Assembly (NCBI GenBank): GCA_902799075.1
Contig: CADBYZ010000001.1
Coordinates: forward strand, 22,149 to 86,148
Direction of reading: 5' to 3'
Origin: Oscillospiraceae bacterium
Lineage (GTDB): Bacteria; Bacillota; Clostridia; Oscillospirales; Oscillospiraceae
Length of the DNA stretch: 64,000 nt
Below the pieces are notes generated by a model. That model was not told the DNA's origin and did not search any database. It saw only the letters and a list, made by a program, of their open reading frames with translations. Shown in pieces: positions 1-64,000 of this stretch (position 1 is its first letter; each line of letters begins with the position of its first letter). Position numbers and translations under genes: made by a program.

Positions 1-1513
1 ACTGTGTGTTGTTGTTCGGCCACTCATACTGCATCAGCAGCTCCACCGCGCCGGGGTCGAAGCCGATGATCTGCTTGCCGAGCTCCATATCCAGATTGCT
101 CAGATACAGGCTTGCAAGCGACGGGATCTCATCGGCGCGGCTGCGCAGGGTCGGCAGGCGCAGCGTCAGGCAGCCGAGGCGGTTCACCACGATCTGTACT
201 GTCTCGGGCGGCGCTTCGTTCTCGCCGCAGATGCAGGAAAAAATCAGCCGCAGACGCTTGGCGATATCCGTCTCGGAGATCGCCGCCAGCAGTTCCTTCC
301 GGTAGCCCTCCGGGAAGGCGGCGAAGTTCTGAAAATATACGGTGCCGCTGGTGTCGTTGAGAGGGGAGCTGGGATGAGAAAACAGAAAGTCCCAGCCCTT
401 TTCGTTCATCAGGCTGCAATCGACGACGATGAAGGGACTCTTGACCTGCGTTCCCCGGAGATAGAGCGCGCGGGCGATCTGCTCCTTGCCGGTGCCGGGC
501 TCGCCGAGGATCATGACCGGCTGCCTGGTCGGGGCGATGGAATTGACCTGCTGCTCAAGATCGCCCATGGAGCCGCTGACGCTGTAGAAGCTGTTGGTGA
601 AAAGCTGGACGATCTCCACCTCCGAGAAGACACGGATGCCGTTGCTGACAGAGCGGAGGGGGACCTGCGATTCCTGATACTGAAAGGAGTAGAACTTCTC
701 GTTCCCGAAGCGCATGGTCCTGGCCGTGACACGGTAGACGCTGCCGCTTTCGTGCTCATAAAATTTCAGCGGGGCGGCGGGCGGGATCTCGGCAATGCGT
801 TTTTTCATCAGCTGGATCTGAGCTTTCGTGGGTTCCTCCCGGGTGTGAAAATACAGCTCGCCCTGCTCGGAAAGGACAATGGTGTTGCCGCTGCGGTCCT
901 GGGCAATGCGCTTGAGAAAGAGGTTTTCCTGCTGGAGCGTGCGGAAATGGGTGCTGATGGACAGGGCCTGCTGGAAGGCGTCATAGACGCTCTCCATACC
1001 GGCGGTGATGAGGAAGGCGTCAAAGCCCTTCTGCCGGGCAAGCGTGTAGGTGTGCATGCCGCCGATGACCATTTTATAACCGCCGAGCTTCAGGCGATCC
1101 AGGGTATCCAGAATCTCCTGCTCATTGTGGACCGTGAGGATGTCCACCTCCTTGGCGAGCAGATCGCACAGCGTGTGGGCAGGCTCGGTCAGGCTCGGGA
1201 AGCCGACGATGGCGTAGAGCTTCGTATAGTTTTCCGCCATCTTGATCGCGCGCAGGATATCATAGACCGAGACCTTCACAGAGACCACGGGGATGTCGGC
1301 GATCTTCTCGATGCGCTCCGCCGTACCGCCGCGGGAGATGATGGCGTCAAAGCGCTCGCCGAGGCGCATGGCCGCGATGGACACACCGGCGTCCAGGTCG
1401 CCTACATAGGACTCCAGCTGTATGTCCGGCATATCCTCCGCGACGCGCTCCATCACGGTGCGCAGCCCTTCATACGGCGCGATTCCAAGAATTCGGGTAA
1501 CTGCCTTTTGCAA
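1..1513 (-). CDS. PrpR-N type regulator with sigma-54-activator-like AAA+ domain (3' end outside window)
   Basis: The frame is open from the window edge to a TTG at 1513, which has a GGGGA ribosome site 9 nt upstream; a GTG at 1522 is a weaker alternative. The N-terminal third matches the PrpR_N effector domain (ILGIAPYEGLR start, then SYVGDLDAGV), the central part is PAS-like, and then comes an AAA+ module with Walker A GEPGTGKE. The module is degenerate: the GAFTGA loop that contacts sigma-54 is absent and the Walker B position reads GTVYFQNF instead of an LDE type. The DNA-binding end is beyond the window. It is divergent from the catabolic operon at 1756 and probably controls it through the 15-bp palindromes nearby. 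By family, PrpR_N binds small acids or their derivatives. The sigma-54-like architecture without GAFTGA suggests it acts on sigma-A promoters, as TyrR does. Confidence 0.85.
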   Translation of the reverse strand, partial: MQKAVTRILGIAPYEGLRTVMERVAEDMPDIQLESYVGDLDAGVSIAAMRLGERFDAIISRGGTAERIEKIADIPVVSVKVSVYDILRAIKMAENYTKLYAIVGFPSLTEPAHTLCDLLAKEVDILTVHNEQEILDTLDRLKLGGYKMVIGGMHTYTLARQKGFDAFLITAGMESVYDAFQQALSISTHFRTLQQENLFLKRIAQDRSGNTIVLSEQGELYFHTREEPTKAQIQLMKKRIAEIPPAAPLKFYEHESGSVYRVTARTMRFGNEKFYSFQYQESQVPLRSVSNGIRVFSEVEIVQLFTNSFYSVSGSMGDLEQQVNSIAPTRQPVMILGEPGTGKEQIARALYLRGTQVKSPFIVVDCSLMNEKGWDFLFSHPSSPLNDTSGTVYFQNFAAFPEGYRKELLAAISETDIAKRLRLIFSCICGENEAPPETVQIVVNRLGCLTLRLPTLRSRADEIPSLASLYLSNLDMELGKQIIGFDPGAVELLMQYEWPNNNTQ

Positions 1514-1582
1514 ATGTTTCACATCCCCATGATAATACTGTGTGATCCTAATTGTAACATGTCGGGCTGAAAAAGAAAGCGC

Positions 1583-1612
1583 GTTTCAGAATTAAACGTT
1601 TCAAAATGGAAC
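1583..1612. promoter_or_regulatory. Two abutting 15-bp palindromic operators
   Basis: GTTTCAGAATTAAAC (1583-1597) is followed without a gap by GTTTCAAAATGGAAC (1598-1612). Both fit GTTYYA-N3-TRRAAC, which recurs at 1650, 7364 and 7415. This pair lies about 70 bp upstream of the regulator start, which suggests autoregulation. Confidence 0.6.
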
Positions 1613-1649
1613 ACAGCAACAATATTTTGCGTGAGCTTTTCTTCAAAAC

Positions 1650-1664
1650 GTTTCATATTAAAAC
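1650..1664. promoter_or_regulatory. 15-bp palindromic operator upstream of the catabolic operon
   Basis: GTTTCATATTAAAAC. Its centre is about 64 bp upstream of the start point expected from the promoter at 1685-1714, a usual activator position. Same motif as 1583, 1598, 7364 and 7415. Confidence 0.6.
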
Positions 1665-1684
1665 GATTGCGGGCCTTGCCTTGC

Positions 1685-1714
1685 TTGAGCGGTGTATATA
1701 TTGTACGGTAAAAT
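1685..1714 (+). promoter_or_regulatory. Sigma-A-like promoter of the sugar-acid operon
   Basis: TTGAGC, 18-nt spacer, TAAAAT, then about 40 nt to the kinase start. No TGGCAC-N5-TTGC sigma-54 element is seen here. Confidence 0.45.
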
Positions 1715-1755
1715 ATGCTCAGTTATAAAAAACACAATATTTAGGGGGACTTGCC

Positions 1756-2982
1756 ATGATCCGGCTGCTTATTATCGCGGACGATTTTACAGGCGCGCTG
1801 GATACCGGCGTGCAGATGGCAGGCTGCGGCGCTGTGACGAAAGTCACTACGGATACCGGACTCCGCTTCGCCGATTACGCTGACGCTGAGGTCCTTGTCA
1901 TCGACGCCGAAACGCGGCACCTCAAGCCCAATGCTGCCGGCACACTCGTGCGCGGCATCGTGGAGCGGGCCGTGAAGTCCGGTATTCCGCACCTTTATAA
2001 AAAGACCGACTCCGCCCTTCGCGGCAACATCGGCGCGGAGCTGGAGGCCATATTGGAGGCAAGCGGCGAGAAGACGCTGCCCTTCCTTCCGGCTCTGCCC
2101 CGGATCGGACGCACGACCGTGGGCGGCATTCATTACATTAAGGGCGTTCCGGTGGCGGAAAGCGTCTTCGGGGCTGATCCCTTCGAGCCGGTGACCCACT
2201 CCGCGGTCTCGGACATCATTGCCGAGCAGAGCACGGCCGCGGTACACGGCGATTCCTCCGCTCCCGGTATCTGTGTGTTTGACGCCGAGACCCAGGAGGA
2301 CCTGCAGAGAGCGGGGGAGACCCTGAAGGCCGCCGGTGCGCTGCACATCGCGGCGGGCAGCGCGGGCTTCGCTTCGGTCCTGCCCGATCTGCTGGGCCTG
2401 CGCCGTGAGGCCGTGACGGCCCCGAAGCTCGACCCGAGGCTGCTGGTGATCTGCGGGAGCGTCAATCCCATCACGCTCGAGCAGACGGCCGAGGCGGACA
2501 AGGAAGGCTTTGTCCACTGGCGCCTCAGTCCGCGGCAGAAGCTGGAGCCCGGGTACTGGCAGAGCGCGGAGGGCGAGACCCAGCTCGAGAAGCTTCGTAC
2601 CATGCTGCATGATTCGCCGTATTTCATCATCGACTCCAACGACTTCGGCGGCAACGGCCCTACGGAAGCATACGCCGCCGAGCGGGGACTGACCATCTCC
2701 GATGTGCGCGTGGGCATCTCCCGCGGCCTTGGCGAAATCCTCGGCTCGCTGTTCACGAGCCCCGATCTCGGGACGCTTCTCATCACCGGCGGCGACACAC
2801 TTTTACAGTGCATGCAGGAGCTGAATGTATCGGAGCTTGAGCCGGTTTGTGAGCTTTACCCCGGCGTGGTGCTCTCGCGCTTTGCCTACCGGGGCTGCAC
2901 AAAGCATGTCCTGTCCAAGTCCGGCGGCTTCGGACACAAAACGCTGCTGGTCGATCTGAAAAATTCTTTATCTGAATCTTAA
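1756..2982 (+). CDS. Four-carbon acid sugar kinase family protein (DUF1537)
   Basis: This 408-residue cytosolic kinase phosphorylates a small sugar acid with ATP. Family members act on D-threonate, D-erythronate, L-threonate or 3-oxo-tetronate. The hallmarks are visible: DDFTGALD at the N-terminus, KKTDSALRGNIG near residue 75, and the nucleotide-binding ITGGDT and SKSGGFG motifs in the C-terminal third. Length is normal for the family. ATG at 1756 follows AGGGGG. It opens an operon that also encodes a PdxA2-like dehydrogenase. In the characterised threonate pathways this pairing turns the phosphorylated acid into dihydroxyacetone phosphate and CO2. The exact substrate cannot be read from the sequence. 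Confidence 0.9.
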   Translation: MIRLLIIADDFTGALDTGVQMAGCGAVTKVTTDTGLRFADYADAEVLVIDAETRHLKPNAAGTLVRGIVERAVKSGIPHLYKKTDSALRGNIGAELEAILEASGEKTLPFLPALPRIGRTTVGGIHYIKGVPVAESVFGADPFEPVTHSAVSDIIAEQSTAAVHGDSSAPGICVFDAETQEDLQRAGETLKAAGALHIAAGSAGFASVLPDLLGLRREAVTAPKLDPRLLVICGSVNPITLEQTAEADKEGFVHWRLSPRQKLEPGYWQSAEGETQLEKLRTMLHDSPYFIIDSNDFGGNGPTEAYAAERGLTISDVRVGISRGLGEILGSLFTSPDLGTLLITGGDTLLQCMQELNVSELEPVCELYPGVVLSRFAYRGCTKHVLSKSGGFGHKTLLVDLKNSLSES

Positions 2983-3000
2983 AAGGAGGCAACGAGCATT

Positions 3001-4161
3001 ATGGACTATCCGAAACTTCCGGGCCTTGCTCCCGACGGGCGCGTCTGGCAAAACGACGACATGGGCACGCTGGAGGCCTTCCTGCCCACCGGCGGCTACC
3101 CCACGGCCCACGCCCCGGCCATGCTGGAGCTGCCGGACGGCGATCTGCTGTGCTGCTGGTTCGCGGGCACCTATGAGGGCAGCGCTGACATCCGCATCAT
3201 CTGCTCCGTGCTGCCGAAGGACTCTGACCGCTGGCTCGACCCGGTGGACATCTCCGGCGACCCCACCCGCTCCGAGCAGAACCCGTCTCTGTTCTATGGA
3301 CCCGACAACAAGGTCTGGGCCATGTATACCGCCCAGCTCGACCGCCAGGCGGGCAAGGACAACATGCAGTTTACCTCCGTTGTCCGCTGCCAGAAGAGCG
3401 GCGACGGCGGCAGGACCTGGGGCCCCTATGAGACCGTCTTCCCCGAGGAGGGCACCTTCTGCCGCCAGCCGATCCAGGTCCTCTCCAACGGGCGCTGGAT
3501 CTTCGGCAACTGGATCTGCACCGATTCGGTGGACGGGCTTTCCGGCGACCCCACCGCCTTCCGCATCTCCGACGACGAGGGCAAGACCTGGCGCACGGTC
3601 ATGATGCCGAAGTCCAACGGCCGCGTCCACGCAAACGTCGTGGAGCTGGAGCCGGGACACCTGGCCGCCTTCATGCGCGACCGCGAGGCCGCCAACATCT
3701 ATCGCAGCGAATCCACCGACAACGGCGACACCTGGTCCGTCCCCGTGGCGACCCCGCTGCCCAACAACAACTCCAGCATCAGCGCCGTGAAGCTCCTGAG
3801 CGGGCGCGTTGCCATCGCTTATAACCCCACCTGCACGCCCGATCCCCATCCCGGCAAGGCGGCCTGGCCCGGCCTGCGCTGCCCTGTGGCGATCGCCCTT
3901 TCGGAGGACGGCGGCCTTACTTTCCCGATGATCCGCTGGGTGGAGCGCGGAGAGGGCTATATGGGCGATGAGAACAGGACCAACAACCGTCAGTACGAGT
4001 ACCCCTTCCTCATGCAGTCGAAGGACGGCATGCTGCACCTGGCCTACGCAGCCTATACCCGCAAGGGAATCAAATATGTACGCCTGAGCGAAGAAGCCGT
4101 GGCGGGACAAAAGCGGGAGACCGTCGGCCTCTACAATCCCACCGCCGCCCAGACGAAATAA
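3001..4161 (+). CDS. Asp-box (BNR) beta-propeller enzyme, sialidase-like or L-rhamnose-glucuronate lyase-like
   Basis: This 386-residue protein has no signal peptide, so it should work in the cytosol. Four Asp-boxes (SxDxGxTW type) are visible: SGDGGRTWG, SDDEGKTWR, STDNGDTWS and SEDGGLTF, spaced as blades of a six-bladed propeller. The N-terminal run LELPDGDLLCCWFAG, SEQNPSLF and GTFCRQPI resembles the bacterial BNR group that includes L-rhamnose-alpha-1,4-D-glucuronate lyases (PL42) more than classic GH33 sialidases; that assignment is from memory of the family pattern. It starts 18 nt after the kinase with AAAGGAGG. A cytosolic enzyme of this kind beside an importer implies that a small acidic glycoside is taken up intact and opened inside the cell. 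Confidence 0.7.
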   Translation: MDYPKLPGLAPDGRVWQNDDMGTLEAFLPTGGYPTAHAPAMLELPDGDLLCCWFAGTYEGSADIRIICSVLPKDSDRWLDPVDISGDPTRSEQNPSLFYGPDNKVWAMYTAQLDRQAGKDNMQFTSVVRCQKSGDGGRTWGPYETVFPEEGTFCRQPIQVLSNGRWIFGNWICTDSVDGLSGDPTAFRISDDEGKTWRTVMMPKSNGRVHANVVELEPGHLAAFMRDREAANIYRSESTDNGDTWSVPVATPLPNNNSSISAVKLLSGRVAIAYNPTCTPDPHPGKAAWPGLRCPVAIALSEDGGLTFPMIRWVERGEGYMGDENRTNNRQYEYPFLMQSKDGMLHLAYAAYTRKGIKYVRLSEEAVAGQKRETVGLYNPTAAQTK

Positions 4162-4171
4162 GGAGGACGCC

Positions 4172-5341
4172 ATGCTCACAAAGTACACCCTCAAGACCCC
4201 GCGCGCCGTCTATGGCGGCGAAAACGCCATCTCCAATATCCGGACCATCGTTGAGAGTAACGGCTTCAAAAAAGTGGCCCTCTTCGCGGGCCGCAGCATC
4301 CAGAAGGGCGAGCTCTTCCCCGAGCTGCTGGACGCGATCAAAGCGGGCGGCGCAGCGTATGTGATCCTTGACGATCTGCGCCCGGAGCCCACTTACGGCG
4401 AGGTGCAGGCCCTGATCGACAACTTCAAGAGCACTGGCGCCGACCTCATCGTTGCTATCGGCGGCGGCTCGGTGATGGACGCGGCCAAGCTTGCCAGCAT
4501 CCTCGTCACTGATGAGTACGGCGTGAAGGAGCTTTTGGACAAGCCCGGCATGGCGAAGAAGTGCGTACCCATGGTGCTCATCCCCACCACCGCCGGCACC
4601 GGCGCGGAGGTCACACCCAACGCCATCGTCGCGGTGCCCGAAAAGGAGCTCAAGGTCGGCATCGTCAACGACAACATGATCGCGGACTACGTCATCCTCG
4701 ACGCCCGCACCATCAAGAATCTGCCCCGCAAGCTCGCGGCCGCCACCGGCGTCGACGCCCTGGCCCACTGCATCGAGTGCTACACCTCCAACAAAGCCAA
4801 TCCCTTCTCCGATCTCTACGCCCTGACGGGCCTGGACCTGATCCTCAACAACATCGAGAAGGCCTGCGACGATCCCGCGGCCATGGCCGAGAAGGAGAAC
4901 ATGCAGCTTGCGGCCTACTACGGCGGCCTTGCCATCACCGCCTCCGGCACCACGGCGGTCCACGCCCTGAGCTATCCTCTCGGCGGCAAGTACCACATCG
5001 CCCACGGCGTCTCCAACGCGATCCTGCTGGCACCGGTCATGCGCTTCAACAGCGAGCACCCGGCGGTGCGCGCGCGCCTCGCCTGCGCCTATGACCAGTG
5101 CTGCCACGAGGAGAACAGGGCCGGAAACGAGGCCGAAAAGGTCGCCTGGATCATCCGCCGCCTGGAGGAGATCGTGAGGCACCTGGACATACCCACAAGC
5201 CTGAGCCGCGACTTCGGTGTACCCGAGAGCGATCTGGACACGCTGGTTGAGTCCGGTATGCAGGTGCAGCGTCTGCTTGTGAACAACATGCGCCCCGTCA
5301 CTGCGGAGGACGCACGGAAGTTATATTTGGAGGTCCTCTAA
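4172..5341 (+). CDS. Iron-containing alcohol dehydrogenase (group III)
   Basis: A 389-residue NAD(P)-dependent dehydrogenase. GGGSVMDAAK (about residue 97) binds the cofactor; the TTAGTGAEVTPNAIV segment is typical of the family. Metal ligands are expected in the VDALAHCIE and LSYPLGGKYHIAHG segments, where the histidines are present. Length is standard. It sits 10 nt after the BNR enzyme, preceded by AAGGAGG, and is translated in the same operon. It probably reduces or oxidises an aldehyde, keto or hydroxy group formed during breakdown of the imported sugar acid. The substrate is unknown. Confidence 0.9.
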   Translation: MLTKYTLKTPRAVYGGENAISNIRTIVESNGFKKVALFAGRSIQKGELFPELLDAIKAGGAAYVILDDLRPEPTYGEVQALIDNFKSTGADLIVAIGGGSVMDAAKLASILVTDEYGVKELLDKPGMAKKCVPMVLIPTTAGTGAEVTPNAIVAVPEKELKVGIVNDNMIADYVILDARTIKNLPRKLAAATGVDALAHCIECYTSNKANPFSDLYALTGLDLILNNIEKACDDPAAMAEKENMQLAAYYGGLAITASGTTAVHALSYPLGGKYHIAHGVSNAILLAPVMRFNSEHPAVRARLACAYDQCCHEENRAGNEAEKVAWIIRRLEEIVRHLDIPTSLSRDFGVPESDLDTLVESGMQVQRLLVNNMRPVTAEDARKLYLEVL

Positions 5342-5362
5342 GGGCCGGAAAGGGGAAAACAC

Positions 5363-6265
5363 ATGAAGAATGTACCGATTCGAGGCATCATCCCGGCACT
5401 CATCACCCCCATGTACCCCGACGAGTCCGTCAACTTTGAAGAGCTGCGCCGCCAGGTAAACCGCCAGATCGATGGCGGCGTGCACGCCATCTTCTGCTTC
5501 GGCACCAACGGCGAGGGCTATATCCTCAGCGGCGAGGAGAAAAAGCAGGTGCTCGAGACCGTCATCGACGAGGTCAAGGGCCGCGTCCCGGTCTACGCGG
5601 GTACGGGCTGCATCTCCACCAAAGAGACCATCGCGCAGTGCAAAATGGCCGAGGCCGCGGGTGCTGACGTGCTGTCCATCATCACCCCGAGCTTCGCCGC
5701 CGCAAGCCAGGACGAGATCTACGAGCACTACAAGAGCGTGGCGGAAGCCGTCGATCTGCCCATCGTGCTCTACAACATCCCCGCCCGCACCGGCAACGCC
5801 ATCGCCCCGGCGACCGTCGGCAGACTGAGCAAGATCGACAACATCGTCGGCGCGAAGGACTCCTCCGGCCACTTCACAAACATCCTCGGCTACATCGACG
5901 CGGGGAAGGAAAGCGGCGACTTCGCCGTCCTCTCCGGCAATGACCAGCTCATCATCTGGAACCTGCTTGCAGGCGGCACCGGCGGCATCGCGGGCTGCGC
6001 CAACGTCTACCCCCATACCATGGCCTCTATCTACGATCTCTTCATGGCGGGCAAAATCGAGGAAGCCAAGGCGGCCAACGCCAGCATCGCCTCCTTCCGC
6101 GCCTGCTTCAAATACGGCAACCCCAACACCATCGTCAAGACTGCCGTGGCCCTGCTGGGCTATGAGGTCGGCAAGTGCCGCGCCCCCTTTAACCAGGTCC
6201 CCGAGGCGGGTATCGAGGCCATCAAGAAGGTCCTTGAGGAAAACGCCGCGAAAGGCATGAGATAA
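5363..6265 (+). CDS. DapA/NanA-family lyase or aldolase
   Basis: A 300-residue TIM-barrel protein of the dihydrodipicolinate synthase superfamily. The Schiff-base lysine is in GAKDSSGHF (about residue 163) and the catalytic tyrosine in LYNIPARTGN. Members share the lysine chemistry but differ in substrate: lysine biosynthesis, sialic acid cleavage, or 2-keto-3-deoxy sugar acid cleavage/dehydration. Its place between a dehydrogenase and a PdxA2-like enzyme in a catabolic operon argues against a biosynthetic dapA and for a keto-deoxy acid lyase. It starts 21 nt after the dehydrogenase stop. Confidence 0.85.
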   Translation: MKNVPIRGIIPALITPMYPDESVNFEELRRQVNRQIDGGVHAIFCFGTNGEGYILSGEEKKQVLETVIDEVKGRVPVYAGTGCISTKETIAQCKMAEAAGADVLSIITPSFAAASQDEIYEHYKSVAEAVDLPIVLYNIPARTGNAIAPATVGRLSKIDNIVGAKDSSGHFTNILGYIDAGKESGDFAVLSGNDQLIIWNLLAGGTGGIAGCANVYPHTMASIYDLFMAGKIEEAKAANASIASFRACFKYGNPNTIVKTAVALLGYEVGKCRAPFNQVPEAGIEAIKKVLEENAAKGMR

Positions 6266-6280
6266 GAGGGGAGAAGGAAC

Positions 6281-7360
6281 ATGAGCAAGAAACCCATCGT
6301 CGGCATTACCATGGGCGACCCGGCAGGCAGCGGCCCCGAAATCACCGTCAAGGCCCTGGCCGATCCCGCCCAGTATGAATACTGCAATCCCATCGTCATC
6401 GGCGACATCAAGGTCATGGAGCAGGCCGCCCGCTTCGTGCATCATGAGGAGATCCGCTTCAACAAGTGTGAGAAGGTCTCCGACGCCGTCTTCACCCCCG
6501 GCACCATCGACGTGCTGCACATGGACCTGATCGAGGATCTGAGCAAATTCGAGCTTGCCAAGGTCAGCGTGGAGGGCGGCAACGCGGCCTTCCAATGTGT
6601 GCGCAAGGTCATTCAGCTGGCGCTGGCGGGGGAGGTGGACGCCACCGTCACAAACGCCCTGAACAAGGAAGCGCTGAACATGGCCCTGGAGCATTACCAC
6701 GGCGAGCGCTCCGACGGCTACACCCACTTCGACGGCCACACCGAGATCTACGCCACCTACACCGGCACGAAGAAATACACCATGATGCTGGCCCACAAGG
6801 ACCTGCGCGTGGTGCACGTGTCCACCCATGTCTCCCTGCGCGAGGCCTGCGACCGGGTCAAGAAGGACCGCGTGCTGGATGTCATCCGCATCGCAAACCG
6901 GGCCTGCCTGGATATGGGCATCAAGGAGCCGCGCATCGCGGTTGCCGGTCTCAACCCCCACTGCGGTGAAAACGGCCTGTTCGGCACGGAGGAGATCGAG
7001 GAGATCACACCCGCCATCGAGGCGGCGAAGGCTGAGGGCATCAGCGGCGTCACCGGCCCCGTCCCGCCCGACAGCGTCTTCCCCAAGGCGCTCGGCGGCT
7101 GGTACGACATGGTGGTGTGCATGTACCACGACCAGGGCCACATCCCCCTCAAGACCGTCGGCTTCGTCTACGACAGAGAGCTCAAGAAGTGGAAGGCCGT
7201 CGAGGGCGTGAACGTCACCCTGGGGCTTCCCATCATCCGCGCAAGCGTCGACCACGGCACCAACTTCGGCGCGGCGGGCAAGGGCACCGGCAACGAGCTG
7301 AGCCTTGTCAACGCCATCAAGTACGCGGTGCTCATGGGCACGCGCAGGGCACAGGAATAA
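6281..7360 (+). CDS. PdxA-family 4-phospho-sugar-acid dehydrogenase (PdxA2-like)
   Basis: A 359-residue protein with the PdxA hallmarks: MGDPAGSGPEI at the N-terminus, the metal-binding histidines in DGYTHFDGH, and NPHCGENGLFG and YHDQGHIPLK in the C-terminal half. Enzymes of the PdxA2 branch oxidise and decarboxylate 4-phospho-D-threonate or 4-phospho-D-erythronate to dihydroxyacetone phosphate. Co-occurrence with a DUF1537 kinase is the diagnostic context for this branch, not pyridoxal synthesis. It is the last gene of the first operon; its stop lies directly before a copy of the 15-bp operator. Confidence 0.88.
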   Translation: MSKKPIVGITMGDPAGSGPEITVKALADPAQYEYCNPIVIGDIKVMEQAARFVHHEEIRFNKCEKVSDAVFTPGTIDVLHMDLIEDLSKFELAKVSVEGGNAAFQCVRKVIQLALAGEVDATVTNALNKEALNMALEHYHGERSDGYTHFDGHTEIYATYTGTKKYTMMLAHKDLRVVHVSTHVSLREACDRVKKDRVLDVIRIANRACLDMGIKEPRIAVAGLNPHCGENGLFGTEEIEEITPAIEAAKAEGISGVTGPVPPDSVFPKALGGWYDMVVCMYHDQGHIPLKTVGFVYDRELKKWKAVEGVNVTLGLPIIRASVDHGTNFGAAGKGTGNELSLVNAIKYAVLMGTRRAQE

Positions 7361-7363
7361 AAC

Positions 7364-7378
7364 GTTCCAAATTGAAAC
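7364..7378. promoter_or_regulatory. 15-bp palindromic operator after pdxA2
   Basis: GTTCCAAATTGAAAC, 3 bp past the pdxA2 stop. It overlaps an imperfect hairpin (TGAAACGG pairing with CCGTTTTCA, 7373-7399) that may end the first operon. Confidence 0.55.
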
Positions 7379-7414
7379 GGAATTTTCCCCGTTTTCAAAT
7401 CTTAACGGCCAAAA

Positions 7415-7429
7415 GTTCTAATATGGAAC
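7415..7429. promoter_or_regulatory. 15-bp palindromic operator upstream of the TRAP transporter
   Basis: GTTCTAATATGGAAC. It is centred about 63 bp before the start point expected from the TATAAT at 7473-7478, almost the same geometry as site 1650 relative to the first operon. The promoter has a poor -35 (TTTTCA at 7450-7455), as expected if an activator is needed. Confidence 0.58.
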
Positions 7430-7565
7430 GTTTTTGACCCTCTCCGCATTTTTCATTTAGTCTTTGTTCCAATATAATAATAGCTGTAATGTTTCGTATT
7501 TCATCAGGCTATCAGGGCGACAAGCCCTTAGCGATATCTAAAATTTGTGAAAGGTGGACCCAATC

Positions 7566-8585
7566 ATGAAGAAAGTCATTTTCCTGCTGTTCGCTGCTGT
7601 CCTCATGCTGTCCTTCGCAGCTCCCGCCATGGCGCTTGATGCGGACCTCGCCTTCGGCACCCAGGAGACCGGCACCGCCGGCTACACCTACGCCACCGCG
7701 ATCCAGACCGTCATCCAGAAGGTCGACGGCATCAACGTCTCCCTGCTCACCAACTCCGCCGGCAACGTCTCCTCTCCCGTGCTGATCCAGGAAGAGGAAG
7801 CTGACCTGACCATGTCCAACTCCGCCCCCGCCATGTGGGCTGCCAACGGCGGCATCGAGTCTGCCAACGTTCCCGAGTGCCCTGACGTGCGCGCCATCGC
7901 CGGCGGCCTGGGCCATGACTTCGTCAACGTCATGTTCACCCAGAAGTTCGTGGACGAGACCGGCATCAAGACCGTTGAGGAGCTGGTTGCGCAGAAATAC
8001 CCCGTCAAGCTCGTCATCAAGAAGAACGGCACCCTCGGCGAGCTCGCTGCTGAGAAGGTCTTCGGCGTTCTCGGCGTGACCTTTGACGACATCGTCTCCT
8101 GGGGCGGCGTGGTCGAAAAGACCGGCGGCGCTCAGATCAAGGACGGTCTGCAGGACGACCTGTACCAGATGACCGTTGACCACATCGGCGCCGGCCAGGC
8201 CAACACCACCGAGCTTTGCATCAACCATGCCATGTACGACGTCCAGCTTGCCGACGAGACCCTCGCCAAGCTTTGCGACGAAGGCTTTGACTACATCACC
8301 GTCGAGCCCAACACCTGGAACGGCCAGACCGAGGCCATCAAGACCGTCGGCTCCCAGCAGTGCGTTCTGTGCAGCGCCAACCTCGATGAAGAGGTCGCCT
8401 ACGCCATCACCAAGGCCATGTGCGAGAACACCGATGTTCTGACCGAGGCCTCCGCCGCTCTCGGCTACTTCGATCCCTCCGTCGCCGGCACCAAGGCTCT
8501 CACCGGCTGCGACCTGCATCCCGGCGCTCTGCGCTACTACATGGAGATGGGCTACATCAACGAAAACGGCGAGGCTGCCAAGTAA
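7566..8585 (+). CDS. TAXI-family TRAP transporter solute-binding protein
   Basis: A 339-residue extracytoplasmic binding protein. A Sec signal peptide is clear (MKK, hydrophobic stretch, then APAMA before LDADL) and the mature part starts with FGTQETGTAGYTYA, the usual opening of TAXI proteins. ATG at 7566 lies 10 nt after AAAGGTGG. There is no lipobox cysteine near the cleavage site, although Gram-positive binding proteins are normally lipid-anchored. It delivers the substrate, probably a sugar acid or related carboxylate, to the permease encoded next. It is separated from the enzyme operon by about 200 bp with its own operator and promoter. Confidence 0.9.
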   Translation: MKKVIFLLFAAVLMLSFAAPAMALDADLAFGTQETGTAGYTYATAIQTVIQKVDGINVSLLTNSAGNVSSPVLIQEEEADLTMSNSAPAMWAANGGIESANVPECPDVRAIAGGLGHDFVNVMFTQKFVDETGIKTVEELVAQKYPVKLVIKKNGTLGELAAEKVFGVLGVTFDDIVSWGGVVEKTGGAQIKDGLQDDLYQMTVDHIGAGQANTTELCINHAMYDVQLADETLAKLCDEGFDYITVEPNTWNGQTEAIKTVGSQQCVLCSANLDEEVAYAITKAMCENTDVLTEASAALGYFDPSVAGTKALTGCDLHPGALRYYMEMGYINENGEAAK

Positions 8586-8625
8586 TCCATCCCTGAAAAG
8601 CTGAAACACACCGCATAGACCCATA

Positions 8626-8659
8626 GGCCGGGGTACGGACTTCCTCCCGTACTCCGGCC
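8626..8659 (+). other. Stem-loop between binding protein and permease genes
   Basis: GGCCGGGGTACGG pairs with CCGTACTCCGGCC (one mismatch) around an 8-nt loop, with no T-run. Such a hairpin between a binding protein and its permease usually stabilises the upstream message so that more binding protein is made. Confidence 0.55.
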
Positions 8660-8723
8660 GCCTGTAAAACCTGATCATTCCGGGGCAGGACCCCGAAATA
8701 CCTTCAGAAGGGACGGCCTGACA

Positions 8724-10730
8724 ATGACAAGCAACACCCGCAAATACTGTACGATTGCGCTGACAGTGGCGTTCTTCGTATTTCAGATGTACCTTGCCCT
8801 GGTCAAGCAGCTGACCGTAATGCTGCAGACGCCGCTGCACATGTGCTTTGCGCTGGCGCTGGTATTCCTCTACAATCCCATTGACAAGGGCTATCAGAAA
8901 AACCTTAAGAAAAAAGCCGAAAAGAACGGCACTACCGTCACCGATGCCCAGCTCAACAAATACGCCTGGGCCCGCTACTTCGACCTGATCTTCTTCGCCG
9001 CGATCATCTTTGTCGTGTATTACACCGTCGGCAACATCGACCGCCTGCGCAACTTCGACAAGGTGACCTCCCAGGTCCTCAACATCGACTATGTGGCCAT
9101 GGTGTGCATCATCGTCCTGCTGCTCGAGGCAGTGCGGCGCACCCTGGGCAACATCCTGTTCTTCTTCATCATCGCCTTCATCATCTACTCCTGGACCGCC
9201 CAGTACTTCCCGAAGGGAAGCGTGTTCTACACCAAGGGCAAGTCCTTCCCCAAGATGCTCAAAACCTTCTGCGCCGGTATGACCATGGGCGAAAACGGCG
9301 TATACGGTACCCCGTTGACCACAAGCTGCACGAGCCTGTTCTACTTCATCGTGTTCGGCGCCTTCTTCTCCGAGTGCGGCGGCGGCCAGCTGCTGATCGA
9401 CGTGGGTCTGAAGTTCTCCAATAAATCCTCCGGCGGCCCCGCGAAAGCGGCGGTCATCTCCTCCGGCCTCATGGGCATGGTGTCCGGCTCCGCGGTCGCC
9501 AACGTCGCCACCACCGGCGTTATGACCATCCCCATGATGAAAAAGATCGGCTATGAGCCCGAGGAAGCCGGCGCCATCGAGGCGGTCGCCTCCACCGGCG
9601 GCCAGATCATGCCGCCCATCATGGGCGTCGGCGCCTTTATCATGGCCGAGATGCTCGGTGTCAACTACCTGCAGGTCGCAGCCGACGCCATCATCCCCGC
9701 GGTCGCCTACTACTTCGGCGTGTTCGTGCTGGTCTCCCTGCTCGCCAAGAAGCGCGCCAGCCGCAGCACCCAGTCCGAGGACGCCGCCATCGAGGTCAAA
9801 AACCCCATCCTGCCGCGTCTGTACCTCCTGCTGCCCGTCGTGGTCCTGATTGTCAGCATCATGAACGGCTTCTCCCTCATGCGCTCCGGCATGTACGGCA
9901 TCTTTGTGTGCCTTGCCTGCAATGTGCTGAGCTTCTTCCTCGCCCACGGCACCAAGGACGCCTGGAACAACATCGTAAACGGCATCTCCGGTTCAAACTT
10001 CGCCGGTCTCAAGCAGCTCTGGGGCGCCATGATGGACGGCGCGAAATCCGCCGCCGAGATCGCCATCCCCACCGCCGCCTGCGGCATCATCATCGACGTC
10101 ATGACCGAGCAGACCTCGCTGGCCACGAACCTCAGCGGCGTCATCGCAAGCCTCGGCATGAGCAACCTCTTCCCGGCGCTGCTGATCGGCATGATCGGCT
10201 GCATGCTGCTCGGCATGGCCCTGCCCACCGTGGCGGCCTACCTTGTGGGCGTGACCCTCTTCGTCCCGACGCTCCGCTCCCTCGGCATCCAGCCGCTGGT
10301 CGCCAACATGTTCGTGTTCTACTACGGCATCATGGCCCAGATCACCCCGCCCGTGTGCGTGGCCTCCTACACCGCCGCCGGCATCGCCGGTGCCGACGCC
10401 ATGAAGACCGGCCTGCGCGGAATGCTGTTTGCGCTGGTGGGCTTCCTGTGCCCGTTCGTGTTCGTGTATAATCCCGCCATCCTTCTGCAGGGCACCGTGA
10501 TCGAGATCATCATCGGCGCTGCCCAGCTGCTGGTGGGCACCTACTTCCTGGCCCTCGCGGTGGCAGGCTTCTTCCAGCGTGAGCTTCCCTGGTGGGTGCG
10601 CGGTGTGTTCTTCGTCGTGGCCCTGGGCTTCATCTCCCCGGACGTCATCAGCACCGTGGCCGCCCTGGTCGTCGGCGTCGCGCTGGTCGCCTGGATCATG
10701 ATGAGCACCAAGAAGGTCAAGACCGCGTAA
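8724..10730 (+). CDS. TRAP transporter fused permease (4TM/12TM, DctQM type)
   Basis: A 668-residue polytopic membrane protein. The first quarter holds the small-subunit-like helices; the rest is the DctM/TRAP large subunit, with glycine- and proline-rich stretches such as SSGLMGMVSGSAVANVATTG and GGQIMPPIMGVGAF. Fused permeases of this kind pair with TAXI binding proteins and run on an ion gradient. It lies 138 bp behind the binding-protein gene and ends before a strong terminator. With the upstream enzymes it makes a complete uptake-and-breakdown route. Confidence 0.92.
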   Translation: MTSNTRKYCTIALTVAFFVFQMYLALVKQLTVMLQTPLHMCFALALVFLYNPIDKGYQKNLKKKAEKNGTTVTDAQLNKYAWARYFDLIFFAAIIFVVYYTVGNIDRLRNFDKVTSQVLNIDYVAMVCIIVLLLEAVRRTLGNILFFFIIAFIIYSWTAQYFPKGSVFYTKGKSFPKMLKTFCAGMTMGENGVYGTPLTTSCTSLFYFIVFGAFFSECGGGQLLIDVGLKFSNKSSGGPAKAAVISSGLMGMVSGSAVANVATTGVMTIPMMKKIGYEPEEAGAIEAVASTGGQIMPPIMGVGAFIMAEMLGVNYLQVAADAIIPAVAYYFGVFVLVSLLAKKRASRSTQSEDAAIEVKNPILPRLYLLLPVVVLIVSIMNGFSLMRSGMYGIFVCLACNVLSFFLAHGTKDAWNNIVNGISGSNFAGLKQLWGAMMDGAKSAAEIAIPTAACGIIIDVMTEQTSLATNLSGVIASLGMSNLFPALLIGMIGCMLLGMALPTVAAYLVGVTLFVPTLRSLGIQPLVANMFVFYYGIMAQITPPVCVASYTAAGIAGADAMKTGLRGMLFALVGFLCPFVFVYNPAILLQGTVIEIIIGAAQLLVGTYFLALAVAGFFQRELPWWVRGVFFVVALGFISPDVISTVAALVVGVALVAWIMMSTKKVKTA

Positions 10731-10754
10731 ACAAAATCCCCGACAAACATGGCG

Positions 10755-10796
10755 CTGCCTCCGACAGCCGACAGGCTGTGCGGAGGCAGTTTTTTT
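10755..10796 (+). terminator. Rho-independent terminator of the TRAP operon
   Basis: CTGCCTCCG-ACAGCC pairs with GGCTGT-(g)-CGGAGGCAG around a GACA loop, followed by seven Ts. Confidence 0.9.
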
Positions 10797-10816
10797 GATC
10801 CAAGGAGGCAAAGCCC

Positions 10817-10864
10817 GTGAACCCATACGAACGCATGACGACCGAGCCGGTGAAGCGGCTTGTC
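10817..10864 (+). pseudogene. Truncated start of a MATE-family transporter gene
   Basis: A good ribosome site (AAGGAGG at 10802) and GTG start lead into NPYERMTTEPVKRLV, the characteristic first residues of MATE efflux proteins. After about 17 codons the homology stops and the frame runs into sequence belonging to another gene on the other strand. Nothing else of the transporter is present. This is the left side of a deletion or rearrangement junction. Confidence 0.6.
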
Positions 10865-10874
10865 CTATGGCCTG

Positions 10875-11141
10875 TGCCTGCGCGCTCCCGATCTCCGCGT
10901 AAGCCTGGTCCCGGGAGAAACGCTCATAGTGGCCGCCCACGCGCTTTTTGGGGTAAAGGATGCGCTCACTGTTTTCCACAAAATATTTCGCGCTCCTGCC
11001 CTTGCGGCAGCAGTATTCGCTGCTGGGGCTATTGGGATCAGGCCGGACATTGATGATCCTGTTGCCCTCGACTTCCATCTACAGTCCGCAGGTCATGGCA
11101 CAGAGATTACACAGGGTCTTTTTCCATTCACCCATAGTCAT
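10875..11141 (-). pseudogene. N-terminal fragment of a molybdopterin oxidoreductase gene with internal stop
   Basis: From ATG at 11141 (AAGGTGA upstream) the frame reads MTMGEWKKTLCNLCAMTCGL, then TAG (11081-11079), then MEVEGNRIINVRPDPNSP, YCCRKG and RILYPKKRVGGHYERFS. This is the [4Fe-4S] cysteine region (CxxCxxxC) and first domain of a Mo/W-bis-MGD oxidoreductase. Homology ends near 10875 against the MATE remnant. Both the in-frame stop and the loss of some 90% of the gene show it is dead. Confidence 0.75.
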
Positions 11142-11209
11142 TTCACCTTTTCTGTCTCACCAAATCCTAAAACAGACAGCACCCATAAAAATATTTAGTT
11201 GCCCAGATA

Positions 11210-11238
11210 TTGACGCCGGAAATCAGAAAGAATATAAT
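11210..11238 (+). promoter_or_regulatory. Strong sigma-A promoter, ATC-hydrolase operon
   Basis: TTGACG, 17-nt spacer, TATAAT (11233-11238), followed after 2 bp by a palindromic operator. Confidence 0.8.
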
Positions 11239-11240
11239 AA

Positions 11241-11260
11241 AGGTTAGGCAAAGCTAACCT
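11241..11260. promoter_or_regulatory. GTTAG-N6-CTAAC operator, copy 1
   Basis: AGGTTAG-gcaaag-CTAACCT, a 7-bp-arm dyad directly downstream of the -10 box, where a bound protein would block transcription. The 16-bp core recurs at 12978 and 13058. The form resembles DtxR/IdeR-type iron boxes. Confidence 0.65.
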
Positions 11261-11293
11261 TTGCCTGAGCGAGGGAGAGAGGAGTCAGCTTGA

Positions 11294-11935
11294 ATGAAAT
11301 ACACCGGAATGCCTCTGGGGATGTGGGTCCTGTTTGCGCGATCATTCAGGAAGCGCTTGTCGTCAATCCTGGAATATGATTCCGAAACAGCCGGGACGAT
11401 TACCGCAAAGGCAAAACAACAATACAAGGAAATCATCCGCAGCCTCCCGGAATTTGAGAAGGCGGATCGGTTTCGGATGAATATTGTCAACTGCGCGATG
11501 CTCTCCGCTTTTCTCCTGAGTCTGCCGGAAAAGCCAACAGTGGAAAAAGCGACGGCTTTTTATCGGGAATCCATGATGACCGGCGCCATGAAATGGTTTT
11601 GCAGACAGAGCGGGAGAAAAAAGTTTACGGACGCGGATGTGGAGGGAATGAAGAAGACGGCGGCGCTTCGTGCTGCAGAACGGAATCCGTATTCCTGGAA
11701 CATGGATTTCCTCCCTTACGCGGACGGAAGCGGCTATGAGGCGCGCTTTACAGCATGCGGCATCTGCCGGCTCATGAAGGAGCTGGGGCTGTACGAACTC
11801 GTCCCGGCCATGTGCCGGCTGGACTATACCATGAGCGAGGCGGGCGGTGCGACGGAATTTGTACGGCAGTACACGCTCGCATCCGGCGGGCCTTATTGCG
11901 ATTGCGGATACAGGAAAAAGGGAGCGGGGATATGA
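11294..11935 (+). CDS. L-2-amino-thiazoline-4-carboxylate hydrolase family protein
   Basis: The 213-residue product looks like the ATC hydrolase family (PF14196). The visible family-like features are the conserved C-terminal half with ACGICRLMKELGLYELVPAMCRLDY and a final segment with paired cysteines (GGPYCDCGYRKKG). The founding enzyme opens the thiazoline ring of ATC to N-carbamoyl-cysteine, but most members are uncharacterised. It is first in a two-gene operon; its TGA overlaps the ATG of the methyltransferase. Strong promoter with a putative metal-responsive operator upstream. Function in this organism is unknown. Confidence 0.7.
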   Translation: MKYTGMPLGMWVLFARSFRKRLSSILEYDSETAGTITAKAKQQYKEIIRSLPEFEKADRFRMNIVNCAMLSAFLLSLPEKPTVEKATAFYRESMMTGAMKWFCRQSGRKKFTDADVEGMKKTAALRAAERNPYSWNMDFLPYADGSGYEARFTACGICRLMKELGLYELVPAMCRLDYTMSEAGGATEFVRQYTLASGGPYCDCGYRKKGAGI

Positions 11936-12765
11936 AATATCACATTGAAAAAAACACGGTTCAGGAAACACTGGTCATTCCGCTTTTCGGGCGGCTGGTG
12001 TGCTCGGAGCGCTTTCCCGAACTGTTTTCGGATCCCGAAGCCGAAAGGATCTGCGATTCGCTGGACTACGATTTCGCGGATAAACGAAAGAAAATGGAAT
12101 CCGCCGCGGGCCTGTTCGGCGCGCTGGAGGTGGCCCAGCGCCAGTATGACCTGCGCTGTGAGGTCCTGAGCTATCTGCGGGACCATCCGGAAGCGGCTGT
12201 GGTGAACCTCGGCTGTGGGCTGGATGACACCTTCTCCAAGATCGATAACGGACAGTGCAGGGGCTATAATCTCGATCTGCCGGATGTGATCGGGGTGCGA
12301 AACGAGCTTCTCCCGGCAGGCGAGCGGGAAAGAAATCTTGCCTGCGACCTGAACGACTTTTCCTGGATGGATGAGATCGATGCATCCCACGGAGCTGTTT
12401 TCTTTGCTGCGGGCGTTTTCTATTATTTCAAAACGGCAGAGGTGAAAAAGCTGTTTCAAGCGATGGCAGAGCGTTTCCCCGGAGGGGTGCTTGCCTTTGA
12501 TGTCTGCAACGAACGCGGCGCCCGGCTGATGCGCAGGACATGGCTGAAGGAAGCCGGGATCACCGATGTGAACGCTTTTTTCTCCCTTGAGGACGAGACA
12601 GCGCTCCTGGACTGGAGCAATCGTTTTGCCTCCGTTACGGCCAGGAGCTATATGCGAGGATACCGGGACATTTACAAAAGCGTCGGGGCATTCCACAAGC
12701 TGATGATCCGTTTCTGCGACAGCTTTGTAAAGATGAAGATCATCAGGATCGTTTTCAGAGAATAA
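11932..12765 (+). CDS. Class I SAM-dependent methyltransferase (Tcmp/LCMT-like)
   Basis: A 277-residue protein. AVVNLGCGLDDTFSKID is the SAM-binding glycine motif of the leucine-carboxyl/TcmP-like methyltransferases, followed by NLDLPDVI (acidic motif II) and FFAAGVFYYF. Such enzymes methylate carboxyl or hydroxyl groups of small molecules or protein C-termini. ATG at 11932 (GGGAGCGGGG upstream) overlaps the stop of the ATC-hydrolase gene, so the two are translationally coupled and probably act on the same compound. It ends 1 bp before a 161-bp repeat element. Confidence 0.75.
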   Translation: MKYHIEKNTVQETLVIPLFGRLVCSERFPELFSDPEAERICDSLDYDFADKRKKMESAAGLFGALEVAQRQYDLRCEVLSYLRDHPEAAVVNLGCGLDDTFSKIDNGQCRGYNLDLPDVIGVRNELLPAGERERNLACDLNDFSWMDEIDASHGAVFFAAGVFYYFKTAEVKKLFQAMAERFPGGVLAFDVCNERGARLMRRTWLKEAGITDVNAFFSLEDETALLDWSNRFASVTARSYMRGYRDIYKSVGAFHKLMIRFCDSFVKMKIIRIVFRE

Positions 12766-12926
12766 AGGCAACACCGCACAATGCGGCAAGAGCAGATTCC
12801 GAGAAAATTTGGGATCTGGTGATGGCACTTTTTTGAAGATGTACTTTGTGTACCTCAAGAAAAAGTGACGAAATCAGGGCACATTTTTTCCGGAAGATGC
12901 CGCAGACGTATTGCTCGGTGTTGCCT
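12766..12926. repeat. 160-bp terminal-inverted-repeat element, copy 1
   Basis: It starts AGGCAACACCGC and ends CGGTGTTGCCT, is largely self-complementary inside (CGGCAAGAG..., ...AAGTGACG), and codes for nothing. A copy in the opposite orientation lies at 58145-58304 with roughly 90% identity by eye. MITE-like or REP-like element. Confidence 0.85.
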
Positions 12927-12938
12927 AAACAAAGCATA

Positions 12939-12967
12939 TTGACAGAATGATCCCTTCCTGCTATAAT
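12939..12967 (+). promoter_or_regulatory. Consensus sigma-A promoter of the DUF2325/DUF3793 unit
   Basis: TTGACA, 17-nt spacer, TATAAT: a perfect match at both boxes. The operator at 12978 covers the expected start point. Confidence 0.85.
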
Positions 12968-12977
12968 ACACACAGCG

Positions 12978-12993
12978 GTTAGCGAGCGCTAAC
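12978..12993. promoter_or_regulatory. GTTAG-N6-CTAAC operator, copy 2
   Basis: GTTAGCGAGCGCTAAC: arms of 7 bp around AG. It lies at the predicted +1 of the promoter at 12939-12967, flanked by ACAGC on the left as in copy 3. Confidence 0.7.
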
Positions 12994-13057
12994 TAATTAC
13001 AACGAAAACAATTGTTCATTAGACTTGGTTCAGCCGGGTCTTTTCTTCGGAACAGCA

Positions 13058-13073
13058 GTTAGCAATAACTAAC
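13058..13073. promoter_or_regulatory. GTTAG-N6-CTAAC operator, copy 3
   Basis: GTTAGCAATAACTAAC, 80 bp (about eight helical turns) downstream of copy 2 inside the leader. The pair could allow DNA looping. Confidence 0.65.
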
Positions 13074-13107
13074 TTCGTGACGGTATGCAGGATCGGGAGG
13101 GATGGAC

Positions 13108-13386
13108 ATGAGCGTTGTGATTCTTGGCGGAAACGAGTGCATGGAGCAGAAATATAAAAGCCTGTGCCGGGATTACCGGCATGATGCCAAGGTGATGGTT
13201 AAGCCTGTCGGCGGCGTCAAGCGCAAAATGGGTAAGCCCGACATGGTGATCTTCTTCACCGGCGCCATGTCCCATAAGATGCTGCAGGGCGCGCTGGGGG
13301 AGATCAAGGGCCACGATTGCATCGTGGAATACTGTCCCACAAGCTCGGTGTCCGCACTCAAAAAGGTATTGGAGAAATACGCCTGA
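13108..13386 (+). CDS. DUF2325 domain small protein
   Basis: A 92-residue protein, MSVVILGGNECMEQ then DMVIFFTGAMSHKM and EYCPTSSVSALKK. DUF2325 is found in Clostridia next to iron-uptake and DUF3793 genes, with no established biochemical role. ATG at 13108 is 6 nt after GGGAGGG; an ATG at 13102 would touch the ribosome site. Its TGA overlaps the next ATG. It is the first gene behind the operator-controlled promoter. Confidence 0.75.
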   Translation: MSVVILGGNECMEQKYKSLCRDYRHDAKVMVKPVGGVKRKMGKPDMVIFFTGAMSHKMLQGALGEIKGHDCIVEYCPTSSVSALKKVLEKYA

Positions 13387-13934
13387 TGTCTGAGGAAACG
13401 ATTGTACGCCAGGCAGCGCCGACCCTGGCCGGGATCAAGACGGGCAGTATGTTCCCGTATCGCTATGAAAGCAGGGCGGAGCTTCTGGAGGATATCCGCG
13501 CCTTCAACCGCATTTTTGTCCCCCGCGGGATGTGCCTGCTTCTGCTGAGGGTGATGGAGAAGTCCGCGCTTTTGTATCTCTATCGTCCCCAGAGTCTGGA
13601 GAAGGATTTGAAGGACAGTATCTCGCAGGAAGTTTTGCAGGACTCCGGTTATGCCTGCTCAAGCTGCGCCGCCTGCGTGCGGCATCTGGTGGAGCGCTTT
13701 CGCGCCGAGCAGGACTTCCCGCATGAGGTCGGCCTGTTCCTGAGCTATCCGCCAGCGGATGTCAAGGGCTTCATTGATAATCGGGACAACTACAAGATCA
13801 TCGGTCTCTGGAAAATCTACGGCGATGAAGAAAAATCACAAAAGCTCTGCGAACAGTTCAAAAAATGCTCCGAGTGTTACTGCCGTCTCTGGGAGAGCAG
13901 TGTAGGTCTTGAAAAGCTCGCTGTCGCGATATAA
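13386..13934 (+). CDS. DUF3793 family protein
   Basis: A 182-residue cytosolic protein. The signature HEVGLFLSYPPADVKGFI lies in the second half, with a cysteine-rich end (CEQFKKCSECYCRLW). Family members occur across Clostridia beside feoA/feoB, flavodoxin and DUF2325, which suggests a role under iron limitation, but no function has been shown. It is translationally coupled to DUF2325 through an ATGA overlap. No Feo genes occur in this window. Confidence 0.8.
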   Translation: MSEETIVRQAAPTLAGIKTGSMFPYRYESRAELLEDIRAFNRIFVPRGMCLLLLRVMEKSALLYLYRPQSLEKDLKDSISQEVLQDSGYACSSCAACVRHLVERFRAEQDFPHEVGLFLSYPPADVKGFIDNRDNYKIIGLWKIYGDEEKSQKLCEQFKKCSECYCRLWESSVGLEKLAVAI

Positions 13935-14031
13935 TAACATCTGAATCTGTATGTCTTTCCATCAGATAGAAGTGCGTACAGAGCCGCACTATAATACGCT
14001 CTGAATATATTGGTATGAAGGAGAAACAAAA

Positions 14032-14448
14032 ATGAAAGCAGCAGTTGTTTACTGGAGCGGCACGGGCAACACCGCGGCCATGGCGGACCTTGTCCTGGAG
14101 GGAATGAAGAGCGCCGGCGCGGATGCCGAGCTCATTGAGTGCAATTCCGTCACGGATCTCTCCGCATATGACGCCATCGCCTTCGGCTGCCCCGCCATGG
14201 GCTCCGAGCAGCTTGAGGACAGTGAGTTCGAGCCGATGTTCGACGGCGTGAAAAAGAGTCTCGGCGGCAAGAAAGTCGGCCTCTTCGGCTCCTACGGCTG
14301 GGGCGACGGCGAGTGGATGCGCAACTGGGAGGATGACTGCAAAGCCTGCGGCATCAATCTCGCGGCGGAAAGCGTGCTTGTAAACAACGCGCCCGAGGGC
14401 GAAGGAGCCGATGCCTGCAAAGCCCTCGGCGCTGCCCTGGTCGGATAA
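14032..14448 (+). CDS. Short-chain flavodoxin
   Basis: A 138-residue FMN electron carrier. YWSGTGNTAAMAD is the phosphate-binding loop (usually SxTGNTxxxA), and FGSYGWGDGEWM and FGCPAMG supply the FMN-stacking loops. Flavodoxins replace ferredoxin when iron is short, which fits the preceding DUF2325/DUF3793 genes and the putative iron operators upstream. It begins 97 bp after DUF3793, preceded by AAGGAG. It may be read through from the same promoter or have its own. Confidence 0.9.
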   Translation: MKAAVVYWSGTGNTAAMADLVLEGMKSAGADAELIECNSVTDLSAYDAIAFGCPAMGSEQLEDSEFEPMFDGVKKSLGGKKVGLFGSYGWGDGEWMRNWEDDCKACGINLAAESVLVNNAPEGEGADACKALGAALVG

Positions 14449-14493
14449 CGCACACTTGCGGATACAGTCAGATTCAATAAGAATAAACAGCAA

Positions 14494-14525
14494 AAAGGCC
14501 GATGCGTGTTTCAGCATCGGCCTTT
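14494..14525. terminator. Bidirectional terminator between flavodoxin and groEL
   Basis: AAAGGCCGATGC pairs perfectly with GCATCGGCCTTT around an 8-nt loop; A/T-runs lie on both sides, so it serves both converging genes. Confidence 0.85.
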
Positions 14526-14558
14526 GGCGTTATTTGCTTTTGCGATTGACCGCCCGGA

Positions 14559-16392
<1,834 letters not shown>

Positions 16393-16677
16393 TCACTCGA
16401 TAACTGCAAGGATGTCGGACTGACGGACGATGGTGTACTCCTCATCCTCAAGCTTGACCTTGCTGCCGCTGTACTTGCCGACCAGGACCTTCTGACCGGC
16501 GGTGACGATCATCTTTACCTCGTTGCCTTCGACCATGCCGCCGGGGCCGACCTCGACGACCTCATAGATCTCGGGCTTCTCCTGCGCGGAGGAGGTGAGG
16601 AAGATGCCGGAAGCGGTGCGCTCTTCGGCCTTGTTCTGCTTGAGAACGACTCTGTCTGCCAAGGGTTTGAGTTTCAT
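16393..16677 (-). CDS. groES: Co-chaperonin GroES
   Basis: A 94-residue subunit of the heptameric lid of GroEL. MKLKPLADRVVLKQ at the start and the mobile loop around ERTASGIFL are canonical. ATG at 16677 gives the standard length; upstream in-frame codons fall in the leader. It is first in the heat-shock operon behind a CIRCE element. Confidence 0.97.
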   Translation of the reverse strand: MKLKPLADRVVLKQNKAEERTASGIFLTSSAQEKPEIYEVVEVGPGGMVEGNEVKMIVTAGQKVLVGKYSGSKVKLEDEEYTIVRQSDILAVIE

Positions 16678-16719
16678 GCTTATATACCTCCAATTACTTA
16701 TTAACAAAAATCAACATCG

Positions 16720-16746
16720 TTAGCACTCAAACATCCTGAGTGCTAA
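16720..16746. promoter_or_regulatory. CIRCE operator (HrcA site)
   Basis: TTAGCACTC-N9-GAGTGCTAA, a perfect match to the consensus, located between the groES start and its promoter. HrcA binding here represses groESL until heat shock. Confidence 0.97.
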
Positions 16747-16754
16747 CGATGCAT

Positions 16755-16782
16755 ACTATACCACACTTTTTCAATTTTGCAA
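16755..16782 (-). promoter_or_regulatory. groES-groEL promoter
   Basis: On the minus strand TTGCAA (16782-16777), 16-nt spacer, TATAGT (16760-16755). CIRCE overlaps the start region. Confidence 0.75.
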
Positions 16783-16835
16783 GAGTCTGGAAAGATTTTT
16801 TCGCCTTTCGTTTTTGAACTTTTTGTGAAAAAGCT

Positions 16836-17954
16836 TCAGCGCTTGTTGAAGTACATGTACAGATCGCACTTGATCATGCCGTTGTAGAGCTTGCGCTTCC
16901 TGTCGGCGGTTCGCCCGAAGCAGCGCTCAAACTCCGTGTGGGAGGACAGCAGATAAAGCTGCCAGTTTGGGCAGGCCGCCCAGGCTTTGCCGAAGCCGCG
17001 GTAGAGGGTTTCGGCCTCCTGCTTTTCCATGATGCGCTCGCCGTAAGGGGGATTGGTGACGATGACGCCGCGCTCGGTCACGCGGTCAAAGACCATCGCG
17101 TCGGCAACCTCGAAGCGCACCACATCGTTCACGCCCGCACGCTGTGCGTTTTCCTTCGCAATGGCGACGGCCTTCGGGTCAATGTCGGAGCCGACGATCC
17201 GATACTCGCCGTGAAACTCGCGGGAACGGGCGGCCTCACGCTCGTCCTCCCACACGCGGCGGGGGATGGACTTCCAGCTCTGGGCCGTAAAGCCTCGGTC
17301 CAGACCGGGGGCGCGGTTTTTGGCGATCAGTGCCGCCTCAATGGGGATGGTGCCGCTGCCGCAGAAGGGGTCACAGAAATCGTCCCGGCCCCGGTAGCGG
17401 GAGAGCGTGACCATCGCCGCCGCCATGGTCTCCTTGAGCGGGGCGGCGTTGTGGGCCGGGCGGTAGCCGCGCTTGTGAAGCCCGTCGCCGGAGGTATCGA
17501 TGCAGAGGGAGACCCGGTCCTTCATGATGGAAAACTGGATCTGATACAGCGCGCCGGACTCCTGAAACCAGTCGATATGATACTTTGACTTGAGCCGCTC
17601 CACCACGGCCTTTTTGATGATCTTCTGGCAGTCGGACACGGAAAAGAGCTGGGAGTTGAGGCTGTAGCCCTTGACGGGAAAGGCCCCGTCCGCCGGGATG
17701 AGGCTCTCCCAGGGGAGGGCCTTGGTGCCCTCAAAGAGCCGGTCGAAGGTTTTGGCCTCAAAGGAGCCGACCTCAATCAGCACACGCTCCCCGATGCGCA
17801 GGCAGATGTTGGCGCGGGCAAGCTCGCTGTCGCCGCCGCCGAAGTACACGCGCCCGTTTTCGGCGGCCACGTCCGGGATGTTCAGCCGTTTCAGCTCGTC
17901 CGCGATCGGACCCTCCAGCCCCAGCAGGCAGGGCACACACATTTTATAGTTCAT
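16836..17954 (-). CDS. THUMP-domain class I RNA methyltransferase (RlmL/YpsC family)
   Basis: A 372-residue protein with an N-terminal ferredoxin-like/THUMP domain (about 1-160) and a Rossmann methyltransferase domain. CDPFCGSGTIPIEAALIA binds SAM, GSDIDPKAVAIAKENA carries the ribose-binding acid, and VTNPPYGERI is the catalytic N-P-P-Y motif for methylating exocyclic nitrogen of guanine. By homology it modifies 23S rRNA. It is monocistronic on the minus strand. Confidence 0.9.
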   Translation of the reverse strand: MNYKMCVPCLLGLEGPIADELKRLNIPDVAAENGRVYFGGGDSELARANICLRIGERVLIEVGSFEAKTFDRLFEGTKALPWESLIPADGAFPVKGYSLNSQLFSVSDCQKIIKKAVVERLKSKYHIDWFQESGALYQIQFSIMKDRVSLCIDTSGDGLHKRGYRPAHNAAPLKETMAAAMVTLSRYRGRDDFCDPFCGSGTIPIEAALIAKNRAPGLDRGFTAQSWKSIPRRVWEDEREAARSREFHGEYRIVGSDIDPKAVAIAKENAQRAGVNDVVRFEVADAMVFDRVTERGVIVTNPPYGERIMEKQEAETLYRGFGKAWAACPNWQLYLLSSHTEFERCFGRTADRKRKLYNGMIKCDLYMYFNKR

Positions 17955-17971
17955 AGTAACCTCTTGAATAA

Positions 17972-18679
17972 TCAGAATAATCCGATGGCCTTGGCCAGCG
18001 GCACCAGCACAACAGGCAGAAAGATCCCGGGCAGCATGTCGCCTACCTTGAAATGCTCCTTGCCCAGGCCGATGATGTTGCAGGCCATGGCAAGGAATAT
18101 CGGCCCGCCGACGGCGGTCATCTCGTTGATGACATCGGCGGTGAGCACGGGCTCGGCAAGCGAGGCAAGCAGCGTCAGCAGCCCCTGAAACAAAAACAGG
18201 GGGATGGCCGAGAAAATGACGCCCGCACCGAGGGCGGAGGCGAAGGCGGCGGAGCTGATAAGGTCCATGACGCTCTTGGTGTAGAGAATGCTGTAATCAT
18301 GGTCAAGCCCTGCGCGGATGGAGCCGAGAATGGTCATGCTGCCGATGCAGAAGAGCATGAAGCAGGTGACGACGGCGTCCCCGAAGGGCCCCTTGCCGAG
18401 GGGCGTCCCCGCAAGCTTGCGTTTGGCCCAGTCCCCGGCGCCGGAGATGCGCTCGTCGAGGCGGAGAAGCATGCCGATGAGCGTGCCGATCACGAGCGAG
18501 AGCACCACGACGAGAAAGCTTTTCGTCCCGACGGCACTCTGGACACCGATGCAGGCAGTGATAAAGCCCATGACCTTCATGATGCCGGAGGAGTACTCGG
18601 CGCGGATCTTGCTGCCGAACAGCGTCCCGAGTGTGCCGCCGATGAGCACGGCGACGGTGTTTATGATTGTACCGAGCAT
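17972..18679 (-). CDS. DUF554 membrane protein (YqgA/YdfK family)
   Basis: A 235-residue polytopic membrane protein. The glycine-rich start MLGTIINTVAVLIGGTLGTLFG and CFMLFCIGSMTILGSI are typical of DUF554. There are about seven hydrophobic segments. ATG at 18679 is chosen because AAGGGG lies 9 nt upstream and the first helix begins there. The function of the family is unknown. Confidence 0.88.
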   Translation of the reverse strand: MLGTIINTVAVLIGGTLGTLFGSKIRAEYSSGIMKVMGFITACIGVQSAVGTKSFLVVVLSLVIGTLIGMLLRLDERISGAGDWAKRKLAGTPLGKGPFGDAVVTCFMLFCIGSMTILGSIRAGLDHDYSILYTKSVMDLISSAAFASALGAGVIFSAIPLFLFQGLLTLLASLAEPVLTADVINEMTAVGGPIFLAMACNIIGLGKEHFKVGDMLPGIFLPVVLVPLAKAIGLF

Positions 18680-18796
18680 AGTGCAGGACCCCTTGGAGAA
18701 AAGATAAACCTTGCTGATTTTACCATAGCCGCGGCTGCGTTTCAACAATAAAGAATCAAAAAATGTATTTTTTCGGACAGTGGAAGCGATTATTTG

Positions 18797-18825
18797 TTGA
18801 CGAAGCTGACAAAAAGATGTATTAT
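18797..18825 (+). promoter_or_regulatory. Sigma-A promoter of the P-type ATPase gene
   Basis: TTGACG, 17-nt spacer, TATTAT, about 46 nt before the ATG at 18872. Confidence 0.65.
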
Positions 18826-18871
18826 ATCATGATGTAAAAATCCGCCCGAAAACGTTGTAAGGTGATACTGT

Positions 18872-20962
18872 ATGGGAAAGCATCTCGCGCCGAAGAAAAA
18901 GCACGAGCTGAACTTCATAAAGAGAATACCGAAGCGCGTGATCGGGTCCGAGCAGGCGGCTCACGTCATCAGGGAAGAAACTGACGAAACGCCCGAAGCA
19001 GGGGCGCACACCGTCAGGGAACGGTCCGATGGGGCACCCGCGAGAGCGGCACATGCTATCCGTGAGGAGAGCGGGCAAAAGCCTGAAAAGGCGGCCGGGC
19101 CGAAGCTGCGGATGCCTGCAATGCGGATGCCGGCGCTTGGACGTCACCCGTGGATCTTCTATGTACTTGCGGTGATCCTTCTGGTCGTGATCCGCTTTTT
19201 GCCGCTGGAGGGCTGGAAAGTCCCCGCGGCCTACGCCATTCCGGCGCTGCTCTGTCTGCCGGAGCATGTATTGAAAGCCTGGGAACGTTTTCGCAGGGGT
19301 GACCGGCTCAACGGAAATCTGATCGCCTGCCTTGCCGCCGTGCTGCTGTTTCTGACGGGGATGTATCTGGAGGCGGTGCTGCTGCTGATCCTGACCTTTG
19401 TGATCGGCTTTGCGGAAAAGCTCCTGCTGGACAGGAGCAATGCCGAGCACAATACCCTCAGTCAGCTGCTGCCCGGCGCTGTACAGATGGTGACGGAGGA
19501 GGGGACCGAGCGCGTCGATCCCGCCGCCGTGCAGCCGGGCGACATTATCCTCATCCCCGCCGGGGAGCGCATCCCGCTTGACGGCGTTGTGGCCGAAGGC
19601 ATCACCACCATTGATACCGCCGCTGTCTCGGGCCAGCGTTCCCCCTGGGCGGTCAATGTGGGCTACAAGGTCTACGCCGGGTGCCGCAACCTCACAAGCG
19701 ACATCAAGGTCAGGGTATCGCGCCCGTCCGAGCAGTCCACAGCCAGCAAAATCGTCCGTGTGTCGGAAAACGCTCCCGGCTTCGTCTCGGAGCAGGAGAG
19801 CTTTGCCCAGCGCTTTTCCCGGATCTATACGCCGGTGGTGCTGGGGCTTGTGCTGCTTGTCGGCGTCATCCTCCCGGCCTTCCGGGGCGGCTGGATCGTC
19901 CATGCCCAGCGCGCGGCGGTCCTGCTGATCGCCTCCTACTGCGTGCCGGAGCTTTTCTGCATCCCGCTTCTCTATGGCAGGGCTCTTTCCAAAACGGAAA
20001 AAATGGGCGTCTTCGCCAAGGGCAAGGATTGCCTGGAGGCCATGGCGAAGGCCGATACGCTGATCTTTGACAAGACCGGCACCATCACCGAGGGCCGGTA
20101 TTCGGTCACAGACGTCTATCCCGTCAAGATGAGCGAGAAGCAGCTTCTCGCCATCGCGGCGGCGGCGGAATGCTTTTCCCGCCACCCCATCGCCTTCGCC
20201 ATCCGCGAGGCTTCGGGGAGACTTGACGAGCGGGCGCTCAAGTCCGTCAGGCTTCGGGAGATCCCGGGCCGCGGCGTGTCGTCCCTTGTGGGCAACCGCC
20301 AGGTCCTTGTGGGCAACGCCGCGCTTCTGGAGGAGCACGGGGTCAAATACAACATCCCCTCCCGTCCCGGCACCGCCATCCATGTATCGGTGGACGGGCG
20401 CTACTGCGGGCATATCCTGGTGGCCGACAAGGTGCGCCGCCGTGCCTTTGACGCGCTGGAGACCCTGCGCGTAAACGGTGTGAAGAAGCTGGTGCTGCTG
20501 ACGGGGGATGTGCTGTCGGTGGCGCGGCCCATCGCCTCACGCCTCAACTTCGACATGCTGCGCGCCGAGCTCAGGCCTTCGGAAAAGGCCAAGGCCGTGG
20601 GCTATCTCATGAAAAACAAGGGCTCACGCACCGCCATCGCCTTCGTGGGCGAGGGTGAGAACAGCGGCAAGATCCTGACAGGCGCCGACGTTGGCATCGC
20701 CATGGGCTCGCTGGGCTCCGATCAGGCTTTCGCCTGCGCGGACATGATGATCATGGACCGCGATATTTTCAAAATCCCGAAGACGCTGGTGATCTCCCGC
20801 GTCGCCTACCGTGCCGCGTGGGAGAATTTCGCGGCTGGCGCCGGGGTGAATGTGCTGCTGGTGCTGCTGGGCGCCCTCGGCGTGGTCACACCGCTGGCCG
20901 CCGAGATCGTGAGCTTTTTCGTATGCGCGGCCATGCTGGGAAATACGCTGAGATTGAAATAA
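18872..20962 (+). CDS. Degenerate P1B-like P-type ATPase
   Basis: A 696-residue membrane protein. The phosphorylation motif DKTGT (about residue 399), the HP dipeptide in FSRHPIAFA and the LLTGD motif are present. Three other core elements are not: the actuator TGES loop reads VSGQRS, the hinge GDGxNDxP reads VGEGENSGK, and the metal-binding CPx of the transmembrane helix is replaced by YCVPELFCIP. The N-terminus has no CxxC metal domain. Instead, roughly residues 25-75 form three imperfect repeats of the pattern AHxIREExxxxPExA. Transport activity is doubtful; a regulatory or altered role is possible. A HAD phosphatase follows 6 bp downstream. Confidence 0.8.
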   Translation: MGKHLAPKKKHELNFIKRIPKRVIGSEQAAHVIREETDETPEAGAHTVRERSDGAPARAAHAIREESGQKPEKAAGPKLRMPAMRMPALGRHPWIFYVLAVILLVVIRFLPLEGWKVPAAYAIPALLCLPEHVLKAWERFRRGDRLNGNLIACLAAVLLFLTGMYLEAVLLLILTFVIGFAEKLLLDRSNAEHNTLSQLLPGAVQMVTEEGTERVDPAAVQPGDIILIPAGERIPLDGVVAEGITTIDTAAVSGQRSPWAVNVGYKVYAGCRNLTSDIKVRVSRPSEQSTASKIVRVSENAPGFVSEQESFAQRFSRIYTPVVLGLVLLVGVILPAFRGGWIVHAQRAAVLLIASYCVPELFCIPLLYGRALSKTEKMGVFAKGKDCLEAMAKADTLIFDKTGTITEGRYSVTDVYPVKMSEKQLLAIAAAAECFSRHPIAFAIREASGRLDERALKSVRLREIPGRGVSSLVGNRQVLVGNAALLEEHGVKYNIPSRPGTAIHVSVDGRYCGHILVADKVRRRAFDALETLRVNGVKKLVLLTGDVLSVARPIASRLNFDMLRAELRPSEKAKAVGYLMKNKGSRTAIAFVGEGENSGKILTGADVGIAMGSLGSDQAFACADMMIMDRDIFKIPKTLVISRVAYRAAWENFAAGAGVNVLLVLLGALGVVTPLAAEIVSFFVCAAMLGNTLRLK

Positions 20963-20968
20963 GATTGT

Positions 20969-21532
20969 ATGAATACCTACGATTTTGATAAAACCATCTT
21001 TTACCCTGACAGTACCGTATGCTTCTACCGCTACTGTCTGCGCCGCTATCCCGCCGCCGTGTTCCCGACGCTCAAGGAGAGCCTGCGGGCCGCCATGCGC
21101 TATCGGCGCGGAGAAGTAAGCGCCAAGGCGTTAAAGGAGCAGCTTTTCTCCTTCCTGCCGCAGGTGGGGGATATCGACGGGGCGGTCGCCGACTTCTGGC
21201 GGCAGAACGAAAAGCGCATCGGCGGCTGGTATCTGAGGCAGAAGAGGAGCGACGATCTGATCCTCTCCGCCTCGCCCCGTTTCCTGCTCCAGCCGATCTG
21301 TGACAAGCTGGGCGCGGAGCTGATCGCGACCGAGATGGACAGGCACACGGGCAAAATCAGAGGCGAAAACTGCCACGATCACGAAAAGGTGCGCCGCTTC
21401 TATCTTCGGGACCCGGAAGGTCATACCGAGAATTTCTATTCCGACTCCCTGACGGACACCCCCATGGCCGAGATCGCGGATCACGCCTTCCTGGTGACAA
21501 AGCATAAGCTGTCCCCCTGGCCGGAAAAGTAA
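20969..21532 (+). CDS. HAD-superfamily phosphatase (subfamily IB-like)
   Basis: A 187-residue soluble hydrolase. Motif I is YDFDKTIF (nucleophile Asp), motif II is LILSASPRF, and the C-terminal NFYSDSLTD carries the metal-binding aspartates of motif IV. The fold between motifs is helical, as in phosphoserine-phosphatase-like HAD-IB proteins. It starts 6 bp after the ATPase and is probably cotranscribed. The substrate is unknown. Confidence 0.85.
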   Translation: MNTYDFDKTIFYPDSTVCFYRYCLRRYPAAVFPTLKESLRAAMRYRRGEVSAKALKEQLFSFLPQVGDIDGAVADFWRQNEKRIGGWYLRQKRSDDLILSASPRFLLQPICDKLGAELIATEMDRHTGKIRGENCHDHEKVRRFYLRDPEGHTENFYSDSLTDTPMAEIADHAFLVTKHKLSPWPEK

Positions 21533-21543
21533 AAAGATTTCAT

Positions 21544-21574
21544 GAGCTTCGCACAATGTGCGGGGCTCTTTTTT
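21544..21574 (+). terminator. Terminator after the HAD phosphatase gene
   Basis: GAGC-tt-CGCAC and GTGCG-gg-GCTC form the stem, followed by six Ts. Confidence 0.75.
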
Positions 21575-21602
21575 CATACCCGTGCAACCCGGCGCATAGA
21601 TT
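21574..21602 (+). promoter_or_regulatory. Putative sigma-E promoter of the spoIIIA operon
   Basis: TCATACC (21574-21580), 14-nt spacer, CATAGATT (21595-21602), close to the mother-cell sigma-E form. It is 20 bp before the spoIIIAA start. The known control of spoIIIA by sigma-E supports the reading. Confidence 0.55.
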
Positions 21603-21621
21603 GTCCATGGGGAGTGATGGA

Positions 21622-22482
21622 ATGGACGCATGGAGCACAGCACAGAGCCTTTTGCCGGAGACGCTGGTGAACGCGGTAAAGCAGGTCCCGGCGGCGGAGG
21701 AGATACGCCTTCGCCTGGGACAGCCGCCCGCCGTCGTGATCTCCGGCAGGGAGCAGCGGCTTTCGGGCGGGGCTGTCACGCAGAAGGAGCTCTTGCACAT
21801 CCTGGAAAAGGCGACGGGCGCCTCGCTCTATGCTGCCGCGCCGTCTCTGAAAAACGGCTTCGTCAGTTACCGGGGCCTGCGCATCGGTGTGTGCGGGGAG
21901 GTGGTATATACCCAGAATCAGGTGAGCGGCCTGCGGGGCTTCAGCTCCCTCGCCATCCGTGTCCCGCACGACAAGCCTCTGGGCTGCGAGGCGCTGCTGG
22001 ACGGAATGCTCCGCGCGGGGCCGCTTAGTACGCTTATCGTCTCACCGCCGGGCGGCGGAAAGACGAGCCTTCTGCGGGAACTGATACGGCGCGCGTCGGC
22101 GAAAAACCTCCGCGTCTCGGTCATCGACGACCGCAACGAGTTGTCTGCCAGCGTCTCCGGCAGGGCGCAGTTCGACCTCGGTCCCGGGGCGGATGCGCTT
22201 GTGGGAGCCCCCAAGGCGCAGGCGGCGGGGATGCTGCTGCGCGGGATGAACCCGCAGATCATCGCCATGGATGAGATCACACAGGAGGCGGACCTGAACG
22301 CCGTGGAGCAGATCAGCGGCTGCGGCGTCGTGCTCTTTGCCACTGCCCACGGACGGGACCTGCAGGATCTGCAAAGACGGACGCTCTATCAAAAACTTCT
22401 GGAAAGCGGTGTTTTCCGGGAGCTGGTCACGATCGCCTGCAAGGGCGGGAAGCGCGTGTATACGCGTGAGGCGCTGCCGTGA
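21622..22482 (+). CDS. spoIIIAA: Stage III sporulation protein AA
   Basis: A 286-residue secretion-type ATPase of the SpoIIIA-SpoIIQ channel between mother cell and forespore. Walker A is SPPGGGKTSLLREL; PQIIAMDEITQEAD is Walker B. ATG at 21622 follows GGGGAG by 7 nt. It is first in an eight-gene operon with overlapping or near-touching genes. ATP hydrolysis is thought to power assembly or transport through the channel. Confidence 0.96.
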   Translation: MDAWSTAQSLLPETLVNAVKQVPAAEEIRLRLGQPPAVVISGREQRLSGGAVTQKELLHILEKATGASLYAAAPSLKNGFVSYRGLRIGVCGEVVYTQNQVSGLRGFSSLAIRVPHDKPLGCEALLDGMLRAGPLSTLIVSPPGGGKTSLLRELIRRASAKNLRVSVIDDRNELSASVSGRAQFDLGPGADALVGAPKAQAAGMLLRGMNPQIIAMDEITQEADLNAVEQISGCGVVLFATAHGRDLQDLQRRTLYQKLLESGVFRELVTIACKGGKRVYTREALP

Positions 22483-22991
22483 CGCGGATCATGGGTTTTG
22501 CGCTTCTGCAGCTGGCAGCGGCCCTGTTTGCCCGCGGCCGCATTGCCGATGCCGCCGCCCGGACGGAGGCCCTGCGAAGCTACAGCGACATGCTCGAGCA
22601 GCTTCGCGGCCTGCTGGAAAGCGACGGCTCGCCCATGCCCGTACTGCTGGAGACCCTGTCCCGGCGCTGCACCGGGCATGCACGCGCCTTTGTCCGCTCC
22701 CTGAGCGCCGCCATGGATCAGCTCGGCGAGCGCTCCTTTCAGGAACTGTGGCAGCAGGCGCTGGAGGAAAACGCGAGGCTTGTCGACGAAGACACGAAAC
22801 GGATGCTGGAAAGCCTGGGCGGCGTGCTCGGACGCTATGATCCCGCAACACAGCTTGAGGCCCTCGATGCCTGCCGCATGCACCTGCGGCAGCGCCTGGA
22901 CAAAAGGCAAAGCGGCCGGGCGCAGGAGACACATCTGATCCTGGGCTTGTCCTTCTCAGCCTCGCTGCTGCTGGGTATTATACTGATTTAG
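22479..22991 (+). CDS. spoIIIAB: Stage III sporulation protein AB
   Basis: A 170-residue mother-cell membrane protein with an N-terminal hydrophobic segment, a long helical middle and a C-terminal transmembrane stretch (LILGLSFSASLLLGIILI), like the GspF-type family. It overlaps spoIIIAA by 4 bp, so translation is coupled. Confidence 0.93.
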   Translation: MTRIMGFALLQLAAALFARGRIADAAARTEALRSYSDMLEQLRGLLESDGSPMPVLLETLSRRCTGHARAFVRSLSAAMDQLGERSFQELWQQALEENARLVDEDTKRMLESLGGVLGRYDPATQLEALDACRMHLRQRLDKRQSGRAQETHLILGLSFSASLLLGIILI

Positions 22992-22999
22992 GAGAACAC

Positions 23000-23194
23000 A
23001 TGGATGTCGATCTGATTTTCAAAATCGCCGCGGTGGGGATCCTCGTCGCGGTGCTGAATATCCTGCTGCAGCGTTCGGGCCGGGAGGAGCAGGCGCTGAT
23101 GACGACGATCGCCGCGCTGGTCGTGGTGCTGATGGTCGTGGTACAGAAGATCAGTGAGCTTTTTCACATGATCAAGACGCTGTTCGGGCTGTAG
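23000..23194 (+). CDS. spoIIIAC: Stage III sporulation protein AC
   Basis: A 64-residue integral membrane protein with two helices, starting MDVDLIFKIAAVGI. Size and order are standard. Its stop directly abuts spoIIIAD. Confidence 0.94.
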   Translation: MDVDLIFKIAAVGILVAVLNILLQRSGREEQALMTTIAALVVVLMVVVQKISELFHMIKTLFGL

Positions 23195-23581
23195 ATGGAG
23201 CTGCTGATGAAATGCGCGGCGCTGGCGGTTTTCAGCGCCCTTGTGATTTTGATGATCCGCCGCATGAATCCCGAGCTCTCCTTTGCTCTGAGCGCCGTGA
23301 CGGTGGTCGTGCTGCTGCTTGCCTGCGGTGGGATCATGGACGAGCTCCTTGAGGCGCTTCGCCGGGCACAGCAGATTTTCGGCAGCAGCGCCGCCGAGCT
23401 CCTGCCCATGCTCAAGTGCCTCGGCATCGCCTTCATCAGCAAGGCCGGGGCCGAGCTCTGCCGCGACGCCTCCCAGTCCGCCCTTGCCGCCGCGGTGGAG
23501 ACGGCTGGGAGCCTGTGTGCCGCGGCGGTGGCCATGCCCATGATCCTCAGCCTCATGACGACGATAGGCGGTATGCTGTGA
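23195..23581 (+). CDS. spoIIIAD: Stage III sporulation protein AD
   Basis: A 128-residue membrane protein related to SpoIIIAC, with the conserved AELLPMLKCLGIAFISKAGA segment. ATG immediately follows the spoIIIAC stop; its own TGA overlaps the GTG of spoIIIAE. Confidence 0.94.
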   Translation: MELLMKCAALAVFSALVILMIRRMNPELSFALSAVTVVVLLLACGGIMDELLEALRRAQQIFGSSAAELLPMLKCLGIAFISKAGAELCRDASQSALAAAVETAGSLCAAAVAMPMILSLMTTIGGML

Positions 23582-24669
23582 AAAAACTGCTGTTTGTGCT
23601 GCTCCTGCTTCCATTGTTCTGCGGCGGCGTCCGCGCGGAGGCAGGCGCAGACCGGAAGTTCGAGATCTTCGACCCCTCACAGATGCAGAGCGGCCTGAAT
23701 GACGAGGAGCGGGACATCGGCGGCACGATCTCCGCGGGCGGCTACGATGTGAGCGCTGCCCTGAAGCGCCTGTGGAAAAGCTTTGCCGTAAAGCTCAAGG
23801 CGCGGCTGCATGAAGAGCTGGGCTTTGCCTCCAGGCTTCTGGCGCTTGTGTTTCTCAGTGCCTTTGCCTGCTCCGTATGCCCGGACGGGAAGACACGCGG
23901 CATGATCGAAATCTGCGCCGTGTGCCTCGCGGCGGTGCTGCTGACCGGCGGCGTGAGCAGCCTGGTCACACAGACGAGCGACGCGGTTTTCCGGCTCTCG
24001 GACTACTCCCGAGCAGCCCTTCCCGCCGTCTACACCGCCGCGGCGGCAGGCGGGGGCGTGAGCTCCGCCGCCCTCGGCTACGCCCAGGCGGCCCTCGCGC
24101 TGGACGTGATGATGAGCCTATCCCGCAAGGCGGTGATCCCGATGATCTACGCGACGCTGTCCCTCACGCTGGCGGATGTGGTCTTCCCGAACCCCATACT
24201 CGCAGCGGCTGCGAAGCTCACAAAATGGGCCGCAAAAACGGCGCTGACCTGGACGACCCTGGCCTTTACCGCCCTGCTCGGCATGAGCTCGCTTATCACC
24301 ACCAGAATGGATGCCGCGGCCATCAAGGCCACCCGCACGGTCATGTCCTCGGCGCTTCCGGTGGTGGGCGGAATGCTGTCGGACGCGTCGTCGGCGGTAC
24401 TCGCGGCGGGCTCGGTGGTGGCGGGCTGCATGGGCGCCTTCGGCCTTGTTGCCGTATGCGCCGTGTGCGCGGGACCTTTTGCGGTGCTGTCGGTGAAGGG
24501 GCTGCTCTTCAAAGCTGTCGCCGCCGTGGCGGAGTCAACACAGAGCCCGCAGCTGCAGCGCCTTTTCGCGGGCATCGACGGCGCGGTGGGGCTTCTGATG
24601 GGTCTTCTCGGCGCAAACGCGGTCATGCTTTTTCTCTCCTTCGCCGCGGCCATGAAGGTGGTGGCCTGA
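23578..24669 (+). CDS. spoIIIAE: Stage III sporulation protein AE
   Basis: A 363-residue protein with an N-terminal signal sequence (KKLLFVLLLLPLFCGGVRA) and about eight membrane segments. GTG at 23578 overlaps the spoIIIAD stop and puts the signal sequence at the true N-terminus. It is part of the basal membrane platform of the feeding-tube channel. Confidence 0.94.
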   Translation: MKKLLFVLLLLPLFCGGVRAEAGADRKFEIFDPSQMQSGLNDEERDIGGTISAGGYDVSAALKRLWKSFAVKLKARLHEELGFASRLLALVFLSAFACSVCPDGKTRGMIEICAVCLAAVLLTGGVSSLVTQTSDAVFRLSDYSRAALPAVYTAAAAGGGVSSAALGYAQAALALDVMMSLSRKAVIPMIYATLSLTLADVVFPNPILAAAAKLTKWAAKTALTWTTLAFTALLGMSSLITTRMDAAAIKATRTVMSSALPVVGGMLSDASSAVLAAGSVVAGCMGAFGLVAVCAVCAGPFAVLSVKGLLFKAVAAVAESTQSPQLQRLFAGIDGAVGLLMGLLGANAVMLFLSFAAAMKVVA

Positions 24670-25148
24670 TGCAAAACGCGCTCAGAACACTGGTTGGCCT
24701 GTCCTTTTTCTCGGGTGCCGTTCTATGGGTCTGCCCGGAGGGAGGCGCGCGCCGCGCTTTGAAGCTGCTCTGTACGGCAGTCCTCGCCGCCGCGGTTCTC
24801 GCCCCCATCCGGGAGATCGACTATGATTTCCTGAGTCTGGAGCAGGCTCGTTTTTCGAGCGCCGAGGCGGAGATCACAAGCCGGGCGGCGCAGACGCAGG
24901 AGAGCCTGAAAAAGCTGCTGTTGAAGGAAAACTGTGAAAGCTATATCATCGACCGCGGCCGTGAGCTGGGACTGACGATCCATACCGCTGCGGTGGAGCT
25001 GCGGCAGGAGGAGGGCGGCGAATGGCTGCCCCGGTCGGTGGATATCACGGCTGACGGCGATGAGATACAGCGGGAAGAATTATGTAAACTGATTGCCGAC
25101 AAACTCGGAATCCCGGCAGAGAGGCAGGTCTGGCGCACCCATGGATAA
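24669..25148 (+). CDS. spoIIIAF: Stage III sporulation protein AF
   Basis: A 159-residue protein with two N-terminal membrane helices and a soluble ring-building-motif-like domain (about residues 75-155). ATG overlaps the spoIIIAE stop by 1 bp. Confidence 0.9.
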   Translation: MQNALRTLVGLSFFSGAVLWVCPEGGARRALKLLCTAVLAAAVLAPIREIDYDFLSLEQARFSSAEAEITSRAAQTQESLKKLLLKENCESYIIDRGRELGLTIHTAAVELRQEEGGEWLPRSVDITADGDEIQREELCKLIADKLGIPAERQVWRTHG

Positions 25149-25461
25149 GAAAAAACTGCTTCTCCTCTTGGAAAAGTGGAAGCTGCCGCTGCTGCTCCTG
25201 CTTGCGGGCTTGGCGCTCATGCTCATCCCCGCGTCGGAGAAGCCGAAGGATCCGGCCCCCACAAAGCAGGAGGCGCTGGCGGAGCTCCTGTCCAGGACCC
25301 AGGGCGTGGGGAAGGCGCAGGTCCTCATCTCCGAAAGCGGCGTGGTGGTGGCGTGCAGCGGCGCGTCGAACGCCTCCGTCCGGCTTGACATGATCCGGGC
25401 CGTGAGCGCATATACTGGCTTTGGCTCGGATAAGATCATCATATTAAAGCTGAGAAACTAA
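25141..25461 (+). CDS. spoIIIAG: Stage III sporulation protein AG (short form)
   Basis: A 106-residue protein with one N-terminal membrane helix (PLLLLLAGLALMLIP) and a compact domain with LLSRTQGVGKAQVLIS. The Bacillus protein is about twice as long; the insertion that decorates its ring is missing here. It overlaps spoIIIAF by 8 bp. It should form the large ring in the intermembrane space. Confidence 0.88.
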   Translation: MDKKKLLLLLEKWKLPLLLLLAGLALMLIPASEKPKDPAPTKQEALAELLSRTQGVGKAQVLISESGVVVACSGASNASVRLDMIRAVSAYTGFGSDKIIILKLRN

Positions 25462-25480
25462 GCGGGGAGGAGAATCAACC

Positions 25481-26023
25481 ATGATAAAAAACAGGAAACG
25501 GAATCTGACGATGCTGGCGGTGATGATGTTCGTGTGCGCGGCGGTGGCGCTCAACTACAGCTACAACAGCCGCTGGGGAAAGCCCGACGCGGAAATGGTC
25601 TACGCCGAGGATGAGGCCATGCTTGCCGCCCAGACGGCCTTTGAAAAGACGCTGATGACCTCGGGCACGGAGTATTTTGCCGAGGCGAGGCTCACAAGAC
25701 AGGTCTCCCGGGATGAGGCGCTGGAGCTTCTGCAGACCGCGGCAGCGTCGGAATCGGCCTCCCAGGAGACCATCGACAGCGCCATGAGCGCCATCACCAG
25801 CATGGCGGCCTGCTCCATGCAGGAGGCGCAGATCGAAAACCTGCTGCTGGCAAAGAACTTTGCAGACTGCGTGGTCTACATCGGCACCGACAAGGTGACG
25901 GTGGCGGTGCCCGCGCCCATGGAGGGCCTGAGCGAAGAGGCGGTGGCGCGCATCACGGACGTGATCTGCACCGAAACGGACTACCGCCCCGCACAACTGA
26001 GCATTATTGAAGTGAAAGCATAG
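25481..26023 (+). CDS. spoIIIAH: Stage III sporulation protein AH
   Basis: A 180-residue protein with an N-terminal membrane anchor (LTMLAVMMFVCAAVALNY) and a C-terminal ring-building domain that binds SpoIIQ in the forespore membrane. It is last in the operon; a palindromic repeat and a terminator follow. Confidence 0.92.
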   Translation: MIKNRKRNLTMLAVMMFVCAAVALNYSYNSRWGKPDAEMVYAEDEAMLAAQTAFEKTLMTSGTEYFAEARLTRQVSRDEALELLQTAAASESASQETIDSAMSAITSMAACSMQEAQIENLLLAKNFADCVVYIGTDKVTVAVPAPMEGLSEEAVARITDVICTETDYRPAQLSIIEVKA

Positions 26024-26035
26024 CTGCTTTGAAAG

Positions 26036-26109
26036 TGTCATTCTGAGCGAAGCGAAGAATCTTCGCTTTGCAGCGAGGGATAGATCCTTCGCTGGCGCTC
26101 AGGATGACA
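26036..26109. repeat. Palindromic intergenic repeat (TGTCATTCTGAGCG type), copy 1
   Basis: It begins TGTCATTCTGAGCGAAGCG and ends CGCTCAGGATGACA; the ends are complementary and enclose AGAATCTTCGC...GATCCTTCGC. A second copy is at 33543. Repeats of this form are scattered in many gut Firmicutes genomes. Confidence 0.85.
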
Positions 26110-26132
26110 GACAGGGATCGAAAAAACGGATC

Positions 26133-26171
26133 ATATTCAGGCACGCCTGCGGGCGATGCCTGAATATTTTT
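26133..26171 (+). terminator. Terminator of the spoIIIA operon
   Basis: ATATTCAGGCA pairs with TGCCTGAATAT and is followed by TTTTTG. It lies just after the repeat element. Confidence 0.75.
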
Positions 26172-26259
26172 GCGTTTTCAGCGAGGATTATAAGAAAAGA
26201 GCTTCCTTTTTTTTGCCCGATATGATACAATAGACTGATTTTAGTTTGGAGGTTTATCC

Positions 26260-26622
26260 ATGGGCGAGAATTATATCTGCTGCCAGGCTGAAAAGGGCAG
26301 CATCAACATCTCCGAAGAAGTGATCACCGACGTCGTCAAATCCGCCGTCAGTGAGGTGGAGGGCGTGGCGGGCCTTTCCTATACCGCCGGGGCGGAGCTT
26401 GCGGAGCTCATCGGCCTTAAGAGCGTCAACAAGGGCGTCAAGGTCCAGTTTATCGACGAGAAGATCATCATCGATGTGATCATCAATGTCCTCTACGGCA
26501 GCAATATCGTACAGGTGGCGCGTGACGTGCAGGATAAGGTCATGTCCCTGGTGCAGGCCTCCACCGGCATTGAGCATGCCGAGGTCAACGTACACGTTTC
26601 CGGCATCTCCTTTGAAAAATAA
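26260..26622 (+). CDS. Asp23/Gls24 family envelope stress protein
   Basis: A 120-residue protein starting MGENYICCQAEKGSINISEEVI, with GVAGLSY and GVKVQFIDEKIIIDV typical of Asp23. Family members associate with the membrane through partners and respond to envelope stress. In Clostridia this gene commonly precedes nusB, as here (18 bp apart). No AmaP partner is seen. Confidence 0.9.
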   Translation: MGENYICCQAEKGSINISEEVITDVVKSAVSEVEGVAGLSYTAGAELAELIGLKSVNKGVKVQFIDEKIIIDVIINVLYGSNIVQVARDVQDKVMSLVQASTGIEHAEVNVHVSGISFEK

Positions 26623-26639
26623 AGCGGAGGTAAACCCGT

Positions 26640-27089
26640 ATGACCAGAAAAACGGCACGAGAGATCGCCATTCAGCTCGGCTTTGCCGCGGCCGCAACAG
26701 GCGAAGAGCCGCATGAGCTCCTGGACCGTTTCTTTGAAAAGGAGCACTATGAAAGCCTCGCCCAGGAGGACGAGCTTTACGCACAATATCCCGACGAAAA
26801 GCAGCTTACCTATATCACCCGTCTTGTCACCCTTATTGACGAGCACCGGGATGAGATCGACGAGCAGATCCGCAGCTATGCCAGGGGCTGGCGCCTCGAG
26901 CGCATGTCCAAAACGGCGCTCGCGGTTTTGCGCTGCTGCCTGTGCGAGATCATGTACATGGAGGATATCCCGGACTCCGCCGCCATCAACGAGGCGGTCG
27001 AGCTTGCCAAGGGCTATGACGAGCCGGACACCGTCGCCTTCGTAAACGGCGTTCTGGGCGGCTATATGCGCGGTCGGGCGGAGAGCTGA
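26640..27089 (+). CDS. nusB: Transcription antitermination factor NusB
   Basis: A 149-residue RNA-binding helical protein with RKTAREIAIQLGFA at the start and the conserved DEHRDEIDEQI and INEAVELAKGY segments. With NusE it binds boxA in rRNA leaders. xseA begins 2 bp after its stop region. Confidence 0.95.
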   Translation: MTRKTAREIAIQLGFAAAATGEEPHELLDRFFEKEHYESLAQEDELYAQYPDEKQLTYITRLVTLIDEHRDEIDEQIRSYARGWRLERMSKTALAVLRCCLCEIMYMEDIPDSAAINEAVELAKGYDEPDTVAFVNGVLGGYMRGRAES

Positions 27090-27090
27090 G

Positions 27091-28299
27091 ATGGACCAGA
27101 CGCTCAGCGTTACGGCCCTCAACCTCTATATCCGGGACCTGCTGGACAGCCAGCGGACTCTTGCAAACGTCGGCGTGCGCGGAGAGCTTTCCAATTACAA
27201 GATCTATCCCTCCGGCCACCACTATTTTACCCTCAAGGACAGCGAGAGCAGCCTCAAGTGCGTCATGTTCAAAAGCAGCGCCTCCAGGCTCCGCTTCCGG
27301 CCGGAAAACGGCATGGGCGTCACGGTCTGGGGCCGGGTCACGGTATACCCCCGCGACGGGGCCTATCAGCTCTACGCCACCCAGATCATGCCCGAAGGCA
27401 CCGGCGACCTGCAGATCGCCTTTGAGCAGCTCAAGGCGAAGCTTGAGGGGGAGGGCCTCTTTGACCCGGAACACAAAAAGCCTCTGCCGCGCTTTCCGGG
27501 CCGCATCGCCATCATCACCTCCTCTGCCGGCGCCGCCGTGCACGACATGATCCGCATCCTCGGCAAGCGCTGGCCGCTGGCAAAGGTGCTGCTGCTGCCG
27601 GTGCGGGTGCAGGGAGTCGAAGCCCCGCCGGAGATCGCGGGGGCGATCCGCTACGCCAATGAATTCGACGTGGCAGATCTCATCATCACTGGCCGCGGCG
27701 GCGGCTCGATCGAGGATCTCTGGGCCTTCAACGACGAGCGCGTTGCCCGCGCCATCTATGCCTCGCGCCTGCCGGTCATCTCCGCCGTGGGACACGAGCC
27801 GGATGTGACCATCTCCGACTATGTGGCAGACCGCCGCGCCTCCACCCCGTCCAACGCCGCCGAGATCGCGGTGCCGGACTGCCGGGAGATCGAGGAGCTT
27901 TTGTCTGCTTATGAGCTGCGTGCCTCCCAGGGCATGCGAAAGCAGCTGAACAATCTGCGCGAGCGGCTGGATTCCTGCGCGTCTCGCCGGGTCCTTTTAG
28001 ACCCCATGACCCTTGTGGACAACCGCCGCATGGAGCTTGACCGCAGCCGGGAACGCCTTGCCGCGGCGGAGGAAAAAATCCTCGCCGGAAAGCGGCAGCG
28101 CTTTGTGGCAGCCACGGCGAAGCTCGACGCCATGAGCCCCCTGAAGGTGCTGACGCGCGGCTACGCCATCACGCATGATGAAAAGGGCAACAGCATCCGC
28201 AGCGCGGAGCAGCTGCACAGCGGGGACAAAATCACACTCCGTCTCTCCGACGGCAGCGCAGACTGCCTGGTGGAGGACGTAAGAAGGAGTACGACATGA
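27091..28299 (+). CDS. xseA: Exodeoxyribonuclease VII large subunit
   Basis: A 402-residue nuclease subunit. The OB-fold (about 1-95, with GELSNYKIYPSGHHYFTLKD) is followed by the catalytic domain (ITSSAGAAVHDM, GRGGGSIEDLWAFNDE, GHEPDVTISD) and a C-terminal coiled coil that binds XseB. It degrades single-stranded DNA. It overlaps xseB by 4 bp. Confidence 0.96.
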   Translation: MDQTLSVTALNLYIRDLLDSQRTLANVGVRGELSNYKIYPSGHHYFTLKDSESSLKCVMFKSSASRLRFRPENGMGVTVWGRVTVYPRDGAYQLYATQIMPEGTGDLQIAFEQLKAKLEGEGLFDPEHKKPLPRFPGRIAIITSSAGAAVHDMIRILGKRWPLAKVLLLPVRVQGVEAPPEIAGAIRYANEFDVADLIITGRGGGSIEDLWAFNDERVARAIYASRLPVISAVGHEPDVTISDYVADRRASTPSNAAEIAVPDCREIEELLSAYELRASQGMRKQLNNLRERLDSCASRRVLLDPMTLVDNRRMELDRSRERLAAAEEKILAGKRQRFVAATAKLDAMSPLKVLTRGYAITHDEKGNSIRSAEQLHSGDKITLRLSDGSADCLVEDVRRSTT

Positions 28300-28547
28300 C
28301 GCAGAAGAAACAGGAGCCGCGCTTTGAAGACGCCCTCGGCAGGCTCGAGGAGATCGTGCGGCACCTTGAGAGAGGGGATCTGCCCCTGGATGATTCCCTG
28401 GCCCTCTATGAAGAGGGGACGGGCCTCATCAAAGCCTGCAGCAAAATGCTCGATGAGGCCGAGCAGAAGGTGGTCAAGCTGAGAAAAGGGCCTGACCGCG
28501 CACCCATTGAAAGTGACTTTGAGGACGGGAACCAAAATGACGGCTGA
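28296..28547 (+). CDS. xseB: Exodeoxyribonuclease VII small subunit
   Basis: An 83-residue helical subunit with FEDALGRLEEIVRHLERGDLPLDDSL, the family signature. Its coding region overlaps the ispA start by 11 bp. Confidence 0.95.
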   Translation: MTQKKQEPRFEDALGRLEEIVRHLERGDLPLDDSLALYEEGTGLIKACSKMLDEAEQKVVKLRKGPDRAPIESDFEDGNQNDG

Positions 28548-29406
28548 AGAATATCGTCTGAAAATCGAAGCGGCGCTGGAGCAGTGCTTCCGCGTGCCGG
28601 AAAATCTGCCCCAGGCGGGCCTTGCCGAGGCCATGCGCTACAGTCTCCTGGCAGGCGGCAAGCGCATCCGCCCCATGCTGGTGCTGGAGTTCTGCCGCAT
28701 CGCGGGGGGCGACATGGAAAAAGCCATGCCCGTTGCCTGCGCGGTCGAGATGCTGCACACCTACAGCCTCATCCACGATGATCTGCCCTGCATGGATAAC
28801 GACGAGCTCCGCCGCGGCAAGCCCACAAACCATGTGGTCTACGGCGAGTGCACCGCGACCCTCGCGGGCGATACCCTCCAGGCCGAGGCCTTCGGGACCA
28901 TCCTGCGCTCGGAGCTCCCCGCCGACAGGAGGGCGGCGTGCGCCGGGGTACTGGCCGACGCCGTGGGCCTTGACGGCATGTGCTGCGGCCAGTACCTGGA
29001 CATGCTCTGGGAGGGCCGCGACCTTAGTGAGCAGGAGCTTACCGACATCAACAGCCGCAAGACCGGAGCGCTTTTGGCGGCAGCCTGCCGGATGGGTGTG
29101 GCCGCGGCGGGCGGCAATCAGCGTATGCTGGACGCTGCCGGGCACTTCGGCGCCGCCATCGGCATGGCCTTCCAGATCCGGGACGACATGCTGGACGTAC
29201 TCAGTACCGAGGAAAAGCTGGGCAAGCCCATCGGCTCGGATGAACAGGAACACAAGAATACCTACATGGTCCTGCTCGGGGAGAAAGACTGCGAAGAGAC
29301 GGTGCAGCGCCTCACGCAGTCTGCGAAGGATGTCCTGCGGGAGGGCTTTGAAGATACGGCCTTCCTGGAAGCACTTGCCGATGAACTGTCGGTGAGAGAC
29401 AGGTAA
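28537..29406 (+). CDS. ispA: Polyprenyl (farnesyl) diphosphate synthase
   Basis: A 289-residue prenyltransferase. The first Asp-rich motif is HDDLPCMDNDELRRG (DDx4D) and the second is FQIRDDMLD; GGKRIRP binds diphosphate. The residues before the first motif fit a C15 product. ATG at 28537 overlaps xseB. It sits next to dxs, the entry enzyme of the same isoprenoid route. Confidence 0.94.
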   Translation: MTAEEYRLKIEAALEQCFRVPENLPQAGLAEAMRYSLLAGGKRIRPMLVLEFCRIAGGDMEKAMPVACAVEMLHTYSLIHDDLPCMDNDELRRGKPTNHVVYGECTATLAGDTLQAEAFGTILRSELPADRRAACAGVLADAVGLDGMCCGQYLDMLWEGRDLSEQELTDINSRKTGALLAAACRMGVAAAGGNQRMLDAAGHFGAAIGMAFQIRDDMLDVLSTEEKLGKPIGSDEQEHKNTYMVLLGEKDCEETVQRLTQSAKDVLREGFEDTAFLEALADELSVRDR

Positions 29407-29452
29407 CCCTGTATAAAAAAACCGCTTAGGCGGGGTTATTTAGAGGGACGAT

Positions 29453-31306
29453 TTGAGTATTATAGAGAAAGTCAACTCATCTGAAGATATCAAAAAACTG
29501 AGCCGCGAGGAGCTTGAGACCCTGTGCGCCGAGCTGCGCCGTTATGAGGTCGACTGCATTTCCCGCACCGGCGGGCACCTCGCCTCCAACCTCGGCACCG
29601 TTGAGCTCACCGTCGCCATCCACCGGGTCTATGACACGACGAAGGACCGGTTGGTTTTTGACGTGGGACACCAGTGCTACACCCACAAGATCATCACCGG
29701 GCGGCGGGAAAGCTTCCCGACCCTGCGGCAGCATGGCGGCATCTCGGGCTTTCCAAAGCCGAACGAGACGCCCGACGACGCCTTTATCGCAGGCCACGCC
29801 TCCGCCTCCGTCTCGGCGGCGGTCGGCATGGCGAAGGCCCGCACGCTCCAGCACGGAGACTATGACGTGGTAGCCCTTATCGGCGACGGCGCGCTCACGG
29901 GCGGGCTTTCGTATGAGGGCCTTTGCAACGCAGCTTCAAGCGGCGAGCCGCTGGTCATCATTCTCAACGACAACAACATGTCCATCAGCGAGAATGTGGG
30001 CGGCACGGCGAGGCTTCTGCAGTCGCTTCGCATCAAGCCCGGCTATATCAATTTCAAAAAATGGTTCCGCAGCGCCTCCGCCCGCACCCGCTGGGCCTAT
30101 GACATCGCCCACAACAGCAAGGAGTGGCTCAAATCGCGCGTACTGCCGAGCAATGTGTTCAGCGACATGGGGCTTTACTATCTCGGCCCTGTCGACGGAC
30201 ACGATCTTGAGCAGCTGGAAAACGCCATCCGCCTGGCAAAGGATCTGCAGAAGCCGGTGCTGCTGCATGTGCTGACGAAAAAGGGCAAGGGCTGTCCCTA
30301 TGCCGAGGCGCACCCGGACAAGTACCACGGTGTCGGCACCTTCAATCCCAACACCGGTGAGCTTTCGCCCGTCGGCGTGACCTTCTCGGACAAAATGGGG
30401 GAGTACCTGTGCCAGTATGCCGAGCGCGACCCCCGTATCGTCGCCATCACCGCGGCCATGGCGGGCGGCACGGGGACGGAGTGCTTCCAGAACAAGTACC
30501 CCGGCCGCTTTTTTGACGTGGGCATCGCCGAGGGACACGCCGTCACGATGGCGGCGGCCATGGCAAAGCAGGGCCTTGTGCCGGTCTTCGCCGTGTACTC
30601 GAGCTTTCTGCAGCGCGGCATCGACATGCTCATCCATGATCTGGCGCTCCAGAAGCTGCACGCGGTGCTGTGTGTGGACCGGGCCGGCCTTGTCGGCAGC
30701 GACGGCGAGACCCACCAGGGGCTCTTCGATATCAGCTACCTCGGTATGGTGCCCGGCATGACGGTACTGTGCCCGGCAAACTATGCGGAGCTGCGGGAGA
30801 TGCTGGGTCATGCCCTGCACAGCGTTTCCGGCCCGGCGGCGGTACGCTACCCCCGCGGCGGCGAAGGCCGCTGGCGCGACTGCGCCGTCAGCGCGGAAAG
30901 CGTGGTGCGCGAGGGGGCGGACCTCACCGTCGTCTGCTACGGCACGATGGTCAACGAGGCCCTGGACGCGGCGGACAGTCTGTCGGCACTCGGCGTCTCG
31001 ACCGAGATCGTGAAGCTCGGCATCGTATTCCCCAATGACTATACCGGTGTGCTTTCGTCACTGCGCAAAACGGGCAGGCTCCTCATGGCGGAGGAAGTCT
31101 GCGCGGCCGGGTGCGTCGGCGAACGAATCCTCTCAGCCTGTGCCGAAAACGGGCTTTCGCTTCAGGGCGCAAAGCTTTTGAACCTCGGCGACGGCGTCAT
31201 TCCCCACGGCACAGTGGCGGAGCTGCGCCGCGATTACGGCATCGACGCCCGGGCCATCACGCGCACGGCTCTGGCGCTGTGCGGACGTGAAACGGTGGAC
31301 GAATGA
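29453..31306 (+). CDS. dxs: 1-deoxy-D-xylulose-5-phosphate synthase
   Basis: A 617-residue thiamine-diphosphate enzyme joining pyruvate and glyceraldehyde 3-phosphate, the first step of the MEP pathway. GDGALTGGLSYEG with NDNNMSIS forms the cofactor site; DRAGLVGSDGETHQG lies in the pyrimidine domain. TTG at 29453 with GAGGG upstream is the best start. It overlaps tlyA by 4 bp. Confidence 0.96.
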   Translation: MSIIEKVNSSEDIKKLSREELETLCAELRRYEVDCISRTGGHLASNLGTVELTVAIHRVYDTTKDRLVFDVGHQCYTHKIITGRRESFPTLRQHGGISGFPKPNETPDDAFIAGHASASVSAAVGMAKARTLQHGDYDVVALIGDGALTGGLSYEGLCNAASSGEPLVIILNDNNMSISENVGGTARLLQSLRIKPGYINFKKWFRSASARTRWAYDIAHNSKEWLKSRVLPSNVFSDMGLYYLGPVDGHDLEQLENAIRLAKDLQKPVLLHVLTKKGKGCPYAEAHPDKYHGVGTFNPNTGELSPVGVTFSDKMGEYLCQYAERDPRIVAITAAMAGGTGTECFQNKYPGRFFDVGIAEGHAVTMAAAMAKQGLVPVFAVYSSFLQRGIDMLIHDLALQKLHAVLCVDRAGLVGSDGETHQGLFDISYLGMVPGMTVLCPANYAELREMLGHALHSVSGPAAVRYPRGGEGRWRDCAVSAESVVREGADLTVVCYGTMVNEALDAADSLSALGVSTEIVKLGIVFPNDYTGVLSSLRKTGRLLMAEEVCAAGCVGERILSACAENGLSLQGAKLLNLGDGVIPHGTVAELRRDYGIDARAITRTALALCGRETVDE

Positions 31307-32097
31307 AAAAGGTACGACTGGATCAGCTGGTCTTTGACCTCGGCCTGACCGAGAGCCGGGAGCGGGCCAAGACCACCATCATGAGCGGGAATATCTTCGT
31401 CAACGGCCAGCGCGTGGATAAGCCCGGCACAGCCGTCGACCCCGCGGCGAAGATCGAGCTGCACGGCGAGCCGCTGCCCTTTGTCAGCCGCGGCGGCTAT
31501 AAGCTCGACAAGGCGCTGAAGGTCTTTCCGGTGGACCCCGCCGGGAAAACCTGCCTGGACTGCGGGGCGTCCACCGGCGGCTTTACCGATGTGCTGTTAC
31601 AGCACGGTGCGAAGAAGGTCTACGCGGTAGACGTCGGCTACGGGCAGCTTGCCTGGAAGCTCCGCACGGACGAGCGCGTGGTGAACCTCGAGCGCACGAA
31701 TCTCCGCTATGTCACCGAGGAGCAGATCCCGGAGCCTATCGAGCTTGCGGTGATGGATGTCTCCTTCATCTCCATCCGCCTGGTGATCCCGGCGGTGAAG
31801 GCGCTGCTTATACCGGACGCGGATTTTATCTGTCTCATCAAGCCCCAGTTTGAGGCCGGGCGCGAGGAGGTCGGGAAAAAGGGCGTCGTGCGCGACAGCG
31901 CGGTGCATGAGCGCGTCATCCGGGAGATCCTGGACTTCGTGCCCGAAGCGGGACTGACGGTCGAGGGGCTGGACTTCTCGCCCATTAAGGGGCCGGAGGG
32001 GAACATCGAATACCTGTGCCATCTGAAAAATCATGCAGGCGAAATGAAAAACTTTGACATTTCCGCCCTGGTTGCCTCTTCCCATCAGGCGTTATAA
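31303..32097 (+). CDS. TlyA family rRNA 2'-O-methyltransferase
   Basis: A 264-residue protein with an N-terminal S4 RNA-binding domain (RLDQLVFDLGLTESRERAKTTI...) and an FtsJ-like methyltransferase domain (LDCGASTGGFTDVLLQHGA). By homology it methylates ribose in 16S/23S rRNA; it is often misnamed hemolysin. It is coupled to dxs. Confidence 0.93.
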   Translation: MKKVRLDQLVFDLGLTESRERAKTTIMSGNIFVNGQRVDKPGTAVDPAAKIELHGEPLPFVSRGGYKLDKALKVFPVDPAGKTCLDCGASTGGFTDVLLQHGAKKVYAVDVGYGQLAWKLRTDERVVNLERTNLRYVTEEQIPEPIELAVMDVSFISIRLVIPAVKALLIPDADFICLIKPQFEAGREEVGKKGVVRDSAVHERVIREILDFVPEAGLTVEGLDFSPIKGPEGNIEYLCHLKNHAGEMKNFDISALVASSHQAL

Positions 32098-32124
32098 TTG
32101 ATATAATAGTATTGTATGCAATAT

Positions 32125-32152
32125 ATGCTGCTATGCTTTCGCATAGCGGCAT
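32125..32152 (+). other. Hairpin between tlyA and nadK
   Basis: ATGCTGCTATGC and GCATAGCGGCAT form a stem (one G-T pair) around TTTC. There is no T-run, so it may be a processing or stability element. Confidence 0.45.
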
Positions 32153-32182
32153 GCGTTCGGCGGTGCCGCCGGGAGGTTCTTT

Positions 32183-33028
32183 ATGATCGCGATCTGCCCC
32201 AACCCCTTTCGTGACAAGGGCTGTGAGCTCTCGAGACGCATAGCGCTGCTTCTCAACGAACACGGATATGAGACCTGCTACTGTCCCATCTTTGCCGACG
32301 AGGGGGACACGATCCTGCCGCCTGATCTGCATTTCGATCAGCTCAGGGACCAGGCGCCCTCGTGCTCCCTCGCTGTCATCATCGGCGGGGACGGGACGAT
32401 CCTGCACGCCGCCCGCGAGATCCACCCCCTCGAGGTGACCATGCTGGGCGTGAACCTCGGCACCAAGGGCTTCATGGCAAACCTGGAGCCGGAGGAGTAC
32501 GAGTATGTCCTGCGCGCAGCCCAGGGCGACTACAAGCTCAGCCGCCGCATGAAGCTGGACGTGAGCCTTTACCGCGGCGGAGAGGAAATCTGCCGCGACC
32601 AGGCTCTGAACGACGTGGTCATGCACGGCTACGGCGACTGCATCAAAATCACCGCCCTCTGCAACGGCAACCGCATCACCGCCTTTTCCGGCGACGGCAT
32701 CATTCTCTCCACGCCCACCGGCTCCACCGGCTACTCCATGTCGGCCGGCGGTCCCATCGTGGAGCCGAACGCGGAGGCCATCATCATCAGCCCCATCTGC
32801 GCCCACATGATGAGCTCCCGCAGCTTTGTTCTAAGCCCCGAGAACATCATCACGGTGGAGATGGAAAAGCAGCATGACCGGCGCGCTTACCTGTCGGTGG
32901 ACGGGTACTCGGTCACGGACCTCTGCGGCGGGGACAGGATCGTGGTCCGCCGCTCGGAAAGCTATACGCATATGGCAGATCTCGGACTTCGCAACTTCTA
33001 CGACATAGCATTTGAAAAATTAAGGTAA
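32183..33028 (+). CDS. nadK: NAD kinase
   Basis: A 281-residue kinase making NADP from NAD. IIGGDGTILHAAR is the catalytic GGDG motif, NLGTKGFMANLEP and TPTGSTGYSMSAGGPIV follow in order. Start ATG 32183 is preceded by GGGAGG. Confidence 0.96.
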   Translation: MIAICPNPFRDKGCELSRRIALLLNEHGYETCYCPIFADEGDTILPPDLHFDQLRDQAPSCSLAVIIGGDGTILHAAREIHPLEVTMLGVNLGTKGFMANLEPEEYEYVLRAAQGDYKLSRRMKLDVSLYRGGEEICRDQALNDVVMHGYGDCIKITALCNGNRITAFSGDGIILSTPTGSTGYSMSAGGPIVEPNAEAIIISPICAHMMSSRSFVLSPENIITVEMEKQHDRRAYLSVDGYSVTDLCGGDRIVVRRSESYTHMADLGLRNFYDIAFEKLR

Positions 33029-33046
33029 AAAACAGGAGGACACATG

Positions 33047-33496
33047 ATGAAACTCGGCAGACAGAGCGTTATCATGGAAATCATCAGCGAGAGAGACATT
33101 GAGACCCAGAATCAGCTTATGGAAGCCCTGGCGGAGCGCGGTGTGAAGAGCACCCAGGCGACCCTTTCCAGAGACATCCGCGACATGCGGCTTGTCAAGG
33201 AGCTCGGCCCGAAGGGCAACTACAGATATGTCGCAGCGGCAAAGCAGGAAGCCCCCGATCTTGACCAGCGGCTCAAGAAAATTTTCAAGGAGAGCGTGAC
33301 CTCCTACGACCTGGCGCAGAACATCCTTGTCATCAAGACCCTTCCGGGCCTGGCAAACGGCGCTTGTTCGGCCCTGGACGGCATGGACATCGACGGCCTT
33401 GTCGGCACCATCGCGGGCGACGACACCGCCTTTATCGCCATGAAGGACAACATGGCCGCCATGAATCTTTATAAGGAAATCGACCAGCTTTTCTAA
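33047..33496 (+). CDS. argR: Arginine repressor ArgR
   Basis: A 149-residue hexameric regulator. The winged helix has STQATLSRDIRDMRLVKE; the C-terminal arginine-binding part ends with GDDTAFIAM. ATG 33047 is 7 nt from GGAGG, better than ATG 33044. In Clostridia argR regularly lies between nadK and recN, as here. Confidence 0.95.
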   Translation: MKLGRQSVIMEIISERDIETQNQLMEALAERGVKSTQATLSRDIRDMRLVKELGPKGNYRYVAAAKQEAPDLDQRLKKIFKESVTSYDLAQNILVIKTLPGLANGACSALDGMDIDGLVGTIAGDDTAFIAMKDNMAAMNLYKEIDQLF

Positions 33497-33542
33497 GCGT
33501 TCCACAGGAACTGTACTGCATTATGATGTAACATTTCACATT

Positions 33543-33622
33543 TGTCATTCTGAGCGAAGCGAAGAATCTTTCGTACTGTCTTGAACAAAAGGAAGGATCC
33601 TTCGCTGACGCTCAGGATGACA
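33543..33622. repeat. Palindromic intergenic repeat (TGTCATTCTGAGCG type), copy 2
   Basis: Same ends as copy 1 (26036-26109) in the same orientation, with a different centre. It lies in the 226-bp gap between argR and recN; no gene is seen in that gap. Confidence 0.85.
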
Positions 33623-33722
33623 TGTTATGTTTTACATGCTGCAAAGCACCGGGGACAATGTCTGAAACGCCCTGCGGGTGTGCACAGCCTGAAACGCACG
33701 GTACTTTCACAGGGGGCATCGT

Positions 33723-35424
33723 ATGCTCAACGAACTGCACATTGAAAATATTGCCGTCATCGAGCGCGCGGATCTGAGCTTCGGGCGCGGCCTGAACATC
33801 CTGACCGGCGAGACCGGCGCGGGCAAGTCCATCGTCATCGACTCCATCGGCGCGGTGCTGGGCGAACGGGTGAGCCGGGAGCTGGTGCGCCGCGGGGCGG
33901 AGAAGGGCAGCGTGACCGCGAGCTTCGACCTGGACGGCTGCGAGGACTGGCTTCGTGACAACGAGATCGACGCGGAGGATGAGCTCATCATCCAGCGCCG
34001 CATCAGCGCCGACGGGAAAAGCAGCTGCCGCGTCTGCGGCCTGCCCGTCACCGCCGCCCAGCTCAAGGAGCTTGCGGCGCTGCTCGTGGATATCCACGGC
34101 CAGAACGACGGCCGCCAGCTCATGGACGAGCGGCGGCACCGCGAATACCTGGACCGCTTCGGCACCGATCCCGCCGCCCTCGAGGCATACCGCGCCTGCT
34201 TCCGGCAGTACAGCGCCATCAAAAAAGAGCTCAACGCCCTGCAGATGGACGAGATCGAAAAGGAACGTCTGAGCGACAGCCTGCGCTACCAGATCGAGGA
34301 GCTGGAGCGGGCGGCGCTCAAGGCGGGGGAGTATGACACGATCTGCGCCCGGCGCGACCTTCTCCGAAACGCCGAGAAGCTCAGCGAGGCCCTGGACAGC
34401 GCCATCGCCATGCTCTCCGGCGACGAGGACAACGCCCTCACGCTCACCCAGAACGCGGCCTATTATGTCGGCAAGGCCGCGGCCTACGCCCCGGAGCTGG
34501 AAAGCGCGGGCGAGTCTCTCAACAGCGCCGCCTTCAGCATCTCCGACGCCGCCGAGAGCCTGCGGGATTTCCGCGAGAACCTGGACTTTTCTCCCGGCGA
34601 ATACGACAGCCTCGAGACGCGCATCTCGCTTTTATCAAAGCTCCAGCGCAAATACAACCGGGACGAGGACGCGCTCATTGACTATCTCTCGGAGTGCAAA
34701 GAGAAGCTTGACAACATCCAGTACGCCGACGAGCGCAGCGAGAAGCTGAGAAAGCAATTAAAGGAAGCATCTGACCGCTGCCGCACCGAGGCCGGACGCC
34801 TGAGCGAGACGCGCCGGAAGGCGGCAAAGCTCCTGGAAGCGCGCATCACGGACGAACTGAAACAGCTCAACATGCCCTCGGTCCGCTTCGCGGTGGAGTT
34901 TACGCCGCTCGAGGCCGAGCCGGGCTTTGACTTGAACGGCTGTGACGAGATCCGCTTCGTCATGTCCGCCAACGCCGGCGAAGCCCTGGGCCGCATCAGC
35001 CGCATTGCCTCCGGCGGTGAGCTCAGCCGCATCATGCTGGCGATGAAGAATGTCTTTGCCGAGAAGGACCCGGTGGCCACCATGATCTTTGACGAGATCG
35101 ACACCGGCGTCTCCGGCATTGCCGCCCAGCGGGTGGGGGAGAAGCTCTATTCCGTCTCCCTCGGCAAGCAGGTCATGTGCGTGACCCACCTGCCGCAGAT
35201 CCCACCTGCCGCAGATCGCCGCCATGGCCGACCAGCACTATCTCATCCGCAAGGAAGAGCGCGGCGGCAGAACCTACACCAACGTCTTCCCCCTCGACCG
35301 CGAGGGCCGCAGACAGGAGCTTGCCCGCCTGCACGGCGGCGACAACATCACCGAGACGACGCTTCTCAGCGCCGAGGAGCAGCTCGAAGCCTGCGAACGC
35401 TTCAAGGCGCGGCACGCGCGGTAA
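33723..35424 (+). pseudogene. recN: DNA repair protein RecN, frameshifted by a 16-bp tandem duplication
   Basis: RecN is an SMC-like ATPase in double-strand break repair. Walker A GETGAGKSIVIDS, the long coiled coil, ASGGELSRIMLA (signature) and MIFDEIDTGVSG (Walker B) are intact. After VMCVTHLPQI the unit CCACCTGCCGCAGATC occurs twice (35186-35201, 35202-35217). The extra 16 bp shift the frame, so the current product runs on to 35543 with an unrelated proline/arginine-rich tail. Removing one unit restores IAAMADQHYLIRKEE and a normal stop at 35424. Either a true null or phase-variable allele, or an assembly error. Confidence 0.9.
35186..35217. repeat. 16-bp tandem duplication in recN
   Basis: Two perfect copies of CCACCTGCCGCAGATC. 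One copy matches the expected coding sequence; the second causes the frameshift. Confidence 0.95.
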
Positions 35425-35491
35425 AGCCTGCCTTTTCCGAGCGGAACCAATACGCAAATTTCATATTCAAAATAAAAGCATCTCACAGCAC

Positions 35492-35530
35492 AACGGGGCA
35501 GCGGCATCATACGGCGCTGCCCCGTTTGCT
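35492..35530 (+). terminator. Terminator after recN
   Basis: AACGGGGCAGCG pairs with CGCTGCCCCGTT around an 11-nt loop, followed by a short T-rich stretch. Confidence 0.75.
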
Positions 35531-35591
35531 ACCTCCGCAATAGCTGAAAGCCTCAGTATCATTTCACAAAAGCATAATCCAGCTGCAATTA

Positions 35592-35640
35592 GAGCATGAT
35601 AATCTTTCCAGCATTATCTGAAAGGAGACTTATCATGCTC
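35592..35640 (+). promoter_or_regulatory. Stem-loop enclosing the recombinase ribosome site and start codon
   Basis: GAGCATGATAA (35592-35602) is perfectly complementary to TTATCATGCTC (35630-35640). The right arm holds the ATG at 35635 and the 27-nt loop holds AAAGGAG. It may limit translation or be a protein-binding dyad. Confidence 0.6.
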
Positions 35641-36471
35641 GAACTGACCACCGCGTCGCTGGACGCTTTTATAAAACATCTCAGGGAGCAGGAGTACAGC
35701 CCTGCCACGATTGCGAAATACGCCCATGATGTACAGACATTGATCCAGTACGCGCCGGAGGGGATCAGGGACAAGGAGCACTTGAACAGCTTTCGCGCCT
35801 GGTTGGAGGACAAGGGCTATTCCGGTGCAAGCGTCAATTCCATGCTGGGAGCGGTCAACTGTTATCTCGCCTTTCTCGGCTCGGACTGGCGGCTCAAATA
35901 TGTCCGCGTACAGCGCAGGGCCTTTTTACCGGCAGACCGAGAGCTGAACCGGAAGGAATACGAAAGTCTGGTTTCCGCCGCCTTAGAGCAGGGCGACAGA
36001 CGCCTGGCCCTGATCGTCCAGACGCTGTGCGCCCTCGGCCTGCGGATCAGCGAGTTGAAGGCCGTCACCGTGGAGAGCCTTGCCGCCGGAGAAGCAAGCA
36101 TACACAACAAGGGTAAGCTCCGCACGATCCTAATCCCCGACGCGCTGTGCAGGAAACTCCGCGCCTGGTGCCACGAGCGCGGCATACGCGCAGGCTGCGT
36201 CTTTGTCACCCGGACGGGCCGGGCGCTTGACCGCTCCAACGTCTGGAAGATGCTGAAACGGCTGGCGGAGGCGGCAAGGGTACTCAAAAAGAAAGTCTTT
36301 CCCCACAATCTGCGCCACCTTTTCGCCCGGACACATTATGAGCGTTTCAAGGACATTGTACGCCTTGCGGACATCCTCGGCCACAGCAGCATCGACACTA
36401 CCCGCATTTACACAGCCCGAAGCGGAAAAGAAGAGAGGCGGCAGCTTGGACAGCTCCGCCTCATCTTGTAA
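35635..36471 (+). CDS. Tyrosine recombinase (XerC/XerD-like)
   Basis: A 278-residue site-specific recombinase. The N-terminal SAM-like core-binding domain spans about 1-90. All catalytic residues are in place: Arg in ALGLRISELK, Lys in HNKGKLRT, H-x-x-R in FPHNLRHLFA, His in LGHSSIDTT and the nucleophile Tyr in TRIYTA. It is an orphan, with no phage genes. Just downstream lies a pair of 24-bp inverted repeats shaped like recombination sites, so it is the leading candidate for the enzyme that flips them. XerC/D housekeeping function is the alternative. Confidence 0.88.
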   Translation: MLELTTASLDAFIKHLREQEYSPATIAKYAHDVQTLIQYAPEGIRDKEHLNSFRAWLEDKGYSGASVNSMLGAVNCYLAFLGSDWRLKYVRVQRRAFLPADRELNRKEYESLVSAALEQGDRRLALIVQTLCALGLRISELKAVTVESLAAGEASIHNKGKLRTILIPDALCRKLRAWCHERGIRAGCVFVTRTGRALDRSNVWKMLKRLAEAARVLKKKVFPHNLRHLFARTHYERFKDIVRLADILGHSSIDTTRIYTARSGKEERRQLGQLRLIL

Positions 36472-36496
36472 GCGTATCGGGCAGGGGTTAAATCAA

Positions 36497-36525
36497 TTGA
36501 CAAAACACGGCGCAAAAGGTAGAAT
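36497..36525 (+). promoter_or_regulatory. Sense promoter of small-peptide cassette 1
   Basis: TTGACA, 17-nt spacer, TAGAAT. Identical to the promoter of cassette 2 at 36876. Confidence 0.8.
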
Positions 36526-36582
36526 GGAGACAACCTCGCAAGAGGCCACCGGAGCAATCCGGCGAAAGGTGCGCTGTTGAAT

Positions 36583-36711
36583 ATGGCGGGCGGTTGGCCA
36601 CTTCCCGGAAGGGAGGTGGGGCTTATGGAAAAGCGGAGAATCCTTCGCTTTGTGCTGTGCCTCATCGTGATCATTTTGATCATGCTGTACATAGCGCCAA
36701 AAGCTTATTGA
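36583..36711 (+). CDS. Small hydrophobic peptide, possible type I toxin, copy 1
   Basis: The likely product starts at ATG 36625 behind GGGAGGTGG and is 28 residues long: a basic start (MEKRRILRF), an 18-20 residue hydrophobic helix (VLCLIVIILIMLYI) and a short PKAY end. An in-frame ATG at 36583 would give 42 residues. In the mRNA CCACTTCCC can pair with GGGAGGTGG around GGAA, hiding the ribosome site. The layout, a single membrane helix with a hidden ribosome site and convergent antisense promoter, is that of type I toxins such as TxpA or Fst. No sequence family is recognised. Confidence 0.6.
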   Translation: MAGGWPLPGREVGLMEKRRILRFVLCLIVIILIMLYIAPKAY

Positions 36712-36724
36712 GCCTTTAAAAGCT

Positions 36725-36810
36725 CGTTGACCGCCCGGCTGTCCCCCGTGCGGTCAACATCTTAATTTGATCGTATAGGGCCAACCGTCAAATCAACAGC
36801 GCCCTTTTGT
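36725..36810 (-). ncRNA. Predicted antisense RNA, cassette 1
   Basis: Inferred from the minus-strand promoter at 36844-36817 and the hairpin at 36726-36758. The RNA would be about 85 nt and would cover the 3' end of the peptide message. Confidence 0.45.
36726..36758. terminator. Terminator-like hairpin, cassette 1
   Basis: GTTGACCGC pairs perfectly with GCGGTCAAC. It could end the antisense RNA leftward (followed there by GAGCTTTT) and the sense RNA rightward. Confidence 0.55.
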
Positions 36811-36816
36811 ATTTTC

Positions 36817-36844
36817 ATTATACCACGCGCCTGGGCTTTGTCAA
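36817..36844 (-). promoter_or_regulatory. Antisense promoter, cassette 1
   Basis: Minus strand TTGACA (36844-36839), 16-nt spacer, TATAAT (36822-36817): consensus at both boxes. Confidence 0.8.
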
Positions 36845-36875
36845 GCGGTGAAAATGCTGTCCCGGATGCAATCAA

Positions 36876-36904
36876 TTGACAAAACACGGCGCAAAAGGTA
36901 GAAT
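36876..36904 (+). promoter_or_regulatory. Sense promoter of small-peptide cassette 2
   Basis: TTGACA, 17-nt spacer, TAGAAT, same as cassette 1. Confidence 0.8.
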
Positions 36905-36961
36905 GGAGACAACCTCGCAAGAGGCCACCGGAGCAATCCGGCGAAAGGTGCGCTGTTGAAT

Positions 36962-37051
36962 ATGGCGGATAAGCGGAGAATCATTCGCTTTGTGCTGTGC
37001 CTCATCGTGATCGTTTTGATCATGCTGTACATAGCGCCTAAAGCTTACTGA
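36962..37051 (+). CDS. Small hydrophobic peptide, possible type I toxin, copy 2
   Basis: 29 residues: MADKRRIIRF, then a hydrophobic helix VLCLIVIVLIMLYI and PKAY. Only four positions differ from copy 1 in the shared part, mostly by conservative changes, and both frames stay open. That points to selection on the peptide. The ribosome site would be AAAGGTG, about 12 nt upstream. Confidence 0.55.
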   Translation: MADKRRIIRFVLCLIVIVLIMLYIAPKAY

Positions 37052-37064
37052 GCCTTTAAAAGCT

Positions 37065-37151
37065 CGTTGACCGCCCGGCTGATCCCCGTGCGGTCAACAT
37101 TATTTATGTAACTGTATCGGGCCAACCGTCAAATCAACAGCGCCCTTTTGT
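37065..37151 (-). ncRNA. Predicted antisense RNA, cassette 2
   Basis: Inferred from the promoter at 37185-37158 and the hairpin at 37066-37098, in the same geometry as copy 1. Confidence 0.42.
37066..37098. terminator. Terminator-like hairpin, cassette 2
   Basis: GTTGACCGC pairs with GCGGTCAAC, as in cassette 1. Confidence 0.5.
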
Positions 37152-37157
37152 ATATTC

Positions 37158-37185
37158 ATTATACCACGCGCCCGGGCTTTGTCAA
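37158..37185 (-). promoter_or_regulatory. Antisense promoter, cassette 2
   Basis: Minus strand TTGACA (37185-37180), 16-nt spacer, TATAAT (37163-37158). Confidence 0.8.
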
Positions 37186-37227
37186 GAGAAAGCGCCCGCG
37201 TTTTGCTTTTTTGCCTCATCCTGTAAT

Positions 37228-37251
37228 ACCACATACTGTGCATTATGTGGT
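37228..37251. repeat. Left inverted repeat / putative recombination site
   Basis: 24 bp: ACCACATA, 8-bp core CTGTGCAT, TATGTGGT. The 8-bp arms are perfect inverted copies around an asymmetric core, the plan of tyrosine-recombinase crossover sites. It is the exact reverse complement of 37469-37492. Confidence 0.85.
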
Positions 37252-37468
37252 ATTAAAAATCTACGAATTGTATTTTAACTGCTCTCGCCGTCAAAGTCAA
37301 TCCGCAATACATACAAGAAATTACATTTTTAGGCATACAGAACCAGCCGGAGACGATTTGTAATACGTTTCCGGCCATTGGTGCTGCCTTTTTGTGGGTC
37401 CTTTGCAGGGGACGGCCTGTTTTGCGGCGGGCTGTCGAGGGCGCCAGCCCCTACGAAGCGGGCGGTAA
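37252..37468. other. Putative invertible segment
   Basis: 217 bp between the inverted repeats with no gene. It holds a minus-strand promoter near its left end. If the segment flips, that promoter would sit next to the right repeat and read into the surface-protein gene at 37538. Confidence 0.65.
37272..37300 (-). promoter_or_regulatory. Promoter inside the invertible segment, facing away from the surface-protein gene
   Basis: Minus strand TTGACT (37300-37295), 17-nt spacer, TAAAAT (37277-37272). No comparable promoter pointing right was found between the segment and the gene. Confidence 0.65.
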
Positions 37469-37492
37469 ACCACATAATGCACAGTATGTGGT
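37469..37492. repeat. Right inverted repeat / putative recombination site
   Basis: 24 bp: ACCACATA, core ATGCACAG, TATGTGGT. The core is the reverse complement of the left core, so recombination between the two would invert, not delete, the segment. Confidence 0.85.
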
Positions 37493-37537
37493 ACAACGAA
37501 AGCCGAAGAAATTCGGAAAAAGTATGGAGGAAAGAAA

Positions 37538-38866
37538 ATGAAACAAAGAGGAATGAAAATCCTGGCCATGCTTCTCACGCTGGCGATGGTCGTCGGGCTG
37601 TTCCCCGGCATGAACATGACGGCGTATGCGGCTGGCGAAGACATCACTTCCAATATCACCATTAGGGTGAGTTCTTCTTGCAAAAGTGATGATTATACAG
37701 TATCCTCTTACGACAAGGGTGAATACACCGTAAAGGAGGGCGTGGTTGTCACTTTCAGGTGTGGTAAATGGTTTACGGATGCCGTTACGATTTACCTCAA
37801 TGGTACTGCGGTTGCAACGTGGCCAGGATATGACTACAACAGCAAATATGTCTGGACTGCGAAAAAGGACGCCAAGATCAACTGGGCAGGGTACAGTCAA
37901 TCTAGTGCGAACATCTATCTCACAGAAACTTCTACCGTCGATGTCACCGGCATAACCCTCGCCCCGGCTACAGCCGACATGACCGTGGGCGGCACGCAGA
38001 CGCTGACAGCCACCGTCGAACCTGTCAATGCTACGGACAAGACGGTGAAGTGGAGCGTCAGCGGGACAAACGCGGGTGCTGTGAAGCTATACTCCGACGC
38101 GGCTTGCACCGCCCCTCTTGCGTTAAATACAGCCATCGATACCCTGACCGTCTACGCCAAGGGCACGGCGGCGGGCAGCGCCACCGTTACCGTCACCAGC
38201 AACGCGGACGCAACCAAGAGCGCGTCCTGCGCCGTAACCGTGAGTGCGGTCACGTACACCGTGACCTATGATCCCGGCAGGGGTTCGGGAACGATGGAGC
38301 CCACAACGGTTTCAAAAAACGCTGCGGAGAAGTACATGTACACAGTCGAGAGCTGCGGCTTTACCGCACCCGACGGAAAGACCTTTGACTTTTGGAAAGG
38401 CAGCGACGACAAAGAATACAGAGTCGGCGGTGAGTACGAGCTGACCGGCGACATCACCCTCACGGCCCAGTGGAAGGAAGAGAAAAAGCCTGGCGACAGC
38501 GGCGAGAAAAAAACCTCCGACGGCGGCTCCGGCTTCGACCTCGTGTTCAACATCCCCGGCGAGGATAACTCCTGGGAGTATGTCGGCGGCTATGCCCCGC
38601 AGCAGGCGTACCGCGTGAGCCTTGCGCCCATGCAGGGCGGCAGCGCGGCCCTCGGCCTCACGACGGGCGATTCCGGCACGCAGATGAATGTCTACCCGTC
38701 CACGACGGTTTTTGTCTTCCCGAACGCGGAGCAGGGCTACACACTTGACAAGATCGTCTGGAGCCTCATCGACGGGTCGGCAAGCTATGACATCACCGAG
38801 GCGAAGAACTTCGTCATGCCCGCCATGGACGTGGTGGTCTACGTGACCTTCCGCCCCGTAGGGTAA
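37538..38866 (+). CDS. Secreted Big_2 / InlB-repeat protein
   Basis: A 442-residue exported protein. The signal peptide (MKQRGMKILAMLLTLAMVVG...TAYA) is cut before AGEDI. A lectin-like or beta-rich N-terminal part is followed by a Big_2 Ig-like domain (about 135-235, starting VTGITLAPATADMTVGG) and an InlB/Listeria-Bacteroides-type repeat (about 240-310, ending GDITLTAQW). The last 120 residues are unassigned. There is no LPXTG, SLH or other anchor, so it is probably released or held by non-covalent contacts. AGGAGG lies 9 nt before the ATG. It is the only gene directly downstream of the putative invertible promoter. Confidence 0.85.
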   Translation: MKQRGMKILAMLLTLAMVVGLFPGMNMTAYAAGEDITSNITIRVSSSCKSDDYTVSSYDKGEYTVKEGVVVTFRCGKWFTDAVTIYLNGTAVATWPGYDYNSKYVWTAKKDAKINWAGYSQSSANIYLTETSTVDVTGITLAPATADMTVGGTQTLTATVEPVNATDKTVKWSVSGTNAGAVKLYSDAACTAPLALNTAIDTLTVYAKGTAAGSATVTVTSNADATKSASCAVTVSAVTYTVTYDPGRGSGTMEPTTVSKNAAEKYMYTVESCGFTAPDGKTFDFWKGSDDKEYRVGGEYELTGDITLTAQWKEEKKPGDSGEKKTSDGGSGFDLVFNIPGEDNSWEYVGGYAPQQAYRVSLAPMQGGSAALGLTTGDSGTQMNVYPSTTVFVFPNAEQGYTLDKIVWSLIDGSASYDITEAKNFVMPAMDVVVYVTFRPVG

Positions 38867-39117
38867 AGACAGGAAACCCGTCATCCTTCGCTGGCGCGAA
38901 GCCATGACAGGCTCTCAGGGTTACGACATTGTAGGGGCCCTCATCGGCTCGCCGTTCGCCGCAGTGCGCGGCTTCGGCGCGCGCCTTCGCCGAGGCAAAC
39001 GGTATTGACTTCACAGCCGTTGACGCCGGGCGCGGGGATACCTGGGCCCCGCCGGTTTCCCCGGCGCACCCGTGGTGATGCCCTACGTGGCGTTCTGAGC
39101 GTCAGGCGAATCATCCC
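38867..39117. other. Non-coding gap before tyrS
   Basis: 251 bp without a credible gene. It includes a rearranged fragment of the TGTCATTC-type repeat (ATCCTTCGCTGGCGC and CTCAGG around 38881-38920) and GC-rich hairpins. No terminator with a T-run was seen for the surface-protein gene. Confidence 0.5.
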
Positions 39118-39146
39118 TTGACTTTAAGGCAAATATACAGTAAAAT
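39118..39146 (+). promoter_or_regulatory. Sigma-A promoter of tyrS
   Basis: TTGACT, 17-nt spacer, TAAAAT. A short stem GCCCTC...GAGGGC with TTTCCTT follows in the leader (39147-39179). This leader is too short for a T-box. Confidence 0.7.
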
Positions 39147-39213
39147 GCCCTCTGTCCCCTCGGATAGAGGGCTTTCCTTAACAAATTCATATTTACGATA
39201 CAGGAGAATCAAC

Positions 39214-40437
39214 ATGGGAATCTATGAAGAACTGGTAGCGCGCGGGCTGATCGCCCAGGTTACGAACGAGGACGAGATCCGCGAGATGGTCAATAACGGC
39301 AAGGCCACCTTCTACATCGGCTTTGACTGCACCGCCGACTCCCTGCACGTCGGCCACTTCATGGCGCTGTGCCTCATGAAGCGCCTGCAGATGGCGGGCA
39401 ACAAGCCCATCGCCCTCATCGGCGACGGCACTACCCTCATCGGCGACCCCTCCGGCCGCACCGACATGCGCAAGATGCTCACCCGCGAGGACATCCGCCA
39501 CAACGCCGAGTGCTTCAAGCGCCAGATGGAGAAGTTCATCGACTTTTCCGACGGCAAGGCCATGATGCTCTATAACTCCGAGTGGCTCGTCCCCCTCAAC
39601 TATATCGAGCTGCTGCGCGAGGTGGGCGCGTGCTTCTCCGTCAACAACATGCTGCGCGCCGAGTGCTACAAGCAGCGCATGGAGCGCGGCCTGAGCTTCC
39701 TGGAATTCAACTACATGATCATGCAGTCCTACGACTTCTACTACATGTTCCAGCACTACGGCTGCAACATGCAGTTCGGCGGCAACGACCAGTGGAGCAA
39801 CATGCTCGGCGGCACGGAGCTGATCCGCAAAAAGCTCGGCAAGGACGCCCACGCCATGACCATCACCCTGCTTCTCAACTCCGAGGGCAAGAAGATGGGC
39901 AAGACCGCCTCCGGCGCTGTCTGGCTCGATCCCAACAAGACCAGCCCCTATGAGTTTTACCAGTACTGGCGCAATGTCGGCGACGCGGACGTGCTCAAGT
40001 GCATCCGCATGCTGACCTTCCTGCCCCTCGAGCAGATCGACGAGATGGACAAGTGGGAGGGCAGCCAGCTCAACAAGGCAAAGGAGATCCTGGCCTACGA
40101 GCTGACGAGCCTTGTCCACGGCGAGGAGGAGGCGAAGAAGGCCGAGGCCTCCGCCAAGGCTCTGTTCGCGGGCGGCGCGGACGGCGGCGACGTGCCCACC
40201 ACCGAGCTTACCGACGCGGACCTCATTGACGGCAGCCTCGATATCCTTAGCTTGCTTGTGAAGTCCGGTCTCTGCGCCTCCAAGTCCGAGGCCCGCCGCA
40301 ACGTCCAGCAGGGCGGCGTCACGGTCGAGGATCAGAAGGTCACGGATATCGCGGCCCTCTACGACGCCGATACCCTCCGCAAGGGCCTCATGGTCCGCCG
40401 CGGCAAGAAGAATTTCAACAAGGTCATTTTGAAGTAA
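39214..40437 (+). CDS. tyrS: Tyrosyl-tRNA synthetase
   Basis: A 407-residue class I synthetase. The HIGH-like motif is HVGHFMALC, the KMSKS-like motif is KKMGKT, and the C-terminus is an S4 domain (ASKSEARRNVQQGGVTV). The KMGKT form and length correspond to the TyrRS branch typical of Clostridia and proteobacteria. ATG 39214 follows AGGAG. Confidence 0.96.
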   Translation: MGIYEELVARGLIAQVTNEDEIREMVNNGKATFYIGFDCTADSLHVGHFMALCLMKRLQMAGNKPIALIGDGTTLIGDPSGRTDMRKMLTREDIRHNAECFKRQMEKFIDFSDGKAMMLYNSEWLVPLNYIELLREVGACFSVNNMLRAECYKQRMERGLSFLEFNYMIMQSYDFYYMFQHYGCNMQFGGNDQWSNMLGGTELIRKKLGKDAHAMTITLLLNSEGKKMGKTASGAVWLDPNKTSPYEFYQYWRNVGDADVLKCIRMLTFLPLEQIDEMDKWEGSQLNKAKEILAYELTSLVHGEEEAKKAEASAKALFAGGADGGDVPTTELTDADLIDGSLDILSLLVKSGLCASKSEARRNVQQGGVTVEDQKVTDIAALYDADTLRKGLMVRRGKKNFNKVILK

Positions 40438-40445
40438 AACACGCG

Positions 40446-40476
40446 ATCCCCGGCGAATACGCCGGGGATCTTTCAT
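40446..40476. terminator. Bidirectional terminator between tyrS and cotJC
   Basis: GATCCCCGGCG pairs with CGCCGGGGATC around AATA, followed by TTTCATT. Confidence 0.85.
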
Positions 40477-41072
40477 TACCGGTCGAAGGCCGGGTTTATC
40501 GCGTAGAAGTTCTTTTCATCCAGCTTCTCGGCTGCCAGGCGCAGGGCCTCGCCGAAACGCTGGTAGTGGACGATCTCGCGCTCGCGCAGATAGCGCATGA
40601 CGTTGTTGACATCGGGGTCATCCGACAGGCGCAGGATGTTGTCGTAGGTGACGCGGGCCTTCTGCTCGGCGGCCAGGTCCTCGCTCAGATCGGCGATCAC
40701 GTCGCCCTTGACCTGCATCGACCCGGCGCTCCACGGGAAGCCGGAGGCCGCCGTGGGGTAGACCCCCGCCGTGTGGTCCACAAAGTAGGCGTCAAAGCCC
40801 GCCTTCTTCACCTCGTCGACGGAGAGATCACGCGTCAGCTGGTACACCACCGCGCCGATCATCTCCAGGTGTCCCAGCTCTTCCGTGCCGATATCCGTCA
40901 GCAGGCCCTTGAGCTCGGGGTAGGGCATGGAGTAGCGCTGGCTCAGATAGCGCAGGGAAGCGCCGAGCTCGCCGTCTGGGCCGCCATATTGGCTTATGAT
41001 GAACTTTGCCAGGGCCGGATTGGTATTGCGGATCTTGACCGGATATTGCAGCTTCTTTTCATAGACAAACAT
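40476..41072 (-). CDS. cotJC: Spore coat protein CotJC (manganese catalase family)
   Basis: A 198-residue ferritin-like protein. Dimetal ligands are expected in TEELGHLEMIG and EIVHYQRFGEAL; the start MFVYEKKLQYPVKI is canonical. ATG at 41072 overlaps the TGA of the upstream fusion gene. It is laid down in the inner spore coat with CotJA and CotJB. Confidence 0.95.
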   Translation of the reverse strand: MFVYEKKLQYPVKIRNTNPALAKFIISQYGGPDGELGASLRYLSQRYSMPYPELKGLLTDIGTEELGHLEMIGAVVYQLTRDLSVDEVKKAGFDAYFVDHTAGVYPTAASGFPWSAGSMQVKGDVIADLSEDLAAEQKARVTYDNILRLSDDPDVNNVMRYLREREIVHYQRFGEALRLAAEKLDEKNFYAINPAFDR

Positions 41073-41518
41073 CAGCGCGCCCTCCCGTTCTGAAACTCCC
41101 AAGGCCAGGGATCGCGCAGCCAGGTATAGCTCTCCCGGCCGAGCTGGTCACACTGGGTGATCACGCCGTAGCGCTCCACATAGCGCTCCCGCGCCTCCTT
41201 GCGCAGAGCGAGGATGCTCTGATACAGGGCGAAGGCCTCCCGGTCGTCGGCGTGGGTGTCCAGGTACAGCTCAAGCTCGTCGGTCACAAAGTCGATGGCC
41301 ATGAGCTCCGCCATCGGGGTGTCCGGCGCTTTGTCGTTGACGATATTCATAAACGGCAGGTCAAGCCCCGGAAACAGCGTGCCGCGGGCCAGCGCCTCGG
41401 GAGCCTCGTAATTCGGCGCGGCGGCGTCCTGCATGGGCACATAGGAAAGGGCCAGCGGCGCAAACGCGCCGGGCAGTGACCCGTCACGGAAGGACGGATC
41501 GGGTTTGTTGCAGCTCAA
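41072..41518 (-). CDS. CotJA-CotJB fusion protein
   Basis: A 148-residue protein joining two normally separate coat polypeptides. Residues about 22-58 (LALSYVPMQ, EALARGTLFPGLDLPF) are CotJA; residues about 66-148 (AIDFVTDELELYLDTH, DPWPWEF at the end) are CotJB. TTG start at 41518 lies 7 nt after AAGGAGG. There is no stop or restart between the two parts. CATAGGAT upstream could be the -10 of a sigma-E promoter; the -35 is unclear. Confidence 0.88.
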   Translation of the reverse strand: MSCNKPDPSFRDGSLPGAFAPLALSYVPMQDAAAPNYEAPEALARGTLFPGLDLPFMNIVNDKAPDTPMAELMAIDFVTDELELYLDTHADDREAFALYQSILALRKEARERYVERYGVITQCDQLGRESYTWLRDPWPWEFQNGRAR

Positions 41519-41598
41519 TGATATTCCTCCTTGGAGCGGTTTTCGCTACGTTCCATCCTATGCACAGCGTGCTTGCGCGTGCATGCGGAAGAAAAAGA

Positions 41599-41627
41599 TT
41601 GACACCATGTCAGAACACTGGTATACT
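41599..41627 (+). promoter_or_regulatory. Promoter of the TetR unit
   Basis: TTGACA, 17-nt spacer, TATACT. Confidence 0.75.
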
Positions 41628-41676
41628 ATGTTTTGACATGATGTCATTATTTTTGCACTGATGACCGAACCGGTCA
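41600..41676. promoter_or_regulatory. TetR operator cluster
   Basis: TGACACCATGTCA (41600-41612, over the -35 box) and TGACATGATGTCA (41634-41646, at +1 and beyond) share TGACA-N3-TGTCA. A looser dyad, TGACC-N5-GGTCA, lies at 41662-41676. Position and symmetry indicate autorepression by the adjacent TetR protein. Confidence 0.65.
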
Positions 41677-41702
41677 TAATACGATTATTTGGGAGATATG
41701 AA

Positions 41703-42332
41703 ATGCCGAAGGGATCACCGGAACTGACCAACGCGCGCAAGGAGGAAATCATTGCCGCGTGCCGCAAGCTCTATGAGACTATGAGCTTCAAGGATATCAC
41801 GCTCAAGGAGATCGGGCAGCAGACCTCCTTTACCCGCACCTCGATCTATAACTACTTCGAGACGAAGGAAGAGATCTTCCTGGCCCTGTTTGCCCGGGAG
41901 TATGAGCTGTTTACCAAAGACCTCGACGGGATCTGCGCGGGCAGTGAGACACTTTCACGCGAAGAGCTGGCCTCGGCGCTGGCCCATGCGCTGGAGCGCC
42001 GCCCGCTGATGCTCAAGCTTCTGAGCATGAACCTCTATGACATGGAGGAAAATTCCCGCATGGAGCGGCTGGTGGCGTTCAAGTCGGCCTATGGGGCGTC
42101 GAAGGATGCCCTGGACCGCTGCCTGAAGAAGTTTTGCCCCCGGCTCGACGAGAAGGGGAGGCAGACCTTCCTGTACGCCTTCCTGCCCTTTGTGTACGGC
42201 CTCTATCCCTACAACGTCGTGACAGAGAAGCAGCGCCTGGCCATGCAGGAGGCGGGGATTTCCTATGTGTACATGAGCACATACGAAATGGCATATGACT
42301 TTATTCGGACGCTTTTGGGAGGACTGCAATGA
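41703..42332 (+). CDS. TetR/AcrR family transcriptional regulator
   Basis: A 209-residue repressor. The N-terminal HTH (KEIGQQTSFTRTSIYNYFETKEEIFLALF) is textbook TetR; the C-terminal ligand domain is not assignable. ATG 41703 is 7 nt after GGGAG; an upstream ATG at 41661 falls within the operator region. Its stop overlaps the start of the monooxygenase gene, so the repressor controls its own operon. Confidence 0.93.
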   Translation: MPKGSPELTNARKEEIIAACRKLYETMSFKDITLKEIGQQTSFTRTSIYNYFETKEEIFLALFAREYELFTKDLDGICAGSETLSREELASALAHALERRPLMLKLLSMNLYDMEENSRMERLVAFKSAYGASKDALDRCLKKFCPRLDEKGRQTFLYAFLPFVYGLYPYNVVTEKQRLAMQEAGISYVYMSTYEMAYDFIRTLLGGLQ

Positions 42333-42658
42333 TTACGGTAAATCTTTACTATTCCGGCACAAACGGCTCCGCGCGGCGCTTTGCCGAGGAGATGATCGCA
42401 AGCGGCACCGTTGACGCCATCCGGGCTGAGGACGGGAATCTGCGCTATGCCTACTTTTTCCCGATGGACGACCCCGAGACCGTCCTGCTCATCGACCAGT
42501 GGCGGGACCAGGCGGCCATCGACCTGCACCACGCCTCGCCCATGATGGCGCAGATCGCGGCGCTGCGGGAGAAATATGACCTGCACATGAAGGCCGAGAG
42601 CTTTGTCTCCGACGAGTCCGGCCTGCCGGAAAAGGACATGCGGTTCATCAAACGTTAA
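42329..42658 (+). CDS. ABM-family monooxygenase (YgiN-like quinol monooxygenase)
   Basis: A 109-residue ferredoxin-fold protein of the antibiotic biosynthesis monooxygenase family: MITVNLYYSGTNG, then YFFPMDDPETVLLIDQWRD and HHASPMMAQIAAL. Members oxidise quinols or aromatic compounds without cofactor. It is coupled to the TetR gene by a 4-bp overlap and followed 38 bp later by a flavodoxin, suggesting a redox-stress or aromatic-compound response. Confidence 0.82.
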   Translation: MITVNLYYSGTNGSARRFAEEMIASGTVDAIRAEDGNLRYAYFFPMDDPETVLLIDQWRDQAAIDLHHASPMMAQIAALREKYDLHMKAESFVSDESGLPEKDMRFIKR

Positions 42659-42696
42659 TATTGGCCTAAGCCTTATAAAAGAAAGGAAGCGTTCCC

Positions 42697-43179
42697 ATGA
42701 GTAAAAATCTTGTTGCTTATTTTTCCGCCGGCGGCAGCACCGCGAAGCTTGCTCAGACCCTTGCCTCCGCGGCCGATGCGGCGCTCTATGAAATCAGGCC
42801 CGAGGTGCCCTATGAGAGGCGGGACCTGAACTGGATGGACAAAAAGGCCCGCAGCACCGTGGAGATGCAGGACCCCGGCTGCCGCCCGGCGCTTGCGGAT
42901 ACCGCCGCGCCTGTCGCGGACGCGGATGTGATCTTTCTCGGTTTTCCGATCTGGTGGTACCGCGAGCCCAGCATCATCGACAGCTTTCTGGACGCCTATG
43001 ATTTCGGCGGGAAGACGATCGTGCCCTTCTTCACCTCCGGCGGCAGCCAGCTCGGCGAGGGACAGGCGCGCATCGAAGGGCTTGCAAAGGGCGCAAAGGT
43101 TTTAAGCGGCAGGCGCTTTTCCGCGCGTGCCTCCGAAAAGGAGCTCAGAGACTGGATCGCCGGTCTGAACCTCGAATGA
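42697..43179 (+). CDS. Flavodoxin-family protein
   Basis: A 160-residue protein with VAYFSAGGSTAKLAQTLA (FMN phosphate loop) and VIFLGFPIWWYREPSIIDSFL, typical of the Flavodoxin_4 group, which acts more as an oxidoreductase than a plain electron carrier. It is the third gene of the TetR-controlled unit. Confidence 0.88.
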   Translation: MSKNLVAYFSAGGSTAKLAQTLASAADAALYEIRPEVPYERRDLNWMDKKARSTVEMQDPGCRPALADTAAPVADADVIFLGFPIWWYREPSIIDSFLDAYDFGGKTIVPFFTSGGSQLGEGQARIEGLAKGAKVLSGRRFSARASEKELRDWIAGLNLE

Positions 43180-43182
43180 AAC

Positions 43183-43216
43183 AAAACGGGAGAGCGGAAT
43201 AATCCGCTTTCCCGTT
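43183..43216. terminator. Terminator between flavodoxin and the EAL gene
   Basis: AACGGG-ag-AGCGGA pairs with TCCGCT-tt-CCCGTT around ATAA, with A/T runs on both sides. Confidence 0.8.
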
Positions 43217-43254
43217 TCCTCTTTGTGTGATCTGCTTGGGCGCTTCGCAGCGGG

Positions 43255-45738
43255 TCATTTCTTCCTCAGCGAAAGAATGCAGCGGACGTCTCCCAGCTCG
43301 TCGTCGACGCAATCGGCATCGACGATCACATCCAGCTCGTTTCCGTTTTCGCCCCGGATGCGCATTTCGATGCTCGTACTGCGCCGGGTATCGGCGCATT
43401 TCTGCGCGGCGCTCCACAGCAGGTTCTCGCTTGTGGGCACAATGCGTTTATAGAATACGTTGCTGTTCAACTCCTCGAGCATCTGCTGCCTGGAAAGCCC
43501 GAGCTCCATTTCCAGCCCGTGCGCCACAATGTCAAAGGAATAGATCCCGTGGTTATACAGCAGGAACAGGACCGTGCGGGACGTAAAGCGGGACAGCAGC
43601 TCCATGTGCCGCTGGAGATTGGTGATTTCCGTGACATCCCTGGCCGAGCCGAAATAGCGGATATTGCCGCCGTCGTCGTTGAGAAAATAGAACTGGATCA
43701 GAAAGCGCGCCGCAGTGCCGTCGATCTTCTTGAAGGTGAATACACCGCTTGCGCCGTTGAGTCTGTCGTCATAGGCTTTCTTCAGTGTGGCGAACAGCTT
43801 CGGAACCTCATGCTCCGGCATGACGCGCTGTATGCTCAGGAGCTTGGCGCTAAAGTCCGGGACATTGACCGCGCGGTAGAACATCTCGTTAAAGCGCACG
43901 ATGTCGATGTCTTCCCCGTGCAGGCAGTAGATCGCCGCCGGCCCGATGATGTGGTTGAGCATGGAATCGGTGTAGACCGTGTCGTTCAGAAACTCCCGGA
44001 TGCGGAACTCCTCATTCGCCTTGAAAACAAAGCCATCGGGATCGACGTTTCCCTTTACTGAAATCAGCTTTTCAAAATCCGCCGCGGGCATCGGCTTATA
44101 GAAGTAGTAGCCCTGAATGTAGCGTATGCCGAGCCCCATCAGGTAGTCGCACTGCTCCTTTGTTTCCACGCCCTCGACAATGACCGGTATGGTCATGGTC
44201 TTTGCCATGTTCACGACGGATTCGATGATGTGCATGCCCTTTCGCTCGTTGCTCTTTTCCATACGCAGGAAGTAGGCGTCAAGCTTGATGATGTCCACGT
44301 TCAGCTCTCGCAGCATGTTGAGGGAGGAAAAGCCGCTGCCGAAATCATCCATCAGCACCACAAAGCCCAGATCACGAAAGGCCTGAACCGTGGAGCGGAT
44401 CTTCTCCGAGCCCTCGCTGTAGGCAGACTCTGTGATCTCGATCTTGACAGCCTCGCGGGGAATGCCGTATTTTGCGACCAGGCCCTCAAAGTAGGCGGGC
44501 ACGTCCATGGTAAAGATATCCACGGGGCTGATGTTCACGGAGACGGGAATCAGGGGCGTTCCCTCGTCCAGAACCTTCCGGCTCCACCTGCACACCTGCT
44601 CCCAGATATATTTGTCCAGATCCGGCACAAAGCCGTGGCGTTCGAGTGTGGGGATGAAGGAGACAGGCGGGACCATTTTCCCGTCGGGCTTTATCCAGCG
44701 GGCCAGAGCCTCCGCGCCGACGATCTGCCCGGTCATGGACCGGCACTGGGGCTGGAGATAGAAGGTGATTTCGTTATTGGCAAGGGCATTTTTGAACTCC
44801 GACAGGATCTTGTGGTCCTCCTCCGCTTTGCTCACCATGGCCTGGGAGAAAAATTTCACGCGGGCCTTGGGATCGCCCTTGGCCTCGTTGCCCGCAAGCG
44901 ACGCCTGGTCGTAGAGCGTATAGGCGGAGGTGATCCCCTGGGAGTAGCTGGCGCCGATGGCGGGCTGGAAGCCGACCGAGGCCCCGTGGCGGATGACGGT
45001 ATTGTGAATGCGGGCAAAAAGAGCGTCCGCGTCGAAATGCGCGGCGGGGACAAGAAGCGCAAAATCATCGCTCCCAAAATACCCGGCGACGCCGCCGTGC
45101 TCTTTGGCAATCAGGCCAAGTTCATGTCCGACGGCGGAGAGCACATTGTCCCCGGCCTCGCGCCCGTACCATTCGTTGAACAGCTTAAAGTGCTGCAGGT
45201 CGATGGCAAAGAGGAGCCAGTTGACCTTGACATCGGCAAGGTTCTGCTCACAGGCGGCATAGAAGGACTTTTCAAACATCAGTCCCGTCAGGGCGTTTCG
45301 CTTCACCGACTGCCGGTAGCCGACCCTTGCCTCCCAGTCGGCCTGGTTCATTTTGTGATACTCGGCTTCCTCCACATCCTCAACGAAGACATAGAAGAAG
45401 GTGGCGCCGTCATGGTCATAGACCAGGTGCCCGAAGTCCTCCACATAGCGGATTTCGCCCTGCTTTGTCAGAATGCGGTAATGGACATAGTCGTGCCGCT
45501 CCCCGCAGGCGAAGGTCTGCGCGTAGATTTCGCTCTCGACGCGCTCAAGGTCTTCGGGGTATACCATGCCGCGAAAGCTGTTGTGCGTAAAAGCCCGAAA
45601 TTCCTCCTCGGTATGACAGCCGTACAGATCCAGTACGTTTCTGTCGGCAAAGCACAGCTCCTCTGTGCCGGTCGCTCTGTATACGAAAAAACCCCCTGGC
45701 AGATTCGCGGGGAGACAGTCAAAATGAAACGGACTCAT
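43255..45738 (-). CDS. PAS-GGDEF(degenerate)-EAL-PAS cyclic-di-GMP phosphodiesterase
   Basis: An 827-residue cytosolic signalling protein. Order: PAS (about 15-130), GGDEF-fold (about 150-310) with YFGSDDFALL where GGDEF should be, EAL (about 325-570), then one or two further PAS-like modules. The EAL site is complete: GAEALARW, VSVNIS, EITES, MDDFGSG, IKLD, EGVET. Expected activity is breakdown of c-di-GMP, with the inactive GGDEF as a possible GTP sensor. It is divergent from another EAL gene 260 bp away. C-terminal PAS domains after EAL are less common than N-terminal ones. Confidence 0.9.
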   Translation of the reverse strand: MSPFHFDCLPANLPGGFFVYRATGTEELCFADRNVLDLYGCHTEEEFRAFTHNSFRGMVYPEDLERVESEIYAQTFACGERHDYVHYRILTKQGEIRYVEDFGHLVYDHDGATFFYVFVEDVEEAEYHKMNQADWEARVGYRQSVKRNALTGLMFEKSFYAACEQNLADVKVNWLLFAIDLQHFKLFNEWYGREAGDNVLSAVGHELGLIAKEHGGVAGYFGSDDFALLVPAAHFDADALFARIHNTVIRHGASVGFQPAIGASYSQGITSAYTLYDQASLAGNEAKGDPKARVKFFSQAMVSKAEEDHKILSEFKNALANNEITFYLQPQCRSMTGQIVGAEALARWIKPDGKMVPPVSFIPTLERHGFVPDLDKYIWEQVCRWSRKVLDEGTPLIPVSVNISPVDIFTMDVPAYFEGLVAKYGIPREAVKIEITESAYSEGSEKIRSTVQAFRDLGFVVLMDDFGSGFSSLNMLRELNVDIIKLDAYFLRMEKSNERKGMHIIESVVNMAKTMTIPVIVEGVETKEQCDYLMGLGIRYIQGYYFYKPMPAADFEKLISVKGNVDPDGFVFKANEEFRIREFLNDTVYTDSMLNHIIGPAAIYCLHGEDIDIVRFNEMFYRAVNVPDFSAKLLSIQRVMPEHEVPKLFATLKKAYDDRLNGASGVFTFKKIDGTAARFLIQFYFLNDDGGNIRYFGSARDVTEITNLQRHMELLSRFTSRTVLFLLYNHGIYSFDIVAHGLEMELGLSRQQMLEELNSNVFYKRIVPTSENLLWSAAQKCADTRRSTSIEMRIRGENGNELDVIVDADCVDDELGDVRCILSLRKK

Positions 45739-45998
45739 GATTTCCCTCCCGATGCCTGAACCTTGAAATGAGCATCATACAAATCAGCATGATTTCATCT
45801 TTTGTAATTATAGCACACGGTTTTGTAAATTTCTACCCGTAATACAGGATAGTATGATTTTTTCCCGCAGCTGCCCGACAGATGAAAAATTCACACAAAA
45901 CCCGCACCCCGCGTAAGATTTTTCCTGAAAAGGGATAGCAATACAACGGAAGATGTGATATACTGTTAAAACAATCAGCCCGGGGAGACTGCTGCGCC
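45739..45998. other. Divergent promoter region between two EAL genes
   Basis: 260 bp. A TATAAT on the minus strand (near 45811) suits the PAS-EAL gene and a TATACT on the plus strand (near 45958) suits the other gene; neither has a good -35. No shared operator was recognised. Confidence 0.4.
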
Positions 45999-48242
45999 AT
46001 GAGAAAAAAACCACTGCTGCACGGTGTTTTGCCGTTTTTGTTATGCGTGATCCTTCTGCTGCCATTTGCTGCCATACCGGCCTTTGCCGCGCCCGGGGGA
46101 GAGACCCTGACGGTCGGGGTGCCGGCGGAGCGCTGCCCCATTTTCTATCGTGACCCGGAAACCGGGGAGATAACCGGCATCGGGGTGGACCTGATGCTGT
46201 CCGCGGCGGAGGGGGCAGGCTATCAGCTTCGCTTTCAGGTGATCGGGGAGCAGTCGCTCAAGGACGCGCTGGATAATCCCGCCTATGATCTGCTCATGCC
46301 CTTCGGCAGCGCCATCGGCAGCACTGCCGGGAAGGCGAGCGTGGTCTCGGACAATCTCATCCAGACACCCTTCACCCTCGTGACCGAGGGCAGAAGGAGT
46401 CTTCCGCCGATGGACGAGCTGCGCGTGGGAATGCTCAAATCCCTCGCGGCTGGCGCCGAGACGGTCAAGCAGATGTTCCCGGGCATGGAGATCATGCTCT
46501 ATGACACGATGCCGGAGTGCGTGGGCGCGCTTCGCTCCGGCAAGGTGGACGCGCTTCTGCACAACTCCTATGTGTGGAGCTACGTTCTGCAAAAGCCCTC
46601 CTACAAGGATCTGGAGATGCAGCCGACGGCCATGTTCTCCATGGGTTTTCGCGTCGGTACCCAGGACACCCCTGAGGGCCGGGCGATCATCGAGCGTCTG
46701 AACGATGGTATTGCCTCCCTGAAGGACACCAAACGCCAGGCCATCATCCTGGACCATACGTCCCGGAGACTCTATCAGTATGATTTCTCCGATTACGTCT
46801 ATCAGTACGGCCTGATCGTTCTGCTGGCGCTGCTGCTGATCGCGGCGCTTGCCATCATTGCCGTTCAGAAAATTCGCGCTCTCCGCGCAGAGCACGAAAA
46901 GAAGCTCCAACAGCTGATGGATCACGACGCGCTGACCGGCGCGCTGAGCATGAACGGCTTTCGCAAGCGGGCCGAAGAGCTCCTGCGCCGACACCCGGAC
47001 GCCCCTTATTATCTGTCCTACAACAATATCCGGGATTTCAAGTTTATCAATGACAGCCTCGGCAGAGAGGCCGGGGACGCGCTTTTGCGCTTCTGGGCCG
47101 CAAAGTCGATGGAGAATCTTTCGGACGAAGAGGCCATCGGCCGCATTGACGCCGACCATTTTGCCATTCTGCGCCACATTACGACAGAGGACCGCATGCG
47201 CGAGGATGAAATCAATATCTTCCAACCGGTCGAAAACTTCTTTATCGACCAGGGCAAGGAATACCGTGTTCAGATCAGCACCGGCATCTACGTGCTGACG
47301 GCGAAGGATTTCCGCAAGATCGACGTGGATCACATGCTGGATCTGGCCCGTGTTGCGGAAAAGCGAATTCGCGGCAAGCGCAGGGAAAACCTCGGCTTTT
47401 ATAACCCTGAGCAGTGGCAGAACGGAAAACGCATCGCGGAGATCGTAAACTACCTCCCGGCAGCCATCAAGTCCGGGGACATTCAGGTCTGGTATCAGCC
47501 CCAGGTGGATTATGAGCGGGGAGAGATCACCGGCGCGGAAGCCCTCTGCCGCTGGGATCACACGAAGCTCGGCTGGCTGTATCCCTTTGATTTTATCTCG
47601 ACCCTGGAGGAAGCGGGCCTCATCTTCGACCTGGACTGCTTCGTATGGGACAGGGCCTGCCGGGACCTGCAGCGCTGGAACGCGGAAGGGGAGCACAGAG
47701 TGGTTTCCGTGAATGTCTCCCGCGACGACATCCAGGAGGAGAGGAATATCCCCGGCCACTTCCAAAAGCTCATTAAGACATACAACCTCACGCCCGATCA
47801 GCTTCACATCGAGATCACCGAGACAGCCTTCGCCGAAAGCCCCGAGCTTCTCATCAGCACCACGCAGAAGCTCCGCTCCATGGGCTTTCAGGTGGAGATG
47901 GACGACTTCGGCAGCGGTTACTCCTCGCTGCACATGCTCAAGGAGGTGCCGGTGGACCGCATCAAGCTGGATCTGCACTTCCTCACCGCTTCCGGCGACC
48001 CGGAAAAGAGCCGCATCATTGTCAGCTGTATCATTCAGATGATCAATCAGCTGGGCATGAGAATGATCGCGGAAGGCGTGGAAGTCGTCGAGCAGGCGGA
48101 CTTTTTGAAAAGCAAGGGCTGTTCGCAAATGCAGGGCTATTATTTCCACAAGCCCATGCCGGTGCAGGACTATGAGAGAATGCTGAGAGAAACCGCAAAG
48201 ACAGAAGGCGGAACGTCTCAAACGGAGGGAACACGATGCTGA
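45999..48242 (+). CDS. SBP-bac-3 sensor-TM-GGDEF(degenerate)-EAL phosphodiesterase
   Basis: A 747-residue membrane protein. A signal/anchor (LLHGVLPFLLCVILLLPFAAIPAFA) leads to an external solute-binding domain of the amino-acid-binding type (about 35-265, starting LTVGVPAERCPIFY). A transmembrane helix (about 273-290), a GGDEF-fold with RIDADHF in place of GGDEF, and a complete EAL domain (GAEALCRW, EITET, MDDFGSGYSS, IKLD, AEGVEV) follow. It should lower c-di-GMP in response to an external ligand. It overlaps the HD gene by 7 bp. Confidence 0.92.
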   Translation: MRKKPLLHGVLPFLLCVILLLPFAAIPAFAAPGGETLTVGVPAERCPIFYRDPETGEITGIGVDLMLSAAEGAGYQLRFQVIGEQSLKDALDNPAYDLLMPFGSAIGSTAGKASVVSDNLIQTPFTLVTEGRRSLPPMDELRVGMLKSLAAGAETVKQMFPGMEIMLYDTMPECVGALRSGKVDALLHNSYVWSYVLQKPSYKDLEMQPTAMFSMGFRVGTQDTPEGRAIIERLNDGIASLKDTKRQAIILDHTSRRLYQYDFSDYVYQYGLIVLLALLLIAALAIIAVQKIRALRAEHEKKLQQLMDHDALTGALSMNGFRKRAEELLRRHPDAPYYLSYNNIRDFKFINDSLGREAGDALLRFWAAKSMENLSDEEAIGRIDADHFAILRHITTEDRMREDEINIFQPVENFFIDQGKEYRVQISTGIYVLTAKDFRKIDVDHMLDLARVAEKRIRGKRRENLGFYNPEQWQNGKRIAEIVNYLPAAIKSGDIQVWYQPQVDYERGEITGAEALCRWDHTKLGWLYPFDFISTLEEAGLIFDLDCFVWDRACRDLQRWNAEGEHRVVSVNVSRDDIQEERNIPGHFQKLIKTYNLTPDQLHIEITETAFAESPELLISTTQKLRSMGFQVEMDDFGSGYSSLHMLKEVPVDRIKLDLHFLTASGDPEKSRIIVSCIIQMINQLGMRMIAEGVEVVEQADFLKSKGCSQMQGYYFHKPMPVQDYERMLRETAKTEGGTSQTEGTRC

Positions 48243-48799
48243 CACTGGCCAGAGCAACAGAACTGAACGAAACCATGGTGACGCAGGAACACCTGATCCT
48301 GCACGCAAAGAACGTCTGCTATGCCATGGGCGCCATGGCCAGACACTTCGGCGAGGACGAGGAGCACTGGCAGGCTGTGGGGATGCTGCACGACTATGAC
48401 TATGAGCAGTACCCGGAGGAGCATCTGGACCATACGGCCGAGCCTCTGCGTAAGGCCGGGGTGGACGAGGCGGACATCAGGGCGATCCTCTCCCACGGCT
48501 ATGGGATCCGCAATGATGTGGAGCCGCTCACCAACATGGAAAAGAGCCTCTATACCGTCGACGAGCTGACCGGCATCATCCAGGCCTGCGCCCGCATGCG
48601 CCCCAACGGCATTCAGGACCTGGAGGTCAAGAGCTTCATGAAGAAGTTCAAGGATAAGAAATTCGCCGCAAAATGCAAGCGTGAGCTGATCCTCAAAGGC
48701 TGCGAAATGCTGGGCATGGAGCTTAAGGACGTGGCGGAGATCTGCATCGAGGGCATGAAGGAGCATGCCGCCGAGCTCCGGCTTGCAGGCAATGTGTAG
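48236..48799 (+). CDS. HD-domain protein
   Basis: A 187-residue protein with an HD phosphohydrolase-like domain: HAKNVCYAMGAMARHFGEDE, VGMLHDYDYEQYPEEHLDH and ILSHGYG supply the histidines and aspartates. The C-terminus is helical and lysine-rich. Proteins like it are common single-domain HDIG hydrolases of unknown substrate. It is translationally coupled to the EAL gene, which suggests a nucleotide-related role. Confidence 0.82.
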   Translation: MLTLARATELNETMVTQEHLILHAKNVCYAMGAMARHFGEDEEHWQAVGMLHDYDYEQYPEEHLDHTAEPLRKAGVDEADIRAILSHGYGIRNDVEPLTNMEKSLYTVDELTGIIQACARMRPNGIQDLEVKSFMKKFKDKKFAAKCKRELILKGCEMLGMELKDVAEICIEGMKEHAAELRLAGNV

Positions 48800-48903
48800 A
48801 AAGAATACTGACGGCACAAACTGGAATCACAATTAACAAATGTTTTGCACATTTGTATTATGGCTATGATAGAAGTACATATGACGAAAGGGAGACCTCA
48901 CAG

Positions 48904-49464
48904 ATGAATCTGAAAGAATTGCGCGAAAAAAACAAGCTCACCCAGGCGGCGTTCGGAAGCTCACTCGGCGTGAGCGGCAAGGCCATTTATCTGATCGAAT
49001 CCGGCAACATGAATCTCAGCAGAAAGCTCTCCGATAAGATCGCGGAGGTTTACGGCGAGTTCATCGAGCCGACAGGAAGAAGGGCAAAAGCGGCGGCTGC
49101 CAGGGCTGAGAAAAAAGCGGACGCGATCGCGGCCGACGCGGCCCAGGCTGTGCTGGATGCCGAGAAGAAGGTCGACAAGAGAAAACGGAAGGCAAAGGCA
49201 AAGGTCCGGGCGGATAAGCCCGCGGTCGAGGCCGTGGCCGAAGCGGTTGCGGCGCCGGTGGAAGCGGTCGCGGAGAAAAAGGCGCGCAGGCGCGCCGCAA
49301 AGCCCGCCGTGTCCGTTGTGATCCAGTCCCCCATGGGCGGCGAGATCACGCCGGAGGAGATCTGCGCCAGGATCGGCCAGGCAGATACGGTGTACATCCG
49401 CGTAGACCAGAACAAGGCATACTGGGTCAGGGGCGAGGAGTATGGGGAAATCGACCTCTGGTAA
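48904..49464 (+). CDS. HTH protein with histone-like Ala/Lys tail and DUF6465-like C-terminus
   Basis: A 186-residue protein. Residues 1-55 are an Xre-like helix-turn-helix (LREKNKLTQAAFGSSLGVSGKAIYLIE). Residues about 58-135 are a low-complexity Ala/Lys/Arg/Glu region with KRKRKAKAKVR, like bacterial histone H1-like tails. The final 45 residues (SPMGGEITPEEICARIG, VYIRVDQNKAYW, EIDLW) look like the DUF6465 domain. ATG 48904 follows GGGAG. It may be a nucleoid-associated or metabolic regulator; function unknown. Confidence 0.75.
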   Translation: MNLKELREKNKLTQAAFGSSLGVSGKAIYLIESGNMNLSRKLSDKIAEVYGEFIEPTGRRAKAAAARAEKKADAIAADAAQAVLDAEKKVDKRKRKAKAKVRADKPAVEAVAEAVAAPVEAVAEKKARRRAAKPAVSVVIQSPMGGEITPEEICARIGQADTVYIRVDQNKAYWVRGEEYGEIDLW

Positions 49465-49475
49465 TACGATATCAT

Positions 49476-49520
49476 GACAGCGGCGGGAGTGTCGGAATCT
49501 CCCGCCGCTGTCTGGTTATT
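49476..49520 (+). terminator. Terminator after the HTH gene
   Basis: GACAGCGGCGGGAG pairs perfectly with CTCCCGCCGCTGTC, followed by TGGTTATTTT. Confidence 0.88.
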
Positions 49521-49529
49521 TTATGATTG

Positions 49530-50381
49530 TCACCGCTGAAGCAGCGGCTCCCGGGCAAGCGCCAGCAGGAGGCCCCAGGTGTCATCCGCGCCCCAGGCCT
49601 CGGAGCGCCCGGCAAGCTGTCCGATGACCTGCCACAGCTCCCTTGCGGCCGCGTCCGCATCCTCGCCGTCGGCGAGATAATGGGTCAGTCGCCCGCCGGG
49701 CGCATAGCCCTCCTTTATTACGCCGAGGAAGGCCGCGGCGAGTTTCGCGTCATAATGCCCGGTCGCCATGCGCAGTCCCGTGAGGTCTGCTGTCAGCTCA
49801 TCCCACAGCGGCAGCTTCTGCTCCGGCAGGCAGCGGCGGCATACCACATGGGCACATTCGTGAAAGCGCCGGATGTCGAGCGAGATACGCAGCCACTCGT
49901 CCCCGCTCCAGACCGTCTGCCGCCAGGGGATGGCGCTGTACGGGCCTCGGGAAAGGAGGATCAGTGTATCCCGGCTCTTTTCCTTGTCGGCGTCAAAGCG
50001 CACCAGCTCCGAATCCCAGTCCGTCCCGCCGCCTGCAAGGTATTCCTTTTCGTGCGCGCGGATCTTCTGCCAGTTTCGGAGATTGAAAAAGGTCTGCGCG
50101 CCCACGCTCGCCGGGATCTCCGCCGGGCGGCAGCGGTAGCCGATGCAGCGCAGGAAGGTCACAAAGTCTGCCCGCTCCCGGAGAAACAGCATCTCCACCG
50201 GCCCCGCGGGCGTCTCAACAGTCCGCAGCCAGTCCTCCGGACTTCCGATAAAGTGGGATAAATCGCTCCCTGTGCGCTCACCGGCGGTCACCGCGGCGAG
50301 ATAGGCATCCTCCGCGTCCCCGGCAGGGCGGATAGAAAGCTGGGGATAACGCTCCGCAAGCTGCTCCATCAGTTCGTTCAT
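49530..50381 (-). CDS. Uncharacterised protein with HExxH motif
   Basis: A 283-residue soluble protein not assigned to a named family. RRFHECAHVVCRR contains HExxH, followed about 18 residues later by LWDELTADLTGL, whose acidic residues could supply the third ligand, as in gluzincins. C-C spacing (CRRC) is also notable. ATG 50381 is 7 nt after GGAGGT. It stands alone. Zinc-dependent hydrolysis is only an inference from the motif. Confidence 0.6.
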   Translation of the reverse strand: MNELMEQLAERYPQLSIRPAGDAEDAYLAAVTAGERTGSDLSHFIGSPEDWLRTVETPAGPVEMLFLRERADFVTFLRCIGYRCRPAEIPASVGAQTFFNLRNWQKIRAHEKEYLAGGGTDWDSELVRFDADKEKSRDTLILLSRGPYSAIPWRQTVWSGDEWLRISLDIRRFHECAHVVCRRCLPEQKLPLWDELTADLTGLRMATGHYDAKLAAAFLGVIKEGYAPGGRLTHYLADGEDADAAARELWQVIGQLAGRSEAWGADDTWGLLLALAREPLLQR

Positions 50382-50486
50382 GCGCATGACCTCCATCTGT
50401 GTTTTCTATATATTAGCCGATTCATCCGTGTTTGGCAAGCGGATATCAAATGCTTTCGGCCCTCGCTTTCGGAACGAAACCAACAG

Positions 50487-50515
50487 TTGAAATTCGGCGG
50501 GCCATCCTGTATAAT
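50487..50515 (+). promoter_or_regulatory. Promoter of the MASE-like EAL gene
   Basis: TTGAAA, 17-nt spacer, TATAAT. Confidence 0.75.
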
Positions 50516-50552
50516 AAAGTGTCAAGGTGTTTGACATCCGGGAGGGAGAACA

Positions 50553-52520
50553 ATGGATACCTCAAAGAAAAAACAAAGAAGCCTGGGCGATTCGATCATT
50601 CGCTTCCTCGGCTTTTACCACAATCCCGTTTATATAGAAGACCAGCTCAAGGAGGCGGACGTGCGCAGCGCGGTCTATCTCACGGCCACCGTATCGGTCA
50701 TTGAGATCTTCATGCTGCTGCGCTATGTGAAAAAATGGGTTCTCCCGGGCAAGGTCGCCTCGGTGGGGGAGTTTTTCCACTACACCAGTACCTACTGGTG
50801 GTTCCTTGCGGCGTCCCTGCTGCTGCTTGTCTACTGCTCGCTGTTTCTGAAAAAGAAGCTTAAGTATCTCGGAAAATACAGCAGGGAGATCATCTTCGCC
50901 TACTTCCTGCTGGCCATGTATTTCGGCGTGACCCTGTCCATGCATGACTTCTCGCGCGGGCGCATGATCCTGTGCTTTCTGACCATGCTCATGTATGTGA
51001 CGATCATCTGCGTCTGGCGGCCCTATACCTCCATCCTGCTGATCGTGGTCTTCGGCGGGGGCTTTACCTGGCTTCTGAATCACTTCAGCTTTGACAAGGC
51101 GGGCAATCCTCTGAAGCTTTCGGAGGGGGATTATATCAACTTTGTCACGACCCTTGTGACCATGTTCATCCTGGTCGTCGCCGTTTACCATCAGCGCTAC
51201 CGCGACGCTACAAAGTCCTGGGAGCTCGGACGGATCACGGTCACCGATGATCTGACCGGCATCTCGAACATGCATAATTTTGAAGAGGTCACAAAAGCCT
51301 ATCTGGCGGAGAGCCTGGCGCAGGGGAAAAAGCCTGTCTATCTGACCTTCAACCTTGAAAACTTCCAGACCTTCAACGACCGCTGCGGCTATGCCGGCGG
51401 CGATGAGCTGCTGACCAGAACGGCGCAGATCATTTCCAACACCTTCCCGGGCGAGCCTGTCGCGCGTGAGTCCGGGGACAATTTCGCGGTGCTGACCACG
51501 GCGGAGGATTATCTGAAGCGCGTGGCCGAAATACGTGTTCGCCTCCGGGCCGCCTACCCGAACGAGACCTACCTGGATGTGAGAGCGGGCGCCTACAGGC
51601 CCCGTGACACAGAAGACACCGCCCGCCATGCCATCGACCGCGCCCGCTATGCCATGCGCCATGTCACAAACTGGCAGAACAGCTTTGTCCCCGAGTATGA
51701 CGAGAGAGTGAGCAAGGAATACCGTCTCCGGCGCTATATCCTCAATAACGTGGAAAAGGCTGTGCGCGAGGGCTATATCCAGGTCTTCTATCAGCCGGTC
51801 GTCTGGTCGGAGGACGGCACGATCGCAGGCTGCGAGGCGCTGGCAAGATGGATCGACCCCGAGATGGGCTTCCTCTCGCCCGGCGCGTTTATCCCCGCGC
51901 TGGAGGAAGGCCGTCAGATCCACAAGCTGGATCTGTGCATTTATGAGCAGGTGTGCAAACGCATCCGCGACAGCATCGACAACGGCTTGCCGGTGCTGGC
52001 AACCTCGCTCAACTTCTCTCGCCTGGACTTTGAGCTGATGGACGCTGTCGGCGAGCTGGAGGCGCTGGTGGAAAAGTACCGGGTGCCGAAGGAATACCTG
52101 CATGTGGAGATCACGGAAAGCGCCGTGACGGAGGATGTGGAGGGCCTCCAGCGGGCTATGAAGCGCCTGCACGACGGAGGCTTTGCCATCTGGCTGGACG
52201 ACTTCGGCTCCGGCTACTCGTCCATGAATGTGCTCAAGGACTTCGACTTCGACCTTCTCAAGATCGACATGGAGTTTTTGAAAAACTTCCACAACAACCA
52301 GAATTCCCGCAAGATCATCTCCAGCATCATAAACCTTGCAAATTCCCTGAACATGATGACCCTCAGCGAGGGCGTGGAGACCGAGGAGGCCGTGGACTTC
52401 CTGCGCGAGGCCGGCTGCGGCCGCCTCCAGGGCTACTACTACGGCAAGCCCATGCGCTACGAGGAGCTGCTGGAAAAGATCAACGACGGCACGCTCAAGC
52501 TCAGCGCGAGGCAGATATAA
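50553..52520 (+). CDS. Multi-TM-GGDEF(degenerate)-EAL phosphodiesterase
   Basis: A 655-residue membrane protein. The N-terminal 210 residues hold about six transmembrane helices (a MASE-like sensor). The GGDEF-fold that follows has ESGDNF in place of GGDEF, although a YAGGDELL sequence occurs earlier in it. The EAL domain is complete (CEALARW, EITES, LDDFGSGYSS, LKID, SEGVET). Expected role: membrane-linked c-di-GMP hydrolysis. Monocistronic with its own promoter and terminator. Confidence 0.9.
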   Translation: MDTSKKKQRSLGDSIIRFLGFYHNPVYIEDQLKEADVRSAVYLTATVSVIEIFMLLRYVKKWVLPGKVASVGEFFHYTSTYWWFLAASLLLLVYCSLFLKKKLKYLGKYSREIIFAYFLLAMYFGVTLSMHDFSRGRMILCFLTMLMYVTIICVWRPYTSILLIVVFGGGFTWLLNHFSFDKAGNPLKLSEGDYINFVTTLVTMFILVVAVYHQRYRDATKSWELGRITVTDDLTGISNMHNFEEVTKAYLAESLAQGKKPVYLTFNLENFQTFNDRCGYAGGDELLTRTAQIISNTFPGEPVARESGDNFAVLTTAEDYLKRVAEIRVRLRAAYPNETYLDVRAGAYRPRDTEDTARHAIDRARYAMRHVTNWQNSFVPEYDERVSKEYRLRRYILNNVEKAVREGYIQVFYQPVVWSEDGTIAGCEALARWIDPEMGFLSPGAFIPALEEGRQIHKLDLCIYEQVCKRIRDSIDNGLPVLATSLNFSRLDFELMDAVGELEALVEKYRVPKEYLHVEITESAVTEDVEGLQRAMKRLHDGGFAIWLDDFGSGYSSMNVLKDFDFDLLKIDMEFLKNFHNNQNSRKIISSIINLANSLNMMTLSEGVETEEAVDFLREAGCGRLQGYYYGKPMRYEELLEKINDGTLKLSARQI

Positions 52521-52526
52521 AAACAT

Positions 52527-52552
52527 CCCGGATTCAAATGAATCCGGGATAA
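52527..52552. terminator. Bidirectional terminator between the EAL gene and ybaK
   Basis: ATCCCGGATTC pairs perfectly with GAATCCGGGAT around AAAT. Confidence 0.82.
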
Positions 52553-52556
52553 ATCT

Positions 52557-53027
52557 TTATTCGGGCAGCTTGCAGACGTCGACCCAGCCGAGGGCTTTGG
52601 AGTAGCGATACAGCTCGTCGAGGTTCAGTTCAATGGCGCTGTTGGCGCTGCCGACGGCGGGGAACACGGTCTGGAAGCGCTTGAGGCTTTCGTCGAGATA
52701 GACCGGGACACCCTCGCTGCAGCCGAAGGGGCACACCCCACCGACCGGGTGGCCGACAAGCTCAAGCACCTCGTCGGCGGTGAGCATCCTGGCCTTTACA
52801 TGAAAGGTGTCCTTGAACTTGTGGTTGTCGATGCGCGCGTCGCCCGCCGCGAGGACCAGAAGGCACCCGTCGGGCGCCTTGAAAGAGAGCGTTTTCGCAA
52901 TGCGCGCGCCCTCCACGCCGAGAGCCTTTGCCGCAAGCTCCACCGTGGCGGAGGAGACATCAAACTCCAGCACGCGCTCTTCGATGCCGAGGGCGCGGAA
53001 ATACGCGCGGCCTTTTTCTATGGACAC
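52557..53027 (-). CDS. YbaK/EbsC-family aminoacyl-tRNA deacylase
   Basis: A 156-residue protein of the YbaK/ProX editing family: AAKALGVEGARIAKTL, LVLAAGDARID, HPVGGVCPFG and VGSANSAIELN in the right order. The invariant lysine is in RIAKTLSF. It clears mischarged tRNA, typically Cys- or Ala-tRNA(Pro). Confidence 0.93.
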   Translation of the reverse strand: MSIEKGRAYFRALGIEERVLEFDVSSATVELAAKALGVEGARIAKTLSFKAPDGCLLVLAAGDARIDNHKFKDTFHVKARMLTADEVLELVGHPVGGVCPFGCSEGVPVYLDESLKRFQTVFPAVGSANSAIELNLDELYRYSKALGWVDVCKLPE

Positions 53028-53042
53028 TGGGCTGCCTCGCTT

Positions 53043-54197
53043 TTATCCGCGCATGGACAGGAGCTTCTGCTTGAGCTCGCCCTCGATCTGGGCAAGCTCC
53101 TGCTCGGCCTGACGGCGCTTGGCACGGCCCTCGTCCTGGATCTGCCGCACCTCGTCAAGCGTCTGGATGAGCTCGATATTGGTCTTCTTGAGCGTCTCGA
53201 TGTCCACGATGCCGCGCTCGGCCTCTTTGGCAATGTTGACGCTGCCCTGATGCAGGGCTTCGGCATTCTTCATGAGCAGGGAATTGGTCACGTCGGTCAC
53301 CTCTCGCTGGGCCTTCATCGCCTGATCGGAGTGGTACTGGGACAGGGCCAGCACCATCTGGCTCTTCCACAGGGGGATGGTGTTCATGATGGAGGAGCGG
53401 ATCTTCTCGGCCATGAGGCTGTCGTTGTTCTGGATCATGCGGATCTGCGGGGCCATCTGTACGGAGATGGTGCGCGTCAGCTCCAGATCGTGGATCTTCT
53501 TTTCAAAGCGGCCGATCATGTTGGCAAAGTCGTTGGCCGCCTGGGCGTCCTCGGGAAGCCCGGTCTCCTGGGCCTTGGCCTTGTACTTGGGCAGCTCCTC
53601 GTTGCGCAGCTGCTCAAGTCTCAGCTTGCCCGCGAGGATGTACATGGTCAGTTCCTTGAGGTACTCCTGGTTTTTGTCGTACATCTTGTCCATCATGCTG
53701 ATGTCCTTCATCAGCGTGATCTCGTGCTTTTCGAGGGAACTGACGATGTTGTCCACATTGGTCTCGGCCTTGTCGTAGGATGCCTTGAGTTCCGCGACGC
53801 TCTGGGTGGACTTCTTGAACAGCCCCCTGAGGCCCTTCTTCTGCTCCACGTCAAAGTTGAGGCCCTTGAGCTCCACAACCAGGTCGCCCAGCATGTTGCC
53901 GACCTCGCCCAGATCCTTGGTGCGCACGGTGCCGAGGGCGGCGCCGGAGAAGTCGGAGATGTTCTTCTGGGCGTTGGAGCCGTAGTGCATGACCTGCTCG
54001 GTATTCATGATGTCGATTTTTTCCGCAAAGCTGCGGACCGCCGCCTGTTCGGCAGGGGAGAGGCTGTCCATCTCATAGCTCTTGGGGGTGACGGCTTCTT
54101 CCTGAACCTCTTCCTGCGGCGCCTCCTGAACGGCCGCGGCCGTCTCGGCGGGCATGGGGTCCAGCGTCAGGGCGGGAATGCTGTTCTCTTCGTTCAT
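53043..54197 (-). CDS. TelA-family toxic anion resistance protein
   Basis: A 384-residue cytosolic protein, mostly helical with long coiled coils, matching TelA/KlaA (PF05816): FAEKIDIMNTEQVMHYG, then LMKDISMMDKMYDKN and NDFANMIGRFEKKIHDLE. The family is linked to tellurite and cell-envelope antibiotic tolerance. ATG 54197 has AAGGAAG upstream. xpaC lies 24 bp upstream, the usual pair. Confidence 0.92.
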   Translation of the reverse strand: MNEENSIPALTLDPMPAETAAAVQEAPQEEVQEEAVTPKSYEMDSLSPAEQAAVRSFAEKIDIMNTEQVMHYGSNAQKNISDFSGAALGTVRTKDLGEVGNMLGDLVVELKGLNFDVEQKKGLRGLFKKSTQSVAELKASYDKAETNVDNIVSSLEKHEITLMKDISMMDKMYDKNQEYLKELTMYILAGKLRLEQLRNEELPKYKAKAQETGLPEDAQAANDFANMIGRFEKKIHDLELTRTISVQMAPQIRMIQNNDSLMAEKIRSSIMNTIPLWKSQMVLALSQYHSDQAMKAQREVTDVTNSLLMKNAEALHQGSVNIAKEAERGIVDIETLKKTNIELIQTLDEVRQIQDEGRAKRRQAEQELAQIEGELKQKLLSMRG

Positions 54198-54221
54198 GCG
54201 GTGAAACTTCCTTTCTATCAA

Positions 54222-54944
54222 TTATCGAATATCAAAATCCTTATTGCCGGCCAGACCCTCTCTGGCGAGCATGGTGTTCATGACCTCAATGTCGGTCTCG
54301 ATATCCAGCGCCTGGTTTTCAAACAGGGAGTCGAGACGCTTCTTGTAGGCCTCGATCGCGGCGTCAAGCATCTCGTTGATGTTCTTCATGCTCTTGTCTA
54401 TGTTCTCTCCTTGCACACCCGCCGAGCCCATGCGGTCATAGGCGTTCAAGAGCTTGATGGTGGTGGGGAGATAGTAGTTCATGAATTGCCTGATCTGCGG
54501 GATGTCTGAGGGATCGGCGATGGCATCCTGGATGATCTTGTCGGTGATGCGCATGATCTCGTTGATCTTCTGGCGCACCTGGGGGTCCTTGATGGACATG
54601 TAGAGCCTGCCCATCTCACTCAGGGCGCGGTTGCCCTCCTGGACGACGGGGTCGATCTCGGGGCCGTAGCTCTTTTTCGGGTCTACTGTCGGGGCGCCGT
54701 TTTTGGAGACCTGGCCGTTTTTCTCCTGCTTGGCAAGCTCGCGCTGGAGCTTTTTTGCCTGGCGCTTCGAGTGGCCCCGCAGGATCAGGGCGGTCAGCCC
54801 GGCGGCCGCGGCCGCGGCGGTAAACACGATCAGTATATTGATGACATTGGTCCAGCCCATGAGGGCGGCCAGCACCCACAATCCGACATAGGCGCCGACT
54901 CCGATCGCCGCTGCCAGCTGTTTGATGTTTCTTTTATTATTCAA
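54222..54944 (-). CDS. XpaC-family protein (5-bromo-4-chloroindolyl phosphate hydrolysis family)
   Basis: A 240-residue protein with two N-terminal transmembrane helices (AIGVGAYVGLWVLAALMG and NILIVFTAAAAAAGLTALIL) and a helical cytosolic domain (DKIIQDAIADPSDIPQIRQFMNYYLPTTIKLL). Family XpaC pairs with TelA across Firmicutes. TTG at 54944, 7 nt after GGAGGGG, is the best start. Confidence 0.9.
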   Translation of the reverse strand: MNNKRNIKQLAAAIGVGAYVGLWVLAALMGWTNVINILIVFTAAAAAAGLTALILRGHSKRQAKKLQRELAKQEKNGQVSKNGAPTVDPKKSYGPEIDPVVQEGNRALSEMGRLYMSIKDPQVRQKINEIMRITDKIIQDAIADPSDIPQIRQFMNYYLPTTIKLLNAYDRMGSAGVQGENIDKSMKNINEMLDAAIEAYKKRLDSLFENQALDIETDIEVMNTMLAREGLAGNKDFDIR

Positions 54945-55065
54945 AACAGTGCCCCTCCGAATACAAACTTTCATTATATTTTATAACCATTTTCCGGGCG
55001 CGTCAAGGATTGTTTTCATATCGCCGGCACAACAATTTTCTCTTGCTCTGTTTACACTTAATCTA

Positions 55066-55094
55066 TTGAAAAGAATAGGAAGCCGTAGTATAAT
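55066..55094 (+). promoter_or_regulatory. Promoter of rpe-recR
   Basis: TTGAAA, 17-nt spacer, TATAAT. Confidence 0.75.
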
Positions 55095-55131
55095 AACTTA
55101 GTTTATAATGCGGCAGGGAAGGATTACCAGT

Positions 55132-55797
55132 ATGATCAGGATTGCACCCTCGATTTTGGCGTCGGATTTTTGCAGATTGGGCGAGGAAGCGGCGGATGTG
55201 AAGGCTGCCGGGGCGGACTGGCTGCATGTGGACGTGATGGACGGGCTGTTCGTGCCGAACATCTCCATCGGCCTGCCGGTGCTCAAATCCCTGCGCAAGG
55301 CGACCGACATGTTCCTGGATGTGCATCTCATGATCGACCGCCCCCTTCGCTATGCCGAACGCTTCTGCGATTCCGGGGCGGATCTTGTGAACTTCCACGT
55401 GGAGTCCGACACGGAGGAGAATATCCGCGAGGCCATCGAGACGGTCAAGGCACGCGGAAAGCTTGCGGGCGTGACCGTCAAGCCCGGGACCCCGGCGGAG
55501 TCGGTGCTGCCCTTTATCGGCCTGTGTGATCTCATTCTGGTCATGACGGTGGAGCCGGGCTTCGGCGGACAGAGCTTCATGGCCGACCAGCTTCCGAAGG
55601 TCACGCGCGTCCGTGAGCTGATCGACCGGCATGCCCCGCACTGCATGCTGGAGATCGACGGCGGCGTCGATGAGAATACCGCGCCGCTGTGTGTAAAGGC
55701 GGGGGCAGACGTGCTCGTCGCCGGCAGCGCCGTCTTCGGAAAGGCTGACCGCGCCGCCGCCATCCGCACCATCCGCGAAAACATAGAAAAGACCTGA
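55132..55797 (+). CDS. rpe: Ribulose-phosphate 3-epimerase
   Basis: A 221-residue TIM-barrel enzyme of the pentose phosphate pathway. APSILASDF, LHVDVMDGLFVPN, DVHLMI and MTVEPGFGGQSF are conserved, with the metal-binding His and Asp. ATG 55132 gives the standard N-terminus. It is followed 10 bp later by recR. Confidence 0.96.
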   Translation: MIRIAPSILASDFCRLGEEAADVKAAGADWLHVDVMDGLFVPNISIGLPVLKSLRKATDMFLDVHLMIDRPLRYAERFCDSGADLVNFHVESDTEENIREAIETVKARGKLAGVTVKPGTPAESVLPFIGLCDLILVMTVEPGFGGQSFMADQLPKVTRVRELIDRHAPHCMLEIDGGVDENTAPLCVKAGADVLVAGSAVFGKADRAAAIRTIRENIEKT

Positions 55798-55807
55798 GGA
55801 TTAGACT

Positions 55808-56407
55808 ATGGCTTTTTTCCCTGCATCCCTTGACAATCTGGTCGACCGCTTCGCCTCGCTGCCCGGCATCGGGAGAAAGAGCGCCCAGCGCCTGGCTTTC
55901 CACATCCTTGCCCTCCCGGATGCGGAGGCAAATGCCTTCGCCGAGGCGATCCTGGACGCGAAGAACAGCGTGCACTGCTGCAAGATCTGTCAGAACCTGA
56001 CGGAAGGGGAGATCTGCTCCGTCTGCGCAAGCCAGAGCCGCGACAAGGCCACCATCTGCGTGGTGTCCGAGCCGCGTGATGTGGCGAGCATCGAGCGCGG
56101 GCACGAGTATAACGGGACCTATCACGTGCTGCACGGCGTCCTCAGCCCCATGGGGCATGTTGGGCCGGACGATATCCGCATCAAGGAGCTTCTGCAGCGC
56201 GTGGCGGAAAACGACGTGGAGGAGGTCATCATGGCCACCAACCCCGACACCGAGGGCGAGGCCACGGCGATGTACATCTCCCGCTTACTAAAACCCTTCG
56301 GCGTGAAGACCACCCGTCTGGCCTACGGCATCCCGGTCGGCTCCAACCTGGAGTTTACGGACGACGCCACCCTCAACCGCGCCCTCGAAGGCCGCACGGA
56401 GATCTGA
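55808..56407 (+). CDS. recR: Recombination mediator RecR
   Basis: A 199-residue protein with a helix-hairpin-helix (LASLPGIGRKSAQRLAF), a four-cysteine zinc finger (CCKICQNLTEGEICSVC) and a Toprim domain (VIMATNPDTEGEATA). It helps RecA load at gaps. Cotranscribed with rpe. Confidence 0.97.
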   Translation: MAFFPASLDNLVDRFASLPGIGRKSAQRLAFHILALPDAEANAFAEAILDAKNSVHCCKICQNLTEGEICSVCASQSRDKATICVVSEPRDVASIERGHEYNGTYHVLHGVLSPMGHVGPDDIRIKELLQRVAENDVEEVIMATNPDTEGEATAMYISRLLKPFGVKTTRLAYGIPVGSNLEFTDDATLNRALEGRTEI

Positions 56408-56486
56408 TTAGTCCCTGTAAATTTCGGGCATACTTCCATATTGTGCTGTAATACATACCTGACTATATTATTTGAATGGAGAAAAC

Positions 56487-58145
56487 ATGGTTTCTAAACT
56501 GAAAGTGATAGCCCTCGGCGGACTCGGCGAGATCGGCAAAAACATGTACGCCTATGAGTTCGGCAACGACATCATCGTGGTCGACTGCGGCATGGGCTTT
56601 CCCGATGAGGACATGTACGGCATCGACAGCGTCTTTCCCGACATCTCCTACCTCCGGGCAAACCAGGAGAAGCTGCGCGGTATCATCCTCACCCACGGGC
56701 ATGAGGACCATATCGGCGCGATCCCCTATGTCCTGCGGGACCTGGACGTGCCGATCTATACCCTGCCTCTGACCGCCGCGCTCATCGAGCTCAAGCTCGA
56801 GGAGCACAATCTTCTTTTTAACACGCAGATCTTCACCAAGAAGGCTGGCTCCAGCTTCCGGCTGGGCTGCTTTACGGTGGAGTTTATCCACGTCAACCAC
56901 TCGATCCCCGACGCTGTGGCTGTCGCCATCACAACGCCCATCGGCACCGTGATCCACACCGGCGACTACAAGATCGACGTGACACCCATCTCCGGCAAGA
57001 TGATCGACCTTGTCCGCTTCGGCCAGCTCGGCAACGAGGGCGTGCTTGCCCTGATGGGCGAGTCGACCAATGTGGAGGTGCGCGGCCACTCCGATTCCGA
57101 GAGCAAGGTGGGGGAGAGCTTTGACAAGCTCTTCATGGGCTGCGACAAGCGCATCATCATCACCACCTTTGCCTCCAATGTCCACCGCCTGCAGCAGATC
57201 ATCAACGTTGCGGCAAAGTACAAGCGAAAGGTGGGTATCACCGGGCGCAGCATGGAAAACGTGCTGCATGTGGCGGACGTGCTGGGCTACATGGATATCC
57301 CCGAGAATGTCATGATGGATATTGAAAAGCTCAACAAGCTGCCGCGCAATCAGGCGGTCATCATCTCCACCGGCAGCCAGGGTGAGGCCATGTCCGCCCT
57401 CTACCGCATGGCGTTTTCCGAGCATAAGCTCATCAACGTCGACGCGGGCGACCGTGTCATCATCTCTGCCTCCGCCATCCCCGGCAACGAGACCTCCATC
57501 TCCCGCATCATTGACGAGCTGTTCCACAAGGGCGCGGAGGTCATCTACGACCGCCACACCGACCTGCACGTCACGGGCCACGCCTGCCAGGAGGAGCTTA
57601 AGATGATGCTGGCGCTGACCAAGCCCAAATTCTTCGTGCCCATCCACGGCGAGCACCGTATGCTCGTCAAGCACGCCGAACTTGCAAAGCGCATGGGCGT
57701 TTCGCCGAAGAACATCGTCATCGCCGAAAACGGCAGTGTCATCGAGATCACCAAGAAGAGCATCAAGTGTGAGGAGACCGTCCCCTCCGGTGCGATCCTC
57801 GTCGACGGCAGCGGCGTGGGCGAGGTCGGCAGTGTCGTTCTGCGCGACCGCCACAAGCTCGCCGAGGACGGCATGGTCGTTGTGGTACTGCCATACTCGA
57901 CCTATGACCATAAGCTTCTCTCCGACCCGCAGATCATCACGCGCGGCTTTATCTACGTCAAGGAGGCCGAGGAGCTGATGGAGGAGCTCAAGCGCGTCGC
58001 CATCGAATCCGCCGACGCCTGTGCCGCCCAGCACATCACCGACTGGACGACCATCAAGAACCGGGTCAAAAACAATATCTCCGGCTATCTCTACAAGGCT
58101 ACCAGAAGAAGCCCGATGATCCTGCCGGTCATTACGGAGATTTAA
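56487..58145 (+). CDS. Ribonuclease J
   Basis: A 552-residue metallo-beta-lactamase/beta-CASP nuclease with 5' exo- and endo-activity on mRNA. HGHEDHIGAIPY holds the zinc ligands, VIHTGDYKID and STNVEVRGHS follow, and the beta-CASP part ends with FVPIHGEHRML. ATG 56487 is preceded by GGAG. Its stop overlaps the end of a 160-bp repeat element. Confidence 0.96.
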   Translation: MVSKLKVIALGGLGEIGKNMYAYEFGNDIIVVDCGMGFPDEDMYGIDSVFPDISYLRANQEKLRGIILTHGHEDHIGAIPYVLRDLDVPIYTLPLTAALIELKLEEHNLLFNTQIFTKKAGSSFRLGCFTVEFIHVNHSIPDAVAVAITTPIGTVIHTGDYKIDVTPISGKMIDLVRFGQLGNEGVLALMGESTNVEVRGHSDSESKVGESFDKLFMGCDKRIIITTFASNVHRLQQIINVAAKYKRKVGITGRSMENVLHVADVLGYMDIPENVMMDIEKLNKLPRNQAVIISTGSQGEAMSALYRMAFSEHKLINVDAGDRVIISASAIPGNETSISRIIDELFHKGAEVIYDRHTDLHVTGHACQEELKMMLALTKPKFFVPIHGEHRMLVKHAELAKRMGVSPKNIVIAENGSVIEITKKSIKCEETVPSGAILVDGSGVGEVGSVVLRDRHKLAEDGMVVVVLPYSTYDHKLLSDPQIITRGFIYVKEAEELMEELKRVAIESADACAAQHITDWTTIKNRVKNNISGYLYKATRRSPMILPVITEI

Positions 58146-58304
58146 GGCAACACCGCGCAATACGCCTGCGGCATCTTCCGGAAAATTTGTGACCTGATTT
58201 CGTCACTTTTTCTTGAGGTACACATAGTACATCTCGAAAAAGTGCCATCATCAGAACCCAAATTTTCTCGGAATCTGCTCTTGCCGCGTTGTGCGGTATT
58301 GCCC
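58145..58304. repeat. 160-bp terminal-inverted-repeat element, copy 2
   Basis: Reverse-oriented relative of 12766-12926: begins AGGCAACACCGCGC and ends GCGGTATTGCC. As at copy 1, it starts exactly at the stop codon of the upstream gene. Confidence 0.85.
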
Positions 58305-58452
58305 TGAGTGAAACGGGGCTGTCTCAAACGGGACAGCCCCATTCTTTTCCGGCGGCAAATTCACAAATTGATGATAGATTCCAAAGTCCTTTCCGTTGTA
58401 TGATTTCATCAGCGCCGAATGTGGCGCGGAAAAACAAAAGGAGAGAAACAAG

Positions 58453-60480
58453 ATGAAAAGAACGATCCCGTTTCTGCTTTCCGTATTGCTCCTTGTGGGC
58501 CTCTTCACCGGCCTCGAACCGGCGGCCCGGGCCGAGGGCGCGTTTGGCCCCGAGGGCAGCGTATTGTTTGAAAAGGACAGCGTGAAGGTCACGAGCGCCG
58601 GGCTTGACCTGGACCCCACCTCCGGTGACCGGGAGCCCATCATCTGGGTGGACATCGAAAATTCCGGCGACCACGATGCCGTGCTCGGCGTATCCGGCGG
58701 CAGTGTCAACGGCATTTCGGTGACTGCCGTACTCATAGATTTTTATATGGAGGATGGGCAGTATTACGGCGGAAACTATGACTTCTGCCTCACGCTCCCG
58801 GCGCGCAGCAGCGGCAGATACGCCCTCGGCTATTACAACAGCAAGGCGCCCGGTATCGACCTGAAAACCCTTGCCCACCTGGAGTTCAGCTTCACTCTGG
58901 CCAAGGAGGAATACGCCTCGCCTTACTACACGTCCGAGCCTGTGACGGTCGAGACGGGGGAGAGTGCGGAGCCGGTGGACATCACCAAGCTCGGCACCGT
59001 TGTGCTGGATAACGAAGAACTCACGATCGTGATGGGGCAGCAGGACTATGAGGACTGGTTCGGCCCCGAGGTCTGGGTGTATTCGGAGAACAAGACGGAT
59101 CACTTTATCGGCCTGAGCGCAAGCTCCGCCGATGCCGACGGCCACAGCGGCGAGGCCCGCTTCTTCTCCGCGGTCCCGCCGCACAAATACGGCGCGGACC
59201 TGATGAGCTTCGGCGATGATATCGTGCCCCTCAAGGGCTTTGAGAATCTGAACGTCAGCTTTTCGCTCCATGAATCCGACACCAGAGAGGGCGTCGACGG
59301 CGCGGCGGCAAAAGCGCTGGACCCCGTTTCCGTGCAGTACCCGCCGCAGAACTGGGGCGAATATGAAAACGGCGGCATGCGTCTTGAGATCAAGCCAAAA
59401 TTCAACGATCTGCTCACAGTCGAGGTCCCGGCTGACAGCGACATCCTGTTCACCGTCTCCGAGACCGCATCCTTAAAGGCGGGCGGCTTTGAAGGTGCCG
59501 GCTGGATCTTCTCCATCGGGAAGATCAGCGAGGACAGAATGCACGAGATGCTCTGCAATGACATGTCCGGCGCGGAAATCTTCGCTAAAGGTGAGGACGG
59601 CAGCTACTACGCATATTACCACCCCACCGACGTGCGCTATGCCCGCGAAACCGTAGAGCAGATGCGGCAGGACAGCGCACAGTGGACCATGCTCCACGAG
59701 TGGGCGGCAACTGTGCCAGGCAGCTTTGCGGAGAAAAACGGGCTTGAAAACGTGAGCTACGGCAATTCGGAGGTCGATATCCTCCTGGCCCGCGCGGCCT
59801 GGAACAAGGACAGCTCCGCCACTCTCAGCACCACGGAGTACGGCCCCCTGGATGCAAGGACCGTGGATGCCGCGCCCTATGTCGCCTACATGCTGGAGGG
59901 CCGGTTCACCGAGTCGGAGGAAAAGGAAGCCCCGGATGGTGAATATGTGGTCCTCACACTGCCGAAGGAGGAAACCCGCGTTGACTTCTTCTTCGCCCCC
60001 GGCGGCTATGCCCGCGTGGTGAGAGGGGACAGCGAGTGGCTGTACCAGGCGTCGTGGTGCGACGACAGCGTCAGCTTTGCCGAGGTCATGAAGGGCTGGT
60101 ATTACGCCGCCGCGGAAAAGGCCGGGGTCAGGGCGCCGGGCGAGAGCCTGGACAAGTACTGCGGCCGGTGGCAGGAAAAGGACGGCGGCAGCGGCACAAT
60201 GGAGATCACCCAGACGCTCGCGCCCGGCAAGCTGAAAATCGAGGGCTTTAAGTCCGAGGGAGACAGCGGAGAATCCTGCTGGAGTCTTACAGCCGTGCTC
60301 GGCGAGGACGGGAAGCTTGCCTATGAAAACGGCAGCCTCATGGTCAGCTCCTATAAGGATGGAATGTACACGGACGAAACACGCGAGATCAGCGGCAGCC
60401 TCAGCCTGAACGACGCAGGCGAGCTTGTCTGGCATGACGATCCCGCGACCGGAAAAGACAACAGCTATATACATCAATAA
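58453..60480 (+). CDS. Large secreted protein of unknown function
   Basis: A 675-residue exported protein, with signal peptide MKRTIPFLLSVLLLVGLFTGLEPAARA. Residues about 30-180 and 185-320 look like two related beta-rich modules: each has an IWVDIEN/VWVYSEN-type motif, a serine-rich ASSAD/SGGSVN stretch and an FSFTL/VSFSL strand. The middle (about 330-560) is alpha/beta and unassigned. The end (YCGRWQEKDGGSGTMEIT onward) resembles small lipocalin-like domains. No anchor and no catalytic motif is seen. ATG 58453 follows AAGGAGAG. Confidence 0.75.
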   Translation: MKRTIPFLLSVLLLVGLFTGLEPAARAEGAFGPEGSVLFEKDSVKVTSAGLDLDPTSGDREPIIWVDIENSGDHDAVLGVSGGSVNGISVTAVLIDFYMEDGQYYGGNYDFCLTLPARSSGRYALGYYNSKAPGIDLKTLAHLEFSFTLAKEEYASPYYTSEPVTVETGESAEPVDITKLGTVVLDNEELTIVMGQQDYEDWFGPEVWVYSENKTDHFIGLSASSADADGHSGEARFFSAVPPHKYGADLMSFGDDIVPLKGFENLNVSFSLHESDTREGVDGAAAKALDPVSVQYPPQNWGEYENGGMRLEIKPKFNDLLTVEVPADSDILFTVSETASLKAGGFEGAGWIFSIGKISEDRMHEMLCNDMSGAEIFAKGEDGSYYAYYHPTDVRYARETVEQMRQDSAQWTMLHEWAATVPGSFAEKNGLENVSYGNSEVDILLARAAWNKDSSATLSTTEYGPLDARTVDAAPYVAYMLEGRFTESEEKEAPDGEYVVLTLPKEETRVDFFFAPGGYARVVRGDSEWLYQASWCDDSVSFAEVMKGWYYAAAEKAGVRAPGESLDKYCGRWQEKDGGSGTMEITQTLAPGKLKIEGFKSEGDSGESCWSLTAVLGEDGKLAYENGSLMVSSYKDGMYTDETREISGSLSLNDAGELVWHDDPATGKDNSYIHQ

Positions 60481-60483
60481 AAA

Positions 60484-60516
60484 ACCGGGACCCCGACCGT
60501 CAGGCCGGGGTCCTGC
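60484..60516. terminator. Bidirectional terminator
   Basis: GGACCCCGacc and ggCCGGGGTCC form the stem around GTCA, between converging genes. Confidence 0.78.
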
Positions 60517-60524
60517 TGCGCATA

Positions 60525-61088
60525 TTATTTCAGACGGGTCGGGACAAGAAATCGCCCTTTCTGGAAAGACGTTATGTAAACTTCACAGTTGCCGATGTAC
60601 TTCGACCAGTATGCGCCGTCTGAGCCCGGCGTCAGATATTCCAGGATGCCTTTCATGGCGATGGCGTGGGTGGAGATCAGGATGTTTTCCTCCGAGCGGC
60701 AGTGCTCCTCCATAAACGCGCCCGCCCTGCGCACCACGGCTTCCAGCGGTTCCATGCCCCGTGGGGCCGGGTTGTGCACGAAATCCCGGAAAAAGGTGAT
60801 GACCTCCTGCGGGAGGTTATGCAGATCCGCACCTTCGTAGGGGCCGTAGTCTATCTCAATGAGCCTTTCATCCACGGCGGGCGTCAAACCCGGCGCGATG
60901 ATCTCCGCCGTTTGCAGCGCCCGCACAAGAGGACTGGACCAAACGACTGAGAAGGGGATGTCCCGCAGCATTTTTGCCGCCTCCTTCGCCTGGGCGATGC
61001 CCTTTTCGTTCAGCGCATGGTCGCTTCGCCCCTGGAGCACGCCGCGGCTGTTGAGCTCCGTCTGGCCGTGCCGGATAATATAGATCAC
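60525..61088 (-). CDS. Histidine phosphatase family protein
   Basis: A 187-residue phosphoglycerate-mutase-like phosphatase. The phosphohistidine motif is IIRHGQTELNSRGVLQG, followed by VVWSSPLVRALQTAE, the acid IEIDYGPYEG and the second histidine in ILISTHAIA. The substrate is unknown. It is followed upstream by an exonuclease gene 21 bp away, possibly one operon. Confidence 0.92.
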   Translation of the reverse strand: MIYIIRHGQTELNSRGVLQGRSDHALNEKGIAQAKEAAKMLRDIPFSVVWSSPLVRALQTAEIIAPGLTPAVDERLIEIDYGPYEGADLHNLPQEVITFFRDFVHNPAPRGMEPLEAVVRRAGAFMEEHCRSEENILISTHAIAMKGILEYLTPGSDGAYWSKYIGNCEVYITSFQKGRFLVPTRLK

Positions 61089-61109
61089 GTCCTCGCCTCC
61101 TTCCGGGCG

Positions 61110-61640
61110 TCAAAGCATCGTATAGGTCCGGATAAATCTCTCCGGTGACGCGCCGCCTTCCAGATAGCGCAGCAGGATCTCGGCGCAGGCATGGCTGTCG
61201 CTGTCGGCCCGGTGGTGGTTGAGGTCGATGTGGTAAAACTCGCACATGTCGTTGAGCTTGTGGCTGATCCCCGGCAGCAGGTTCCGGCCCATGACCACGG
61301 TGCAAAGGCCCTTGACGGAGGGCTGCCAGGCTATGTCGTACGCTTGCAGGCAGTGGCGCAGAACGCCGATATCAAAGCCCGCGTTGTGCGCCACCAGAAC
61401 ACCCGAGGACATGAGCGGCTCGATCCGCTCCCAGAGAACGGGAAAGGTGGGCGCGCCGGAGACGGACTCGGCGCTGATGCCGGTGAGCTTTGTATTGAAC
61501 CAGTCGAAGGGCTGTTCGGGATCGACGAGTGAGAAAAACTCGTCCGCGATCCGCCCGTCCTCAATGACGCTGATGCCGATGGCGCTCATGCGGTTGTTGT
61601 AGCGGTTTGGTGTTTCCACGTCAAAAACGATGTATCTCAT
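61110..61640 (-). CDS. DEDDh 3'-5' exonuclease (DnaQ-like)
   Basis: A 176-residue nuclease with ExoI VFDVETPNRYN, ExoII VAHNAGFDIGVLRHC and ExoIII HHRADSDSHACAEIL, all catalytic residues being present. A stand-alone domain of this size resembles small DnaQ/RNase T-like trimming exonucleases. ATG 61640 gives a start right at the first beta-strand. Confidence 0.9.
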   Translation of the reverse strand: MRYIVFDVETPNRYNNRMSAIGISVIEDGRIADEFFSLVDPEQPFDWFNTKLTGISAESVSGAPTFPVLWERIEPLMSSGVLVAHNAGFDIGVLRHCLQAYDIAWQPSVKGLCTVVMGRNLLPGISHKLNDMCEFYHIDLNHHRADSDSHACAEILLRYLEGGASPERFIRTYTML

Positions 61641-61739
61641 TTCTCTGTTCCTGCCCGTCTTGTATTTTATAGGAATCTTACCATAAAAGCCGGGGGTATT
61701 CAACACCGTCTGTATGCCGGGGAAGACTTGCAAAATAGC

Positions 61740-61768
61740 TTGACGGGGACCGCAGCAGTTGGTATGAT
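61740..61768 (+). promoter_or_regulatory. Promoter of pfkA
   Basis: TTGACG, 17-nt spacer, TATGAT. Confidence 0.7.
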
Positions 61769-61836
61769 AGCATCATCAAATGCAGCGTCAACAGAACATA
61801 TATCAATAGAACAAAATCAATCGAGGAGGCAATTGA

Positions 61837-62820
61837 ATGAACGAGGTTAAAAGAATCGGCGTGCTGACCAGCGGCGGCGACGCGCCGGGCATGAACGCGG
61901 CGGTGCGCGCCGTCGTCCGTACCGCCATCGCAAACGGCATCGAGTGCGTGGGCATCCGCAGAGGCTGGCAGGGTCTCATCAACAGCGATTTTGTCAAGCT
62001 CACGAGCGCCAGCGTGGGCCACATCCTCTCCCGCGGCGGCACGATCCTCTTCACCGCCCGCAGCGATGACTTCATGACCGAGAGCGGCAGACAGAAGGCG
62101 GTCGCCACCTGCAAGATGCTGGGCCTGAACGCCATTGTCGCCATCGGCGGCGACGGCACCTTCCGCGGCGCGCTGGAGCTTTCCCGCCTCGGCATCCCGG
62201 TGGTCGGCATCCCCGCCACCATCGACAACGATGTCGGCTGCACCAACTACACCATCGGCTTTGACACCGCCTGCAACACCGCCATCGAGTGCATCGACAA
62301 GCTGCGCGACACCATGCAGTCCCACGAGCGCTGCTCGGTCGTGGAGGTCATGGGCCGCAACGCGGGCTTCCTCGCCCTGTATGTGGGCATCGCCGTCGGC
62401 GCGACCGCCGTTCTGGTGCCGGAGCATCAAACCGATTTCCAGAAGGACGTGGTCGAGCGCATCCAGGAGTCGAGACTTGCGGGCAATACGCACTTCATGA
62501 TCGTCGTAGCCGAAGGCGCGGGCAGCGCGGTGGAGATCGGCAAGAAGCTCCATGAGGCCATCGGCATCGAGCCGCGCGTCACCGTTCTGGGTCACCTGCA
62601 GCGCGGCGGCTCGCCCACCGGGCGTGACCGCGAGACGGCGACCCGCATGGGCTACTACGCGGTGAAGGCCCTGGCCGAGGGACGCGGCAACCGCATCATC
62701 GGCACCCAGGAGGGCGGCATCGTGGAGATCCCCATCGAGGAGGCGCTCCAGCGCACCAAGAAGCTCCAGATGGACCGCTACGTCATCATGGAGACCATGC
62801 AGATCGGCGGCATCCGCTGA
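61837..62820 (+). CDS. pfkA: ATP-dependent 6-phosphofructokinase
   Basis: A 327-residue glycolytic enzyme. LTSGGDAPGMNAAVRA and GGDGTFRGA bind ATP (Gly after GGDGT is the ATP-type signature), and PATIDNDVGCTNYTIGFDTA holds the catalytic Asp. EVMGRNAGFLAL binds fructose 6-phosphate. It stands alone with its own promoter and terminator. Confidence 0.96.
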   Translation: MNEVKRIGVLTSGGDAPGMNAAVRAVVRTAIANGIECVGIRRGWQGLINSDFVKLTSASVGHILSRGGTILFTARSDDFMTESGRQKAVATCKMLGLNAIVAIGGDGTFRGALELSRLGIPVVGIPATIDNDVGCTNYTIGFDTACNTAIECIDKLRDTMQSHERCSVVEVMGRNAGFLALYVGIAVGATAVLVPEHQTDFQKDVVERIQESRLAGNTHFMIVVAEGAGSAVEIGKKLHEAIGIEPRVTVLGHLQRGGSPTGRDRETATRMGYYAVKALAEGRGNRIIGTQEGGIVEIPIEEALQRTKKLQMDRYVIMETMQIGGIR

Positions 62821-62848
62821 GCTTCAAAGAGCCGAACAGGAAAACAAC

Positions 62849-62880
62849 AGCGCCGGAGGCCTTGGCCTCCGGCGCTGGAA
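62849..62880. terminator. Bidirectional terminator after pfkA
   Basis: CAGCGCCGGAGGCC pairs perfectly with GCCTCCGGCGCTG around a 3-4-nt loop. Confidence 0.85.
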
Positions 62881-62900
62881 TGTTATTGCGGATTACGGGA

Positions 62901-64000
62901 TCAACGGTTCTGGGCCGCGTGCTCACCGGCGATGTAGCCGAAGGTGACGGCGTGGCCGAGGGACAGACCGGGGTGGAAGAAGGGGTAGTCAGGCGCGCCG
63001 TAGAACTGACCGCCGAGGTTGCCGACAGCGTACAGGCCCTTGATGACCTCGCCGTCCTCGGTGGTGACACGGCCGAACTCATCGGAGAGGACGCCCGCGG
63101 TGATGGAGGAGCAGCGGATGTGGCGGCGGATGCCCCAGAAGGGAGCGGTCTTGAAGGCGTGCAGGTACTTGGCGGGCTTGCCGAAGTCCTCGTCCTCGCC
63201 CTTCTCGCACAGCTCATTGTAGCGGTTGAAGGTCTCCACGGTCTTCTCGACGGGCAGACCCAGCTTCTCGGCCAGCTCCTCGATGGTGTCGGCCTTAAAG
63301 GTGTCGATCAGTTCGGGGAAGACACTGACGTGATCTTCGGCCGGGCCTTCCTTGAGGTAGCGGGCCATGACGAAATCGGGCACGGGGCCGTTGGCGTAGG
63401 ACATGTAGTCGTTGTCATAGATCTGGCAGTACCAGCCGATGGAGCCGGTCTCCTGATGCTCAGGGTCCATGTTTTCGCCCTTGAAGCCCGGCTGCCAGCG
63501 CAGGGCGTTGGAGATGTAGGCCATGTCGACTTCCTCGTCGATGAAGCGCTCGCCGTTCATGTTGACGATGAGGTAGGGCGGCTCGTCCCACATGAGGCCC
63601 GCGTCTCGTGCATGACGCGGCTGTGGGCCACAGGCTCCATGCAGCCGCCGGCCTCGATGGCGAGGATGTTGCCGTCGCCGGTGCGGTGGACGACCTTCTT
63701 GTCGAACTTTTCGATATCCGGGCAGAAGCGGCGGACCATGGTGGCGTTGTTCTCATAGGCACCGGTGGCGAGGATGACGGATTTGGCGTTGAACTTGATG
63801 TAGTTGCCGTCGATGTCCTTGCCGACACAGCCGATAATGGTGCCGTCGGCGTCCTTGACGAGCTGGACGATCGGGGTGCTGAAGAAGACCTGGAGCTTGT
63901 CGCCGTACTCCTCCTGGGCGTCCTTGAGGATGCCGGAGACGAGGGAGCCGTAGTTGCCGGGCTTGGGGCCGAACCAGGGCGCGAAGACCTCGACCTTCTC
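62901..64000 (-). pseudogene. FAD-dependent oxidoreductase (fumarate-reductase flavoprotein-like), frameshifted, 5' end outside window
   Basis: C-terminal part of an FAD_binding_2 family enzyme. From the window edge the frame reads KVEVFAPWFGPKPGNYGS and VILATGAYENNATMVRRFCP to HSRVMHE (about 63608). The next residues, GLMWDEPPYLIVNMNGERFIDEE, are in another frame and continue to ITAGVLSDEFG and GLYAVGNLGGQFYG at the C-terminus. One lost base near 63600 explains the break. Family members reduce unsaturated acids such as fumarate or urocanate, or act on steroids. A sequencing error is an equal possibility. Confidence 0.82.

Follow-up and report, generated by a model that had tools for sequence, protein, structure and literature searches.

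A tyrosine recombinase gene, a pair of inverted repeats and a gene for a secreted protein follow each other on one contig of an Oscillospiraceae bacterium, which raises the question of whether the short segment enclosed by the repeats is an invertible promoter that would switch the secreted protein on and off. The DNA analysed here (the window, 64,000 nucleotides) comes from a 2.4-Mb draft genome of 116 contigs that is about 76% complete. By recombinase similarity, the nearest named relatives are the MAGs Ruminococcaceae bacterium RUG13650, RUG11160, RUG14036 and RUG10684; we take the RUG series to be of rumen origin, and the host bacterium is probably a rumen member. The reading that we favour, with a probability of roughly 0.88, is a phase switch composed of an XerA-like tyrosine recombinase and an adjoining invertible promoter segment caught in the OFF orientation. 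This is what the initial annotation of the locus had proposed, and it gains support both from the anatomy of the locus and from a large family of related loci that share the order recombinase-repeat-segment-repeat, matched inverted cores and, usually, a single outward promoter.

In the mechanism that we propose, the recombinase would pair the two head-to-head 25-bp sites and exchange strands within their asymmetric core, inverting the DNA between them. The segment would carry one outward promoter at one end, with a terminator-like hairpin behind it. In the assembled orientation the promoter would point to the side of the recombinase, and the hairpin would impede transcription into the target, so that the secreted Big_2 protein would be OFF; upon inversion, RNA would start about 83 nt before the target ATG, giving the ON state. 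Flipping of the window copy, termination at the hairpin and expression of the target according to orientation would all follow from this scheme.

Anatomy of the locus

The features on which this reading rests are collected in Table 1. The two repeats are 100% complementary over 25 nt and lie, with the 217 nt that they enclose, between genes; the initial annotation, which had claimed exact 24-bp inverted repeats, was thus right about their exactness and one base short in their length. Its arms ACCACATA/TATGTGGT around the core CTGTGCAT were found as described, although the part of the core that varies freely is smaller than suggested: comparison with 108 family sites indicates that only the central 4 nt (GTGC in the window) vary freely, whereas the flanking CT and AT belong to the arms. 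The window arms are one base off the family consensus ACATAAT-N4-ATTATGT. As had been noted, the cores face in opposite directions: GTGC is identical in both sites, in an inverted arrangement, and this order of the cores predicts inversion rather than excision. A palindrome with any 8-nt core and at most 2 mismatches is found nowhere in the window beyond these two sites (0.06 expected), and a search of the host's own genome, about 76% complete, gave no further copy of the site within 2 mismatches. The outcome named in the initial annotation as speaking against a switch, namely widespread isolated single palindromes, was not what we observed, because the site (at most 2 mismatches) is present in just 4 of the 60 relative genomes searched, these being the host's own, G027, G035 and G002. 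Three of the four have a recombinase at least 82% identical to that of the window (82-97% for the two copies in G027 and the one in G035), and the fourth, G002, has one with 45% identity.

Table 1. Features of the candidate switch (positions in the window)
Feature	Position	Strand	Basis
Tyrosine recombinase gene, 278 aa, XerA/C/D-like, presumed invertase	35635..36471	+	Phage_integrase 6.3e-22
Left inverted repeat, candidate recombination site, core GTGC	37227..37251	+	Exact complement of right copy; fits family site
Candidate invertible segment, 217 nt, drawn OFF	37252..37468	.	Between repeats; homologous to segments of L060, L061, L063, L042
Predicted promoter TTGACT-17-TAAAAT, reads out via left repeat, away from target	37272..37300	-	Consensus; counterparts in four nearest relatives
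Strong hairpin, U-run on plus strand	37331..37395	.	Terminator-like both ways by folding-based scan; strict scans negative
Right inverted repeat, candidate recombination site	37469..37493	-	Exact complement of left copy; fits family site
Predicted leader after switch, GGAGG ribosome-binding site	37494..37537	+	Sequence reading; closely similar in L061, L063
Target gene, 442-aa protein, signal-peptide-like start, Big_2 Ig-like domain	37538..38866	+	Pfam, sequence reading

The minus-strand promoter that had been placed near the left repeat is present, 20 nt from that repeat, and its counterparts lie 18-20 nt from theirs in all four nearest relatives; a second minus-strand candidate overlaps it. 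A consensus scan of the assembled orientation returned no plus-strand candidate starting between about 37190 and 37538. When the segment is inverted in silico, two promoter candidates face the target, and their RNAs would start about 83 and 78 nt before the ATG at 37538; a leader of about 80 nt had been estimated earlier. By consensus only, then, the promoter inside the segment would face the target in one orientation and not in the other. The hairpin behind it has a minimum free energy of -25.7 kcal/mol (z -4.0) on the plus strand and -24.5 kcal/mol (z -4.1) on the other. The strict perfect-stem scan called no terminator in the window segment, and an Rfam search of 36000-38000 gave no match up to an E value of 1.

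The recombinase, described earlier as complete and encoded 0.8 kb upstream, is indeed of full length; its 278 codons occupy 35635-36468 and end 758 nt before the left repeat. Its best NCBIfam match is an XerA-type model (5.1e-41, below the cut-off of that model), compared with 9.9e-8 and 1.3e-5 for DNA-invertase models; NF007371 and NF007370, the DNA-invertase models that we take to be fim-type, score 31.7 and 24.9 bits (cut-offs 222 and 221), and the integron integrase model TIGR02249 scores 57.7 bits, below its cut-off of 265. The recombinase profile also matches the PDB chains 4a8e (XerC-like) and 5hxy (XerA). Residues R137, K161, H224, R227, H250 and Y259, presumably the catalytic positions, are invariant in an alignment of 17 recombinases. 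From the linkage of recombinases and sites across the family we infer that this protein would be the cognate enzyme of the two sites.

In the predicted target, the Big_2 domain is recovered by Pfam at 1.8e-8; the InlB repeat with which it had been paired in the initial annotation is not, Pfam being silent on it even at an E value of 1, and the target of the relative L063 matches List_Bact_rpt (3.8e-6). Between the recombinase gene and the left site we noticed two tandem modules (36491-36845 and 36870-37186), each of which combines a forward promoter of consensus type with a hydrophobic peptide of 28-29 aa and a hairpin; at its 3' end, a perfect TTGACA-16-TATAAT promoter lies on the other strand. 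This layout is that of a type I toxin-antitoxin pair. Similar modules occupy the same gap in L060, L061 and L063; there is no other copy in the host's own genome, and a search of 40 genomes (G027 and G035 excluded) produced only short matches. Further upstream, in the sequence as assembled, a 16-bp tandem duplication at 35185-35216 shifts the frame of a recN-like gene near its C-terminus.

A family of recombinases with adjoining inverted sites

A profile of 17 recombinases was used to search 394 genomes sampled across the order, with strong relatives defined at E values of at most 1e-45. The family is present in 115 of these genomes and in 75 of the 169 genera sampled. Altogether 148 loci were examined including the window (20 plus 120 fetched plus 10 named, minus the duplicates L040, L041 and L062). 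A qualifying pair was defined as inverted repeats that enclose 150-400 nt and lie no more than 800 nt away from the recombinase gene; 109 loci have one, with a median gap of 17 nt and a median segment of 235 nt. The 39 other loci, 26 of which run off the contig within 400 nt downstream while 13 do not, were left out of the orientation, promoter, terminator and tree analyses, for which the 109 were used. In a control count with one recombinase per locus and 1.5 kb downstream (n=119), an inverted-repeat pair was found downstream in 104 loci, compared with 0 of 357 shuffles, and pairs were rare elsewhere (3 of 114 control stretches further downstream, 1 of 26 upstream).

The sites of the family share one plan. 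All but one of the 109 left sites are centred on a dyad with the arms ACATAAT/ATTATGT, in which 12 of the 14 positions carry more than 1 bit, around a 4-nt core that is nearly free (less than 0.25 bit; 65 distinct cores in 108 sites). Strand exchange by tyrosine recombinases requires a core that is free to vary yet matched between the two sites. The two cores of a locus are the same in 107 of 108 cases, an agreement that the repeat finder itself favours; in a less biased sample of exact-pattern pairs 100-450 nt apart (n=38), the cores match in the inverted sense in 37, directly in none and not at all in one. Without three MITE-like pairs of G372, the inverted match holds for 34 of 35 pairs, again with no direct one, and for 29 of 29 loci. 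As a control in 34 genomes, the reversed pattern was matched in 1 genome and the true pattern in 29. Where one genome carries two switches, their cores differ in 32 of 37 pairs, which would keep same-genome switches from recombining together; the five pairs that share a core (in G027, G107 and, three times, G130) are exceptions.

Several departures from this plan were observed. Extra direct copies of the site occur 33-94 nt away in G053, G122, G129, G313, G190, G070 and G179, so that some loci have three sites, and such direct pairs could allow small deletions too. In G372, three inverted site-like pairs (L249, L250 and L251) have no family recombinase in the 4 kb read and adjoin genes read as SLH/S-layer-type. 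We considered these pairs as targets in trans and dropped the idea because two of them enclose long, MITE-like palindromes. Finally, L066, L068 and L069 from UBA3738 represent a variant with several copies in one genome and different arms (TCACGGAATG..), located before similar large secreted proteins.

The segments usually carry a single outward promoter. Promoters were called as consensus matches near a repeat at 9 or more of 12 positions (or, more strictly, 10 of 12). At the lower threshold, 67 of the 109 segments are OFF, 21 ON, 9 both and 12 none, an outward promoter being present in 97, whereas shuffled segments give about 15 OFF, 15 ON, 5 both and 74 none; with some 15 ON calls expected from shuffles, an individual ON call may be a chance match. 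The stricter threshold of 10 of 12 leaves 50 OFF, 16 ON, 43 none and 0 both. Left and right promoters are mutually exclusive (Fisher 9e-8).

The 88 loci called ON or OFF were used for the tree and the folding scan, the 21 labelled both or none being left out. The folding-based, looser scan predicts two-way terminators in 67 of the 88 segments compared with 6 of 88 after one shuffle, and the strict perfect-stem scan finds any terminator in 13 of 88 segments and in 6 of 48 gaps. Because the two scans differ so much, we base the terminator claim on the looser scan, for which a single shuffle served as control. Among the close loci, the looser scan calls the window and L061 in both directions, L042 in one, and L060 and L063 in the other. 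The gaps of 20-110 nt between recombinase and left site (48 loci) contain 19 leftward terminators, against about 5 in shuffles, and 1 rightward, suggesting that a promoter in the OFF position is often kept from running into the recombinase gene. In view of the 17-nt median gap we had asked whether the promoter, when OFF, acts as an antisense brake on recombinase expression; the enrichment of leftward terminators indicates that this is not general.

Evidence for inversion and its alternatives

All segments were aligned with each other, each drawn with its recombinase at the left. Among the 22 alignments of at least 150 nt, 19 are in the same orientation and 3 in the opposite one: L126 with L134 (87% over 191 nt), L126 with L139 (82% over 198 nt) and, within one genome, L180 with L183 (82% over 204 nt). 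L056 and L109 form a weaker and shorter opposite pair (80% over 85 nt). Homologous segments thus occur in both orientations in some sister loci, as judged from these alignments. The promoter points toward the target in L126 and away from it in L134 and L139, in each case 42-44 nt from the repeat; for L180 and L183, no promoter was called at 9 or more of 12. On a recombinase tree built by a quick method, in which 35 of 85 inner branches have less than 80% support, the ON/OFF state changes 17 times, near the shuffled mean of 19.2 (47-50 of 500 shuffles were as low), so that orientation carries little or no inheritance signal.

Contig ends point in the same direction. Within 400 nt of the recombinase, contigs end downstream in 18 and upstream in 6 of the 120 fetched family matches (one-sided p 0.011; three G042 matches that also break there are not included in the count), and 6 of the 18 downstream ends, read from the contig tails, fall within 5 nt of the inner edge of a site. 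Such breaks are expected if both orientations coexist in the sequenced DNA, although they may possibly have other causes. The assembly of Lachnoclostridium sp. An14, which does not carry the MAG label in its title, has a contig that stops 95 nt into the segment and a second one that begins 4 nt inside the right site. The split contigs of G127 were considered as proof of both orientations and did not provide it.

The main result against the window copy being an active switch comes from its nearest relatives. The initial annotation had suggested looking for both orientations in related genomes; these exist among the sister loci described above but not in the sub-clade of the window, where the window and L060, L061, L063 and L042 (two of the four in one genome) are all OFF. 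In these relatives the site pair is kept, always 3' of the recombinase. Over roughly its first 140 nt, which include promoter and hairpin, the window segment shares 78-98% identity with those of L060, L061 and L063; the L042 segment has 71% identity to that of the window over 139 nt further in, and the remaining segment is variable. The switch could therefore be real by descent and locked OFF in this sub-clade, with recombinase and sites that no longer cooperate and a target that is silent or otherwise promoted. Besides the five OFF loci out of five, the split of the L063 (RUG14036) recombinase into two reading-frame pieces, a changed arm base in one L060 copy and the small peptide modules that separate the recombinase gene from the left site in the window, L060, L061 and L063 fit this explanation, and the first two of these suggest that the switch may be decaying in some relatives. 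We nevertheless consider locking rather unlikely for the window, where a full-length recombinase retains its catalytic residues and both sites are identical, and the site pair has been maintained in L061, L063 and L042 despite recombinases that differ by up to 18%. Moreover, with 67 of 88 ON-or-OFF segments being OFF, five OFF in a row are unsurprising (about 0.26).

Two other explanations dispense with inversion. That a mobile element or an integron-like cassette system uses the repeats as its attachment sites is very improbable given matching asymmetric cores that are inverted in nearly all exact-pattern pairs and never direct, segments of only a couple of hundred nucleotides (median 235 nt) that mostly contain an outward promoter, and a scan of viral contigs in which none of 6 pattern stretches was a relative; these observations stand against the resemblance of the recombinase to XerA and, more weakly, to integron integrases, the location of the sister cassettes L126, L134 and L139 before different genes, and the extra direct site copies at some loci. 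It is scarcely credible that the repeats are operator or hairpin elements, either binding sites of a regulator or a MITE, next to an unrelated recombinase: the strong linkage of repeat pair and recombinase in the control count, the way in which the window site tracks its recombinase in the relatives searched and the lack of any long self-palindrome match within the window segment all disagree with it, even though each repeat is itself a near-palindrome and the recombinase-less G372 pairs include two MITE-like segments. The phase switch therefore remains our preferred reading of the locus.

Known switches and the genes behind the cassettes

Bacteroides invertible promoters differ from the window in phylum, repeats and promoter type. 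They reportedly precede surface genes of gut bacteria, in the account of Jiang et al. 2019. A closer parallel comes from the hCom2 community, in which inverton group 139 comprises 33 invertons, 32 of them in Clostridia and almost every one close to a tyrosine-type recombinase of invertase group 35 (Microbiome 2025; PMC11892184). Orientation ratios derived from reads shift in the course of passaging in Clostridium sp. D5 and Intestinimonas butyriciproducens, and two loci with printed coordinates have repeats 26 and 14 bp long that enclose 205 and 227 nt (PMC11892184). Group 139 and invertase group 35 resemble the window in host class, in the neighbouring recombinase and in repeat and segment size, the size match being a weak test because many invertons share such sizes. 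The group comes from other species, and the passages compared here include neither a rumen member nor an analysis of terminators or cores. To judge from host class, neighbour and size, group 139 is probably the same family as the window switch, which weakens the earlier remark that the locus, its repeats and its target were not recognisable, for the published Clostridia invertons probably cover this family.

Other characterized systems share parts of the design. The C. difficile RecV switches (cwpV and flagellar) likewise use a tyrosine recombinase of the XerC/D type, and cwpV has 21-bp imperfect repeats with 195 nt between them upstream of a cell wall protein gene (PMC2784873). There, however, recV is located away from cwpV, and the cwpV promoter is not part of the inverted region (PMC2784873). 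The window has its recombinase gene next to the segment and its promoter within it and is accordingly not of the RecV/cwpV type, although a terminator-like hairpin is also present in its segment. The E. coli fim switch (FimB/FimE) is similar in having a promoter in a short invertible segment, adjacent recombinase genes and orientation-dependent termination (PMC2784873), but has two recombinases where the window has one. In another survey, 14 of 15 inversion-positive Firmicutes samples were Clostridia (PMC5903667). Tyrosine-recombinase promoter switches are thus already known in gut bacteria and the window locus adds one; besides PMC11892184, the titles and abstract beginnings of the matches listed, mostly from the open literature, describe no such cassette in the order and no rumen case. 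What is new here is the family anatomy: cores that are free yet matched, a two-way terminator (by the loose scan) and leftward insulation in part of the loci. The locus adds a probable rumen member to the recombinase-linked promoter switches, and the family is defined, from sequence only, widely across a major order of gut Clostridia, for which most of the genomes used here are drafts. This definition (recombinase, arms, free but matched core, outward promoter and terminator-like hairpin) could be used to screen read sets for phase-variable surface and regulatory genes, and the freely varying cores could, if tested, serve as orthogonal inversion parts.

We suggest tentatively, and at somewhat less than even odds, that the locus is a copy of a self-contained portable cassette, made up of an XerA-like recombinase, matched-core sites and a promoter with a two-way terminator, that is spread over 75 of the 169 genera. 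On this suggestion the cassettes would precede unrelated genes, for surface proteins, SPFH, DUF4379 zinc-finger and pseudopilin-like proteins, a second recombinase and helicases, with TetR-like regulators also among the targets by sequence reading. Pfam was run on 98 of the 107 downstream proteins (9 were left out; L046, L066, L068 and L069 are cut short). Within the first 25 of 93 families, the matches include DUF4379 (11), List_Bact_rpt (9), SPFH (7), BspA-type LRR (6), the N-terminal methylation motif (5), signal peptidase, SLH and the phage-integrase N-domain (3 each), and GGDEF and a type III restriction helicase domain (2 each).

Two kinds of target deserve separate mention. The gene after the switch in L044, L148, L189 and L200 resembles a second, more distant tyrosine recombinase, so that one switch may control another recombinase. 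In L055 and L171 the switch precedes a gene that reads from its start as a helicase with restriction-like domains; these are possibly phase-variable defence genes, and two of the 98 proteins scanned match ResIII in Pfam.
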